Positions 1 to 46,016 of a DNA stretch of 46,016 bases are shown piece after piece (position 1 is the first letter of the stretch; each line of letters starts with the position of its first letter). The translations under genes were made by a program, and so were the position numbers. The stretch is from Acidobacteriaceae bacterium (GTDB lineage: Bacteria; Acidobacteriota; Terriglobia; Terriglobales; Acidobacteriaceae): positions 34,524 to 80,539 of the forward strand of contig PKUV01000155.1 of NCBI GenBank assembly GCA_003131315.1, given 5' to 3'. The notes under the pieces are model-generated. The model was not told the DNA's origin. It saw nothing but the letters and a program-made list of their open reading frames with translations, and did not search any database.

Positions 1-78
1 AAGACCATCCACCATCACGGATACGGCAGGTTCGCTGTAGATGGCGACATGATCAAGCTGAAGTCAAGAATGCGATAA
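1..78 (+). CDS. C-terminal end of an unidentified protein (partial, 25 residues)
   Basis: The reading frame open from base 1 runs 25 codons to TAA at 76-78 and reads like coding sequence (HGYGRFAVDGDMIKLKSR). There is too little to assign a family. It may be the tail of a gene that starts outside the window, or a chance open frame. Confidence 0.3.
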   Translation, partial: KTIHHHGYGRFAVDGDMIKLKSRMR

Positions 79-484
79 TCGGCACACGTCAAGAACGCTG
101 GGCTTCGCATCCTCTTGACGTTTTTCCTGGACGGGCTATACGGAAGCTATCCCGTAGTGGCCGCGAAGTCCAGATTTCGTCAAATCGCCGCCGAAACGGC
201 TTGCACGAGAAGTTGGCCTGCAAACACGGTCAATTTCCCGCGGAGCCGACTTGGCTTTGCGACCTCCCCCCATCTACTATCTCGAAATAGCTGTCGAAGG
301 GTCCGGAGAAACCGTTCTTCTATCCCGCGCAGGGTGGTGCCGATAGCGAAATCGATATGATCGCTGGGAGTGTCATAGGCGTCATGACTACCACCACTCT
401 TCGCTATGCGGGTGGACCTCCAGTTTGTGGCGTTCCGAATCTTCCACGACCGATCGGCGATCTAATGCCCAAGGAGAGATATTC
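79..484. other. About 400 bases with no convincing gene
   Basis: The one open frame here, 115-360 on the plus strand, has a composition rich in Arg and Ser, has no ribosome binding site and resembles no family I know. I see no clear terminator or tRNA. The last bases (about 469-484) hold the AAGGAGAG ribosome binding site of the next gene. Confidence 0.5.
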
Positions 485-1477
485 ATGCCAAAGATTGTTC
501 GTTTTCATAAGTTGGGCGGACCGGAGGTTTTGAAGATTGAAGAGGAAACCTCCAAGCAGCCAGGGAAAGGTAAGGTGCGGTTACAGGTGCAGGCGGTAGG
601 CTTGAACCGGGCGGAATTGATGTTCATCCGTGGCCAGTACCTCGAACATCCGACGCTGCCTGCTGGTATTGGCTATGAGGCGGCGGGCGTGGTGAAAGCG
701 GTTGGCCCGGATGTGGACAAAAACTGGATGGGCAAATCGGTCGCCACGATTCCAGCCTTCTCCATGAACGACTACGCCATGCTGGGCGAAGAGGTAATCG
801 CTCCGGTTGCGGCTCTGGGTGAGTATCCGGCGAAGCTGTCACCGGCGGAGGGCGCAGCGGTCTGGATGCAGTACCTGACGGCGTATGGGGCGTTGATCGC
901 GATTGCGCATCTGGCAAAAGGCGATTTCGTGGTGATCCCGGCCGCGTCGAGCAGTGTGGGCATTGCCGCGACGCAGATTGCGAAAGCTGAAGGTGCTATT
1001 TCAATTGCAACGACGCGCAAGGGCAATAAGAAAGCTGAATTGCTTTCTCTGGGCGCGGACCACGTGATCGCCACTGAGGAAGAAGACATCGTGGCGCGTG
1101 TGCAGGAGATTACCGGCGGCAAGGGCGCGCGGGTGATCTTTGATCCGGTTGCTGGGCCCTTTCTGGAAAAGCTCGCCGAGGCCGCCGCACCCGGCGGAAT
1201 CATCTTTGAGTATGGAGCGCTTTCGATGCAACCCACACTCTTTCCGCTGTTTACTGCGCTGGGTAAGGGCCTAAGCATTCGCGGCTATACGTTGATGGAG
1301 GTCACGCGCAATCCGGAGAAGCTCGCCGCGGCGAAGAAGTATGTCTACGACCGGTTGGCGGATGGACGGTTCCATCCGAAGATCGCGAAGATATTTCCGT
1401 TTGCGCAGACGGTGGATGCCTACAAATATCTCGAGTCGAATGCGCAGGTGGGCAAAGTTGTGATTACCGTACCGTAA
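485..1477 (+). CDS. Zinc-free quinone oxidoreductase (MDR superfamily)
   Basis: A 330-residue cytosolic NAD(P)H-dependent oxidoreductase of the medium-chain dehydrogenase/reductase superfamily, quinone oxidoreductase branch. It shows an N-terminal GroES-like fold (LNRAELMFIRGQY, GYEAAGVV) and a Rossmann half with AASSSVGIAATQIAK as the nucleotide-binding segment. The Cys/His ligands of zinc alcohol dehydrogenases are absent, so I favour a quinone or enone reductase; the true substrate is unknown. I chose the ATG at 485, not the longer frame from 425, because AAGGAGAG lies just upstream and the family starts at MPKIVRF. It is single, convergent with the molybdenum-hydroxylase operon, and ends at a strong terminator. 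Confidence 0.87.
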   Translation: MPKIVRFHKLGGPEVLKIEEETSKQPGKGKVRLQVQAVGLNRAELMFIRGQYLEHPTLPAGIGYEAAGVVKAVGPDVDKNWMGKSVATIPAFSMNDYAMLGEEVIAPVAALGEYPAKLSPAEGAAVWMQYLTAYGALIAIAHLAKGDFVVIPAASSSVGIAATQIAKAEGAISIATTRKGNKKAELLSLGADHVIATEEEDIVARVQEITGGKGARVIFDPVAGPFLEKLAEAAAPGGIIFEYGALSMQPTLFPLFTALGKGLSIRGYTLMEVTRNPEKLAAAKKYVYDRLADGRFHPKIAKIFPFAQTVDAYKYLESNAQVGKVVITVP

Positions 1478-1498
1478 CTCGACGGGATTCATAACTTG

Positions 1499-1525
1499 AA
1501 AAGCCCGCCGCCTGGCGGGCTTTTC
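1499..1525. terminator. Bidirectional rho-independent terminator
   Basis: A perfect 11-bp stem (AAAAGCCCGCC with GGCGGGCTTTT) around a four-base GCCT loop. It has a T-run on either strand and lies between two convergent genes, so it can end both the quinone oxidoreductase transcript and the minus-strand operon from 7060. Confidence 0.87.
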
Positions 1526-1553
1526 TACACCTGTGACGAGACAGAAGAGGCCA

Positions 1554-1985
1554 TCATTCGCCCTCGCTCGTGACTACCTGCCCCGCCGGTTTGTCTTGCT
1601 TCCTCACAATCTCGCCCACCAGAAACAAGTCGGTGAGCAGCGCCCGGAGATGGATGGAAGCGTTCAGATTGTCAACCAATTGGGAGCTGATGGCGGGTTG
1701 GGCCAGGACCAAATCAATGGCGGCAAGAGAATCGCGAGCGTCGCGATCGAGCACCGCCAAGAACGCCAGATATTTGTCGGCTGGCTCAAGACCTTCCTCT
1801 TTGACCGCCACAGCACAAGTTTCCGCGAGCCCGGTCAAGGCTTGCACGGCGCTCTGCAGGAACTCACGGACTTGTCCGCCCGATTTACTGCCCTGGTCAC
1901 TGGGAAGCCCCTGGGCTGCGTAGGCCAGCATGAACTCGTAGCACTCTTCCACAGCATTACAACGATCGCTGATCTCAGCCAGCAT
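1554..1985 (-). CDS. Unrecognised helical protein, last gene of the molybdenum-hydroxylase operon
   Basis: A 143-residue protein I do not recognise. It has no signal peptide or membrane segment, is rich in Ala, Leu and charged residues, and looks all-helical (for example LVDNLNASIHLRALLTDLFL). It has two Cys (residues 9 and 15) near the N-terminus. Its ATG overlaps the end of the cytochrome b gene by 11 bases, with GAGGG as a likely ribosome binding site, so the two are probably translationally coupled. The position suggests an accessory or assembly factor, but it is not an XdhC/PaoD-type maturation protein by sequence. Function unknown; that it is a real gene is well supported by frame, overlap and codon use. 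Confidence 0.7.
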   Translation of the reverse strand: MLAEISDRCNAVEECYEFMLAYAAQGLPSDQGSKSGGQVREFLQSAVQALTGLAETCAVAVKEEGLEPADKYLAFLAVLDRDARDSLAAIDLVLAQPAISSQLVDNLNASIHLRALLTDLFLVGEIVRKQDKPAGQVVTSEGE

Positions 1986-2862
1986 CGGTTAGCCCTCGAC
2001 CTTCTACTCGGTTGGATGTCGATGGTGAAGAAGAAGATGACGAAGGAGGTGTCTCGACCACCCAACGCTCGGGATCGTGCTCTTGCAGATAAAAGTCGCG
2101 ATCCATCCAGCCAAAGACCATCGATTTCGTGATCGAGAGCTTCTCTGGCCGGAGTCCGAAATAGACATGCATCATCACCAGCGCAATCAGTCCCACGCCC
2201 GCCAGTCCATGCAGCACGTACATCAGGCCCCAGGTCATGTTGCTGAATAGATATGGATTCCTGGGGAAAAAGATCGTACGCACGCGAAACATCATAAAAA
2301 CGCCGGTAAGGATCACCGACAGACCGCACAGGATGATGACGCCGTGGAAGAGCTTATTCTCCAGCGGATACTTGGCAAACTTTCGCGGCGCCGGTGCAGA
2401 CATTCCGGCAAACCGGCGCACTCTTCTCCATGCATCTTCCAGATCGATTTTGTCCGGCCAGATCGACCAAAAATCCAGCCAGAAGGAAGCATGAATGACG
2501 TGAAAAAGGATTGAAACCGTCAACACGGCGCCAGCGATCCAGTGATACGTCACCCATGGAAACTGGACGCCCACCTTCGGAAGGAAAGCAGTAAACAAAA
2601 GTGTGAGCATGGATGCTGCCATGATCCAGTGAAATAGCCGCGCCACCAGCGAATGCCGGGGAACGTGCTTGGGTATCCGCGCAGAGACTTCGGGAGAAGC
2701 AGCGCCCGCAAACTCTTTTGGCTTGGCGAAATACCTCAACCAAATAGCGTGGACGATCAGAAAGAGGAAGCCTGCGATCGCCGCAACCCATATCAAGAAC
2801 CATGCAATGTGGATCGGGACACTCTGCCCCCACGGGCTCGTCGCCCACTCTAAGAAGCCCAT
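1975..2862 (-). CDS. Membrane cytochrome b subunit (formate dehydrogenase gamma / b561-like)
   Basis: A 295-residue integral membrane protein with about five hydrophobic segments (roughly 17-43, 75-95, 105-128, 170-195 and 212-236). It has well placed histidines for two b haems (His78 in RLFHW, His121/His124 in FHVIH, His173, His218 and His232 in MMHVYFG). This is the pattern of the gamma subunits that pass electrons between a periplasmic dehydrogenase and the quinone pool. The C-terminal tail is Ser-rich and low in complexity. The ATG at 2862 lies inside the end of the FAD-subunit gene and follows GAGGAGGC. By context it takes electrons from the exported molybdenum hydroxylase, which is unusual because PaoABC and XDH enzymes normally lack such a subunit. 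Confidence 0.88.
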   Translation of the reverse strand: MGFLEWATSPWGQSVPIHIAWFLIWVAAIAGFLFLIVHAIWLRYFAKPKEFAGAASPEVSARIPKHVPRHSLVARLFHWIMAASMLTLLFTAFLPKVGVQFPWVTYHWIAGAVLTVSILFHVIHASFWLDFWSIWPDKIDLEDAWRRVRRFAGMSAPAPRKFAKYPLENKLFHGVIILCGLSVILTGVFMMFRVRTIFFPRNPYLFSNMTWGLMYVLHGLAGVGLIALVMMHVYFGLRPEKLSITKSMVFGWMDRDFYLQEHDPERWVVETPPSSSSSSPSTSNRVEGRGLTDAG

Positions 2863-3866
2863 GTTGCCTCCTCGACTCCACCGATGGCGCGTTTCACCAG
2901 ATTTCTCATCAGCGGGATCTTGTAGGCATTGAACTGCAATGGGACCGCTCCTTGCACCGCCAGTTTCCCCGCCATTTCACCCGTCGCCGCGTTTCGCGGT
3001 TTGCCGCGAACTGCGTCTTCGACTGCCTTTAACCGTAATGGACGTGCGGCGGCGCCGTTCACAGCGATTCGGATGCGCTCAATCCTGTCTCCCGATGTCA
3101 CCATGGCTGAGGCCACGTTCATGAGCGCGAAATCCCATACATTCCGGTCTCGCACTTTCTCAAAATAGAATTGCGCGCCCGCCCACGTGGACGGAATACG
3201 AATCGCAGTAAGCAGGTCTCCGGGCTGCAGGATGTGCAGCCGCGTAATGTCGATGTCAGGACCGATGAAATAATCCTCGGCATCCACCACGCGCTCACCT
3301 TTGGGCGTGCGCACGACGAATTTGGCGTCCAGCGCAATCAGGGCCGGGGCTGAATCGGAGGGATTCACCGCAACGCACCGGTCCGCGTGCAGAATCGCGT
3401 GCTCGCGATTGCGGCCCTCCGGTGTATCGGCGTAGCAAATGTTGCCGCCTGCACGGTAACACGGCCAACCTCCGCGGTAATACCAGCAGCGCGTGTCCTG
3501 CGAAACATTCCCGCCGATGGTTCCCTGGTTGCGGATTTGGGGCGACGCCACGACCTCCGCGGCCTGCGCCAGCAGATCGTACTTCTGCTTAATGAGAGGA
3601 TGACTCACTATTTCGGTGAGCGTGGTCATCGCGCCGATCTCGATACCGTCCGCCGTCGTGCGAACTGCTCGGAGTTCCTCGATTCCGCTCAGATCGACCA
3701 CCGCCTTCGGCTTCCTGATTCGATCCTTGAGCCAGTCGAAGCTGTCGAGCCCCCCGGCCAGCACCCAGGCATCGGATCCGTGCTGTTCGAGAAGCTTTTG
3801 CGCATCGGCAACGGAGCTCGGCTGATACAGTTCGAAAGCGGGCATTACGTCTCGTATCACGGCCAT
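2850..3866 (-). CDS. FAD-binding (medium) subunit of a PaoABC-like molybdenum hydroxylase
   Basis: A 338-residue FAD subunit of the xanthine dehydrogenase family. It shows the flavin-binding VLAGGLDSFDWLKDR region near 35-48 and ASPQIRNQGTIGGNV at 108-121. Four cysteines, Cys127, Cys136, Cys144 and Cys164, sit in an inserted loop after the TIGGN motif. In 4-hydroxybenzoyl-CoA reductase beta and E. coli PaoB, cysteines in a comparable loop bind a [4Fe-4S] cluster, so one is likely here (inference). The C-terminal CO-dehydrogenase-flavoprotein-like domain occupies about 225-330. It has no export signal of its own and would be carried out with the Tat-bearing small subunit. The start follows GAGGTAAGCC. 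Confidence 0.93.
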   Translation of the reverse strand: MAVIRDVMPAFELYQPSSVADAQKLLEQHGSDAWVLAGGLDSFDWLKDRIRKPKAVVDLSGIEELRAVRTTADGIEIGAMTTLTEIVSHPLIKQKYDLLAQAAEVVASPQIRNQGTIGGNVSQDTRCWYYRGGWPCYRAGGNICYADTPEGRNREHAILHADRCVAVNPSDSAPALIALDAKFVVRTPKGERVVDAEDYFIGPDIDITRLHILQPGDLLTAIRIPSTWAGAQFYFEKVRDRNVWDFALMNVASAMVTSGDRIERIRIAVNGAAARPLRLKAVEDAVRGKPRNAATGEMAGKLAVQGAVPLQFNAYKIPLMRNLVKRAIGGVEEATWAS

Positions 3867-3885
3867 GGCTTACCTCAAATCTCTA

Positions 3886-6417
3886 TCAAATGTGGGCCAT
3901 CAGGGGATGCTGCATCGGGCGACCAGCTTCGAGCGACGTCAGAATCGTGTCGGCGTTTACTGGTGCGCGCTGGAAAATCTCGTCCCCGAGGGCATCCGAA
4001 AGGGCGTTCAAGATGGAACCACAACCACCTGCAACCGGGGGCTCACCCACACCGCGAGCACCCACCGGCGTCTCGGGGTCCGGAATATCCAATGCCGTCC
4101 ATTGCATGTCGACGGGTACATCCAGAATCGTCGGCGGCTTGCTGTGGTGAAATCTTTTGGAAACCATTTCGCCGTAGTGCGGATCGAACACCCACTTCTG
4201 ACCGATCGCGTGGCCCATGCCGAGCGTTGAACGGCCGAGCATTTGGCCACCCAGCGCGCGCGGATGAATCACCGTCCCGACATCGCCGGAGGCGAGGAAA
4301 TCGACGATGTAGTACTTTCCGGTTTCAACGTCGACTTCAACCTCGGCGAAGCTGGCGACGTAGGAAAACGTCGAGCCGTCGCGCGGGTAGTTGTCCTTGG
4401 CTGCCGCCACCAGGCCCTGGCCCGCCAACGCCGCGACCGACGCCTTCGTCATTTTGTGGACATCGGCGGGTGCCTCGTGGCCATCGTAAATGCCACCTAA
4501 TTGAATCGCATATTTTGCAGCCTGCGCCAAAGTCATGCTGGCGCCGCCGCCTTTACGGAAAACGCGCTCGTTTGCGACCTCGTATTGCTCTGGTTTGCCG
4601 CCGAGCTTCTTGGCCGCGATTTCCTGAAGCTTCTTCTTCGCGTCCATCGCCGTTGCATACGCCGCCCGCGTCATCGCGTGGGTAGTCTGGCTGCCGCCGG
4701 AGACGCAGGTGAAAGGAAGATTCTTGGTCGTGTTCCCCCACACTACGTCGCACTTTTCCCACGGCACGCCCAGAACCTCTGCGCCCGCGCGATGTACGTC
4801 AATCACCGACTCCGTTCCCAAATTGCCGATTCCGGACTGGAAGGTGATCCGGCCATCCGGCTTGATGATTAGAAGCCCGTCGAATCCGATCGTGCCGCCG
4901 ACGTAACAACTCAGCGACACGCCGACGCCGCGAACTTTCGTGCCCATCCTCTTCGGAGTGCGTGCTACCCGTTCGCTCCATTTGAATTGCTCAGCGCCGC
5001 GGTCGAGTGCCTCTTTGAGGAATGCACTGGTGGCATACTGCCGTTTCCCCTGCACCAGTGGTCCGAACGGCGCCTTGCCCTCGGGGCAGTTGATGCGGCG
5101 GATCGCCACCTGGTCAACTCCGAGCCTGCGCGCAGCCTTCGCGATGACCGGTTCCATAAGGACAATCCCCTGCAGCCCGCCCGGAGAACTCTGCGCACTG
5201 CGCGGTGGAGTATTCGTCATCACCGTCACCCCACGCCAGCGCATGGCTTGGGGCTGGTACAACAGAGACACGATGCGGCCCGATGAGGGCCCATCACCCA
5301 CCGCGTCATAGGGGCCGTTGTCACAAATAACGAACATGTCGAGAGCTGTGATCCGCCCTTCCTTGGAGAAGCCGACTTTCATCCGTCCTTGAAAACCAGG
5401 ACGCGCGCGTCCGATGAAGGTCTCCTCCTCGCGGCTGATGCGCATCATCACCGGAGCATTTGTCTTCTTGGACAGAAGCGCAGGGATGATCATCGACACC
5501 CCGCCGGTGATCTTGCTGCCGAACCCGCCTCCGGTGTATTCGCTGATGAAAACAACTTTTTCCGCATCGATGTTCAACCAGCGCGCGATCGCGGGCAGCG
5601 TTTGCGCCGTACTTTGCGTGCCAGTGTGAATGTAGACCTTTCCGTTCTGCCAGTAAGCCATCGCGCTGCGCGTCTCAAGCGTCTGATGGCTGGTGTCGGG
5701 CGTGACGAACGTCTCGTCAAGAACGAGCGCCGCATTCTTGAAGCCGGAATCAAGGTCGCCATACGACCATTCGTCGGGAGCCTTGCCCAGCGGCAGCCGG
5801 CCATGCTTTAGCTCCTCGAAATCGGCCTTGGTCCACTTGAGTTCCGTGACTGCAGGCGCACCCGGACCTTGTGAAGCGGTTGCAGCGGGCCGGGTCCAGA
5901 CGTTGCCATCCGTTCGTGGATTAGGACCACCCGGTCGTAGAGTGTCGAGCGGATCGACGACAAACGGCAGCGGCTCAAAATCGATTTGAATTTTCTCGAT
6001 GGCTTCCGCGGCGGTGAGTTCGTCGACTGCGGCCACAGCAAGAATCGGTTCGCCCTGATAAAGCGGCTCCATGGTGAGACCGCGTTCGCCCCACTTGCTG
6101 GCCTTGATCACCGTACCATTGTCAGTAAGGGTATCGGCCGGAGCGGGAAGATCGTCCGCTGTAAGAATGGCCTTGACGCCGGGCATTGCGAGCGCTGCGT
6201 GCGCATGAATGCGCCTTACCCGCGCATGCGGCATGGGGCTGAGCAGCAGCTTGCAGAACAGCATGCCTTCCGCGCGAAAGTCTTCCGCGTACTTTGCGTT
6301 GCCCGTGACTTTTGCGTAGAGGTCGGGGGTTTGATAGTTCTTGCCGATCAGCTTGTACCCGGCCCCGTATTGGCGATCACTAGCTTTGGCAGTATCAACA
6401 ACCTTTTTGTTATCCAA
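3886..6417 (-). CDS. Molybdenum-binding (large) subunit of a PaoABC-like hydroxylase
   Basis: An 843-residue catalytic subunit of the xanthine dehydrogenase/aldehyde oxidase family, with an N-terminal a/b hammerhead domain (about 30-150) and molybdopterin-binding domains after it. TGGGFGSK at 295-302 contacts the cofactor. GVGEPP near the C-terminus supplies the conserved active-site glutamate (about Glu792). It is longer than PaoC (roughly 730). The substrate is not readable from sequence; aldehydes or N-heterocycles are typical. The likely start is TTG at 6417, with GGAGG seven bases upstream and an 8-base overlap with the small-subunit gene. It has no signal peptide and probably hitch-hikes through Tat with its partner. 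Confidence 0.95.
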   Translation of the reverse strand: MDNKKVVDTAKASDRQYGAGYKLIGKNYQTPDLYAKVTGNAKYAEDFRAEGMLFCKLLLSPMPHARVRRIHAHAALAMPGVKAILTADDLPAPADTLTDNGTVIKASKWGERGLTMEPLYQGEPILAVAAVDELTAAEAIEKIQIDFEPLPFVVDPLDTLRPGGPNPRTDGNVWTRPAATASQGPGAPAVTELKWTKADFEELKHGRLPLGKAPDEWSYGDLDSGFKNAALVLDETFVTPDTSHQTLETRSAMAYWQNGKVYIHTGTQSTAQTLPAIARWLNIDAEKVVFISEYTGGGFGSKITGGVSMIIPALLSKKTNAPVMMRISREEETFIGRARPGFQGRMKVGFSKEGRITALDMFVICDNGPYDAVGDGPSSGRIVSLLYQPQAMRWRGVTVMTNTPPRSAQSSPGGLQGIVLMEPVIAKAARRLGVDQVAIRRINCPEGKAPFGPLVQGKRQYATSAFLKEALDRGAEQFKWSERVARTPKRMGTKVRGVGVSLSCYVGGTIGFDGLLIIKPDGRITFQSGIGNLGTESVIDVHRAGAEVLGVPWEKCDVVWGNTTKNLPFTCVSGGSQTTHAMTRAAYATAMDAKKKLQEIAAKKLGGKPEQYEVANERVFRKGGGASMTLAQAAKYAIQLGGIYDGHEAPADVHKMTKASVAALAGQGLVAAAKDNYPRDGSTFSYVASFAEVEVDVETGKYYIVDFLASGDVGTVIHPRALGGQMLGRSTLGMGHAIGQKWVFDPHYGEMVSKRFHHSKPPTILDVPVDMQWTALDIPDPETPVGARGVGEPPVAGGCGSILNALSDALGDEIFQRAPVNADTILTSLEAGRPMQHPLMAHI

Positions 6418-7060
6418 GCTTCGACCTCCGCATATTCTCGGCGCCGCGCATCAACGCGGTTAGAATCTTGTCGTAGTCCTGGCAGCGGCACAGGCATCCA
6501 GAGATGCCGTGCGCCAACTCCTGGCGGGTAGGATTGGAATTTGTTTTCAGGTATCCCACGGTAGTCATGATGAAGCCGGACATGCAGAACGCGCACTGAA
6601 ATCCCTGCTCGTCGATGACGCCCTGCTGCACCGGGTGCAAGGTTCCGTCGGCGCTTGCCAAGCCCTCGATGGTTAGAACTTTCCGGCCGCGCACGTTGTG
6701 CGTGAGCACCGAACAGGCATAGTACGGAATATCGTCGATAAGGACGGTGCAAGATCCGCATTCCGCCCGGTCGCATCCCAGTTTGGTGCCGGTGAGGCCC
6801 AGCTTGTAACGAAGAGTTGACGCCAGCGTCTCTTGTTTCATGACGTCGACGCGCCGCTGCTGACCGTTGACGTTGAGGGTAATCAGCCGCTCGCCCACGC
6901 CGGCAATGAACTGCTGTCCGTGCATGACAGTGGAGGCGCGAAACAGATAGCTCGCGGAAGAGACTGCGACGCCGCTGGTGATAACCCCTTTAATGAAGTT
7001 GCGTCTTGAGACGGCCTTCGGCGCGTCCTCGCTTATCTTGGAACCTGCCTTCTCTGCCAT
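6410..7060 (-). CDS. Tat-exported [2Fe-2S] small subunit of a PaoABC-like hydroxylase
   Basis: A 216-residue iron-sulfur subunit. The N-terminus has a twin-arginine signal (SRRNFIKG at 18-25, then a hydrophobic stretch to about 41), as in E. coli PaoA, which places the enzyme outside the cytoplasmic membrane. A plant-type ferredoxin domain carries Cys96, Cys101, Cys104 and Cys116. A helical second-cluster domain carries Cys156, Cys159, Cys191 and Cys193 (CAFC and CRC). It is first in a five-gene minus-strand operon (Fe-S, Mo, FAD, cytochrome b, unknown) with overlapping or nearly abutting genes. No strong ribosome binding site is visible at the ATG, but the Tat motif fixes the start region. 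Confidence 0.95.
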   Translation of the reverse strand: MAEKAGSKISEDAPKAVSRRNFIKGVITSGVAVSSASYLFRASTVMHGQQFIAGVGERLITLNVNGQQRRVDVMKQETLASTLRYKLGLTGTKLGCDRAECGSCTVLIDDIPYYACSVLTHNVRGRKVLTIEGLASADGTLHPVQQGVIDEQGFQCAFCMSGFIMTTVGYLKTNSNPTRQELAHGISGCLCRCQDYDKILTALMRGAENMRRSKLG

Positions 7061-7237
7061 ACTGGGTCACCCATTTTCTGGTGCAGCCGCTGTAAGAGTC
7101 TTGCGCGAAAACATGCATCTCAGGTTTCACATTTAAGCAGTTGGATTCCCATAAATAATGTCCGGATTCGGAAATTTCCATGCTTCGGCGTCGATTCTAG
7201 ACGCGCAGGAGAGCCGCTGCAAGCTCCCGCAATTCTG

Positions 7238-7483
7238 CTAACGGAAGCGACTGCGGGTTGCTGTGAGTACCTGGATGCAAACGTGGTCCGCACCAGCGGA
7301 TCGATGGGCGCGAATGCAGTTCCCAACTACGTTCAGATCGCCCCAGGCGACGATGCTATCGATCAGCCGATCACTGCAGCGATTCTTAAAATCCGATTCG
7401 TAGAAGCCCAACCGCACAAAGGTCCGTGCAAGGAGGATAACGTACTCCCCAAAGGCCTCCTCCTGCCTGATGGTCCGATTCAT
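7238..7483 (-). CDS. Possible small protein, 81 residues, unrecognised
   Basis: An open frame starting 8 bases after the 91-aa mobile-element gene on the same strand. The middle (EYVILLARTFVRLGFYESDF) has a protein-like composition. Only its first three codons (MNR) lie in the repeat, because homology with the second copy of the repeat ends there; the second copy has a different short frame. I do not recognise it and it may be a chance frame. The rest of 7061-7237 holds nothing I can identify apart from the presumed promoter of the molybdenum operon. Confidence 0.27.
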   Translation of the reverse strand: MNRTIRQEEAFGEYVILLARTFVRLGFYESDFKNRCSDRLIDSIVAWGDLNVVGNCIRAHRSAGADHVCIQVLTATRSRFR

Positions 7484-7491
7484 GCAACTCG

Positions 7492-7767
7492 TCAGTACTC
7501 TTCTGGCAAAAGCAGAGTGGTTGCTGACCGATCAGCTTCGGTGATTATCCAGATCTTCTCGCCCGCCTCTGTCTTGTAGTTGCTCAGCAATCGAAACCCA
7601 TGAACCACGCTGTACTCGTTCTCTGCGATATCGGCCGGGTCAAGCTCGCCCCAGTCCCCGATTGCGTGACGGGCCAGGAAACAGGTAGGCGGCTGCTTCG
7701 CCTTCTCCAATGCAGCTAGCACCCCGGGTGTGGCGACAATTTGCCCAAGTGGGAACAATGCAAACAT
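7492..7767 (-). CDS. 91-aa plasmid/ICE-associated protein, copy A
   Basis: A small cytosolic protein of a family I know only from plasmids and integrative elements, where it is often labelled plasmid-related or mislabelled as a restriction subunit. It opens with LFPLGQIVATPG and ends with WIITEADRSATTLLLP, both hallmarks of the family. No enzymatic role is known to me. It appears complete, with AGAGAGGAG upstream of the ATG. It differs from the copy at 22209-22484 by four residues near the N-terminus (2, 3, 16 and 22). It sits after a truncated DUF932 gene, its usual kind of neighbour. Confidence 0.82.
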   Translation of the reverse strand: MFALFPLGQIVATPGVLAALEKAKQPPTCFLARHAIGDWGELDPADIAENEYSVVHGFRLLSNYKTEAGEKIWIITEADRSATTLLLPEEY

Positions 7768-7788
7768 GACGGTGACTCCTCTCTTCAG

Positions 7789-7817
7789 CCCATGCGGGCG
7801 AGCCTCGTCCGCATGGG
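7789..7817. promoter_or_regulatory. Hairpin between the DUF932 relic and the 91-aa gene, copy A
   Basis: A 13-bp inverted repeat (CCCATGCGGGCGA ... TCGTCCGCATGGG) with a GCC loop and one imperfect pair. The homologous hairpin in copy B is perfect. There is no T-run, so an mRNA-processing or attenuation role is as likely as termination. Confidence 0.6.
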
Positions 7818-7880
7818 TCGTCTAAAGCAACGTGGAATTACTTGATGGGAAGGGGCGGCCGACCGACACCGCCCCGCAGG

Positions 7881-8309
7881 CTAGAAGGTTTGTGAGAACC
7901 GGGTTTCGAGGAATTCGCCCAGCTTGGCCGTAGCCTTGAATTGTGGGATGGGATCCAGTTCTTTGAATGCAGAGGTGAACGCGTTGGAAAGGCTCCAGAT
8001 CGTACGCGGCCGGAATTCCTCGTACTTTGGCTCGAAGTACAGGTCATGCACGCTGCGGGCGAGGTGTTTTGGAGCTTCCAGTCTGCCCTCGACAAATGCC
8101 TCGTAGATGACCACCTTGGCGGTGACGTCCGCCAGTTCACTTCTCTGCCATGCTTCCACCTGCTTTCGCATCGGCTCAAAGTTTCGCTGCATTCGCTCTA
8201 CGCCAATCGCAAGGGAGTCGACGAGTGAGAACGACTTTGAGTGTTTCGCGAGCACGGGCGTAAACACACCTGGGACAATGCTTCCAGGTTGACGTGGTGC
8301 ATTGTCCAC
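7881..8309 (-). pseudogene. Truncated DUF932 (phage/plasmid-like) gene, copy A
   Basis: The 142-residue frame matches only the C-terminal part of DUF932 proteins of plasmids and phages (AKVVIYEAFVEG, RPRTIWSLSNAFTSAFKELD). The N-terminal half is missing. Homology with the other two copies in this window stops at the same point, near 8280, just upstream of the IVPGVFT segment, and the first residues (MDNAPRQPG) are not shared. I therefore read it as a 5'-truncated relic, although a shortened product could still be made. DUF932 function is unknown. Confidence 0.78.
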
Positions 8310-8756
8310 TGGAGAGGAGAACTCGACCCCGACACCTCCACCGTGTCAAGGTCCTGTTCAACGGTAACTGATTGACATTCAACGGCACTGGCAGCCACCT
8401 TTGGCGTTGCAAGGCACTCTCAGGAACTGCTATTGGACCCTAGTTGGACCCAGATTTGATCGGTGCAAGAGACTCGGACGATGCTCGATCTGTACAATTG
8501 CCACCATGCGTTCTCCGGATGGTTTGGCCCTCTGAGCCTAGATGCTCTCAGCAGGGGTGGGCGGAGTAGCCACAATCAGATAGCTGTCGCGTCCCACTTT
8601 TGTTGGTTGTGTTGCGGGCTAACCGCTCGCACTTAAGAACTCTCTAGCATCATTCGGGCCGACGACTTCGGCTTCGTGAGCAGCGTTGCGCCGAGACCCA
8701 GTACAGGCTCGACTCGCTCAGGTGGGAACACCCAGCTTGGGCAGAAGCCACTTCCC
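8310..8756. other. Intergenic stretch with no gene seen
   Basis: Open frames here are short and read like shadows. The missing 5' half of DUF932 is not found on either strand. No tRNA, insertion-sequence end or clear terminator is visible. Confidence 0.5.
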
Positions 8757-9293
8757 TCACTGGCCCGTTTCACCGGTCCTGAACTCCCAGCCACAGTAGT
8801 TTCCCTCCGGAGCCTTCGGGGGACAGTGCAAACAGGTCGTGTGAATGCGGGGATCAACCGTCCTGGCGAACGTTTCGAACTCGACCATGCCAACACTGTC
8901 GCAGGGGAAGTCCGCCAATCCTTTGCGGCGACGGGCTTCCTGGACCCGGCACACGTCCATGAAGAAGCGCAGGCACTGCCGGTCCTCAGACCATTCCACA
9001 CGTTGTAAATTGATCACGCTGTAGAGACGCAAACTCAAAGCCCGTTCCAGCGCCGGAAGGCCCCCGCCGGCGACGATACCAAAGGTGGCCATGATCCGGC
9101 GTGCCTCAGCAGCCGCAAACCGCGCCCAGGAGCGCATGTCAAGGTCGATCGCCGTCTCCATACCAAAACGTTCTTCTGCCGCCAAAAACCAGCAACCATC
9201 GTGCGCAAGCCAGTTCTTGGCGAACATTTCGAGCGCGCGCAGAAGTTCTTCACGGTTCATCGAGTTGAAGGCGTTCATAGATTCCGTAACCAT
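8757..9293 (-). CDS. DUF6125 family protein
   Basis: A cytosolic protein of up to 178 residues that matches the DUF6125 family from memory of its signature segments: MNREELL, NWLAHDGCWFLAAE, DVCRVQEARRRKGLADFPC and a Cys-rich end (TTCLHCPPKAPEGNYCGWEF). The spaced cysteines suggest metal or cofactor binding, but no activity is established that I know of. Several in-frame Met codons exist and MNREELL (residue 12) is the family-like start. It follows the rhodanese gene by 30 bases and is the last gene of the long minus-strand run in the island, so it is probably co-transcribed with the rhodanese. Confidence 0.82.
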   Translation of the reverse strand: MVTESMNAFNSMNREELLRALEMFAKNWLAHDGCWFLAAEERFGMETAIDLDMRSWARFAAAEARRIMATFGIVAGGGLPALERALSLRLYSVINLQRVEWSEDRQCLRFFMDVCRVQEARRRKGLADFPCDSVGMVEFETFARTVDPRIHTTCLHCPPKAPEGNYCGWEFRTGETGQ

Positions 9294-9323
9294 GAGTGAT
9301 TGCCTCGATCTTTCAGCAGGCTT

Positions 9324-9797
9324 TCATGAGGATTTGCCTACGGAGTTTGCTAGTAGTTCCCGAGTGCGTGTTCGTTGCGCTGGAACCGGTCCGAAGTTCG
9401 ACTCCAGTGGAAGCCCAAGCTCACGCCAGGTATGGAATCCGCCCTGAAGCGGCCGAACCCTAGTGATGCCAAACTTTCGGAGCTTGATTGCTGTCATAGC
9501 ACTGCTAGCTTCATTGGGACAAGTGCAGTAGAGCACTACTTCGCGGTCTCTCGGAATCTGACTCTGCTGCTTGTCCAAGTTTTCCATTGGAATGCGGATT
9601 GCTCCGGGGATGATGTACGGCTCCGGTAGAAAATCAAGCGAATGGCGTAAATCTACGATCGTCACGGCCTCGTGCATGTCGAGCTTCTGTTTCAACTCGG
9701 TCGGTATGATGCGGGCCATGCGCAAAGCTCTCAGAAAACGCTGGCGATGCAGATGCTTTCGGACAAGATAGGCAGAGAACGCGCCGAAAAGCAGCAT
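9324..9797 (-). CDS. Membrane-anchored rhodanese (sulfurtransferase), possibly the tail of a DedA-rhodanese fusion
   Basis: A 157-residue protein with a short hydrophobic stretch (residues 1-12), a basic linker and a rhodanese domain (about 33-135). The active-site loop CTCPNEAS contains Cys91, so persulfide or sulfur transfer is the likely chemistry. The segment RQRFLRALRMARI followed by the rhodanese domain is what I know from the C-termini of DedA-family membrane proteins fused to rhodanese. Here the DedA part is absent, and the same frame upstream runs only to a stop without a membrane domain. It is either a shortened derivative or uses an unseen start. It lies 123 bases after the ABC permease pair on the same strand. 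Confidence 0.82.
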   Translation of the reverse strand: MLLFGAFSAYLVRKHLHRQRFLRALRMARIIPTELKQKLDMHEAVTIVDLRHSLDFLPEPYIIPGAIRIPMENLDKQQSQIPRDREVVLYCTCPNEASSAMTAIKLRKFGITRVRPLQGGFHTWRELGLPLESNFGPVPAQRTRTRELLANSVGKSS

Positions 9798-9920
9798 GCC
9801 GATGTGGAGCCCTCCGTCCAGTCGTTCACGCCGTTGGGAGTGGCGAACAGGGATGATCGTATCGGGGGAGTATTGTTTGACATATCCCAGAATTGTCTCT
9901 ATTCCGTTGTCCGTGCCCCA

Positions 9921-11039
9921 CTACGAAAGGCGTCGGCGGAAGAGTCTGCCAGCCACGATCATGCAGACGACCCCAATGACGGCTAGCGGCCAATATTGCG
10001 GCCAGAAGAGTGAGGGCCCCGCACCTTCCAGGAAGCTGCCGCGCAGGATGATCAGAAAATACCGGAGTGGATCGAGCAGCGTGATGTACTGCACTGCCTG
10101 CGGCATGTTCGCGATCGGCGTAGCAAAGCCGGAAAGAACAATAGCAGGCACCATGAAGAGAAAAACGCCCAACAGCCCCTGCTGCTGCGTGACGGCCAAA
10201 GACGAAATCATCAGCCCGATCCCAACTGTTGCGACCAGGAAACAGAACAGGCCGAAGTAAAGTCCCAGGAAACTGCCAGTGAATGGAACGTGGAACCAGA
10301 AAATGGAAACCAGAATAATCAGCGATCCTTCCACCGTGCCAACCAGAAAACCAGGCAGTGCCTTGCCGAGAAGAATCTCTGTTGGACGCATGGGAGTAAC
10401 AAGAAGCTGGTCAAACGTCCCCATCTCACGCTCGCGTGCGACCGAGAGACCTGTCGTCAGCATACTCACCAGAAGAGTCAATATGCCGCAAATGCCAGGG
10501 ACGATGAACCACCGGGAGTCGAGATTTGGATTGAACCATGCGCGATCCAGCAGTACGGTCGAGGGTGGTATCGCTCCGTGCTCTGCGATCTGTGCTTCAT
10601 TGAAGGTGGTTACGATGGACTGTGCGTAACCCATTGCCAGGCCAGCCGTGTTGGAGTCTCTCCCGTCCAGGATGAGCTGGACGTGTGTCGTTCTTCCGCG
10701 CTCCAGATCGGAGGTAAAGTTCGGGCCGATATCCATCGCCATCAGCGCGGATTTATCATCGATGGCCTCCTCCAGAGCATTCTGGTTATGCACAATGCGT
10801 AGTAGCCCAAAACTGGGAGAGCCTGCAAAGCGGGCAATGAAATCCCGCGATAATCGTCCCTCGTCCTGGTTATAGACGACGAAGGGAACATGCTTTAGAT
10901 CGAAAGTAGCGGCGTAGCCAAATACTAAGAGTTGAATAATTGGCGGACCAATCAGGACGGCCCGGCTTGCTGCATCGCGCAAAAGGGCCAAAAGCTCCTT
11001 AATGCAAAGTGCAAATACGCGTTGGAGTATCAAACGCAT
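9921..11039 (-). CDS. ABC-2 type efflux permease (YbhS/YbhR/YhhJ-like), second of a pair
   Basis: A 372-residue inner-membrane half-permease of the ABC-2 exporter type: one N-terminal transmembrane helix (about 25-45), a large periplasmic domain to about 170, then five C-terminal helices. The segment EREMGTFDQLLVTPMRPTEILLGK between helices is the family's coupling region. The preferred start is the ATG at 11039, which shares its A with the TGA stop of the upstream permease; a TTG one codon earlier is also possible. With its partner it forms the channel of the pump driven by the double ATPase upstream. The substrate is not predictable; drugs, dyes and cations are known for relatives. Confidence 0.92.
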   Translation of the reverse strand: MRLILQRVFALCIKELLALLRDAASRAVLIGPPIIQLLVFGYAATFDLKHVPFVVYNQDEGRLSRDFIARFAGSPSFGLLRIVHNQNALEEAIDDKSALMAMDIGPNFTSDLERGRTTHVQLILDGRDSNTAGLAMGYAQSIVTTFNEAQIAEHGAIPPSTVLLDRAWFNPNLDSRWFIVPGICGILTLLVSMLTTGLSVAREREMGTFDQLLVTPMRPTEILLGKALPGFLVGTVEGSLIILVSIFWFHVPFTGSFLGLYFGLFCFLVATVGIGLMISSLAVTQQQGLLGVFLFMVPAIVLSGFATPIANMPQAVQYITLLDPLRYFLIILRGSFLEGAGPSLFWPQYWPLAVIGVVCMIVAGRLFRRRLS

Positions 11040-12154
11040 CAATCCAACCTCTTACGAAAGCGCAGGAGCGCGATGCCTAGAAAGAACATGCAGAGGATGG
11101 CCATGCCAAGACCATTGCGCAGAATCACCGGCCAAATATCGCCAGCCAAAAAGGTGCTTTGCAGCACGGTCACAAAGTAGCGTGCCGCGACGATGTGGGT
11201 CAAGACCTGAATCACTTGCGGCATGGAACGAATATCGAACAGAAATCCGGACAAGATGAAAGCTGGTAGAAACGTAGTAACAATCGCGACCATCGCGGCG
11301 ACGAACTGGCTGCGTGCGAGCACTGAGATCACCAATCCCATGCCCAGGGCTGTAAGTAGGAAGAGCGCCCCTGTCCCGAAGAGCACCAGTAGCGACCCAC
11401 GCAGCGGAACGTCGAATAAGAAGACAGCCATGGCGGTGGACATCATCATTCCACCCATACCCATTACGAAGTAGGGAACCAGCTTCCCCAGCAGAATTTC
11501 TGTCTTGCCGACCGGCGTTACCATGATGCCCTCCATGGTTCCGCGCTCCCATTCCCGCGCTACCACGAGCGCGGTCAATAGCGCTCCGATGAGCGTCATG
11601 ATGATGGCGATCAGACCGGGAATAAGATAGTCGCGGCTGCGTAGTGCAGGATTAAACCAGACTCGCGTATCGGCCACCACGGGTGTAGCCAGATGCGTAC
11701 CTTGACGCGCCGCTTCCTGCTGCAACCAAAGCCGCCATGTACCATTCACGTAATTTTCAATGATGCGTGCCTGATTGGCATCGACGCCGTTCACGGTGAG
11801 ATGGATGGGGGCACTTCCAGAGCTGTACGACAGACGCGTGAAATCGCTCCGCAGCCATAGGATGGCATCGGCACGTCCATGCAGCAGCGCCTGCTCAGCA
11901 GATGCTTGATCGGGATATATCGACGGACGAAACCACGGAGAGCGTTGTAGTTCTGCCAGGAAAGAAGCTGTGAGCTGTGTTGGATGATCGACGACTTCTG
12001 CCATGGAGATGTGGCGGGCATCGAGCGAGACACCGTAGCCAAATATCAGCAGAAGAACCAGCGGCAGTACGAATGCAATGGCAATGCTGGAAGGATCGCG
12101 GAGGATCTCATAGACTTCTTTCCGCATCAGGCCGCTCAGACGCATCACCTTCAT
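11039..12154 (-). CDS. ABC-2 type efflux permease, first of a pair
   Basis: A 371-residue inner-membrane protein with the same layout as the next gene: a first helix (about 22-42), a periplasmic loop, and five helices after about 175. It has the coupling motif EWERGTMEGIMVTPVGKTEILLGK. The start ATG overlaps the ATPase stop as ATGA, so the genes are translationally coupled. Order and composition (fusion protein, double ATPase, two permeases) match the E. coli YbhGFSR system. Divergence between the two permeases suggests a heterodimeric channel. Confidence 0.92.
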   Translation of the reverse strand: MKVMRLSGLMRKEVYEILRDPSSIAIAFVLPLVLLLIFGYGVSLDARHISMAEVVDHPTQLTASFLAELQRSPWFRPSIYPDQASAEQALLHGRADAILWLRSDFTRLSYSSGSAPIHLTVNGVDANQARIIENYVNGTWRLWLQQEAARQGTHLATPVVADTRVWFNPALRSRDYLIPGLIAIIMTLIGALLTALVVAREWERGTMEGIMVTPVGKTEILLGKLVPYFVMGMGGMMMSTAMAVFLFDVPLRGSLLVLFGTGALFLLTALGMGLVISVLARSQFVAAMVAIVTTFLPAFILSGFLFDIRSMPQVIQVLTHIVAARYFVTVLQSTFLAGDIWPVILRNGLGMAILCMFFLGIALLRFRKRLD

Positions 12155-13884
12155 GATGCTCTCCGGCTGGTCTGCTCATGTTCTTCAATCAGAGAAATGA
12201 AGGCATCTTCCATGCTCGGTTTAGGTCGATCCGGGCGACGAACCCTTTCCTTGATTTCTGTGGGAGTACCCTGCGCAAGGATCTCTCCAAGCGACATCAA
12301 CACCAGATGATCGCAGTATTCTGCCTCCTCCATAAAATGGGTGGTTACAAGGCAGGTCGTTCCGCCCTCTGCCAGTGCGTTCACGCGTGCCCAGAATTCG
12401 CGCCGGGCCAAAGGATCGACGCCGGAAGTTGGTTCATCGAGAAAAAGAATGCTCGGCTCGTGCATCAGCGCGCAGGCCAGAGCAAGGCGTTGCTGGTAAC
12501 CCAAGGGCAGGCTACCTGCATTCATGGTGGTGTAGTCCTTGAGTTCCAGCTCTTCCAATGCCCACGCCATCCGGTCCTGCTTGTGCTGCTTTTCCAGACC
12601 ATAGGCCGCGGCGAAGAAGGACAAATTTTGCTGCACACTCAAGGACCCATACAACGAGAACTTCTGAGAGACATAGCCGATTCGCGCGCGTGCCGCAGCG
12701 GTTGCCGTGCGCAGATCGACGCCAGCGACACGCAGCGTTCCAGACGATGAAGGCAGCAGTCCGCAAAGCATACGAAACGTTGTCGACTTACCCGCGCCAT
12801 TGGCCCCCAGCAGCCCGAAGATCTCGCCCTTGCGCACGGAGAAGCTGACATTTTTCACCGCGGCGAAAGCGCCAAAGTAGCGAGAGAGATCTTTGACCTC
12901 AACGACTGCTGCATCGTCGTGGGCTGTATCTCGCTGGGGCGGCAGCGGAATGGAATGATGTGGACTCCGGCTGAAGAGAAGGCTGACGAACGCGTCTTCC
13001 AGTCGCGCTGGAACGGCCTTGGGTGTTCCGTAGACAGCCAGCTTCCCGGGCAACACAGGTGGCCCGGCCTGTTCCATCACGATGCGCAGTCCATCGCCTT
13101 GGATCACCACATCCACCACGCCTGGCAGTTGGGCGATGTTGGCCTGCAGGTTGCGCGGTGCTGTGGGGATATTTTCCAGGACAAATGCATGCCCTTGTAA
13201 AGGTGCGGCGAGTTGCACCGGATTTCCCTGCGCGAGAATCTCCCCTTCGTGCAACAGGATGACATGATCGCAGCGCTCGGCCTCATCCATATAAGCAGTG
13301 CTGAGCAGGACGGTCACGTTCTGGCTGACAACTTGTTGATGGATGATGCTCCACAGTTCCCGCCGCGAGATGGGATCGACGCCCACACTGGCTTCATCCA
13401 ATAGCAGTAGTTGAGGAGGATGGATCAGGGTGCAGGCCAGTCCGAGCTTCTGCTTCATGCCGCCTGAAAGCTGTCCTGCCCTGCGTTTGCGAAATGGGCC
13501 GAGTGCCGTCATGGTCAGCAACTCCGCGAAGCGACCCTCCCGCATCTTGCGAGGTATGCTGTGCAGATCAGCAAACAGATTGAGATTTTCTTCGACCGTC
13601 AGATCTTCATAGAGGCCGAAGCGCTGCGGCATATAGCCAATCTGGCCTTGCAATGCTAAAGCTCCCTTCGGCAAAGGATGATCGAGAACGCGAATCTCCT
13701 CAGCGACGGGCATCAGGATACCGGCCAGCAGACGCAGGAGCGTGGTTTTGCCCGCACCATCCGGACCGATGAGTGCCGTCATACTTCCCGCAGGAATCTG
13801 TAGGGAAACATTCTTGAGCGCGTCTCTACGGGCTGCTCCTTTGCCGAAGGACTTACTGAGACTCCTGACGACAACTGCGTCCAT
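12151..13884 (-). CDS. Double ABC ATPase of an efflux pump (YbhF-like)
   Basis: A 577-residue cytosolic ATPase with two nucleotide-binding domains. The first has Walker A GPDGAGKTT, signature LSGGMKQ and Walker B LLLLDEASVGVDP. The second has GANGAGKST, an altered signature LPLGYQQR in place of LSGGQ, and ILFLDEPTSGVDP. The altered second signature is also seen in YbhF relatives. I chose the ATG at 13884, directly after the stop of the membrane-fusion gene with AAGGAC upstream; a frame opening at 13920 would overlap that gene. It powers the two permeases that follow. Confidence 0.93.
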   Translation of the reverse strand: MDAVVVRSLSKSFGKGAARRDALKNVSLQIPAGSMTALIGPDGAGKTTLLRLLAGILMPVAEEIRVLDHPLPKGALALQGQIGYMPQRFGLYEDLTVEENLNLFADLHSIPRKMREGRFAELLTMTALGPFRKRRAGQLSGGMKQKLGLACTLIHPPQLLLLDEASVGVDPISRRELWSIIHQQVVSQNVTVLLSTAYMDEAERCDHVILLHEGEILAQGNPVQLAAPLQGHAFVLENIPTAPRNLQANIAQLPGVVDVVIQGDGLRIVMEQAGPPVLPGKLAVYGTPKAVPARLEDAFVSLLFSRSPHHSIPLPPQRDTAHDDAAVVEVKDLSRYFGAFAAVKNVSFSVRKGEIFGLLGANGAGKSTTFRMLCGLLPSSSGTLRVAGVDLRTATAAARARIGYVSQKFSLYGSLSVQQNLSFFAAAYGLEKQHKQDRMAWALEELELKDYTTMNAGSLPLGYQQRLALACALMHEPSILFLDEPTSGVDPLARREFWARVNALAEGGTTCLVTTHFMEEAEYCDHLVLMSLGEILAQGTPTEIKERVRRPDRPKPSMEDAFISLIEEHEQTSRRAS

Positions 13885-13885
13885 G

Positions 13886-14971
13886 TCAGTCCTTCTCGCA
13901 AGGATGGGCGTCGATTGCATGGGGAGGATTATTGCTGAGTGGAATTACGACCGTGGCCGGCATTCCCAGGCGCAGGCGATGATCTGGGTTACAGGCGTAA
14001 ACGCGTACGCGATAGACAAGCTGCGAGCGTAGCTGGGTGGTTTCCACGTTTTTCGGCGTAAACTCCGACACCGGAGAAATGAAGCCGATCCATCCCGGAA
14101 AGCGTTGTCCGGGAAAGCTGTCCGACTCAATCCACGCACGCATGCCGAGAGCGACTTTACCCATCTCCGGCTCTGGCAGATAGGCCCGCACCCAGAGTGG
14201 ATTGTCCAGAGCGAGAGTAAACACAGGCGTCTGCGGAGTGGCCATATCGCCCGGCTCCAGAATCCGGTTCTGAATGACACCGTCTGCGGGTGCGTAGAGC
14301 TGCGTATCAGCCAACTCCTTTTGCGCCAAAGCCAACGCAGCTGTGTCTGCCTTGACGGTTGCCTGCGCTGCGGCAATGTCTTCCTTGCGTGGACCGATGA
14401 CGGCGAGCCGTAGGGCCTGTTCTTTAGCTGCTAACACCTGCCGCTTGGCGGCCAGGACGGCCTGCTCGGCCAGATAGGAGCGTTGCGCATCATCACGAAT
14501 CTGCAACGAAACATATTGCTGCTCTGACAGGGTTTGCTGGCGGCGATACAGCAACTCAGCATTGGTTGCATTGGCTTGTGCTGCAGCGACATCGGCTTGT
14601 GCCGCAGCAACATTCGCTCGCGCCTCAGCAACCTCCTCCGGACGGCTCCCCGCCAGCAGTCGCGCAACGACCTGCTGTTGCGCTGCCACTGTCGCCTGGT
14701 CCTGTGCTACTGCGTCCAGAAAGTGCTGCTGCACCAGCTGGGCAACAAGCTGGCCTGCATGGATGGCGCTGCCTTCATCTACCAGCAGCCTTTCAATACG
14801 TTCACTGTCGTTGAAGGCCAGCTGCACCTGGCGAATGTCTACGTTGCCATACAGCGTGATGGTGTCGCTAGCAGTATGTTTCCGGAGCAACCACCGCCGC
14901 CCAAAGACGCCGGAAACAACAAGAACGACCAGAAAAGCCAGGATGAACACACGCTTCTTGACCAAAACCAT
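13886..14971 (-). CDS. Membrane fusion protein (HlyD family, YbhG-like)
   Basis: A 361-residue periplasmic adaptor: an N-terminal membrane anchor (about 5-25), a split lipoyl/barrel-sandwich domain (GNVDIRQVQLAF and ADGVIQNRILEPGDM), a long Ala/Gln-rich coiled-coil hairpin (about 90-225), and a C-terminal beta-barrel ending at about residue 350. It bridges the inner-membrane permeases and an outer-membrane factor. It follows the TolC-type gene by 31 bases, and the ATPase gene begins one base after its stop. Confidence 0.92.
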   Translation of the reverse strand: MVLVKKRVFILAFLVVLVVSGVFGRRWLLRKHTASDTITLYGNVDIRQVQLAFNDSERIERLLVDEGSAIHAGQLVAQLVQQHFLDAVAQDQATVAAQQQVVARLLAGSRPEEVAEARANVAAAQADVAAAQANATNAELLYRRQQTLSEQQYVSLQIRDDAQRSYLAEQAVLAAKRQVLAAKEQALRLAVIGPRKEDIAAAQATVKADTAALALAQKELADTQLYAPADGVIQNRILEPGDMATPQTPVFTLALDNPLWVRAYLPEPEMGKVALGMRAWIESDSFPGQRFPGWIGFISPVSEFTPKNVETTQLRSQLVYRVRVYACNPDHRLRLGMPATVVIPLSNNPPHAIDAHPCEKD

Positions 14972-15002
14972 TTATGTTCTCCCAACGGAACAACTATAGT
15001 GC

Positions 15003-16400
15003 TTAGTTAGAAGGGCTGCTATAAAGCAAGGTATTGATGGCTTGTACGTCCAGTGGCGTCAGTACCCCTGCCGCTGCCTTCAGTTGTGTCCGGGCTACCA
15101 ATTGCGTGTAGAGAGCCAGATAATAATTGCGCTGCGCAGCTGCGTACTTTGTCGTCGCAGTCAACACGTCGATGATGGATCGGCTTCCAATTTCGTAACC
15201 CTTCCGGGTTCCATCCAGAGATACCTTTGCGGAAGTTACGGCTTGCTGCGTAGCCTGAAATTGTGCGACGCTGTCCTGCAAATCAAGGAAGGCAGTTTGT
15301 GTATCCAGCTTGATCTGGTCCTGAATATTTGCAACGTTCGCACGACTAGCTTTTGAGAGTGCCTCCGCCTGATGAATCCCCGCTCGTGTGCTCCCGCCTT
15401 CATAAATAGGAATAGATAGGTTCAGCGAGGCGCCAATCTGGTTGATGGCCAAAGGCGGAATGAGGGTGCCCGCAGCGTGCTGGCCAATACCGCTCAAGGT
15501 CAAAGTCGGCCAACGGGCTCGCTTCGCAAACTGCACCTGCTGTTCGGACACGTTCAATGTTGCTTTGGCTTGTTGCAGAAGCGGCTGGTTCTTGAGGGCA
15601 GCTGCGAGCCAGGGGTCTAATGTGTCCGGCTGCGGACCTATCGCCTCTAAGGTTGTTATATCCTGTAACGTTCCTACGGGATGATGTGTCAAGCGCTCCA
15701 ATTGATTCTTCGCGACGGCCACTGCATTCTTTGCGGTAATGAGATCGGCCTTCGCGCCATCCAACTGAGCCTGCACATCTTGTACTGCGATAATGTCTCC
15801 GGTTCCAACATGCAGACTTGTTTTTGTCTGATCGTCGATGTTTTGCAGCAGATCCATTTGCTGCTTCGCCACGCGCTCGTTGGCTTGCGCCTGTAAGACG
15901 CTAAAGTACGCCTGGACGACCTCCAATGCGATGACCTGCTGGACATACGCCAGAGTTGCTTCGCTGGCCCCAATGCGGCTGTCAGACTGCTTCATCGCGG
16001 TCAATGCCTGACCGTTGAAGATGGACTCTGTCAGGCTGGCGCTGAAGACATCGGAGTGATACCCGGTGGAGATTGGCTGGGCGCCAAAGCCCGTCACATA
16101 GGCCGTATTCATGCCCCCACTGGCCCCCGCGCTGATGTGGGGAAGCAGTGCAGCGCGCGCCAGTGGTTTGCCTGCCAAATCCGCATCCAGCTGCGCACGG
16201 GCTTGGGCTATGACGGGTGAAGTCGAAACTGCCTCCTGATAGGCCGTTTGTAGATCATCCGCCATAGATGGGACGGCACAGAGGGCCATATATCCCAAGA
16301 ACACTAGCTGGTATATGAAGCGTGCCAGGGAGCGAGGCTTCAGCGGAATGGAAATTTGCTTTTTCGCTAAACGATAAGGATTTCTCTTGCTTGGAATCAT
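15003..16400 (-). CDS. TolC-type outer-membrane efflux channel
   Basis: A 465-residue outer-membrane factor. A basic N-terminus and a hydrophobic segment (FIYQLVFLGYMALCAVPS) ending near SMADD act as signal peptide. Two repeats of long helical segments (Ala/Gln-rich coiled coil) follow, with family-typical YEGGSTRAGIHQAEA in the second repeat. I chose the ATG at 16400; the frame is open further upstream to 16481, where it would overlap the ArsC-like gene. Only 65 bases separate it from that gene, so read-through from the arsenic operon is possible. It completes the tripartite pump with the four genes after it. Confidence 0.9.
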   Translation of the reverse strand: MIPSKRNPYRLAKKQISIPLKPRSLARFIYQLVFLGYMALCAVPSMADDLQTAYQEAVSTSPVIAQARAQLDADLAGKPLARAALLPHISAGASGGMNTAYVTGFGAQPISTGYHSDVFSASLTESIFNGQALTAMKQSDSRIGASEATLAYVQQVIALEVVQAYFSVLQAQANERVAKQQMDLLQNIDDQTKTSLHVGTGDIIAVQDVQAQLDGAKADLITAKNAVAVAKNQLERLTHHPVGTLQDITTLEAIGPQPDTLDPWLAAALKNQPLLQQAKATLNVSEQQVQFAKRARWPTLTLSGIGQHAAGTLIPPLAINQIGASLNLSIPIYEGGSTRAGIHQAEALSKASRANVANIQDQIKLDTQTAFLDLQDSVAQFQATQQAVTSAKVSLDGTRKGYEIGSRSIIDVLTATTKYAAAQRNYYLALYTQLVARTQLKAAAGVLTPLDVQAINTLLYSSPSN

Positions 16401-16465
16401 TGTCGCTTCATTCCACACTGCTCTCTCTCGAAAATTACACTCGTCCAAATTAAGTTTTCGGCTCG

Positions 16466-16930
16466 TCAAATTGAATAGCATCTGACAGACTCCATGGGCA
16501 ATCCATGCCCGCCATAGTCTAGTCTTTTGAAACCACCGTAGAATCCCATTTCCGGTGCGATTCTACGCGGATCCAGGCTTGAGATGTCTCTGGCAGTAAT
16601 TTGGACAGCATCTGACGGCAAACGCCAACCTGTTTTTCCTGCTATCAAAGTCAACTCAATAAAATCAGCGACGTAGGCCGTCCAAGACGCTCCATCCACG
16701 GCTAATTCATACCGCATGACGTGGTCGAATTGTGCTCCGGTGGACTCATCGACAGACTTTGAACGGTGCACAGAGATATCAATGCCGAGTTCAGCCATAA
16801 CTTTGACGGGCCGCGTGCCGGCACTGAACACTTCGAACCGGTCACCGGCCTGATCGCGTAGTCGTCCTTCGGCCATTTGACTGCGAGCCGAATTCCCGGT
16901 GCACAGGATCAGGACGCGCTGCTTGCTCAT
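16466..16930 (-). CDS. Chimeric or decayed arsenate reductase: ArsC N-terminus joined to an unrelated tail
   Basis: A 154-residue protein. Residues 1-71 are a low-molecular-weight-phosphatase-type ArsC with the intact P-loop [13 protein letters not shown] (Cys10). Compared with the intact ArsC at 21040, about seven residues are missing after SAGTRP. After QFDHVM, where the family continues with two redox cysteines and the DP loop, the sequence changes to an 83-residue tail I do not recognise (starting [11 protein letters not shown]). The distal catalytic cysteines and aspartate are therefore lost, and arsenate reduction by the usual thioredoxin mechanism is unlikely. The ATG is embedded in the acr3 stop (TAATG), which fixes the start and implies coupling. 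It is either a real fusion or a remnant. Confidence 0.75.
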
Positions 16931-18030
16931 TACGTCCTCTTTCCGTACGGATCGCAAATCGCGACTAAAGGTTGTCCGCTCACTGTCTCTCCGAAATACC
17001 GCCGCTGAAAGTACAACGCGACATTCACCAGAGCGATCATGACTGGTACCTCGACCAAGGGCCCGATGACCGCCGCGAACGCGGCCCCGGAGTTGATTCC
17101 GAACACCGCCACCGCGACTGCGATCGCCAATTCGAAGTTGTTCGAGGCCGCGGTGAACGCGAGTGTCGTGGTCTTCGAGTAGTCGGCGCCGAGCTTCTTC
17201 CCCATGTAGAATGACACCAAGAACATCACGACGAAATAGATCAGAAGCGGGACGGCGATTCGGACTACATCAAGCGGCAACCGAACGATGTATCCGCCCT
17301 TCAGCGAGAACATGATCACAATCGTGAACAACAGAGCAATTAGAGTCAGCGGGCTGACGCGCGGAACGAAGTTGTGGTCGTACCACTCGCGGCCCTTCGT
17401 GCGAACCAGCACGGTACGAGTCAGAAAGCCAGCGAGGAACGGAATCCCGAGGTAGATGAAAACGCTCTTCGCGATTTCACCTATAGAGACGTTGACGACC
17501 ACGCTATGCAGGCCGAGTTTAGCGGGCAGGACGGTGATGAATACCCATGCGTAGACCGAGTACAAGAACACCTGGAACAAGGAATTGAAAGCCACCAGAC
17601 CCGCCGCATACTCCGTATCGCCTTTGGCGAGTTCGTTCCACACGATCACCATCGCGATGCACCGAGCGAGGCCGATCAGGATCAGCCCGGCCATGTACTC
17701 GGGGTATCCGCGGAGAAATATGATCGCCAGCACGAACATGAGAACCGGACCTACCACCCAGTTTTGCACCAGCGAAAGAGCAAGCACGCGTTTGTTGCGA
17801 AAGACTTCGTGCAACTCCTCATACCGCACCTTCGTGAACGGCGGGTACATCATCACGATCAGTCCGACCGCGATCGGGATCGACGTAGTACCCACACTGA
17901 ATTTGTTAAGGAAGGGAACGATGCCGGGATACAGCCAACCAGCAATGACGCCGACGGCCATTGCGGCGAAGATCCAAGCGGTGAGATAACGATCCAGAAA
18001 GCTCAGTCGAGAAGAGACTCTGTCTGCCAT
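16930..18030 (-). CDS. acr3: Arsenite efflux permease Acr3
   Basis: A 366-residue inner-membrane protein of the ACR3 (bile/arsenite/riboflavin transporter) family with about ten helices. It extrudes As(III). The key segment [21 protein letters not shown] carries the conserved membrane Cys124, essential in studied Acr3 proteins. The N-terminal [11 protein letters not shown] and [14 protein letters not shown] are also family signatures. It starts 4 bases after the arsR stop and overlaps the ArsC-like gene. Expression is presumably under ArsR control. Confidence 0.96.
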
Positions 18031-18034
18031 GTCC

Positions 18035-18427
18035 TTACACCCTCGCGGAAGTGGTTACCTTCGGAAGCGCCGAGTACGGACGCCATTCGTTTCGCGTGCA
18101 CGAGCCCGCCTGGATTGCTTCTTTCAGCTTGCGCGTGTCGTCCTGCAGAAGTTCCTCCCCCTTGAAGACCTGCGGAAGGAAGTCAAAGAAACGCCTTGTC
18201 GTACCGGACTTGGCTTCCGCAAGCCGGTAAAAGATGCGAGGCCCGTCGCGGCGGTCCAACACTAGCCCGCAATTTTTCAGATACGTTAAGTGTCGCGACA
18301 CATTCGGCTGCGACATCTCCAGAACGTATTGGATATCGCATCCGCATAGCTCGCCGTGCAACAGCAGGTTGAGCATCCGTACCCGGGTTACGTCGGATAG
18401 ACCTTTGAAATACTGTTCGAGCTTCAT
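18035..18427 (-). CDS. arsR: ArsR/SmtB family arsenic-responsive repressor
   Basis: A 130-residue winged-helix DNA-binding protein. ELCGCD at 26-31 gives the Cys28/Cys30 pair of the alpha-3 type As(III) site. [19 protein letters not shown] (about 38-56) is the recognition helix region, followed by the wing [12 protein letters not shown]. The C-terminal extension has a further Cys (about 109) that could serve as a third ligand. It is directly upstream of acr3. An 18-bp inverted repeat 56 bases upstream of the start is a candidate operator. Confidence 0.94.
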
Positions 18428-18482
18428 AGTTGTGTCTTCACCTCAGCGATGCGCAATGGTTTCGGACTTCGGTCTCAGCATG

Positions 18483-18500
18483 TATGCTTATACGCGCATA
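18483..18500. promoter_or_regulatory. Candidate ArsR operator upstream of arsR
   Basis: An inverted repeat TATGC-N8-GCATA in the 143-base gap between arsR and the thioredoxin-like gene. A possible -10 (TATAAG, minus strand) lies inside it. ArsR operators are typically imperfect AT-rich palindromes over the promoter. The assignment rests on position and symmetry only. Confidence 0.45.
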
Positions 18501-18570
18501 GAAAGATAGTAACAGGGGACTGCACTCGCACCGGGCACCCTCGATCCCTATTCAACAACTGTGGGCGCGC

Positions 18571-18828
18571 TCAGCGGCCCGTCGTAGCTGACGCCGCCGC
18601 AAGCCATCCCCTGACCTCGTCTTCCTTGGGAATGCGGCCAGAGACTTTAACCAACCCATTTACTGTCACCGCTGGGGTGAGCAGCACGCCTGCCTTTGCC
18701 ATACCAATCGGATCGTTTACCTTCTGTACCTCAGCCGTGACGCCCATCTGCTCTACTGCGTGCCGCACCACTTTTTCCGTTTCCACGCACCTCGAACAAC
18801 CAGGACCATAAACAATAATGTTCAGCAT
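18571..18828 (-). CDS. Small thioredoxin-fold redox protein (CxxC)
   Basis: An 85-residue glutaredoxin/thioredoxin-like protein of the small redox-active disulfide protein type. It has an N-terminal beta strand and active site GPGCSRC (Cys11, Cys14) and the cis-proline segment LLTPAVTVNG. It is cytosolic. I chose the ATG at 18828, preceded by AGAGAGGAAACG; the longer frame to 18894 overlaps the OsmC gene. Such proteins often occur in arsenic operons as possible electron donors for arsenate reductase. It lies 13 bases after the OsmC gene, last in the five-gene block that precedes arsR. Confidence 0.9.
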   Translation of the reverse strand: MLNIIVYGPGCSRCVETEKVVRHAVEQMGVTAEVQKVNDPIGMAKAGVLLTPAVTVNGLVKVSGRIPKEDEVRGWLAAASATTGR

Positions 18829-18841
18829 CGTTTCCTCTCTC

Positions 18842-19330
18842 TCAGCGATCCAAAACCGGAAGGTGGTCCTCCGCGTCTTTCTCGCTAATAACAATTTCGG
18901 GCTCTACGATGATTTCGGACTTCACCGAATTTGCGACCAGGCTGTACTTCTGAGCAGCTTGCAGCGCACGTTGCACCCTAGTTTCTATTACCGCCCTTGA
19001 CTCCTCCCCGCAAGCAACCCGAATTACCGGATGAAAGCACAACCGCGTGAAGAGTTCAGTCCGGTCAAGCTCGATCACCTTGGTACCTTCGGTGCGGCAT
19101 TCATAGGACAACAAGTTGAGATGGAACCGCTCCGCCGCCCAGATGAACATCAGCATCACACAGGTGTTCGCCGCCGCCACAAATGCGTCTTCCGGGGTGA
19201 ATACGCCCGCGTGCCCCTGTGCATCCGGAGGCGCCGAGAACTTCATCTCGGGACCGTTCCCCAACGTCAGGTGTCCCCAGTGTTCACCTGTCCACCGTAC
19301 CGTGGTGTGGTATGTGGCAGTTCGGCTCAT
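18842..19330 (-). CDS. OsmC/Ohr family protein lacking the second cysteine
   Basis: A 162-residue OsmC-family protein (peroxide or persulfide handling). AFVAAANTCVMLMF contains Cys57, at the position of the family's peroxidatic cysteine. The position where the second cysteine is expected reads AQKYSLVANSVKSEI, with Ser in place of Cys, so the usual disulfide cycle may be impossible without a partner thiol. The start at 19330 has AAGGAGTGACG upstream. The open frame continues upstream to 19573 but only as a shadow of the preceding gene. It sits between a DGC protein and the CxxC thioredoxin-like protein, which could be its reductant (inference). Confidence 0.88.
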   Translation of the reverse strand: MSRTATYHTTVRWTGEHWGHLTLGNGPEMKFSAPPDAQGHAGVFTPEDAFVAAANTCVMLMFIWAAERFHLNLLSYECRTEGTKVIELDRTELFTRLCFHPVIRVACGEESRAVIETRVQRALQAAQKYSLVANSVKSEIIVEPEIVISEKDAEDHLPVLDR

Positions 19331-19332
19331 CG

Positions 19333-20046
19333 TCACTCCTTGTGGGCACAGAAAGCTGAGTACTCGCGGAGGATGGCCTCGCGGTAATTCGCCTCGGCTT
19401 CCGGTGGAACGTAGTTGTAAATCTTCACGGTTCGGAGCAGATCTTCCCCGGCATCCTCTGGCGCACGTCCCCTCTCTCGGAAGTGCTGAAAGATCAGTGG
19501 CAGCGCCAGCAGTTCGACGGTTCCTCCAGCAATCAACACCTTGTTGAGCGGGACACCAGATCCGCAGGAGCACGTACCTACATTGGCTGCGACCAGCTGC
19601 GGTTCAGCAGATTCCGTGACTCGTGCCCCGCTGGGCCGTTTCCCTACAAATTGATCGACCAGTTCTGCCAGTCGCTGAGCCGTCACGTCAACGGCCTGCT
19701 TGCCGGCCTCATTTAGGCAGCGCCTTCCCTCGATCCTGCCTAAGTGCTGCTCTGTCGCAACTTCGTTGACTACGATGCTCGCTACCGGCTTGCCCGAGTA
19801 CATTTCGGTACCGCGCGCGGCACAGCGAAGCTCGCACCCGTCGACCGTGATCGTCGGATGAAAGCGAGCGAACGCCCGGTCCCCTTCGCCGCCCGCAAGA
19901 AATAGCGGTAAGCAGATGGTGACGGTGTTCCCAGGCCGCAACTCGTGCAACACCTTAAGAGCTGCCAATCTAGCGACTGTGCCCTCGGCCAATTCCTCGC
20001 CCGAGCAGGCGACGATCCCGGCTTTTCTCTCGGGCAGATCAGGCAT
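19333..20046 (-). CDS. DGC-domain metal-binding protein with an extra Cys-containing C-terminal domain
   Basis: A 237-residue cytosolic protein. The N-terminal ~100 residues resemble the DGC putative zinc-binding domain: IVACSGEE (Cys14) and ITVDGCELRCAA (Cys71, Cys75). A linker leads to GTCSCGSG (Cys159, Cys161) and a C-terminal helical domain ending YNYVPPEAEANYREAILREY, which I do not recognise. The ATG at 20046 overlaps the preceding DGC gene by 8 bases. Pairing with a shorter DGC paralogue in one operon suggests a complex or sequential metal/sulfur handling. No activity is established. Confidence 0.83.
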   Translation of the reverse strand: MPDLPERKAGIVACSGEELAEGTVARLAALKVLHELRPGNTVTICLPLFLAGGEGDRAFARFHPTITVDGCELRCAARGTEMYSGKPVASIVVNEVATEQHLGRIEGRRCLNEAGKQAVDVTAQRLAELVDQFVGKRPSGARVTESAEPQLVAANVGTCSCGSGVPLNKVLIAGGTVELLALPLIFQHFRERGRAPEDAGEDLLRTVKIYNYVPPEAEANYREAILREYSAFCAHKE

Positions 20047-20452
20047 GGGTGCCTCCTTCTGCAATCTCGTCAAGATCCGCGGCAATCTCCTCCGCCAGTT
20101 TGCGGGCGAGCTGCCTGCCTTCTGAGTTGAGCTCGGCGATGCCCTCGGGTTTGAGTCCCTTGTGGCGGCGGAACACCTCGAATACGGCGACCTCCCGCAA
20201 GACCGTGCCTCCGCTATGTCTCACCAGCTTGGCGGCGCACATCTGCTTGCAGCCGTCAATGGTCACCGCGGGGCTGGTGCGGACCCGCTCGCGAGCCTGT
20301 TCTTCACCTAGCACAAGCTTCGAGAGCGCCACCAACTGCGTTTGGTCAGGGCGCAACTCTTCGCAAAGCTCATAAGCCGCTTCGCGGCTTACCGACCCAA
20401 GCGCCTTGCCTATTCCGCTGCACGGTATAACTACCACTCGGTTTTGGTTCAT
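20039..20452 (-). CDS. DGC-domain putative zinc-binding protein
   Basis: A 137-residue cytosolic protein with the DGC layout: VVVIPCSGIGKALGSVSREA (Cys11), then AVTIDGCKQMCAAK (Cys68, Cys72), and a helical C-terminus. The three cysteines are where the family is thought to bind metal. The ATG overlaps the GcvH-like stop (ATGA), so translation is coupled. It is a paralogue of the N-terminal domain of the next gene. Confidence 0.87.
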   Translation of the reverse strand: MNQNRVVVIPCSGIGKALGSVSREAAYELCEELRPDQTQLVALSKLVLGEEQARERVRTSPAVTIDGCKQMCAAKLVRHSGGTVLREVAVFEVFRRHKGLKPEGIAELNSEGRQLARKLAEEIAADLDEIAEGGTHA

Positions 20453-20907
20453 GACTTCAGCTCCTGCTCCGCCTGGGATTGCATCACGGCCATGTATGCC
20501 TGCGGGTCGAGCAGCTTCGCACGATCGGCTTCCCAGTTCGCAGTCTCAATCTCTGCCAGCCATCCCTTTTCATACGGGTCTTCATTAACAATTTCAGGCT
20601 TCAAGGTGAGGGCGGCGTTGACCTCGACAATAGTTCCGCCCACAGGAGAGGAAAGACCGATGGTCACCTTCATCGTCTCGATTTCCGCGAACTCATCGCC
20701 CGCCTTGAGCGTGGTTTTCGGGGGCTTAACAGAGGCGAAGGCAACGTCGCCATTGTGCTGCTGCATGAAATCCGTGACGCCGACTCGGACCCGCCTGGTT
20801 CCTTGCGGCTGGACCCAGACCACCCATACTCCATCCGACGTATAGAAGCGATCTGTGGCTACCAGGAAGGTGAACTTGTCAACGGTGGTGCGGAGAAAGT
20901 CAGGCAT
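20449..20907 (-). CDS. GcvH-like lipoyl-carrier protein
   Basis: A 152-residue protein of the glycine-cleavage H family. It has the H-protein opening (FLVATDRFYT, VRVGVTDFMQQHNGDVAF) and a hammerhead around Lys80 in AEIETMKVTIGLSSPVGG, then the NEDPYEKGWLAEIE ending typical of H proteins. The usual lipoylation context ESVK is here ETMK, closer to biotinyl EAMK. No gcvT, gcvP or lipoate ligase gene is near, so a role in glycine cleavage is doubtful. GcvH-like carriers without glycine cleavage are known in sulfur oxidation (LbpA with sHdr). It is first in the operon and likely served by the promoter at about 20940. Confidence 0.88.
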   Translation of the reverse strand: MPDFLRTTVDKFTFLVATDRFYTSDGVWVVWVQPQGTRRVRVGVTDFMQQHNGDVAFASVKPPKTTLKAGDEFAEIETMKVTIGLSSPVGGTIVEVNAALTLKPEIVNEDPYEKGWLAEIETANWEADRAKLLDPQAYMAVMQSQAEQELKS

Positions 20908-20952
20908 GGCTCCTTCTTCTTGATCGATACCACACTGTTACTCTTCTATTCG

Positions 20953-20972
20953 CATACATGTATACCAGTATG
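20953..20972. promoter_or_regulatory. Candidate operator between the divergent gcvH-like and arsC genes
   Basis: CATAC-N10-GTATG inverted repeat containing the perfect 10-bp palindrome ATACATGTAT (20954-20963). It lies 45 bases from the gcvH-like start and 67 from arsC. Its AT-rich TATAC/CATGTAT content recalls the site upstream of arsR, so ArsR could control both directions. Position and symmetry are the only evidence. Confidence 0.45.
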
Positions 20973-21039
20973 TTAGGATTCCGGGCTGTGATCCGCGGCA
21001 CGGTCCCATGTGACCAGTGCTACACAGTGTGAGGATCCG

Positions 21040-21474
21040 ATGACAATCAAAGTACTGTTTCTCTGTACCGGAAACTCGGCTCGGAGCCAGATGGCAGAGG
21101 GATATCTGCGGCACGTGGCAGGAGACCAGTTTGACGCTCTAAGCGCTGGGATTGAGCCGAAGGGACTGAACCCCTTTGCGGTCGAGGCGATGCGGGAAAT
21201 CGGCATCGACATCTCTCGCCAGTCCAAAGATGTCGTCTCGCTTCTCGGTCAGCATATTCCGTACGTCGTCACAGTCTGCGACAACGCAAGAGAGCGCTGC
21301 CCCATCTTTCCCCGGACCTACAAGTTCCTGCATTGGAGCTTCGACGATCCTGCCGCTGCGCAGGGCTCGCACGAGGAGAAGCTGGCTGTCTTCCGCCGCG
21401 TCCACGATGAGATCGCACACAGAATCGACAAGGAATTGGTGTCTCTACACGAGGCGCAACGCTCCGGGACATGA
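21040..21474 (+). CDS. arsC: Thioredoxin-coupled arsenate reductase ArsC
   Basis: A 144-residue cytosolic enzyme of the low-molecular-weight phosphatase fold reducing As(V) to As(III). P-loop [13 protein letters not shown] (Cys9), distal redox pair Cys80 and Cys87 (VTVCDNARERC) and the acid loop HWSFDDPA are all present, so it appears fully active. The ATG at 21040 is preferred over 21010 because the family begins at [13 protein letters not shown]. It is transcribed away from the gcvH-to-acr3 operon across a palindromic intergenic site, and its stop overlaps the next gene (ATGA). Confidence 0.95.
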   Translation: MTIKVLFLCTGNSARSQMAEGYLRHVAGDQFDALSAGIEPKGLNPFAVEAMREIGIDISRQSKDVVSLLGQHIPYVVTVCDNARERCPIFPRTYKFLHWSFDDPAAAQGSHEEKLAVFRRVHDEIAHRIDKELVSLHEAQRSGT

Positions 21475-21883
21475 TCGTCTTCAACCACTGCCAGGCTCTG
21501 TCTCTGTGCCTCATCGGAAGTGTGTTTCTAACCGCATGCACACGGCGCCAGCGATTCTGGGTGTCCTCGACTGGGCGCGAGATCGAGGAAGTGAGGAGTC
21601 GAACCGTGCCGAGCAATGGGTCGCTGCTTCGCGTGTCGGAGCCAGTCCGGAATGAGTCCAGCGTTCGTGCTAGCTGGGAGATTCAGACAAGGTCTGACAA
21701 TCAAGCGCACTTTCAATGGCTCAAGAATCAGCTCGGCCCGCAGTATCACGTAACGTCGGAAACTGCCTCCGCCGTTACGTTCGTGAAAGAGATGGAGGAG
21801 ACTCCTATACGGTCGCAATCCGGAGTAGCGGCGCCGCAGGCGGCAGCGTGGTGGAGGCCCAGTTTGTGGCCGCCCCAGACTAG
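21471..21883 (+). pseudogene. Lipoprotein gene with a one-base frameshift near its 3' end
   Basis: The frame begins with a lipoprotein signal (LSLCLIGSVFLTAC, lipobox Cys23) and continues as an unrecognised protein (WEIQTRSDNQAHFQWLKNQL). Within 21795-21801 the frame shifts: reading on in frame gives a Pro/Trp-rich tail to 21905, while the adjacent frame continues as DSYTVAIRSSGAAGGSVVEA and stops at 21883, which fits the preceding part far better. Loss of one G in GAGGAGAC explains it. It is either a real mutation or a sequencing error. If intact, the product would be a ~137-residue membrane-anchored lipoprotein of unknown role. It is coupled to arsC by a 4-base overlap. Confidence 0.68.
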
Positions 21884-22190
21884 CGGAGGACCGATATCAC
21901 GGTGAAAGCGCTCTCAAACGTACGTGCCCATCCACGAAGCGTGGCTCATCTGCGGCTGGCGCCAGCTGTTGATGGCTCGTGAGCCTGGCTCCGAGTCTGA
22001 AAGACGGCTACCGTATCGAGGTAGCGTTTTCGTCCCACCTTGTTAGACCCTGTCTGATCCGGATGTTTAACAGAGTTGGGCGAGAGTCAATGGAATCGTT
22101 AGTGAACGGACCCGTGGCCGCCGCCGAAGTGGAGGAAGCTATGTGGTGTGGATCGGCAGTAAAGCAATTGGGGCCTTCGCCTACCAATGA
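21884..22190. other. About 300 bases with no gene seen
   Basis: No open frame with protein-like composition and no clear RNA gene. It ends where repeat copy B begins. Confidence 0.5.
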
Positions 22191-22208
22191 TCCGATTCAT
22201 GCAACTCG

Positions 22209-22484
22209 TCAGTACTCTTCTGGCAAAAGCAGAGTGGTTGCTGACCGATCAGCTTCGGTGATTATCCAGATCTTCTCGCCCGCCTCTGTCTTGTAGTTGC
22301 TCAGCAATCGAAACCCATGAACCACGCTGTACTCGTTCTCTGCGATATCGGCCGGGTCAAGCTCGCCCCAGTCCCCGATTGCGTGACGGGCCAGGAAGCA
22401 GGTAGGCGGCTGCTTCGCCCTCTCCAGTGCAGCTAGCGCCCCAGGCGTGGCCACAATTTGCCCAAGTGGGAACAATGGAGACAT
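22209..22484 (-). CDS. 91-aa plasmid/ICE-associated protein, copy B
   Basis: The same family as the protein at 7492-7767 (LFPLGQIVATPG to TEADRSATTLLLP). It is intact and 87 of 91 residues are identical; the changes are at residues 2, 3, 16 and 22. No function is known to me. Retention of two intact frames suggests recent duplication or selection on both. Confidence 0.82.
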   Translation of the reverse strand: MSPLFPLGQIVATPGALAALERAKQPPTCFLARHAIGDWGELDPADIAENEYSVVHGFRLLSNYKTEAGEKIWIITEADRSATTLLLPEEY

Positions 22485-22505
22485 GACGGTGACTCCTCTC
22501 TTCAG

Positions 22506-22534
22506 CCCATGCGGGCGAGCCTCGCCCGCATGGG
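22506..22534. promoter_or_regulatory. Perfect hairpin between the DUF932 relic and the 91-aa gene, copy B
   Basis: A 13-bp perfect inverted repeat, CCCATGCGGGCGA and TCGCCCGCATGGG, with loop GCC. Nearby bases differ between the repeat copies while the stem is largely kept, hinting at a maintained RNA structure. Confidence 0.6.
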
Positions 22535-22597
22535 TCGTCTAAAACAAAGTGGAATTACGTGTTAGGAAGGGCCGGCCGGCCGACACTGCCCCGAGGG

Positions 22598-23032
22598 CTA
22601 GAACGCGCCTGAGAACCGGGCTTCCAGGAATTCGCCCAGCTTCGCCGTGGCCTTGAATTGTGGGATGGGATCCAGGTCTTTGAAGGCAGACGTGAACGCA
22701 TTGGAAAGACTCCAGATTGTTCGTGGCCGAAACTCCTCGTATTTTGGCTCGAAGTACAGGTCATGCACGCTGCGGGCAAGCTGTTTTGGAGCTTCAAGTC
22801 TGCCCTCGACGAATGCCTCGTAGATAACCACCTTGGCAGTGACGTCCGTCAGTTCACTTCTCTGCCACGCTTCCACCTGCTTTCGCATCGGCTCAAAGTT
22901 CCGCTGCATTCGATCGACACCAACCGAAAGGCAGTCGACGAGTGAGAACGACTTTGAGTGTTTCGCGAGCACGGGTGTGAACACGCCTGAGACAATGTGA
23001 CAGAAATCGACCCCAGCCCTGTAACGGAGCAA
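22598..23032 (-). pseudogene. Truncated DUF932 gene, copy B
   Basis: The C-terminal part of a DUF932 phage/plasmid protein as in copy A (RPRTIWSLSNAFTSAFKDLD). The frame opens at 23032, but residues before HIVSGVFTPVLAKH are not shared with the other copies. Homology stops at the same place, after about 22997. The N-terminal half of the domain is missing. Confidence 0.78.
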
Positions 23033-23448
23033 CGTGCGTCCGGCATCAAGCTGAAACGATCTTGATCGCCTCAGACTCCACCCCCACTCGCTGAACGAAC
23101 GTGCATATCATGTCGCGCACTGCGGGCAGGCACATTCGTCGGCACGGGAGTGGGGCCCAAGGGAACGAAGTGGAACTGGTGGCCGAGAACCTTCTGGGTG
23201 TTCCTCGAATTCCGGGAAGGCGCTGTTTCGCGTACACATGTCCAGAGCCTGCAAAATTGTAGTGCGCTCGTCAGGGACAACGATCTCACCGCTCTGAAGA
23301 TCGCGCCGCAACCCTACGGTGGAAATCCGCGAGGACGTTCTGGCCGACGCTCAGACGGTGCGCCAAAGTGTCGACTGCGTCCGGCTCGTGATAATTCTTT
23401 GGAGGGGCTGGGTCCCAACGCGCACCTCAGCCCCTCGCCGAGCGCTCG
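23033..23448. other. About 400 bases with no convincing gene; possible decayed Cys-containing frame
   Basis: On the minus strand the frame 23108-23311 begins like a protein (SGEIVVPDERTTILQAL) and ends ADECACPQCAT, and another frame continues FVQRVGVESEAIKIV. This could be a frameshifted small zinc-binding gene, but no family is recognisable. I do not call a gene. Confidence 0.4.
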
Positions 23449-26400
23449 CTAAAAGTACAGCTTCAGTGCCATTTGTAGCTGACGAGCCGCGTTGCAGGTG
23501 TAATGGATTTTGCCGAAGTCCGGGTCGCCGTAAGTTGTGTTCGGACCGCAGAACTGCGGATGGTTGAAGGCGTTGAAACTCTCGAGACGAAACTCGAGGC
23601 GCATTCCCTCGCGAAGCGAACTCAAACCGAACTCCTTGAACATGGAGAGGTCGGCGTTGTCCGCGCCCGGGTTACGCACTTTACCTAAGGCACGGGGCGC
23701 TGTGCCGATCGTATTCTGCGCTGGCGCAGCGAGAAAATCGCTGCCGGGTATATAGTCGGAGCCGCTTCCGGCTGGGATCGTGAAGTACTGATTGATCCAG
23801 TCCGAGTCCTTACCGCCGGCGCGGTGGGGCGTGCCAATCAGGTTGGGGCGTTGCGCTCCGTAAGTCGGGAGCGGGTGGGACCAGTCACCGCGGAGCATCG
23901 GGTTGATGGGCCGCCCGCTGTTAAATCGCCAGATGCCGTTGGTGCGCCATCCGCCCACGATCCCGTTCAGTATCGGGTTTAGATTGCCTCCAATGAGCTT
24001 GCCCCGTCCGATGGGAAGTTCGTACGTGTAACTCAGCTGCAGAATTTGCGGAATGTCGAACGAAGATAGACTCCGTTCTCCACCCGGATTGTTTGGATCC
24101 TGCAAGCTGGCAAAACTTCCCAAATACCCGCTGTTGGTGCTGGTGAGTGAGGCATCGTCGATGGACTTGGAGAAAGTGTAAGTCGCAAGGAACTGCAATC
24201 CGTGCGTGAATCGCTTCTCCGCTCGGAACTGAAAGGCGTGGTAGATCGAGTTGGCGATCGGCGGCTCATCGCCCGCGAATCCATAGAACTGCGGATGAGC
24301 CATCATCAGCTGTAACTTTTGCATATCCCAGAACAGCGGGCTGCTGGAATCGAGGATCTGCGACGCATTCGAACGAGCGGGATCGGCGAACGGGCTGGGC
24401 ACAAAAGTATTCAGATCCGCGATCTGCTGTGGGGTATAGTGCTCGACCTCCGACCCCAAGTGGCTCAAGTTGCCGGCATTGGCAAAGTAAAGGTGCGTCC
24501 CTTTTTTCCCGACGTACGAGGCATCGAGAACCAAGTCCCACTTAGTCTCGTGCTGGAGGCCAAAACTCCAGCTTTGCTCATACGGCACTTTGTTGCTGAT
24601 GTCACGAATAGGGCCATAGCCGCCATAACCGACATCGTTCAACAATCCCAAGCTGCTGCCCGGAGGCTTGATCGGCCCGTTGGGATAAGGATTGCTCATC
24701 CTCGCGGCGGGCGTGGTGCCGTCGCCCCCGAATGAGGTAACCAGATTTGTCAACTGATCGAAACCTTGTTGCCCGACGCCCGAAGTTCCGGCCACCGCTC
24801 CTCGCCAGGACGAAAAGTAAATGCCATAACCGCCGCGGATGACCGTGTTGTGATCCACCCGATAGGCAAAGCCGAAGCGCGGTTGAATATTCTTGTAGTC
24901 GGGCGCGTAGGAACTCCGATTGTTAGAGCTGGCAAAGACCTCGCCGCCCAGAAGGTGCTGGCCATCCACAGTAAGGGGAGATTGCACATTCGGATCGAGC
25001 CAGTTCAACTCATTACGCCGTTCCGTGCGAGGCAACACCAGTTCGTAGCGCAGGCCGACGTTGAGAGTCAGCTTGTCGGTCTTCTTCCAGTTGTCCTGCA
25101 CGAATCCGCCAAACTCGAAATTCTGGCTGGCCACCGAGTTTGGAATCTCGTATTGGCCCCACGAGTTGGGTTGGGCGCCGATCAGGAAACTCGCCATGCC
25201 GTCGCCGCCGAGGGGGTCACAGTTCACCTGCGGCGTGCAGCCCGTAGCAAAGTTTGATGTTCCCGTCAGATCGAAGTTATAAACTCCCCCTGGAGCATAG
25301 TTAGGCTGAGTGTAGTTGAGACGATGCAGCCGTCCTTCCGCTCCAAATTTGAACTCGTGCGCTCCTTTTACCCAACTCAGACTGCCGATCAGGTGGTGCG
25401 TTTCCTGTCCTTGTTTGGCGTAGCTCCACGGGTTGCCGCCGACGTTGTAGGGGCCCGCCGCTGTGTAGTTTCCAACGCTGACGGCTGGGAACCAGTTATA
25501 GCCCGAGTCTTTCATGTACTGGGGTTCGCCCAGCGCATCCACGGGCGACACTTTCGGATAGGTCCCCGCAACCCCGCCGTAGTAATAAGTGCCTCGCGTG
25601 ACACCGTAGGAAACCGTCAGCAATGTAGTGGGGTTGAAGGTATGCGAGTCGTTGATGACGAACACATGCGCGCCGCCCGAATTGGGGCCGATGCTACAGG
25701 GGTCGGCGGGATTGTTGAAGCAGTTGAACGAATCGGAAAGGCTGTAACTGTGCGAATACTTGGCGCTCATCAGGTTCTTCTGGTTGAAGCGCTGGTCGAT
25801 CTTCAGGTCCCACTGATTCTCGTGACCCTTCACCGATCCAGAATCCACCCGGTTGATGAACGGGCTGTAGTTTGCATTGCCCACGTTGACGTTGGGTTGC
25901 GGGAAGTACTTCATCAAGTTTTGCGCCACGGGATCAATCAGGTTTCCCGGTCCCAACGGAAGACGGTACGGAGCGCCGCCTGGATCGTTGGCCAGGGTCA
26001 TATTGCCGGGATGGTTCGCGTCCACCGTGCTGGTGTAGGTCGTCAGGTCGTTAAACGGGATGAATGCCTGCTGGTCGCGTCTCGCGGCGCCAATCGCAGG
26101 ATCATAGGTTCCAGAATACGGATCCCAGAGTTGGCCCATTGGATCGGAACACGCACCAGTACTCGGATCAAACGTTGCACCCGGTGCGGGCCCGTTGGGG
26201 CCATCCCCGCCGCAGAGCTCGGCAAACTTGCCATTCCGCTCGTCAAGGCTGGGCACTCCGTAGGATGTCGGTCCTGCCTGATCGGTGGACCGCCGGCCTT
26301 CGTAATCAAAGAAAAAGAAGGTTTTGTTTTTGATGATCGGACCGCCAATCGTGCCACCAAAAATGTTGTGCCGCAGCGCCGGAATGGGGATTCCCTGTTG

Positions 26401-27279
26401 ATTGGCGAACCAGTTATTCGCGTCCGTCTTATAGTGGCGCAGGAATTCATACCCGCTGCCGTGGAAGCTGTTCGTGCCCGAGCGCGTGACGAGGTTGATG
26501 ATGGTCGCGCCGCTGAACCCGTATTCGGAGCTGAAGTTCGATTGCTGCACTTTGAATTCTTCCACCGCGTCCACGGAAGGCGTGTAGGTATCCACACGAA
26601 TGCCGCTGTTCTGCTCATAGTTCGTGGTCGTCACACCGTCCATAAGGATGTCGGCGGTGGCATTGCGGCCTCCGTTGGAGATAAAATTGTTATTGGAGCA
26701 TCCCGGACAGGCGGCATCCACCTCGGCGACGCCTGGCGCAAGATAGGCAAGCCCCATCACGTCGCGTCCGTTGAGCGGGAGGTCGTTGATGAACTTCCGA
26801 TCCACTACCTGCCCGCCCACCGCATCCTCGGTGCCCAGCAAAGTAGCAGCCGTGGAGACGGTCATAGTTTCCATGGTGCCGAGAATGGGCATCGCCACAT
26901 CCGCACCCACGTTTTGACTGACGTCGACTTTGATTCCGGTCCGAGCCTGGTCCTTGAATCCAGTCGCCTTAACCGAGAGGTTGTACAAACCGGGGGGCAC
27001 CGCGCGAAAGAGATAGCGTCCCTTGTCGTCGGTTTTGGCGGTGAAAGTGTAACCCTTCTCCGCATCCACAAGGGTGACGTCGGCCTGCGCGATCATCGCT
27101 CCGGTCTGGTCGCTGATCACACCGGTAACCGATCCGGCATAGAGCTGGGCTTCGGCTGGTGTCGTTAGCCCGAAGAAGGCCAGGAAGGCAAACAGAGATA
27201 GGCTGGCGACAACGCGCAGGATCGATGCTCTGCGGGCGCTGGCCTGGGATACGAAATTGGACATTGTGGGTTCGGTCAT
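23449..27279 (-). CDS. Oar-like TonB-dependent outer-membrane receptor
   Basis: A 1276-residue outer-membrane transporter. Signal peptide (hydrophobic at about 22-45, cleavage near AEAQ), carboxypeptidase-regulatory-like domain (about 48-140, GSVTGVISDQTGAMIAQADV), plug domain (about 150-270, DLPLNGRDVMGLAYLAPGV), then a very large barrel ending LKLYF with the terminal aromatic used for insertion. This is the acidobacterial Oar/CarbopepD-reg receptor type, thought to take up glycans or peptides. The start follows AAGGAGACTGCA. It is the last gene of the glycan operon, 106 bases after the preceding gene, with a 28-bp palindrome in the gap. Confidence 0.94.
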   Translation of the reverse strand: MTEPTMSNFVSQASARRASILRVVASLSLFAFLAFFGLTTPAEAQLYAGSVTGVISDQTGAMIAQADVTLVDAEKGYTFTAKTDDKGRYLFRAVPPGLYNLSVKATGFKDQARTGIKVDVSQNVGADVAMPILGTMETMTVSTAATLLGTEDAVGGQVVDRKFINDLPLNGRDVMGLAYLAPGVAEVDAACPGCSNNNFISNGGRNATADILMDGVTTTNYEQNSGIRVDTYTPSVDAVEEFKVQQSNFSSEYGFSGATIINLVTRSGTNSFHGSGYEFLRHYKTDANNWFANQQGIPIPALRHNIFGGTIGGPIIKNKTFFFFDYEGRRSTDQAGPTSYGVPSLDERNGKFAELCGGDGPNGPAPGATFDPSTGACSDPMGQLWDPYSGTYDPAIGAARRDQQAFIPFNDLTTYTSTVDANHPGNMTLANDPGGAPYRLPLGPGNLIDPVAQNLMKYFPQPNVNVGNANYSPFINRVDSGSVKGHENQWDLKIDQRFNQKNLMSAKYSHSYSLSDSFNCFNNPADPCSIGPNSGGAHVFVINDSHTFNPTTLLTVSYGVTRGTYYYGGVAGTYPKVSPVDALGEPQYMKDSGYNWFPAVSVGNYTAAGPYNVGGNPWSYAKQGQETHHLIGSLSWVKGAHEFKFGAEGRLHRLNYTQPNYAPGGVYNFDLTGTSNFATGCTPQVNCDPLGGDGMASFLIGAQPNSWGQYEIPNSVASQNFEFGGFVQDNWKKTDKLTLNVGLRYELVLPRTERRNELNWLDPNVQSPLTVDGQHLLGGEVFASSNNRSSYAPDYKNIQPRFGFAYRVDHNTVIRGGYGIYFSSWRGAVAGTSGVGQQGFDQLTNLVTSFGGDGTTPAARMSNPYPNGPIKPPGSSLGLLNDVGYGGYGPIRDISNKVPYEQSWSFGLQHETKWDLVLDASYVGKKGTHLYFANAGNLSHLGSEVEHYTPQQIADLNTFVPSPFADPARSNASQILDSSSPLFWDMQKLQLMMAHPQFYGFAGDEPPIANSIYHAFQFRAEKRFTHGLQFLATYTFSKSIDDASLTSTNSGYLGSFASLQDPNNPGGERSLSSFDIPQILQLSYTYELPIGRGKLIGGNLNPILNGIVGGWRTNGIWRFNSGRPINPMLRGDWSHPLPTYGAQRPNLIGTPHRAGGKDSDWINQYFTIPAGSGSDYIPGSDFLAAPAQNTIGTAPRALGKVRNPGADNADLSMFKEFGLSSLREGMRLEFRLESFNAFNHPQFCGPNTTYGDPDFGKIHYTCNAARQLQMALKLYF

Positions 27280-27337
27280 TGCAGTCTCCTTGAATCTCTA
27301 AATCTGTTCTTGCCTGCGCACCGGTCATACGTGCGTT

Positions 27338-27365
27338 GTAGAGACGAGGCTTGCCTCGTCTCTAC
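27338..27365. repeat. REP-like palindrome (12-bp perfect stem)
   Basis: GTAGAGACGAGG and CCTCGTCTCTAC around a CTTG loop, between the beta-propeller hydrolase and the TonB receptor genes. There is no T-run. Palindromes of the GTAGAGACG type recur as interspersed repeats in some bacterial genomes. It may stabilise the upstream mRNA or dampen read-through into the receptor gene. Confidence 0.7.
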
Positions 27366-27385
27366 CGTGCGAAGCGGGTAGTTCT

Positions 27386-28360
27386 TCAAGGCAAAGGCGT
27401 CTCGACTTCCTCAAGCACCCAGTGATCGGGTGTCTCCAAATGACAGTCATAGCCATAAAATCGATCGTTAAAAATGTGCTGAAACAGACAGGCGCGCTGA
27501 CCGCGCATAATGGGATTTCCTTCCACGGGCTGGAAATCGCCGTCTGGCGAATCGGCAGCGAAGATCTTGACCTGCCACTCGCCTTCCGGATCGGCGTTGT
27601 AGCGGTGCGGGTAAACTTCGGTGGCGAGATAGTAGACTCCAGTCTTCTTACCGCTGGCGCTCACTGCGTCCTCGAGGTAAAGCAGGGTGGGCGCCGCGAT
27701 CGTGGTTTCGGACTTGAGCAGGATTTTTTCCGGGGCCTTGTCCAGGTCGACGACGGAATCAGCGCTCTTGCTGATGATCTCGAAGTGGTCCTTATCATTG
27801 CCGCGGTAGAAAGTCAGATAGAACCGTCCGGTGCGTGGGTCGCGGAAGAGGTTCGGATTCTGGTTGCGCTGGTTGGAAACGCCCGCCACCAGCACCTTTT
27901 CCTCGGTCAGATGGATCCCATCGCGCGAAGTGGCGAGCACAATGTGGCTGCTCGGAGTGTCGTATTCACGGGTGATCGCGAAGTAGAGCAGGTCGGTGTG
28001 CTTCGGGTCGGCGCCGGCGAGAACCGAGGGCCAGCGAGCGTTCGTCCACAGCGGATTCTGCTCATACTTGGTCCAGGCCACAAGATCGTTGCTGCGCGCC
28101 AGGCCGATACCGCGGCCTTCGTTCAGCCCGTACCATCCCCAGTAGCGGAATCCGTCACGCTTTAGTTCCAACACCGACATGGTGTGAGGAAACTCGTTGC
28201 CTTCCCATTTCTGGGCGTCGGGAAGCACGCGGCGCGGCGTCGTTAGTTTGAAGTAAGGCACAGTCTTGGGGTGCTCCTGCGAAAGAACGGTTACTCCAGT
28301 AGCAAGTACGAAAAGTGTCACTCCAATCAGAACGCACAGCTTACGAACGGGGCTGAACAT
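27386..28360 (-). CDS. Secreted five-bladed beta-propeller glycoside hydrolase-like protein
   Basis: A 324-residue exported protein (hydrophobic signal at about 10-28, ending near VLSQE). The body resembles five-bladed propeller glycosidases of the GH43/GH32/GH117/GH130 kind: GIGLARSNDLVAWTKYEQNP, SHIVLATSRDGIHLTE and NPNLFRDPRTGRFYLTFYRG are typical blade motifs. The exact family and catalytic acids cannot be fixed from sequence alone. The start follows GAGGAGCATAC. It lies 39 bases after a TIM-barrel hydrolase gene, consistent with one operon and periplasmic glycan breakdown. Confidence 0.8.
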   Translation of the reverse strand: MFSPVRKLCVLIGVTLFVLATGVTVLSQEHPKTVPYFKLTTPRRVLPDAQKWEGNEFPHTMSVLELKRDGFRYWGWYGLNEGRGIGLARSNDLVAWTKYEQNPLWTNARWPSVLAGADPKHTDLLYFAITREYDTPSSHIVLATSRDGIHLTEEKVLVAGVSNQRNQNPNLFRDPRTGRFYLTFYRGNDKDHFEIISKSADSVVDLDKAPEKILLKSETTIAAPTLLYLEDAVSASGKKTGVYYLATEVYPHRYNADPEGEWQVKIFAADSPDGDFQPVEGNPIMRGQRACLFQHIFNDRFYGYDCHLETPDHWVLEEVETPLP

Positions 28361-28399
28361 GTATGCTCCTCATCGAAACTTCACAGCATGCTTCTTACT

Positions 28400-29419
28400 T
28401 CACTTCTGGTTTGCCATCGCCGTATTGATCGAGTTCCATAACGAACCTGAAGCTGGATCGTAGGGAACCATGTCGATGGCAAACTCCCAATAAAAGCCTC
28501 CGCCTGCCCAGTTCGAAACACTGGGATGAATGGCGTAATGCCTCTGTACCAAGTCTTTAATAATCGGGTTTGAAGTTCTCTTGTCCGACCAGCCAAACTC
28601 AGAAATACCCAGCTTGGAGTTGGGAAACATGGTCGCGAGTTGACTAAAGACTTGCTTCCAGTCGGGCTTGTATCCGTGGCAATCCACTTCGTAGTAACTC
28701 ACCAGCAGGTAATCCAGGCCGGTTTTCATGCGGGCGGGAATGTTGGCGTCCGCCCAGGTGAATATCTCGTTGGCGGCGGGCCTTCGACACGGCGTGTTGT
28801 AATAAAGAGTGAGGGCTGTGACTTTCCCCTGGGACTTCAGGTAGTCATAAGCCTCGACCATTTTGGACACGACGTCAGCCTGGGAGGTGGAATTCACGGA
28901 CGCTTTCGGCGAACAGCGTTTCGTTTTGCCGAAAAGCCACTCGCCGTTGATCTCATTTCCAACTTCCCAGATGTCGACGAACGCGCCCAGCGTGGTCACG
29001 TAGTCTTTGAACCGATTGAGGTGCTCGGCCGGCGTGAAGCACCTCATGTAGAACGAATCCACTGGCTGGCCGAAGACGTATCCCGCGCTCTTGATCTGCT
29101 TGGTGGCATCCAGGTACGAGTTGGCGGGGAAGTATCCGTTTTTCTTGCCAGGTGCGTAGACAATCCTCGCTGTTGGTTTCACCGACAGATGTCTCAGCGA
29201 GACAAGCAACTTCGCGAGGAAAGCGTCGTCGCGAATGTCGTTTTTGTCGTCGACGGTCACACCATGAATTGGCTCGGGAACAAGGCTCTGCGCGCCGGAA
29301 CCCACGCAGAGCGCGAACAGGAAGAAAACGGGGCAGATGACTGCCATGACAGCCCGTGGCTGCATCTGCCGCCGCATCCTTGCTCCGCAGTTTTCTCCTG
29401 ACATCATTTCCGGCCTCAC
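28400..29419 (-). CDS. Secreted TIM-barrel glycoside hydrolase (clan A-like)
   Basis: A protein of up to 339 residues with an export signal (AVMAVICPVFFLFALCVGSGAQS). WEVGNEING (Glu156) and GISEFGWS (Glu274) look like the acid/base and nucleophile at strands 4 and 7 of a clan GH-A barrel. The overall build recalls GH53-type galactanases, but the family is not certain. The frame opens with GTG at 29419, overlapping the MFS gene by 4 bases. The ATG at residue 15 (29377), with GGAGCAAGG before it, would give a more normal signal peptide and may be the true start. Cysteines at 127, 169, 211 and 247 could form disulfides in the periplasm. Confidence 0.82.
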   Translation of the reverse strand: MRPEMMSGENCGARMRRQMQPRAVMAVICPVFFLFALCVGSGAQSLVPEPIHGVTVDDKNDIRDDAFLAKLLVSLRHLSVKPTARIVYAPGKKNGYFPANSYLDATKQIKSAGYVFGQPVDSFYMRCFTPAEHLNRFKDYVTTLGAFVDIWEVGNEINGEWLFGKTKRCSPKASVNSTSQADVVSKMVEAYDYLKSQGKVTALTLYYNTPCRRPAANEIFTWADANIPARMKTGLDYLLVSYYEVDCHGYKPDWKQVFSQLATMFPNSKLGISEFGWSDKRTSNPIIKDLVQRHYAIHPSVSNWAGGGFYWEFAIDMVPYDPASGSLWNSINTAMANQK

Positions 29420-30693
29420 GCCGCCGGGCGCGGCACAGCTTCGACTGCATTGTCCCGATGCAAAATCGTGGCGTTCGTGATGATCGGCCGAGCCCAGAAG
29501 CCGACGCTAAGAACGCATCCGAACGTTACGTATAGAAAAGCGACACCGGCGCGGAGACCCGCGAAATCTCCGATGCGGCCGATGATCACCGGCACCACCG
29601 CTCCGCCCATGATTCCTGTGCTCAAAATTCCAGCGAACGGCCCGTGGTGTTCTGAAACCGAATTCAATGCCAGTGAAACCAGCACCGGCCACATGATCGA
29701 AGCGAAAAGGCCAATGGCCGGAAACGCGATCAAGGAGACACGGGCAGGACCGAATAAGGCGGCGGTCAGGCAAAGCAGAGCGCCGATGGTAAATCCAATC
29801 AGCACTCTGCGGCTGTCAAACAGCTTGAGCAATCCCATTCCCACGAAGCATCCAGCAGTGAGCATTCCCCAGAACCAGGAGACGGCGGTCGCCCCCGTCG
29901 TATGCGGGTCAAAGCCGTGATACTGAGCCAGAAACTTCGAAATCCAATCGGCGGTTCCCTGCTCGCATCCTACGTACGCAAAGACACACAGGAAGAACGC
30001 CCACACCATCGGTTTGCGAAGAAGGCTGCCATACATCTGAAGAGAACCGGCTGCTTCATCGCCCGTGCGTTCGACGCGAGGGAAGCGCGTGAACCCGAGC
30101 ACGGCAATCATCAACACCGTGAATACCGCAAAGATCCAGTACATCGACGCCCAGGGGAGCGCGGGCGGAGTGAGCCTGGCGAGAGTCTGCAGCAGCAGAT
30201 TGCCCCTGGCAGAAGGCTTGCCCAGGTTCTCCACGAGATAGGAGTAAATGCGCGGGCTGGCAAAGGAAGCGGTACCAAAGATCAGCTGAGCGAATGCGGA
30301 GTTGAATGCGAAGTGCTCTTCGCCGCCCGCCACCCGCAACAGCGGATTGATGGCAACTTGAAGCGTCGCCATGCCTGCGCCCATGACAAACAATGACCCG
30401 ACCGCGACGCGGTAGGTAGGAAAGAGAGCGAAGCTTAAGGATCCGATCGTGCCGGCAAGAAAAGCCGCAATCATCACGGGCTTCTCCGTAAAGCGTTCTA
30501 CCCAGAAGCCAGCCGGAATTGACATCACGCCATAGGCAATAAAGAAGGAGAAAGGCAGAAGTGCCGCAGCCGTGAGGCTGACGCCGAAGCTGCTGATGAT
30601 GTCGGGCACGATCGGCCCCAGGATGTTGGTCAACAGCGACATCACAAAGAATGTCAGGAAGACCAAACCGACCATGTAGCGATTTCGTGCCAT
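29416..30693 (-). CDS. MFS sugar importer (FucP/NagP-like)
   Basis: A 425-residue inner-membrane transporter with 12 predicted helices. Segments such as GFWVERFTEKP after helix 2 and GAGMATLQVAINPLLR in helix 4 are signatures of the fucose/galactose/glucosamine proton-symporter branch. In this operon it would import the monosaccharide freed by the secreted hydrolases, ahead of the ROK kinase and SIS enzyme. The ATG at 30693 has AAGGA upstream; the gap to the SIS gene is 22 bases. Confidence 0.92.
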   Translation of the reverse strand: MARNRYMVGLVFLTFFVMSLLTNILGPIVPDIISSFGVSLTAAALLPFSFFIAYGVMSIPAGFWVERFTEKPVMIAAFLAGTIGSLSFALFPTYRVAVGSLFVMGAGMATLQVAINPLLRVAGGEEHFAFNSAFAQLIFGTASFASPRIYSYLVENLGKPSARGNLLLQTLARLTPPALPWASMYWIFAVFTVLMIAVLGFTRFPRVERTGDEAAGSLQMYGSLLRKPMVWAFFLCVFAYVGCEQGTADWISKFLAQYHGFDPHTTGATAVSWFWGMLTAGCFVGMGLLKLFDSRRVLIGFTIGALLCLTAALFGPARVSLIAFPAIGLFASIMWPVLVSLALNSVSEHHGPFAGILSTGIMGGAVVPVIIGRIGDFAGLRAGVAFLYVTFGCVLSVGFWARPIITNATILHRDNAVEAVPRPAA

Positions 30694-30715
30694 GGTTCAA
30701 ATCCTTCTTCGTGAC

Positions 30716-31765
30716 TTACTCTGTCGTCGTAACTTTGCTCGCCAGCTCGAAGCGGCCCGGCTCGCGGCCGGCCTGTACCGCCAGCGCCAGGGTGATCATC
30801 TCCACCGGCAGGATTTCGAGGATTTGGCGAACGCTCGGACCGTGCTCCGCGATACGGCAGCAAGGCAGGGAAGCATCCTGATCGACGAGTTCGGCGCGCC
30901 CTTCCTGCTGGTGAATGTCGTGGAGCAAGCGCTGGTTCAAGTCCCGCGTCTTGGCGTCGCCGGCGAAGACGAGTACGAAGGTTTCGCTTCCCAGCATTTC
31001 AAAGGGCCCATGCCGGAAAGCGGCGCTGCTCATGCCCTCCGCGTGAAAGTGATCCGACTCCTTTACGATCAATGCGCCGGTACCGACCGTGGCCAATGAC
31101 GCTCCGCGACCGACCAGAAACAGGTGGCGAGTGTTCTTGAGTACCTGAGCCAGGGTGTGAACATAGTCCTTCCAATCGGCCAGATAGGCGGCGACGGCTG
31201 GACAGGCAGGCTTCAACGCCTGGCGCGCGCGCCGCAGGTCGCGTTCGCAGAGGACATCCCCCAGCCATTTCAGCGCCATGAGTGCGGTCACATAGGTCTT
31301 GCAGGACACGGAGAACTCGTTGCCCGCCTTGGTGAGCACGGCGGCGTTTGCGTGTTTGGCCAGCGGGCTGTCGGGCGTGTTCGTCACAGCGATCACGGTG
31401 CAGCATTTATGGTTCGTTTGCACCAGCCGCACCATCTCTGCGCTTTGCCCGGACTGCGACACCGCGATGATCAAAGTCTTGGGATCAAAGAATCGATTCT
31501 TGTAGTGCACCAGCTCGGATGTCTCGACTATGAGGGCGGTGAATCCGTGGCTGATGAGTTCCAAGTTCAGCGGATGAAGGGCGTGGAATGAGGAGCCCAT
31601 GCCGGTCAGCACCACTCTGTGGAATTTGCCTTTGTTCAGGCGCGCCGCAAGGTCCTGCAATGGCTTTGACGTTTCCAGACTGGCCAGAGTGTTCTCCAGG
31701 GCTTGGGGCTGCTGAAGAAGGTCCCGAAGATATTCGCCTTCGATCATTGCGAGATCTTCAAGCAC
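30716..31765 (-). CDS. Double-SIS sugar-phosphate isomerase/deaminase (NagB-II or AgaS-like)
   Basis: A 349-residue cytosolic enzyme with two sugar-isomerase domains (about 35-165 and 200-330). GMGSSFHALHPLNLEL and AVSQSGQSAEMVRL are the phosphosugar-binding loops of the first, and VGRGASLATVGTGALIVKES with EGMSSAAFRHGPFEML belongs to the second. It lacks the glutaminase domain of GlmS, so it probably acts as an amino-sugar-6-phosphate deaminase or isomerase. The likely start is GTG at 31765 with GGGAGGACACC upstream, overlapping the kinase gene by 8 bases. The kinase, importer and this enzyme together suggest an amino sugar, although no NagA deacetylase is in the window. Confidence 0.88.
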   Translation of the reverse strand: MLEDLAMIEGEYLRDLLQQPQALENTLASLETSKPLQDLAARLNKGKFHRVVLTGMGSSFHALHPLNLELISHGFTALIVETSELVHYKNRFFDPKTLIIAVSQSGQSAEMVRLVQTNHKCCTVIAVTNTPDSPLAKHANAAVLTKAGNEFSVSCKTYVTALMALKWLGDVLCERDLRRARQALKPACPAVAAYLADWKDYVHTLAQVLKNTRHLFLVGRGASLATVGTGALIVKESDHFHAEGMSSAAFRHGPFEMLGSETFVLVFAGDAKTRDLNQRLLHDIHQQEGRAELVDQDASLPCCRIAEHGPSVRQILEILPVEMITLALAVQAGREPGRFELASKVTTTE

Positions 31766-32699
31766 GGTGTCCTCCCTCTCGATCGAACCGGTGATGCCAC
31801 ACGCACGCAGCGCCGATCAGGTTTGCATCCTCGCCTAAAGAAGCCAGAGTCAGTTCCGTTTTCTCGTACGGAACAAAACGGCAGCACCGGCAAATGGTTT
31901 TGCGAATCTCTTCCAGAAAAAGGACAGCGCTCTTCATCACGCTGCCCCCGAGCACGATGGCATCGGGCGCAAACAGCGTGACCAGATTGGCCAAGCCAAG
32001 GCCTAGGTAGCGAGCTTCCCGGCCGACCGCTTGGAGGGCTAACTCATCCCCCTCTCGCGCGAGTTCGCAAATCCGCTTGGCCGTTAGATGGTCGCGGTGC
32101 GGGTAGTCTTCCGGCATCCTGCTCTCCACCCACGAGACCATCGCCGGACCCGCAGCCAAGGATTCCCAGCACCCGTGAAAGCCACACATGCAGAGCGGCC
32201 CGGACGGGTCGATGACATGATGGCCAATCTCCGGGTGAGCCCCATCCACGCCCCGATAAAGCTGTCCATCCAGAATGATTCCCCCGCCGATACCGGTCCC
32301 GACGGTCACGTAGATCAGGCGCTTCTTGTCTTTTCCTGCGCCCCACGCTGCCTCCGCGAGGGCCGCAGCATCGGCATCGTTCTCCATAGCTACGCGCACA
32401 CCGAAGATGCGGGCAAGGTCGGCCACCGGATTGTGGCCGCGCCAGGCCGGGAAGAAATTGACGTCGCCGAACTCCCCGGTGAAGGGATCGACAGGACCGG
32501 TGCTTCCAATCCCAATGCCAGTCAGCTCGGCATCGGCCGCTGTCACCATGGCACGCAACATAGGCTCGATGCGCGCCAGCGCCTCTGCATAGCCGCGCTC
32601 CGCATCCGTCGGACACTCCGCGCGGGACAGCACACGGCCGTTGTCATCTACCACTCCAACCGCGACCTTTGTGCCGCCGATGTCAACTGCGCCAATCAT
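31758..32699 (-). CDS. ROK family sugar kinase
   Basis: A 313-residue cytosolic kinase. IGAVDIGGTKVAVGVVDDNG is the N-terminal phosphate-binding loop. VTVGTGIGGGIILDGQLYRG is the ROK nucleotide motif. EIGHHVI followed by CMCGFHGCWES is the zinc-binding consensus (CxCGxxGCxE). Substrates in the family include glucose, GlcNAc and fructose. I chose the ATG at 32699, which gives the standard N-terminus and has AGGAAAG before it; the frame itself opens at 32732. It is coupled to the SIS gene by overlap. Confidence 0.93.
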   Translation of the reverse strand: MIGAVDIGGTKVAVGVVDDNGRVLSRAECPTDAERGYAEALARIEPMLRAMVTAADAELTGIGIGSTGPVDPFTGEFGDVNFFPAWRGHNPVADLARIFGVRVAMENDADAAALAEAAWGAGKDKKRLIYVTVGTGIGGGIILDGQLYRGVDGAHPEIGHHVIDPSGPLCMCGFHGCWESLAAGPAMVSWVESRMPEDYPHRDHLTAKRICELAREGDELALQAVGREARYLGLGLANLVTLFAPDAIVLGGSVMKSAVLFLEEIRKTICRCCRFVPYEKTELTLASLGEDANLIGAACVWHHRFDREGGHRA

Positions 32700-32722
32700 G
32701 CGTATTCTTTCCTGGCCGAACT

Positions 32723-34915
32723 CTACTTCCACTCCACGATGGCCGCTTCGTAGGGATCCAAGTCCATCTTCCAGTTGGAGCTTTCGACAGGCAGCGCTTT
32801 GAGATTCTCAGGTCCAATCTGACGGACCGATTTCACCAGCAACGACGTCGAGATAGTCACCTTGTAAGCCTGCGCACTGTGATTCACGACCACGGCATAC
32901 CCGCGGTGCTCCCCGCGCAACGAAGTCACTTCCACTGAGGGCTGGTCGCTTTGAAAGGCCGCCTTCACGCCGGTCCAGTTGCGGAAGGCCTCGTAGATGC
33001 GATGTGTGCTCTCCGCTTTCTCAAATGCCGACGGAGTATTTGCCAGATAGGTTTCGATCGGATAGGCCGATAGCAGGGTCTTTCCTGAGCCGAGTGCGTT
33101 CGCCACCAGTGCGGGCCGGCCTTCCTGATCGACGGCGATCACTTTTCCACCCATGACTTCCAGCAACGAACCCCAGACGCGCGGGTTCGCGCCGGGAACC
33201 GAGTAGTGGAAGGTGTCGCCGGGCTTCAGGCCACCAAAGGGCTCGACGACTTTCAACGTGACTTCTGAGACGACTACGGTATCAACCAGCCGCACGCCGA
33301 AAATAGTTTCCATGTCGGGGATGGCAGCGTCAGCGGCAACCGACGCGTAGAGGAAGCCGCCGCCCTCCACATACTTTCTGGCTTTCTCATAGAAGTCGGA
33401 GTGAACGTGAACGATATTGCTGGCCGTGCTCGTAAGCGGGGAGGGCAGGAACAGCATGGGATGCTTGCTCCAGTCGTCATACTCGCGCGGGAAGTCCGCC
33501 TTCAAGCCGGCGCGATGGGCAAGGACGAAGGAGTTCAGCACAGAACTGATCAGCCATTGATTGTCGGCGCTAGTATTTGGCGGAGGCTGGCCGGGCATGG
33601 CATCGCCATCGAAGAGGGAGACGTAGGGCGTGACCTCAGGGCCGGTCAGACCGAAGCGCGAAAAGTCTCCATGCGTTCGCGCCCATTCGCCGGGAATCAA
33701 AATGGCGACTTCGGCGGGAGCAGGCGCTACGCTGGCCAGATCCAGTTGACCTACAATCTTTGAAAACTTTTTGAACTCGGTCGCCAGCGGCTTGTCCTGA
33801 CGGTCCCAGGCCGTCATTCCCCAGCGCGTTTCTTGCGGGGTTCGGAGGTACGGCGCTTTGTGATATTGCTCTGGTGATGCGTCGGTGTAGCACCAGAGAT
33901 CTACGCCAATCGATCCCGCGGCGAGGCCCGAATACATCTGCAAGCGGTCATAGAGGGCGACTCTCTCGGGTGAATATTGTGCGGTAGAGCCGCCCATTTC
34001 GTGGATCATCGCGGGACGGCCAGCGCCGCTCGACAACGCAATCTCGAACGCGGCGCCATAGGTTCCGCGCTCGGAAAGCATGGGATCGGGGAAAAGATCG
34101 GGGCCGTAGATCGTGAAGGGATGCACGCTGAAGAAATCGACTTCTTTCGCAATGTTGTCGGGACGGAATGGACCATGGCCGATTTCTTCTCCACTGGTTC
34201 CGACCACGATGGGATGGAGTTTGTCTTCGCGGCGAATGGCACCGGCAATCAAGCGAGTCCAGTTGATGGCCATGGCGTCGGTGGTCTGCGCTTGCACAAT
34301 CCAGAACGGAGGCTCATCGGTGAGGTCCCAGGCGATGATCGCGCTCTCGTTGGCATAGCGTCGCCCAAACTCGGCGGCGAGATTCGTCTCGAGCCGCAGC
34401 ATTTCCGGATCGGCATGCGGATGCCGTCCGTGCCGCCAGGGCACATCCCAATATGCCTCGCCGACCTCGCCGCCTATAAATAAGGATGGGTGCAGGTATA
34501 TCTGATACTTGTGCGCCAGCGAAACGAAGTAATCGAGTTGCTGAAATGCAACCGGGTTGTAGTCTCCGGGACGCGGTTCAAACCACGCCCACATCATGTC
34601 GAAGCGGACGATGCTGTAGCCGAGTTCATGCATCTTGGCGAAATCGGCATCGATGTCCTTCGGGTCCCACTGAACCGGCCACTGCATTGCTGCTTTGGCA
34701 GGAACCCAGTGCGCTCCGACGGGCAGGAACCGTTTGCCGTCACGCGTGAAGTACTGGCCGTCGAGATGAACCGGCGGCAACTTTTTCGCGGTCGCAGTTG
34801 TGGTTGCCGTTGGACCCGCCTGCTGAGCGAAGCTGGGCCGTAGCTGCAACAACAGCAGAGCCCAACAGGCGATCGTCCCAATTCCCGCTAACCGGAGAAC
34901 TCTCATGTTCTGCAC
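32723..34915 (-). CDS. Secreted multi-domain glycoside hydrolase (GH5/GH42-like barrel with GATase-like domain)
   Basis: A 730-residue exported protein: signal peptide to about residue 30, an N-terminal TIM barrel (about 55-400), a middle domain resembling the glutamine-amidotransferase-like fold of beta-galactosidases (about 420-620), and a C-terminal beta-sandwich. AWDLTDEPPFW (Glu201) and MIHEMGGS (Glu306) are the likely acid/base and nucleophile of a clan GH-A enzyme. Beta-galactosidase or beta-mannosidase activity is plausible but not fixed. The probable start is GTG at 34915, correctly spaced from GGGAGG; an ATG three codons on is possible. The gap to the previous gene is 33 bases. Confidence 0.85.
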   Translation of the reverse strand: MQNMRVLRLAGIGTIACWALLLLQLRPSFAQQAGPTATTTATAKKLPPVHLDGQYFTRDGKRFLPVGAHWVPAKAAMQWPVQWDPKDIDADFAKMHELGYSIVRFDMMWAWFEPRPGDYNPVAFQQLDYFVSLAHKYQIYLHPSLFIGGEVGEAYWDVPWRHGRHPHADPEMLRLETNLAAEFGRRYANESAIIAWDLTDEPPFWIVQAQTTDAMAINWTRLIAGAIRREDKLHPIVVGTSGEEIGHGPFRPDNIAKEVDFFSVHPFTIYGPDLFPDPMLSERGTYGAAFEIALSSGAGRPAMIHEMGGSTAQYSPERVALYDRLQMYSGLAAGSIGVDLWCYTDASPEQYHKAPYLRTPQETRWGMTAWDRQDKPLATEFKKFSKIVGQLDLASVAPAPAEVAILIPGEWARTHGDFSRFGLTGPEVTPYVSLFDGDAMPGQPPPNTSADNQWLISSVLNSFVLAHRAGLKADFPREYDDWSKHPMLFLPSPLTSTASNIVHVHSDFYEKARKYVEGGGFLYASVAADAAIPDMETIFGVRLVDTVVVSEVTLKVVEPFGGLKPGDTFHYSVPGANPRVWGSLLEVMGGKVIAVDQEGRPALVANALGSGKTLLSAYPIETYLANTPSAFEKAESTHRIYEAFRNWTGVKAAFQSDQPSVEVTSLRGEHRGYAVVVNHSAQAYKVTISTSLLVKSVRQIGPENLKALPVESSNWKMDLDPYEAAIVEWK

Positions 34916-34948
34916 CGTGCTTGCCTCCCGATTTCTACGTTCGCTGTG

Positions 34949-36685
34949 CTACTGGCGCACTTCGATCTCATCGATAAAGGTCCAACCTGCATTCGATCCT
35001 GGCTTCACTTGAAGCTGTACATAGCGCCCGTTTATGCCCGTCAAGTCCGTCAAGGTGTACCACCACGACAGATTGTCATCGCCAGGTGACGGTTTATTCA
35101 CCGTCCCCACCGCCGTGAAGTTCACGTTGTCGTCAGAGACCGAACAGCTGACCTGCTTTGGCAGAAAGATCGCCGGCGGCTTGTCCTGGAGCCAGTGGCT
35201 TCGCACTTCCTTGATCACCTGCACAGCGCCGAGATCAATCGTGAACGAGTAAATCTTCGTGGTGGCCCTGCCCTGCCAGGCGGGGTCAGCGAAGTCGGTC
35301 GAGCCCAGAATTCCGTCGGTCAACTCAACGCCCCCGGTATCGGGATAGCTGGGACTTGCGGGCATGGTCGCCGTGTACGGTTTGTCCAGAGCAATGTTGG
35401 TCGGATACAGATGCGGCTCCGGGGTCGTCGCCGTTGTCGCGTTGCTCAACGCCGACTCATTTCCCGCGGCATCAAATGCCCTGACCTGGTACGTATAGGT
35501 TGTGCCGGGATTGAGTTGCGAATCCAGAAAGTTGGTCGTTCCATCGCGCAAGCTGGCCACACGCCGTCCATCGCGAAGGATGTTGCAGCCGACTACGCCA
35601 AAGTTATCGGTCGAGGCGGTCCAAGTTAGGCGGATGGTTTCGGAGTCGAGGGCCACGCTGGTTAAATCCGCCGGCGCCGTCGGACGCATATGCTCAATTT
35701 TTCCGCTCGCGAGGTAGTCCAGATACGTCTGGTAATAAAGCGGATTGACCTGCTGCGGACTCAGGTAGTGATTGAAGCTGAAGCTGAGATAGCTGCTGAC
35801 GTAGGGGCGCACCGCGCACATATCGTTCACGATGGCACGGATTGGCCGAGGCTCGCTGTCCAAAGTGAAGGTTTCTGTGTCGACCCAGAACTGCATGTGG
35901 GGACGGGAATTCTGAATCGCATTGCGGACGGCACTGAACCACTCGGGTAGTTCCGCTTTCGTCGCGTGCGCCACACCCACTCCGTCCTGCAGCGCCAGGA
36001 CGTCGATGGGGCTGCGTTTCAGAACGTATTCCCACATGGTTTGCCATTGAGTAGGTGAAAGATCCGCCTTCGTGTTGAAGAAAGGCGAAATCACGATCGG
36101 CTTGCCTGGCGTGAGCTTGTGAAGGTGATTGCCCACGGTTCGGTAGAACGCCACCAGGTTGTCCCAATCCGCCGGAGTGCTTTCGACGTTATCCACTTCG
36201 AAGCCCAGATACCATCCGGTCAAAGATCCGTGATGGCGGTAACGCTTCCAGAGGTCGTCGGCCAAAACGTTGGCGACCTTGGCTTCGTTCTTGAGCCAGG
36301 GCTTGTCCGTGAGATATTTCGTCCACCAGTCGTCATTGATCTGCAGGCCCAGATACACTTGCGCACCGCTGGCATCCGCGGCATCAAGAGCTCGATCGAC
36401 CACGTCATGTTCTGTGTTCTGTGCATAGCCGGCGACTCCGGAGGGATAGATAGTGGTCTTCTCCTTGCTGTCGGCCGTCCACTGTATGACCATCTGATCG
36501 AGCCCAGCGTCTCTCATGTAGTGGAACTCGTCGCGCCACTGTTTTAAAGTCCACCGGTCACCAAGGGCAGGTTGCAAAAACGAACCGCGCAGCGCGGGGC
36601 GCGAGCAATCCTGCGCCACGGCCGACAAACAGGACAGGACGATGATCGCCAGCCCAGCCATTCGCCTAATCGCCTGATGCCGCAT
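34949..36685 (-). CDS. Secreted DUF4434-like barrel with FN3 and F5/8-type C (discoidin) domains
   Basis: A 578-residue exported protein. After a signal peptide (about 1-24) comes a DUF4434-like TIM barrel (about 30-325; opening GSFLQPALGDRWTLKQW, with LGFEVDNVES and FWVDTETF). A fibronectin type III domain follows (about 335-420; PADLTSVALDSETIRLTWTA). The C-terminal domain resembles discoidin/F5-8C, often carbohydrate-binding (about 428-578; NIALDKPYT to TFIDEIEVRQ). The likely role is binding and cleaving a polysaccharide outside the cytoplasm; DUF4434 substrates are not well defined. It is the second gene of the operon, 27 bases after the first receptor. Confidence 0.86.
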   Translation of the reverse strand: MRHQAIRRMAGLAIIVLSCLSAVAQDCSRPALRGSFLQPALGDRWTLKQWRDEFHYMRDAGLDQMVIQWTADSKEKTTIYPSGVAGYAQNTEHDVVDRALDAADASGAQVYLGLQINDDWWTKYLTDKPWLKNEAKVANVLADDLWKRYRHHGSLTGWYLGFEVDNVESTPADWDNLVAFYRTVGNHLHKLTPGKPIVISPFFNTKADLSPTQWQTMWEYVLKRSPIDVLALQDGVGVAHATKAELPEWFSAVRNAIQNSRPHMQFWVDTETFTLDSEPRPIRAIVNDMCAVRPYVSSYLSFSFNHYLSPQQVNPLYYQTYLDYLASGKIEHMRPTAPADLTSVALDSETIRLTWTASTDNFGVVGCNILRDGRRVASLRDGTTNFLDSQLNPGTTYTYQVRAFDAAGNESALSNATTATTPEPHLYPTNIALDKPYTATMPASPSYPDTGGVELTDGILGSTDFADPAWQGRATTKIYSFTIDLGAVQVIKEVRSHWLQDKPPAIFLPKQVSCSVSDDNVNFTAVGTVNKPSPGDDNLSWWYTLTDLTGINGRYVQLQVKPGSNAGWTFIDEIEVRQ

Positions 36686-36712
36686 CGTTTGCCCCCTAGT
36701 CTTGTCCCTCGC

Positions 36713-39700
36713 CTAAAAAGACAACTTCAATGCGAGTTGTATCTGTCGTGAGCTATGAACTGTGCCGGAAATGGAGCCTGCGAGGCCCGTGTCGTTCACG
36801 CCGTTGTACGGAAGCCCAAATTGGGGAGTGTTAAACAGATTGAACGCCTCGGTCCGGAACTGCAGGTTCCAGCTCTCGCTGAACTTGAAATTCTTGAAGA
36901 CGGAGAAATCCACATTGTATTGCGCCGGGCCGCGTAAGATGCCACGCCGGGCATTGCCGAAAACGGTGGCGAAACTCTGGCCTGGAGCGACCGCCGGAAC
37001 AGCGAAAGCCGCCGGATTGTACCAGCACTGGATCGTTTGCCGATTGGATGGGCATCCCGCGCTGGTGGCATTCGCAAAGTCATAGGGGTTTCCAACAACA
37101 TCCGGACGAGGCGCTCCCGAGCCGGTGTTCGTCGGATCAAACGACAGGAGCGGTGTGAAGGCCTGGCCCGAGTACATGGCGACGATGCCATTCAACTGCC
37201 AACCTTCCGTTAACCATCGAACTGGACCGGCACTAGGCAGAAAACGCTTCTTGGGCCCGATGGGAAGCTCATACGACCATGCGGAAGTAAACTGGTGCCG
37301 GTAGTCGGGGCCATTGTTGCCGCGCTCGGCTTTGAGATTGTGTGTATTTTGCGGTTCCAGCCATTCATTCTCTTCCGACTGTCCAATCGTATGCTGCCAG
37401 GTGTATGCGCTCAACATGCTCCAGTCATGGGAGAAGCGCTTTTCGAACCTGACCTGGAGTCCGTGTGAAATAGAGTTGAAGTCGTGCGCTTCTGTGCGAA
37501 TCGGTCCGATGTCGGGCGCGGTAGCGAAATAAGGGCGATTGAAGTTTGCGTTGTCGGGCGTGCAGTTCGACGGATCGGGCCCGCAAAAATTCGTATCCAG
37601 GGGCTGCACCGGCTGATTCAAGTTGACGAGGTGCGCGAGTTTCACGCCATGGGTTCCGACGTACGCGACTTGCAGCACCATAGTCTTGGTTAGCGCACGC
37701 TCCAGATTGAGATTCCATTCCTCGATGTAGGTAGTGCGATTGTTGAACAGGGCTGCACTGGCACGCCCGGAAGGATTGGCCAGCGTCGGATAAACCGGAT
37801 CCGGCAACCCGGTCGAGAGGCGAATACTCGTCGTCGTGGGCGGATTAAAAATGTTCTGGCTGAAGAAATTGCCAGTCGGGTTGTAAAAAAGCTCGGTATC
37901 GTTCTGGTTTGCCTGCTGGTCGTAGAAGACACCGAAACCGCCGCGAATCACCGTGCCCTCAGTCCCCGGTGTGTAGGCAAAGCCGATGCGTGGAGCGAGG
38001 TTGTTGTAGTCAGTGTTAACGTTCCCAGACCGACTCACTCCGCTCATTTGTGGCGCCACGAACTGGCCGGTGGCAAAATCAAAATTGGCCAGGCGATCGT
38101 GATCTTCCACCATCGGAGTAAACAGGTCATAGCGCAATCCGAGATTCAACGTCAGCTTCGAGCTCAGGCGGAAATCATCCATGAGGTAGGCACTGACTTC
38201 CAGCCAATTCATGCCATATTCCCCTTTTTGGCCGTCGCGAAAAGCGGAGATCGGGTAACCCAACAGGAAACTGGCGAGAGAACTGCCTCCGTTCCCCGTG
38301 GTCAAGTCCTGGGTAAACTGCTGATCGAAGTTCAAATCGCTGCGCGAGTTCTGGGTCTGGAAAAAACCATGCCGGCGGCGGCGAATGTCACCGCCAAACT
38401 TCCACGAATGCCGCCCTCGGATCAGGGTGAACCCGTCCACCAACTGATAGTTGTTCTCGCTCAGAAACTCGGGAAACCAATCCGTCGTTCCGAGCGGACT
38501 GAAGTTCTGGATGCCGATGAAAGGAAGGCCTCCGGTCGCAATCGGATTTTGGGGATCAAAGATGCCCGGAATTCCTACCTGCCCAGAAATGTCTTGGCCC
38601 ACGAGATTGGGCAGCGCGTTCACCACATAGCGGGAGTAGCCAAGCTTGAGTTCATTGATTCGGCTCGCGGAAAAAGTCCGCACGTAACTGATTCCCGCTG
38701 CCAACGCCAGGTTGGTCACGTGGCCAGAGAAGGTTCCACCACCCGCAAGCCCTGGAAATGGATCGGGACTATGGGCATCGACCTTGCCGTAGCTGAAGTT
38801 CATTGAGAAGCTGTCGTTGCTTGTGGGCTGGTGATCGACTCGGACGTCGAAAGAATTCTGGTTGTTCTGGGCCACCGGGTTGGAGAGAAAGTTGTTGCCC
38901 GTGCCATCCAGATTCGGATTCGGAAACAGCTGAATAACATTGAGTGCAGCGTGGTCCAAACGATCGGGCGGAATGATGTTGGCCAGCCCCGCAATGGGAA
39001 GGCCGGTGACCGGATCGAAGCCAAAGCCATCCCGTACAATTCCGCCGGCAACATTGCGAGTTGTGGCTGGATCGTATACCTCGTTTGTGAAGATCGGCCG
39101 CCCAAGCGCGTCGAGTACGGGGTTGCCCTGGTCGTCAGTAACCTCCGGCCCCAGAATGTCGCTGAAATCGCCGCCCCGCTCCCCGCTCTGCTCCGAGGAC
39201 AGCGGAACGGTGGAAATGTCGGTTTGCGATTGCCGGATCCGCGTCCCCTGGTAATCGGCAAAGAAAAACAGCTTGTTTTTGAGGATCGGACCGCCGAATG
39301 TGCCGCCGAACTGGTTCTGCTTAAACGGCACGATGGGAGCGGCGGGATCGTCGAAGAAATTCTTGGCGTCGAACGCCGAATTGCGCAGGAACTCGTAAAC
39401 ACTGCCGTGAAACTGGTTGCTGCCGGACTTCAGCAGAACGTTGACGACCGCGCCGCCGCGGCCAATGTCGGCTCCGAAATTGTTGGTCTGAACCTTGAAT
39501 TCCTGGATGGCATCAATCGCGGGCTGAATAACCTGAATGCCGATTTGCTGTTCGTTGTTGTCGAAGCCGTTGAGCAGGAAATTGTTGTTGGTCGCGGTCA
39601 GACCGTTGGCCTGGATCGAACCAGTACCGCGCTGGTTTTCCGGAATTCCACCTTGCTGGACGGCCCCGGAAGGGCCGGCATTAACTCCCGGAGACAGATA

Positions 39701-40195
39701 AGCAAGTTCGACGAAATCACGACCGTTCAGCGGCAGTTCGCGGACGCGCTGTTCCTCCACCACTTGTCCCAGCGAAGAGGTCTCGGACTCGATCAGCGGC
39801 TCGGCGGCGGTGACCTCGACTCGTTCACCGATACTGCCGACGACCAAGGTCAGACCGACACGAATCACCTGATTCACATCAAGCTTAAAGGGCACCTGAA
39901 CCGCTTTCTTGAACCCCTCATGTTCGACCGTCACCGTATATTCTCCCGGCTGCAGCCCGGTGATCCCGTATTCGCCATCGCTGTCGGTCCGAACATTCCG
40001 CGTTGCGTTGGTCGCGGTGTTGACCAACGCCACCGCCGCGTCCGCTACGACCGCGCCGGAAGCGTCGCGCACGGTGCCGACAACTTTTCCTGACTCCACC
40101 TGAGCCTGCAAGGCGGAGGCAACGATGAGCATCGCGCCGACGATGACGGTGAGCCATCGCGACCTCGAGCAAATGGGGATAATCCGATTCATCAT
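36713..40195 (-). CDS. Oar-like TonB-dependent outer-membrane receptor, head of the glycan operon
   Basis: A 1160-residue outer-membrane receptor of the same type as the one at 23449: signal (about 12-32, ending ALQAQ), carboxypeptidase-regulatory-like domain (VGTVRDASGAVVADAAVALV), plug (ELPLNGRDFVELAYLSPGV, then NNNFLLNGFDNNEQQ), barrel ending LALKLSF. It is not a close duplicate of the other receptor. It starts with tandem ATG codons after GGGAGGGC. It faces the GntR regulator across a 242-base gap, so it is the first gene of the operon. No SusD-like lipoprotein accompanies it. Confidence 0.94.
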   Translation of the reverse strand: MMNRIIPICSRSRWLTVIVGAMLIVASALQAQVESGKVVGTVRDASGAVVADAAVALVNTATNATRNVRTDSDGEYGITGLQPGEYTVTVEHEGFKKAVQVPFKLDVNQVIRVGLTLVVGSIGERVEVTAAEPLIESETSSLGQVVEEQRVRELPLNGRDFVELAYLSPGVNAGPSGAVQQGGIPENQRGTGSIQANGLTATNNNFLLNGFDNNEQQIGIQVIQPAIDAIQEFKVQTNNFGADIGRGGAVVNVLLKSGSNQFHGSVYEFLRNSAFDAKNFFDDPAAPIVPFKQNQFGGTFGGPILKNKLFFFADYQGTRIRQSQTDISTVPLSSEQSGERGGDFSDILGPEVTDDQGNPVLDALGRPIFTNEVYDPATTRNVAGGIVRDGFGFDPVTGLPIAGLANIIPPDRLDHAALNVIQLFPNPNLDGTGNNFLSNPVAQNNQNSFDVRVDHQPTSNDSFSMNFSYGKVDAHSPDPFPGLAGGGTFSGHVTNLALAAGISYVRTFSASRINELKLGYSRYVVNALPNLVGQDISGQVGIPGIFDPQNPIATGGLPFIGIQNFSPLGTTDWFPEFLSENNYQLVDGFTLIRGRHSWKFGGDIRRRRHGFFQTQNSRSDLNFDQQFTQDLTTGNGGSSLASFLLGYPISAFRDGQKGEYGMNWLEVSAYLMDDFRLSSKLTLNLGLRYDLFTPMVEDHDRLANFDFATGQFVAPQMSGVSRSGNVNTDYNNLAPRIGFAYTPGTEGTVIRGGFGVFYDQQANQNDTELFYNPTGNFFSQNIFNPPTTTSIRLSTGLPDPVYPTLANPSGRASAALFNNRTTYIEEWNLNLERALTKTMVLQVAYVGTHGVKLAHLVNLNQPVQPLDTNFCGPDPSNCTPDNANFNRPYFATAPDIGPIRTEAHDFNSISHGLQVRFEKRFSHDWSMLSAYTWQHTIGQSEENEWLEPQNTHNLKAERGNNGPDYRHQFTSAWSYELPIGPKKRFLPSAGPVRWLTEGWQLNGIVAMYSGQAFTPLLSFDPTNTGSGAPRPDVVGNPYDFANATSAGCPSNRQTIQCWYNPAAFAVPAVAPGQSFATVFGNARRGILRGPAQYNVDFSVFKNFKFSESWNLQFRTEAFNLFNTPQFGLPYNGVNDTGLAGSISGTVHSSRQIQLALKLSF

Positions 40196-40256
40196 GCCCT
40201 CCCGACGGGCGAGCGGGTGGAAACAGGGTCCCGTTCGCTCCTAAGGATGAAATGAA

Positions 40257-40365
40257 AACATCATATGTTGTCAATCATAATTGTGCCCGGCGCACCCAAT
40301 CGGGGGCCGATCGAAGCCTTGAATTCCCGCCAAATGTTCGATCAAAATCATTATAGTGATATACT
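40257..40365. promoter_or_regulatory. Divergent promoter region of the glycan operon and its GntR regulator
   Basis: For the plus-strand gntR gene, TTCGAT (40337-40342) and TATACT (40360-40365) are spaced by 17 bases. For the receptor, a TTGACA box reads on the minus strand at 40274-40269 and overlaps the inverted repeat AACAT-CAT-ATGTT (40257-40269), a candidate GntR operator. The rest of 40196-40437 is AT-rich without an open frame. All are pattern matches. Confidence 0.42.
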
Positions 40366-40437
40366 TACGACGCTTTGCCTGCTTGGGGACGAGCTGAGCA
40401 TCCCGCGCAAATAAATTTTTGCGAATCGGAGCATGTA

Positions 40438-41262
40438 ATGGTTGTATACTATGTGCGCATGTTCGCTCGACAATCGACAGCTCCCCATCTCGAGCCTGGC
40501 GTGGCGCCCAAAGCTGAATCTCTGGGGTTGGTGATCGACAACTCGAGTTTCGTCCCCTACTACGAGCAAATTGTGGACCGGGTACGCAATCTGATCAAAG
40601 ACGGTCTCCTCCACGAGGGAGAGATCTTCTGCTCCGAGGGCGAAGTTGCCCGCACGCTCGGTATCAGCAAGATGCCCGTCCGGCAGGCATTTCAGAAACT
40701 CCGCTCCGAAGGCCTGCTGATCATGGCCAAAGGTAAGCGGCCGATCATTGGGTCCGGACGTGTCCCTTGGGATTTCCAGCAACTGCGTGGCTTCAGCGAA
40801 GAGATGCGGCGGCGCGGATTGGTCCCTTCCGCCAAAGTGCTGGCGCTTGAAGTCGAAGATCCCGATCCTGAGACGGCGCAAGCCCTCAAGCTCGCCCCCG
40901 ACGAAAAGACATACTGCTTACGGCGCCTTCGGTTCGTGAACAAAAAGCCGGTGGCCGTCGTTACCAGCCATCTGCCCGCTCGCCTTTTCTCCGGAATCGA
41001 GAAGCAAGACCTAGCCAGGCAATCCCTGTACCACGTCTTCGAGAATGTTTACCGGCGGAAGCTCCATTGGGCCGAGGAAGTGATCGGCGCGGTCACCGTC
41101 GGCGAAGAGGAGGCGCGTATTTTGCAGACATCGCCCGGGAGTGCTCTCCTCTCAATCAAGGAAACGACCTACGATGTGCAGCGTATCCCGATTGAATACA
41201 GCGTCTCGCTGTTGCGGGCTGACCGCTACACCGCCTCCGTCATATCAGTCCGCAAAACATAG
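40438..41262 (+). CDS. GntR/UTRA family transcription regulator
   Basis: A regulator of about 274 residues. The winged-helix domain (about 25-95) holds YEQIVDRVRNLIKDGLL and EGEVARTLGISKMPVRQAFQKLRSEG. The UTRA effector domain (about 100-265) holds GFSEEMRRRGLVPSAKVL, the PDEKTYCLRRLRF segment and IPIEYSVSLLRADRY. UTRA proteins of this kind (such as NagR/YvoA and FrlR) sense sugar phosphates. I favour the ATG at 40438 after GGAG; an ATG seven codons later is possible. It is divergent from the receptor-led operon and most likely its repressor. Confidence 0.92.
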   Translation: MVVYYVRMFARQSTAPHLEPGVAPKAESLGLVIDNSSFVPYYEQIVDRVRNLIKDGLLHEGEIFCSEGEVARTLGISKMPVRQAFQKLRSEGLLIMAKGKRPIIGSGRVPWDFQQLRGFSEEMRRRGLVPSAKVLALEVEDPDPETAQALKLAPDEKTYCLRRLRFVNKKPVAVVTSHLPARLFSGIEKQDLARQSLYHVFENVYRRKLHWAEEVIGAVTVGEEEARILQTSPGSALLSIKETTYDVQRIPIEYSVSLLRADRYTASVISVRKT

Positions 41263-41265
41263 GCA

Positions 41266-41303
41266 GGAGCGGCCGCTCCCAGGTCTCGAAAACCGCGAGA
41301 CCT
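41266..41303 (+). terminator. Two tandem hairpins after gntR
   Basis: The palindrome GGAGCGGCCGCTCC (41266-41279) is followed by AGGTCTCG-N7-CGAGACCT (41281-41303), beginning a few bases after the gntR stop. There is no strong T-run, so termination is only probable. Confidence 0.5.
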
Positions 41304-41429
41304 AGGCACCCAACTCTATATAAATTGTCATCCTACGGATGGATTAGCAAGGACTCACCCGCCTCGGAACTCGCGTTTAAGCGGGGGTGGCTAATTGTTG
41401 TCCTGCCTGTGCCTCGAGCATTGCGGCAC

Positions 41430-41715
41430 AAGATCAATGAACTGCTGCTGTCCGCCAGCAGGAAGGCTTACAAGGAGCTCAAGTCTCTGTGTGTGTGGGG
41501 ACAAGGGTACGGGCGGAATGGGCAGTCTCTACCGCTCTCAGCATGAATTGATCTTTGCGTTCAAGGACGGTAAGGCCTCTCATCACAATAATATCCCGTT
41601 AGGCCAGTTCGGCCGCTACCGCACGAATGTCTGGGATTACCCTGGCCTGAACTCCTTCGCCCGATCTACGGAGGAAGGCAACCTCCAACCTCCTCGAACT
41701 GCACCCAACGCCAAC
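41430..41715 (+). pseudogene. Fragment of a phage/plasmid DNA methyltransferase with two frameshifts
   Basis: Three successive frames join into a familiar stretch of site-specific DNA methylases of the ParB-methylase kind: ELLLSASRKAYKELKSLCVW, then GGMGSLYRSQHELIFAFKDG and RYRTNVWDYPGLNSFARSTE, then GNLLELHPT. The first shift fits one extra G at 41506-41508. The second is a 7-bp tandem duplication (AACCTCC twice, 41680-41693). Removing both restores one frame. The catalytic and target-recognition ends of the gene are absent. It is a dead gene from an element that presumably also carried DUF932. Confidence 0.75.
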
Positions 41716-41721
41716 CGAGAT

Positions 41722-41788
41722 GCAGTCGATGAGCGAGAACGACTTCGAGTGTTTCGCGAGCACGGAAGTGAACACGCCTGAGACAATG
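41722..41788 (-). pseudogene. Third relic of the DUF932 gene
   Basis: 62 of 67 bases match 22931-22997 of repeat copy B, and it encodes IVSGVFTSVLAKHSKSFSL on the minus strand. Like the other two copies, homology ends right after GACAATG (41782-41788). The remaining DUF932 C-terminal part is missing here, so the relic is cut on both sides. Confidence 0.82.
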
Positions 41789-42189
41789 TCTCCGAGCCTT
41801 CGATGTTCCGGCTGTTTAGGACGTTCCAAATTGAAGGATGGGATCCCGCAAGTGCTTAAATCGGCTGGCTCCTCAGATAGGACTCGAATCCGCGTGAAAA
41901 CGTAAATTCAACCGTAAACGTCAGAGGGAGCACACGGTTGACGGGTTGCTGAATATCCAGATTGCCCTCAGAAGCCCCGTCTGAATTAACCGGTTTTTCC
42001 AATCTGAGTTCTCCACCGTTCTTATGCGCGAACCTCATGGATCAGCAATACCGGCACCCTACTTCCGGCTACTGCGCTTTCCGGTGAAACCTGCTCGAAG
42101 TTCAACTTGTACTCTCGGATGGACTTCTTGCGGGCCACAGTGGACGCATGCGGTGGCGGCTGCGGAGCCCCCACCGCATGGACCTGCTT
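41789..42189. other. About 400 bases with no gene seen
   Basis: Short frames only. A tRNA-T-arm-like string (GATTCGAGTCC on the minus strand, about 41880) does not fold into a tRNA. The gap separates the relic zone from the downstream end of the PEP carboxykinase gene. Confidence 0.5.
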
Positions 42190-43851
42190 TCAGCGAACCG
42201 ACCCGGTCGTGAGACGCTTCGGCCCGGCCTCGAGTATGTGCTCCGGGCACTCGGCCATCATCAGCTTGAAGTTTTCGATGAAGCGGGCCGCAAGCGCATC
42301 GCACTTGTCAAAATACCGATCCCGGCTAGGCCAGGTATTCGCCGGATCCAGGATCTGCGACGGCACTCCCTCGCATTGGACCGGCACATCGAAGCCAAAA
42401 ACCGGATCTTTCTGGTACGCCACCTTGAGCAGTGAGCCGCTGAGCGCCGCATTGAGCAGCGCGCGGGTGTGATGGATGCTGATGCGCTTGCCAACGCCAA
42501 ACGGTCCGCCAGTCCAGCCGGTGTTCACCAGCCACACGTGCGCGCCGTGCTTTTGGATCTTTTTCTTCAGCAGCTCCGCGTAGGCCAGTGGGTGATGCAC
42601 CATGAACGGGGCACCGAAGCACGTGCTGAAGGTCATCTCGGGCTCCACGCCAAGCCCGATCTCGGTGCCGGCAATCTTGCTGGTGTAGCCGGAAATGAAA
42701 TGGTAGATCGCCTGATCCGGGCTGAGCTTGGAGATGGGCGGCATCACGCCTGAGGCATCGCAGGTAAGGAAAATGACGTTCCGCGGGTGCCCGGCGCGCT
42801 TCTCCGGCAGGTGATTCGCGATGTAGGAAAGCGGATAGGCCGCCCGCGTGTTCTCCGTCACGGTGTCGTCGTCCAAATCCAGCCGCCGCGAGAGGTGATC
42901 AAAGGTGACGTTTTCCAGAACGGTTCCAAACTGCTGCGTGCAAGCATGAATCTGCGGCTCGGCCTCTGGCGAAAGACGGATCACCTTGGCATAGCAGCCA
43001 TCTTCGAAGTTGAACACTCCATTGTCGCTCCAGCCATGTTCGTCGTCGCCGATCAGCCGCCGCTTGGGGTCGGCGGAAAGCGTCGTCTTGCCGGTGCCCG
43101 AAAGTCCAAAGAAAATTGCGACATCGCCATCGGCGCCGACGTTGGCCGAGCAGTGCATGGAGAGCACGCCTTGCAGCGGCAACAAAAAATTCAGGACCGT
43201 AAATATGGTCTTCTTGATTTCCCCGGCGTAGCTGGTGCCACCGATGATGGCCAGCCGTTCCCGGAAATTGATAATGATGAACGTTTCCGAACGCGTGCCG
43301 TCCACCATGGGGGAGGCCTGAAACGAGGGCGCCGCGATCACGGTGAATTCGGGCATATGCCGCTGGAGTGCGTCTTGACCCCGAATCTTCAGGAACATGG
43401 TGCGCGCAAACAAACTGTGCCACGCCTTTTGCGTGATGATGCGGATGGGGAGGCTGTACTCCGGGTCGGCCCCCGCGAAGCAGTCCTGCACGAAAACATC
43501 GCGCCCCTGCAAATAGCCCTGCAGGCGCGCCAGCAGCGCGCTGAAATTCTCGCTGGTGACTGGCCGGTTGTACTGGCCCCACCAGATCTTCTCCTCGGTG
43601 GATTGCTCGCGTACCACGAACTTGTCGGCCGCGGCGCGCGCGGTGTGTTTGCCGGTGTTCACCACCAGTGGTCCAAGGTGCGAGAGACTGCCCTCGGAAC
43701 GGAAAATGCTCTCCTCATAAAGCGCCGGCGTGGGCAAATTCCAGTAGGCACGCCGCAGATTTACCAGCCCATGGTTGGCGAGGCCGTAGGCACTGGCCAG
43801 CTTCCCTGCCTCTTTTACAGCGGGAGATTGCACGTCGAGGTAGATGTTCAT
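42190..43851 (-). CDS. pckA: ATP-dependent phosphoenolpyruvate carboxykinase
   Basis: A 553-residue cytosolic enzyme converting oxaloacetate and ATP to PEP, CO2 and ADP, the entry step of gluconeogenesis. GLSGTGKTTLSA (249-260) is the P-loop, IGDDEHGWSDNGVFNFEDGCYAK is the metal-binding kinase-2 region, and NTGWTGGPFGVGKRISI is near the active site. The length is slightly above the usual ~530-540. The start at 43851 is fixed by the family N-terminus and by the ATGA overlap with the aminotransferase stop; the open frame extends to 44496 only as a shadow. Coupled translation with an aspartate aminotransferase suggests a joint aspartate-to-PEP route. Confidence 0.96.
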   Translation of the reverse strand: MNIYLDVQSPAVKEAGKLASAYGLANHGLVNLRRAYWNLPTPALYEESIFRSEGSLSHLGPLVVNTGKHTARAAADKFVVREQSTEEKIWWGQYNRPVTSENFSALLARLQGYLQGRDVFVQDCFAGADPEYSLPIRIITQKAWHSLFARTMFLKIRGQDALQRHMPEFTVIAAPSFQASPMVDGTRSETFIIINFRERLAIIGGTSYAGEIKKTIFTVLNFLLPLQGVLSMHCSANVGADGDVAIFFGLSGTGKTTLSADPKRRLIGDDEHGWSDNGVFNFEDGCYAKVIRLSPEAEPQIHACTQQFGTVLENVTFDHLSRRLDLDDDTVTENTRAAYPLSYIANHLPEKRAGHPRNVIFLTCDASGVMPPISKLSPDQAIYHFISGYTSKIAGTEIGLGVEPEMTFSTCFGAPFMVHHPLAYAELLKKKIQKHGAHVWLVNTGWTGGPFGVGKRISIHHTRALLNAALSGSLLKVAYQKDPVFGFDVPVQCEGVPSQILDPANTWPSRDRYFDKCDALAARFIENFKLMMAECPEHILEAGPKRLTTGSVR

Positions 43852-45065
43852 AGCCAATCCCTCACAAGTTTGCGGTCGCCGAGATAGAGTTCGTTGGCCG
43901 AATTCGGATCGAGCGCCCACTTGATGCGATCCAGGCCCTCGGTGACATCGCGGATGGTGCCGCAGTAACTCAGCCTCAGATGCCCCTCGAAGCCGAATTC
44001 CTTGCCCGGCACCGTGACCACCCGCACTTTCTCGAGCAGGAAATTGGAGAGCTTCTGCGAATCCTTCATGTATGCGCTGAAATCCGGGAAGCAGTAGAAG
44101 GTGCCTTCCGGCTTGTGAACTTTGACGCCGTCGAAAGCTTTCAAGCGCTCCATCATCACGTTCCGGTTGTTCTCCAGCGTGACCCGCAGGCTCTCGACCG
44201 ACGATTGCACGCCGTTGAGAGCGCCCACGGCGGCCCACTGCCCTGGGGAAGAAGGTCCGGAGGTCTGTTGCGACTGGATGGTCGCCATGGCCTCGATCAG
44301 CGGCTGATTCGCGATCGCCCAACCGATGCGGAACCCGGTCATGGCATACATCTTCGATACCCCGTTGATCACCACCAGCTTCGATTGCTCGAGCGGCACT
44401 TTCATGAAGTCGTAGCCGATGGCCGCGCTCTTGCCGTCGAACACCAGCCGGTTGTAGATGTCGTCCAGAATGAGATAAATGCTCCGCTTCTCGCAAAACT
44501 CGACCATCTCCTGGACGAAATCTCTGGAGTACATGGCACCCGAAGGGTTATTGGGGCTGTTCAGAACGATGGCCTTGGTGTAGGAACCGCACGCCTCCGC
44601 GATTTCTTTGCCAGTTGGGAAAAACGTTCCGTCCTCCGCAGTGACCGGCACCGGAACACCGCCCGCGAGCTTCACCATCTCCGGATAGCTCACCCAGTAG
44701 GGAGCCGGGAAAATCACTTCTTCCTTCGGATCCAGGATGGCGTGCAGCAGCACCATCAGTGCCTGCTTAGCGCCGCCCGAAGCGATCACGTTGTTTGCCG
44801 ACACAATCTTCTTGTAGTGCTCTTCGGTATAGCGAATGATGGCTTTCTTCAGTGCAGGAATCCCGTCGGGCGCCGTGTACCGGATTTCTCCGGTGTTCAG
44901 CAGTGCCGCGCAGTTGATCACTGCATCCATGGGGGCCTTACTCTTGGGTTCGCCGCCTCCCAGGTGAATGATGGGCTCTCCTTTGTCGCGGAGCAGAGCC
45001 GCGGTTTCATTCAGCTTGAGAGTCGCCGACTCCCGGATGGACCGGGCAAGCTGACTAAGACTCAT
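43848..45065 (-). CDS. Aspartate aminotransferase (class I, PLP-dependent)
   Basis: A 405-residue cytosolic enzyme of the AspC/AAT subgroup Ib. It has NSPNNPSGAMYS (about 169-180) for cofactor contact, LILDDIYNRLVF with the PLP-ring aspartate, and VSKMYAMTGFRIGW with the Schiff-base Lys238. It interconverts aspartate with 2-oxoglutarate and oxaloacetate with glutamate; other keto acids are possible. The ATG at 45065 follows GGAAGGAAATAAACGTC; the frame is open to 45155 but that part is not family-like. The stop overlaps the pckA start. Confidence 0.93.
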   Translation of the reverse strand: MSLSQLARSIRESATLKLNETAALLRDKGEPIIHLGGGEPKSKAPMDAVINCAALLNTGEIRYTAPDGIPALKKAIIRYTEEHYKKIVSANNVIASGGAKQALMVLLHAILDPKEEVIFPAPYWVSYPEMVKLAGGVPVPVTAEDGTFFPTGKEIAEACGSYTKAIVLNSPNNPSGAMYSRDFVQEMVEFCEKRSIYLILDDIYNRLVFDGKSAAIGYDFMKVPLEQSKLVVINGVSKMYAMTGFRIGWAIANQPLIEAMATIQSQQTSGPSSPGQWAAVGALNGVQSSVESLRVTLENNRNVMMERLKAFDGVKVHKPEGTFYCFPDFSAYMKDSQKLSNFLLEKVRVVTVPGKEFGFEGHLRLSYCGTIRDVTEGLDRIKWALDPNSANELYLGDRKLVRDWL

Positions 45066-45388
45066 GACGTTTATTTCCTTCCTTGGGTATATTAAATTAA
45101 AGGCTTTCCACCTTGTCGTGGTTGTCATCACATCCCTGCGTGACCCCCGTACCATACACTGAACCTCTCAGCAGGGATAATTTGCGCAACGGTCGGGCCC
45201 CGCGCGGACGACTTCGAAGGCAAGGACAATCATGAAGCGCAAATTCAAGAGTAATGGGGCAAGCCGTCACGTGAGACCTGCCAGGGCGAAGAGACTCTTA
45301 TTGAGACTCATCAAGAGTGCCCCAATTGCAGGGATTGATGAAGAGCCTGTTATCCTATGCAGTTATTGGAGACGCAAAGGAGTCCCAG
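45066..45388. other. Intergenic region between divergent aminotransferase and S53 genes
   Basis: The open frame at 45232 on the plus strand is Arg/Lys-rich and overlaps the protease start in another frame. The region must hold the promoters of both genes, but I cannot fix them. AAAGGAG at 45377-45383 is the ribosome binding site of the S53 gene. Confidence 0.5.
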
Positions 45389-45931
45389 GTGAAATGGACA
45401 ACGTTGGTACTGATCCTGGGGAGCGCGCTATGGGTCCCCGCCACTGCCCAGAACCTGGCAACGCCGCTTATTACTCAGCCAATTGATGAAACGAGGCTGG
45501 TTAAGCTTCACGGCAGTGTGCATCCGCTGGCGCAGGCTCGCTACGACCGCGGCGCGGTCCCCGATTCTTTTCCCGCCGAGCGCGTGCTTCTGTTACTAAG
45601 TCGCCCGGCACATCGGGAAACCGCGCTTCGGGAATTCTTGAGTGAGGTCCATCAGCGTGGCTCAGCCAGCTATCACCAATGGCTGACGCCGCCGGAGTAT
45701 GGGCAGCAGTTCGGCCCCGCTGACTCCGATATTCAAACAGCGGAAAGTTGGCTGAGGTCGCAGGGTTTCAACGTTTCAAGGGTCACGAAGAGCAAGCAAT
45801 TCATCGAGTTCTCTGGGACGGCTGGCCAGCTGCGCAAAGCCTTCCATACGGAGATTCATCAATACAACGTTCAGGGTGAAACGCATTACGCGAACGCCAG
45901 CGAGATTAGAGCACTTTCACCGATAGTGTAA
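45389..45931 (+). CDS. S53 (sedolisin/kumamolisin) protease propeptide, truncated
   Basis: A 180-residue remnant. It starts at GTG (45389) after AAAGGAG, with a signal peptide (WTTLVLILGSALWVPATAQ), then the pro-kumamolisin activation domain: SASYHQWLTPPEYGQQFGPADSDIQTAESWL, split here as SYHQWLTPPEYGQQFGP and DIQTAESWLRSQGFNV, plus FIEFSGTAGQLRKAFHTEIH and ETHYANASEIRAL. The family then continues into a catalytic Ser-Glu-Asp domain of several hundred residues. Here the frame stops just after LSPIV, 35 bases before a transposase start, so the gene was probably split by an insertion sequence. The protease is inactive unless the remainder lies beyond the window and is rejoined. Confidence 0.82.
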   Translation: MKWTTLVLILGSALWVPATAQNLATPLITQPIDETRLVKLHGSVHPLAQARYDRGAVPDSFPAERVLLLLSRPAHRETALREFLSEVHQRGSASYHQWLTPPEYGQQFGPADSDIQTAESWLRSQGFNVSRVTKSKQFIEFSGTAGQLRKAFHTEIHQYNVQGETHYANASEIRALSPIV

Positions 45932-45966
45932 GCTAGACATGGCGAAACTCCGGCGACGCGAGAGAG

Positions 45967-46016
45967 ATGGCGCGAGCCTACGATGATGATTTGAGGCGGA
46001 AGTTTTTGGCGGCCCA
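45967..46016 (+). CDS. Start of an IS630-type transposase (partial, runs off the window)
   Basis: The last 50 bases encode MARAYDDDLRRKFLAA, the characteristic N-terminus of the IS630 transposase family (first helix of the DNA-binding domain). AGAGAG lies just before the ATG. The left terminal repeat should lie within about 45920-45966. IS630 elements insert at TA; several TA dinucleotides occur near the broken S53 frame, and I cannot tell which is the junction. Confidence 0.72.
   Translation, partial: MARAYDDDLRRKFLAA

Follow-up and report, generated by a model that had tools for sequence, protein, structure and literature searches.

A recurrent gene module of a GcvH-like carrier and two DGC proteins linked to arsenic-resistance genes in bacteria and Asgard archaea

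Lipoic acid is a known target of arsenic, and DGC is a putative zinc-binding domain. To our knowledge, the ArsEFG system of roxarsone and nitarsone resistance includes neither a lipoyl carrier nor proteins of the DGC or OsmC families. GcvH-like carriers have also been described in other redox settings; LbpA, a carrier of this type in the sHdr system, is essential for sulfur oxidation in Hyphomicrobium, according to the excerpt consulted of PMC6067878. The available part of PMC4486171 gives lipoylated proteins as the main electron donors of the peroxidase Ohr of C. glutamicum, and the title of a work cited in PMC10332631 ties peroxide removal in Trichomonas to an incomplete glycine decarboxylase complex together with OsmC. 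In the literature that we found, mostly open-access papers taken at the level of titles and the opening of abstracts, no GcvH-DGC-OsmC or GcvH-arsenic module is described and no function is given for the DGC family, the abbreviation "DGC" mostly standing for diguanylate cyclase.

The locus considered here combines a GcvH-like carrier with two DGC proteins next to arsenic-resistance (ars) genes, and may represent a means, so far undescribed, by which a swinging dithiol arm deals with arsenic. Within such loci, a lipoyl carrier of their own would make a weakness to arsenic into a tool. For the DGC family the module also offers a function that can be tested, and it suggests a use of lipoate beyond glycine cleavage, the 2-oxoacid dehydrogenases and sHdr.

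Gene order and recurrence of the module

The window, by which we mean the whole analysed stretch of 46,016 nucleotides, carries on its minus strand the five genes that the sequence-only reading had picked out, and the domain scores agree with that reading. These are the GcvH-like carrier (GcvHL; 20449..20907, 152 aa; Pfam GCV_H 101.6 bits, cut-off 22.2), DGC1 (20039..20452, 137 aa; PF08859 53.2 bits, cut-off 27), DGC2 (19333..20046, 237 aa; PF08859 55.1 bits, cut-off 27), an OsmC-family protein (18842..19330, 162 aa; PF02566 37.2 bits, cut-off 27.5) and a CxxC thioredoxin-like protein of the MTH895/ArsE family (Trx; 18571..18828, 85 aa), which contains the CxxC motif and scores 78.1 bits with TIGR00412 (cut-off 62). 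The carrier and DGC1 genes overlap by 4 bases and the two DGC genes by 8, while 2 bases separate DGC2 from OsmC and 13 bases separate OsmC from Trx. Next on the same strand come arsR (18035..18427), encoding an ArsR/SmtB repressor with an ELCGCD motif (NF033788 84.9 bits, cut-off 55), and, 4 bases further, the arsenite efflux transporter gene acr3 (16930..18030; TIGR00832 470.8 bits, cut-off 282.8). The earlier description of the five genes as "followed directly by arsR" is correct in order and slightly loose in wording, as 143 bases lie between Trx and arsR. Downstream on the minus strand is a second arsC-like frame (16466..16930) with an LMWPc/ArsC match over its first half only. Upstream, on the plus strand, lies a divergent arsC of the thioredoxin-type arsenate reductase family (21040..21474), which scores 56.5 bits with PF01451 (cut-off 23.2) and 155.6 bits with TIGR02691, below the cut-off of 174.3.

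The same reading had proposed all five genes as one module. The genome-neighbourhood search bore this out for the core, whose genes also occur together in Asgard archaea and in several other phyla of bacteria, frequently in the company of ars genes. The constant core is GcvHL, DGC1 and DGC2; OsmC is a bacterial addition, present in 33 of 36 bacterial loci versus 1 of 35 Asgard loci, and the CxxC thioredoxin, though common with 28 of the 36 bacterial loci, varies in position. These locus counts leave out the window's own region (L153) and L188, a weak DGC1-DGC2 pair of 63 bits without GcvHL. Among close full-length relatives the order GcvH-like-DGC1-DGC2-OsmC is kept in 16 of 18, so the grouping is more than chance; the other two (L011 and L032) run off their contigs, and L011, whose best match at the contig end was DGC1, was omitted from the DGC2 profile. 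A search with DGC2 only, at E limits of 1e-10 for Acidobacteriota, 1e-25 for Verrucomicrobiota and Chloroflexota and 1e-20 for Asgard archaea, thus placing weaker DGC relatives outside its scope, yielded 53 fetched regions from these four groups. GcvHL lies within the DGC1-DGC2 block in 49 of the 53, with L188 counted as a miss and the window not counted, and is directly adjacent in 48. The PLSDB plasmid collection gave no DGC2 match at E 1e-5. That the module is also present in Asgard archaea suggests that it is old or has been exchanged widely.

The carrier and the DGC proteins

The lipoyl-position lysine of GcvHL, K80 in an ETMK motif, is kept in 69 of 69 aligned homologues, and the protein is probably lipoic-acid-carrying. 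It falls below the cut-offs of both NCBIfam GcvH models, equivalog and subfamily (85.8 against 115.85 and 108.4 against 117), and in an unrooted tree with several long rows one branch, with support 98/89, separates the module carriers from 63 other GcvH proteins. We rejected GcvHL as the glycine-cleavage H protein of this genome because GcvP adjoins a different GcvH on another contig (C155); among the relatives, 18 of 19 genomes likewise encode GcvP. The earlier claim that no glycine-cleavage enzyme and no lipoate ligase is present holds near the operon for the P protein and for lipoate ligases or transferases: a search of the genome found no GcvP, LipA or LipB/LplA-type match on the window's own contig (C19), and LipA and the single LipB/LplA-type match lie on contig C6. 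GcvHL would be a second, dedicated carrier besides the canonical GcvH, presumably lipoylated by the ordinary LipB/LplA-type and LipA enzymes of the cell. LipA was found in 17 of 19 relatives' genomes, which is little informative since 12 of 14 control genomes also match. A dihydrolipoyl dehydrogenase above its NCBIfam cut-off lies directly upstream of the module in three loci (L010, L012 and L014); one is also found near 17 of 61 control GcvH loci, and its presence therefore argues for lipoylation and not for arsenic.

Both DGC proteins exceed the PF08859 gathering cut-off and keep the motif cysteines of the family. In the alignments C11, C68 and C72 of DGC1 are present in 72 of 72 rows that have a residue there (1 gap), and C14, C71 and C75 of DGC2 in 71 of 71, with C45 in 70 of 71. 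DGC2 has a C-terminal CSCGSG domain after its DGC domain. The predicted model of DGC1 is Rossmann-like (pLDDT 92.1, pTM 0.87), and that of DGC2 has a pLDDT of 80.7 and a pTM of 0.55. Structure searches with the two models returned generic alpha/beta matches only (best Foldseek E 0.012 and 0.0043), the best VIA Z of 8.2 was about the usual best of unrelated models, and the best match of the DGC1 profile among PDB sequences had an E of only 0.61. As the DGC1 model resembles no solved structure specifically, a metal or arsenic site on this protein stays putative. The carrier itself bears an additional, fused DGC domain at 22 of 33 Asgard loci, at one Acidobacteriota locus (L144) and at none of the 61 control GcvH-family loci. 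Such a DGC-lipoyl fusion links the two domains physically and directly, and the link is open to testing with a single protein.

Arsenic linkage and possible functions

Within 6.5 kb of the module, Acr3, ArsC, ArsA, ArsF or ArsG was found at 28 of the 36 loci from bacteria and at 15 of the 35 from Asgards. The 61 controls, supplied by the same scan of the best 80 of 116 relatives and consisting of other GcvH-family loci that need not all serve glycine cleavage, gave one weak ArsA-like match and no match to Acr3, ArsR, ArsC, Trx, OsmC or DGC. The link is weaker in Asgards, where 20 of 35 loci have none of the five proteins within that distance; no contig end is close to four of these (L159, L167, L168 and L179), of which L168 and L179 have an ArsR-family gene. 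The bacterial locus L016 has no recognised ars neighbour in the 7 kb available on both sides. Such loci, together with the putative zinc binding of DGC, would suit a role in handling zinc, another metal or thiols; the place of the module in ars islands would then reflect the gathering of stress genes there. We judge this decidedly unlikely, as the ars linkage is found repeatedly, in bacteria as well as archaea and in differing gene orders, and is near-absent from the controls.

Between arsC and the GcvHL operon lies a palindrome (ATTCGCATACATGTATAC...; 20948..20971), a candidate ArsR operator. All 18 of 18 bases are common to the same gap of a close relative (L006), and 15 of 18 to the arsR-arsC gap of L135; the best of 60 shuffles reached 14 in each comparison. 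The core ATACATGTATAC, allowing up to 2 mismatches, gave three overlapping matches, all at the palindrome, where the chance mean is 0.73 and 7 of 100 shuffles reach three. The Trx-arsR gap of the window showed no significant likeness to the palindrome over 18 bases, where 13 of 60 shuffles did equally well, and over 24 bases 1 of 60 shuffles did so; the corresponding gap of L006 has no palindrome-like site. A palindrome at the operon start, common to two relatives, fits control by ArsR without proving it, and the operon in this genome would probably be induced through ArsR. Such control would also suit a decoy or sensor, in which dihydrolipoyl-GcvHL soaks up As(III) and spares the pyruvate and 2-oxoglutarate dehydrogenases, or signals arsenic. 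The part consulted of PMC6205960 reports that arsenite binds vicinal thiols strongly, and lists lipoic acid among the thiols that it binds weakly. For a decoy, two conserved DGC proteins, a DGC-lipoyl fusion and dedicated reductases would be superfluous, and we regard this explanation as very improbable.

OsmC brings in a different possibility, namely that GcvHL passes electrons to OsmC for the removal of peroxides arising from arsenic stress, in the manner of lipoyl proteins and Ohr. Besides the C. glutamicum and Trichomonas precedents, the dihydrolipoyl dehydrogenase neighbours point this way, as do an AhpD-domain protein (L018) and a CMD-family protein (L008) encoded after OsmC. The peroxidatic Cys57 is kept in 34 of 34 rows, but at the resolving-Cys position, located by aligning the protein with 2onf, Ser stands in 33 of 33 rows that have a residue there (1 gap; Ser130 in the window protein), and in the excerpt of PMC4486171 a Cys-to-Ser change at either site drastically lowers Ohr activity. 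An extra invariant cysteine, Cys78, could substitute for the resolving one. The core is still there in the Asgard loci, nearly all of which lack OsmC. A lipoyl-dependent peroxidase is thus quite improbable in our view, and a classical Ohr peroxidase was not accepted as the core function because the resolving Cys is missing.

One version of the module, seen in 20 Asgard loci and L144, has an HdrA-N-like protein and a ferredoxin upstream of the carrier (21 loci at a 100-bit limit); a second bacterial HdrA-like match, in L009, is on the opposite strand and under that limit. This neighbourhood, and the role of LbpA, would suit sulfane-sulfur handling as in sHdr, with sulfur on the lipoyl arm and the cysteines of DGC and OsmC as sulfur relays; the sulfur could come from thioarsenate or from a persulfide pool damaged by arsenic. 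The HdrA match is weak; the two best PDB matches are HdrA chains at E 0.0089 and 0.33, and the third is DsrF at E 0.47. The names obtained for the scanned neighbours, which were selected frames searched with no models dedicated to these proteins, include no HdrB/HdrC, TusA, DsrE or rhodanese. Sulfane-sulfur handling also leaves the ars linkage unexplained unless the substrate contains arsenic, and we consider it unlikely.

The reading that we favour, with confidence a little below even, is a conserved arsenic-linked redox or carrier module in which a lipoyl-dithiol relay acts on DGC-held arsenic before efflux. Judging by the neighbouring genes, the lipoyl arm of GcvHL would be brought to the dithiol form by dihydrolipoyl dehydrogenase or, in the one Asgard version, by the ferredoxin and the HdrA-N-like protein. 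The dihydrolipoyl arm would then visit the cysteine clusters of DGC1 and DGC2, and in many Asgards those of the carrier-fused DGC domain, and take over, reduce or pass on the arsenic there, which may be bound in a thiol complex or be of a kind that Acr3 is unable to export. As(III) would then be released to Acr3, with OsmC and the small ArsE-type thioredoxin as possible thiol partners in bacteria. It counts against this relay that for inorganic arsenic ArsC and Acr3 already suffice. The chemistry suggested by the sequence-only reading, a pathway for thiols, persulfides or As(III) with the lipoyl dithiol as carrier, sensor or sacrificial target, stays hypothetical. More tentatively still, the module could be an arsenic detoxification route new to science and common to bacteria and Asgard archaea, in which a dihydrolipoyl swinging arm between paired-DGC cysteine sites shuttles arsenic, or reducing power for organic or sulfur-bound arsenic, so that As(III) reaches efflux.

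Comparison with known systems

The predicted Tso selenoprotein set includes an ArsR/SmtB-type regulator, TsoR, and the GcvH-related NCBIfam model NF045810 is numbered next to TsoX (NF045809), which appears in PMC13188914, a review that in the part available only lists Tso names. From the numbering one might guess that NF045810 belongs with Tso. Membership in the Tso set was considered; the scores of the window proteins, 39.7 against a cut-off of 150 and 39.8 against one of 115, are far too low for either model.

With ordinary GcvH the carrier shares the GCV_H domain family, the lipoyl-position lysine and the NxDPYxxGW core; it differs in its separate grouping and sub-cut-off scores, and in that the other GcvH of the genome is the one adjoining GcvP. 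The GcvH-L of the SirTM operon, which we take to be PDB 5a35, is likewise a GcvH-like carrier outside glycine cleavage, but GcvHL is closer to the ordinary GcvH 1onl (3.7e-21) than to 5a35 (2.8e-6), and no sirtuin, macrodomain or lipoate ligase was named among the scanned neighbours. The lipoyl-dependent Ohr/OsmC peroxidases resemble the module in pairing an OsmC domain with a possible GcvH-like partner, whereas the module's OsmC has Ser for the resolving Cys and is missing from most Asgard loci.

The likeness to ArsEFG lies in the ArsE-family thioredoxin of the window and in ArsF and/or ArsG close to 5 of the 36 bacterial loci (L019, L139, L140, L143 and L147, with L139 and L140 on separate contigs of a single genome); in L019 both, above cut-off, follow OsmC-Trx. 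Neither ArsF nor ArsG appears in the gene order of the region that holds the window, and the region is not assigned to ArsEFG.

The comparison with LbpA was made by description and neighbourhood and not by sequence. Of the sHdr genes, neither hdrC1B1A-hyp-hdrC2B2 nor sLpl/LipS was named among the scanned neighbours, for which dedicated models were not used, and the HdrA-N-like protein is the only counterpart. Both carriers are GcvH-like and stand in a redox setting other than glycine cleavage, but the module described here is linked to ars genes.

The carrier gene block and its genome

The five genes that the sequence-only reading had placed at 18571-20907 of the window are indeed found there, on the minus strand, and arsR and acr3 come after them. 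They encode a 152-aa GcvH-like carrier (GcvHL), two paired cysteine-rich DGC-domain proteins (DGC1 and DGC2), an OsmC protein, and a small CxxC thioredoxin of the MTH895/ArsE family (Trx). The neighboring frames overlap by 4 and 8 bases or leave gaps of 2 and 13 bases, which suggests a single GcvHL-DGC1-DGC2-OsmC-Trx operon; the spacing from Trx to arsR is 143 bases, and a divergent arsC lies upstream of the block. The palindrome ATTCGCATACATGTATAC between arsC and GcvHL, only mildly unexpected by chance inside the window itself, is identical in the close relative L006, and the arsR-arsC gap of locus L135 shares 15 of its 18 bases, better than all 60 shuffles. This conservation suggests that the operon may be under ArsR control. 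A second arsC-like frame (16466-16930) may be a broken gene, since only about its first half matches the ArsC/LMW-PTPase family and the remainder is unmatched; L006 has a longer match at the corresponding place.

The genome (6.0 Mb, 194 contigs) contains two DGC proteins, both within the window locus, and three GcvH-family proteins. Besides GcvHL, there is a canonical-type GcvH with the usual ESVKA motif, adjoining GcvP on contig C155, and a third member on C141 (L005, C141:93767-94084), inside a longer open frame of 226 aa, without a lysine at the lipoyl position. LipA and the sole LipB/LplA-type match are both on C6. Taken together, these features make GcvHL probably a second, dedicated carrier.

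Conservation and gene order

GcvHL was scanned against a genome collection of 84,980 species, and the best 80 of 116 relatives were kept. Eighteen of them (L006-L022 and L032) are full-length or nearly so, with 49-72% identity, and their labels include Acidobacteria/Terriglobia, Deltaproteobacteria, Myxococcales, Verrucomicrobia, Chloroflexi/Anaerolineae, and Aminicenantes; one more, L043 from Thorarchaeota, is cut at the contig start, and the remaining 61, outside the GcvHL group, are the control loci. The commonest bacterial order, GcvHL-DGC1-DGC2-OsmC, is kept in 16 of the 18, the other two ending at a contig edge.

Because this search had started from GcvHL, a second one was made with DGC2 alone. 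Matches were found in 13 of 297 Acidobacteriota genomes (11 of 167 genera, own genome counted), 4/288 Verrucomicrobiota, 3/301 Chloroflexota, and 32/148 Asgard archaea; each of the last three counts includes one genome already known, and the phylum names of these three follow the loci used as search centers (L013, L018, and L043). The sequence-only reading had called for a search for GcvH-like genes next to paired DGC genes, and the linkage is borne out across all four groups: among all DGC2-match regions, 53 besides the window's own, GcvHL shares a block with DGC1-DGC2 in 49, as the immediate neighbor in 48 and two genes off in L146. GcvHL is missing in L140, L173, and L180, where the contig ends less than 0.5 kb from DGC1. 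The true exception is L188, a weak paralogous DGC pair without GcvH, possibly another use of DGC1-DGC2; its Asgard genome also carries the full module (L168). In the window's own family, two further DGC2 positives stand against 20 negatives among the genomes listed, and the patchy distribution suggests spread by gene transfer.

The functional link is strengthened by the varied gene orders. L146 has GcvHL-OsmC-Trx-DGC1-DGC2; in 20 Asgard loci, and also in L144 from the window's own family, a small HdrA-like protein and then ferredoxin come ahead of GcvHL-DGC1-DGC2; other Asgard loci have Trx-DGC1-DGC2-GcvHL. Moreover, an N-terminal DGC domain lies within the GcvHL reading frame in 22 of 33 carrier-bearing Asgard loci and in L144, a natural DGC-lipoyl fusion.

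Arsenic genes and other neighbors

Within 6.5 kb of the module, Acr3, ArsC, ArsA, ArsF, or ArsG is found in 28 of 36 bacterial loci and an ArsR-family gene in 28, with either in 32; three of the four others lie at most 2.3 kb from a contig end, leaving L016 as the real exception. The corresponding Asgard counts are 15, 21, and 24 of 35. In L019 the block runs on into an ArsE-like Trx, then ArsF (105.5 bits, cut-off 60) and ArsG (292.4, cut-off 200). None of the 61 control loci (mean searched span 11.6 kb) has Acr3, ArsR, ArsC, Trx, OsmC, or a DGC match; an ArsA-like match occurs in one and dihydrolipoyl dehydrogenase in 17.

In L010, L012, and L014 the gene immediately upstream of GcvHL encodes a dihydrolipoyl dehydrogenase (TIGR01350, 489-497 bits, cut-off 408.8), and L013 has a further match in the same position. 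For the small protein that precedes ferredoxin in the 20 Asgard loci and L144, the two best PDB matches are both the HdrA N-terminus, and are weak (E 0.0089 and 0.33). The dehydrogenase, and the HdrA-like protein with ferredoxin, are possible electron donors of the module.

Other neighbors recur as well. Radical SAM/SPASM proteins are near the module in 9/36 bacterial and 2/35 Asgard loci, some of them (L138:5899-7251, L141:5526-6896, and similar) resembling tungsten-enzyme maturases below the cut-off; exported-type thioredoxin (13/36) and DsbD-like proteins (11/36) accompany bacterial modules. A Verrucomicrobium protein (L013:10920-12215) joins thioredoxin, weak NosL-like, and MerB-like (alkylmercury lyase) regions; an additional DGC-domain protein (L012:10055-10645, 95.4 bits), which weakly matches a TAT signal, is immediately 3' of OsmC; and an uncharacterized protein of ~210 aa (L163:2515-3141 and relatives), bearing an FeS domain (PF04060) at its C-terminus, occurs in eight Asgard and three Chloroflexi loci.

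Protein features and the proposed relay

The tree built from 134 carriers separates 69 module carriers from 63 others at a branch supported at 98/89; the extra GcvH copies near the Asgard modules L171 and L172 are placed outside the module group. The lipoyl-position lysine K80 and E77 of GcvHL are conserved in 69/69 homologues, DGC1 C11, C68, and C72 in 72/72 rows with a letter there, and DGC2 C14, C71, and C75 in 71/71 (C45 in 70/71). DGC1 is predicted with confidence (pLDDT 92.1) to have a Rossmann-like fold, and the structure search found no specific match to the model. Judged from the model's secondary structure, C11 and C68 each follow a strand and C72 starts a helix, which makes a shared cysteine site plausible.

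The module's anatomy, with its lipoyl arm, possible reductases, fusable cysteine-site proteins, ArsR, and arsenite exporter, fits best with a lipoyl-dithiol relay that would work on arsenic. ArsC and Acr3 deal with inorganic arsenic unaided, and the substrate is therefore probably another arsenic species: thiol-bound, thiolated, or organic. Four main alternatives compete with this reading: a sulfur-carrier role like that of LbpA, a decoy role, a role with a metal other than arsenic, and a lipoyl-dependent peroxidase. Evidence against peroxidase as the core function comes from OsmC, which keeps C57 and C78 (34/34) but has Ser at the usual resolving position (33/33 rows with a letter there), and is absent from 34 of 35 Asgard loci.

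The literature searched held no description of a GcvHL-DGC1-DGC2 module, and to our knowledge its conserved core fits no described arsenic or lipoyl system. While the chemistry is a proposal, what we take to be categorically new is the gene system itself.
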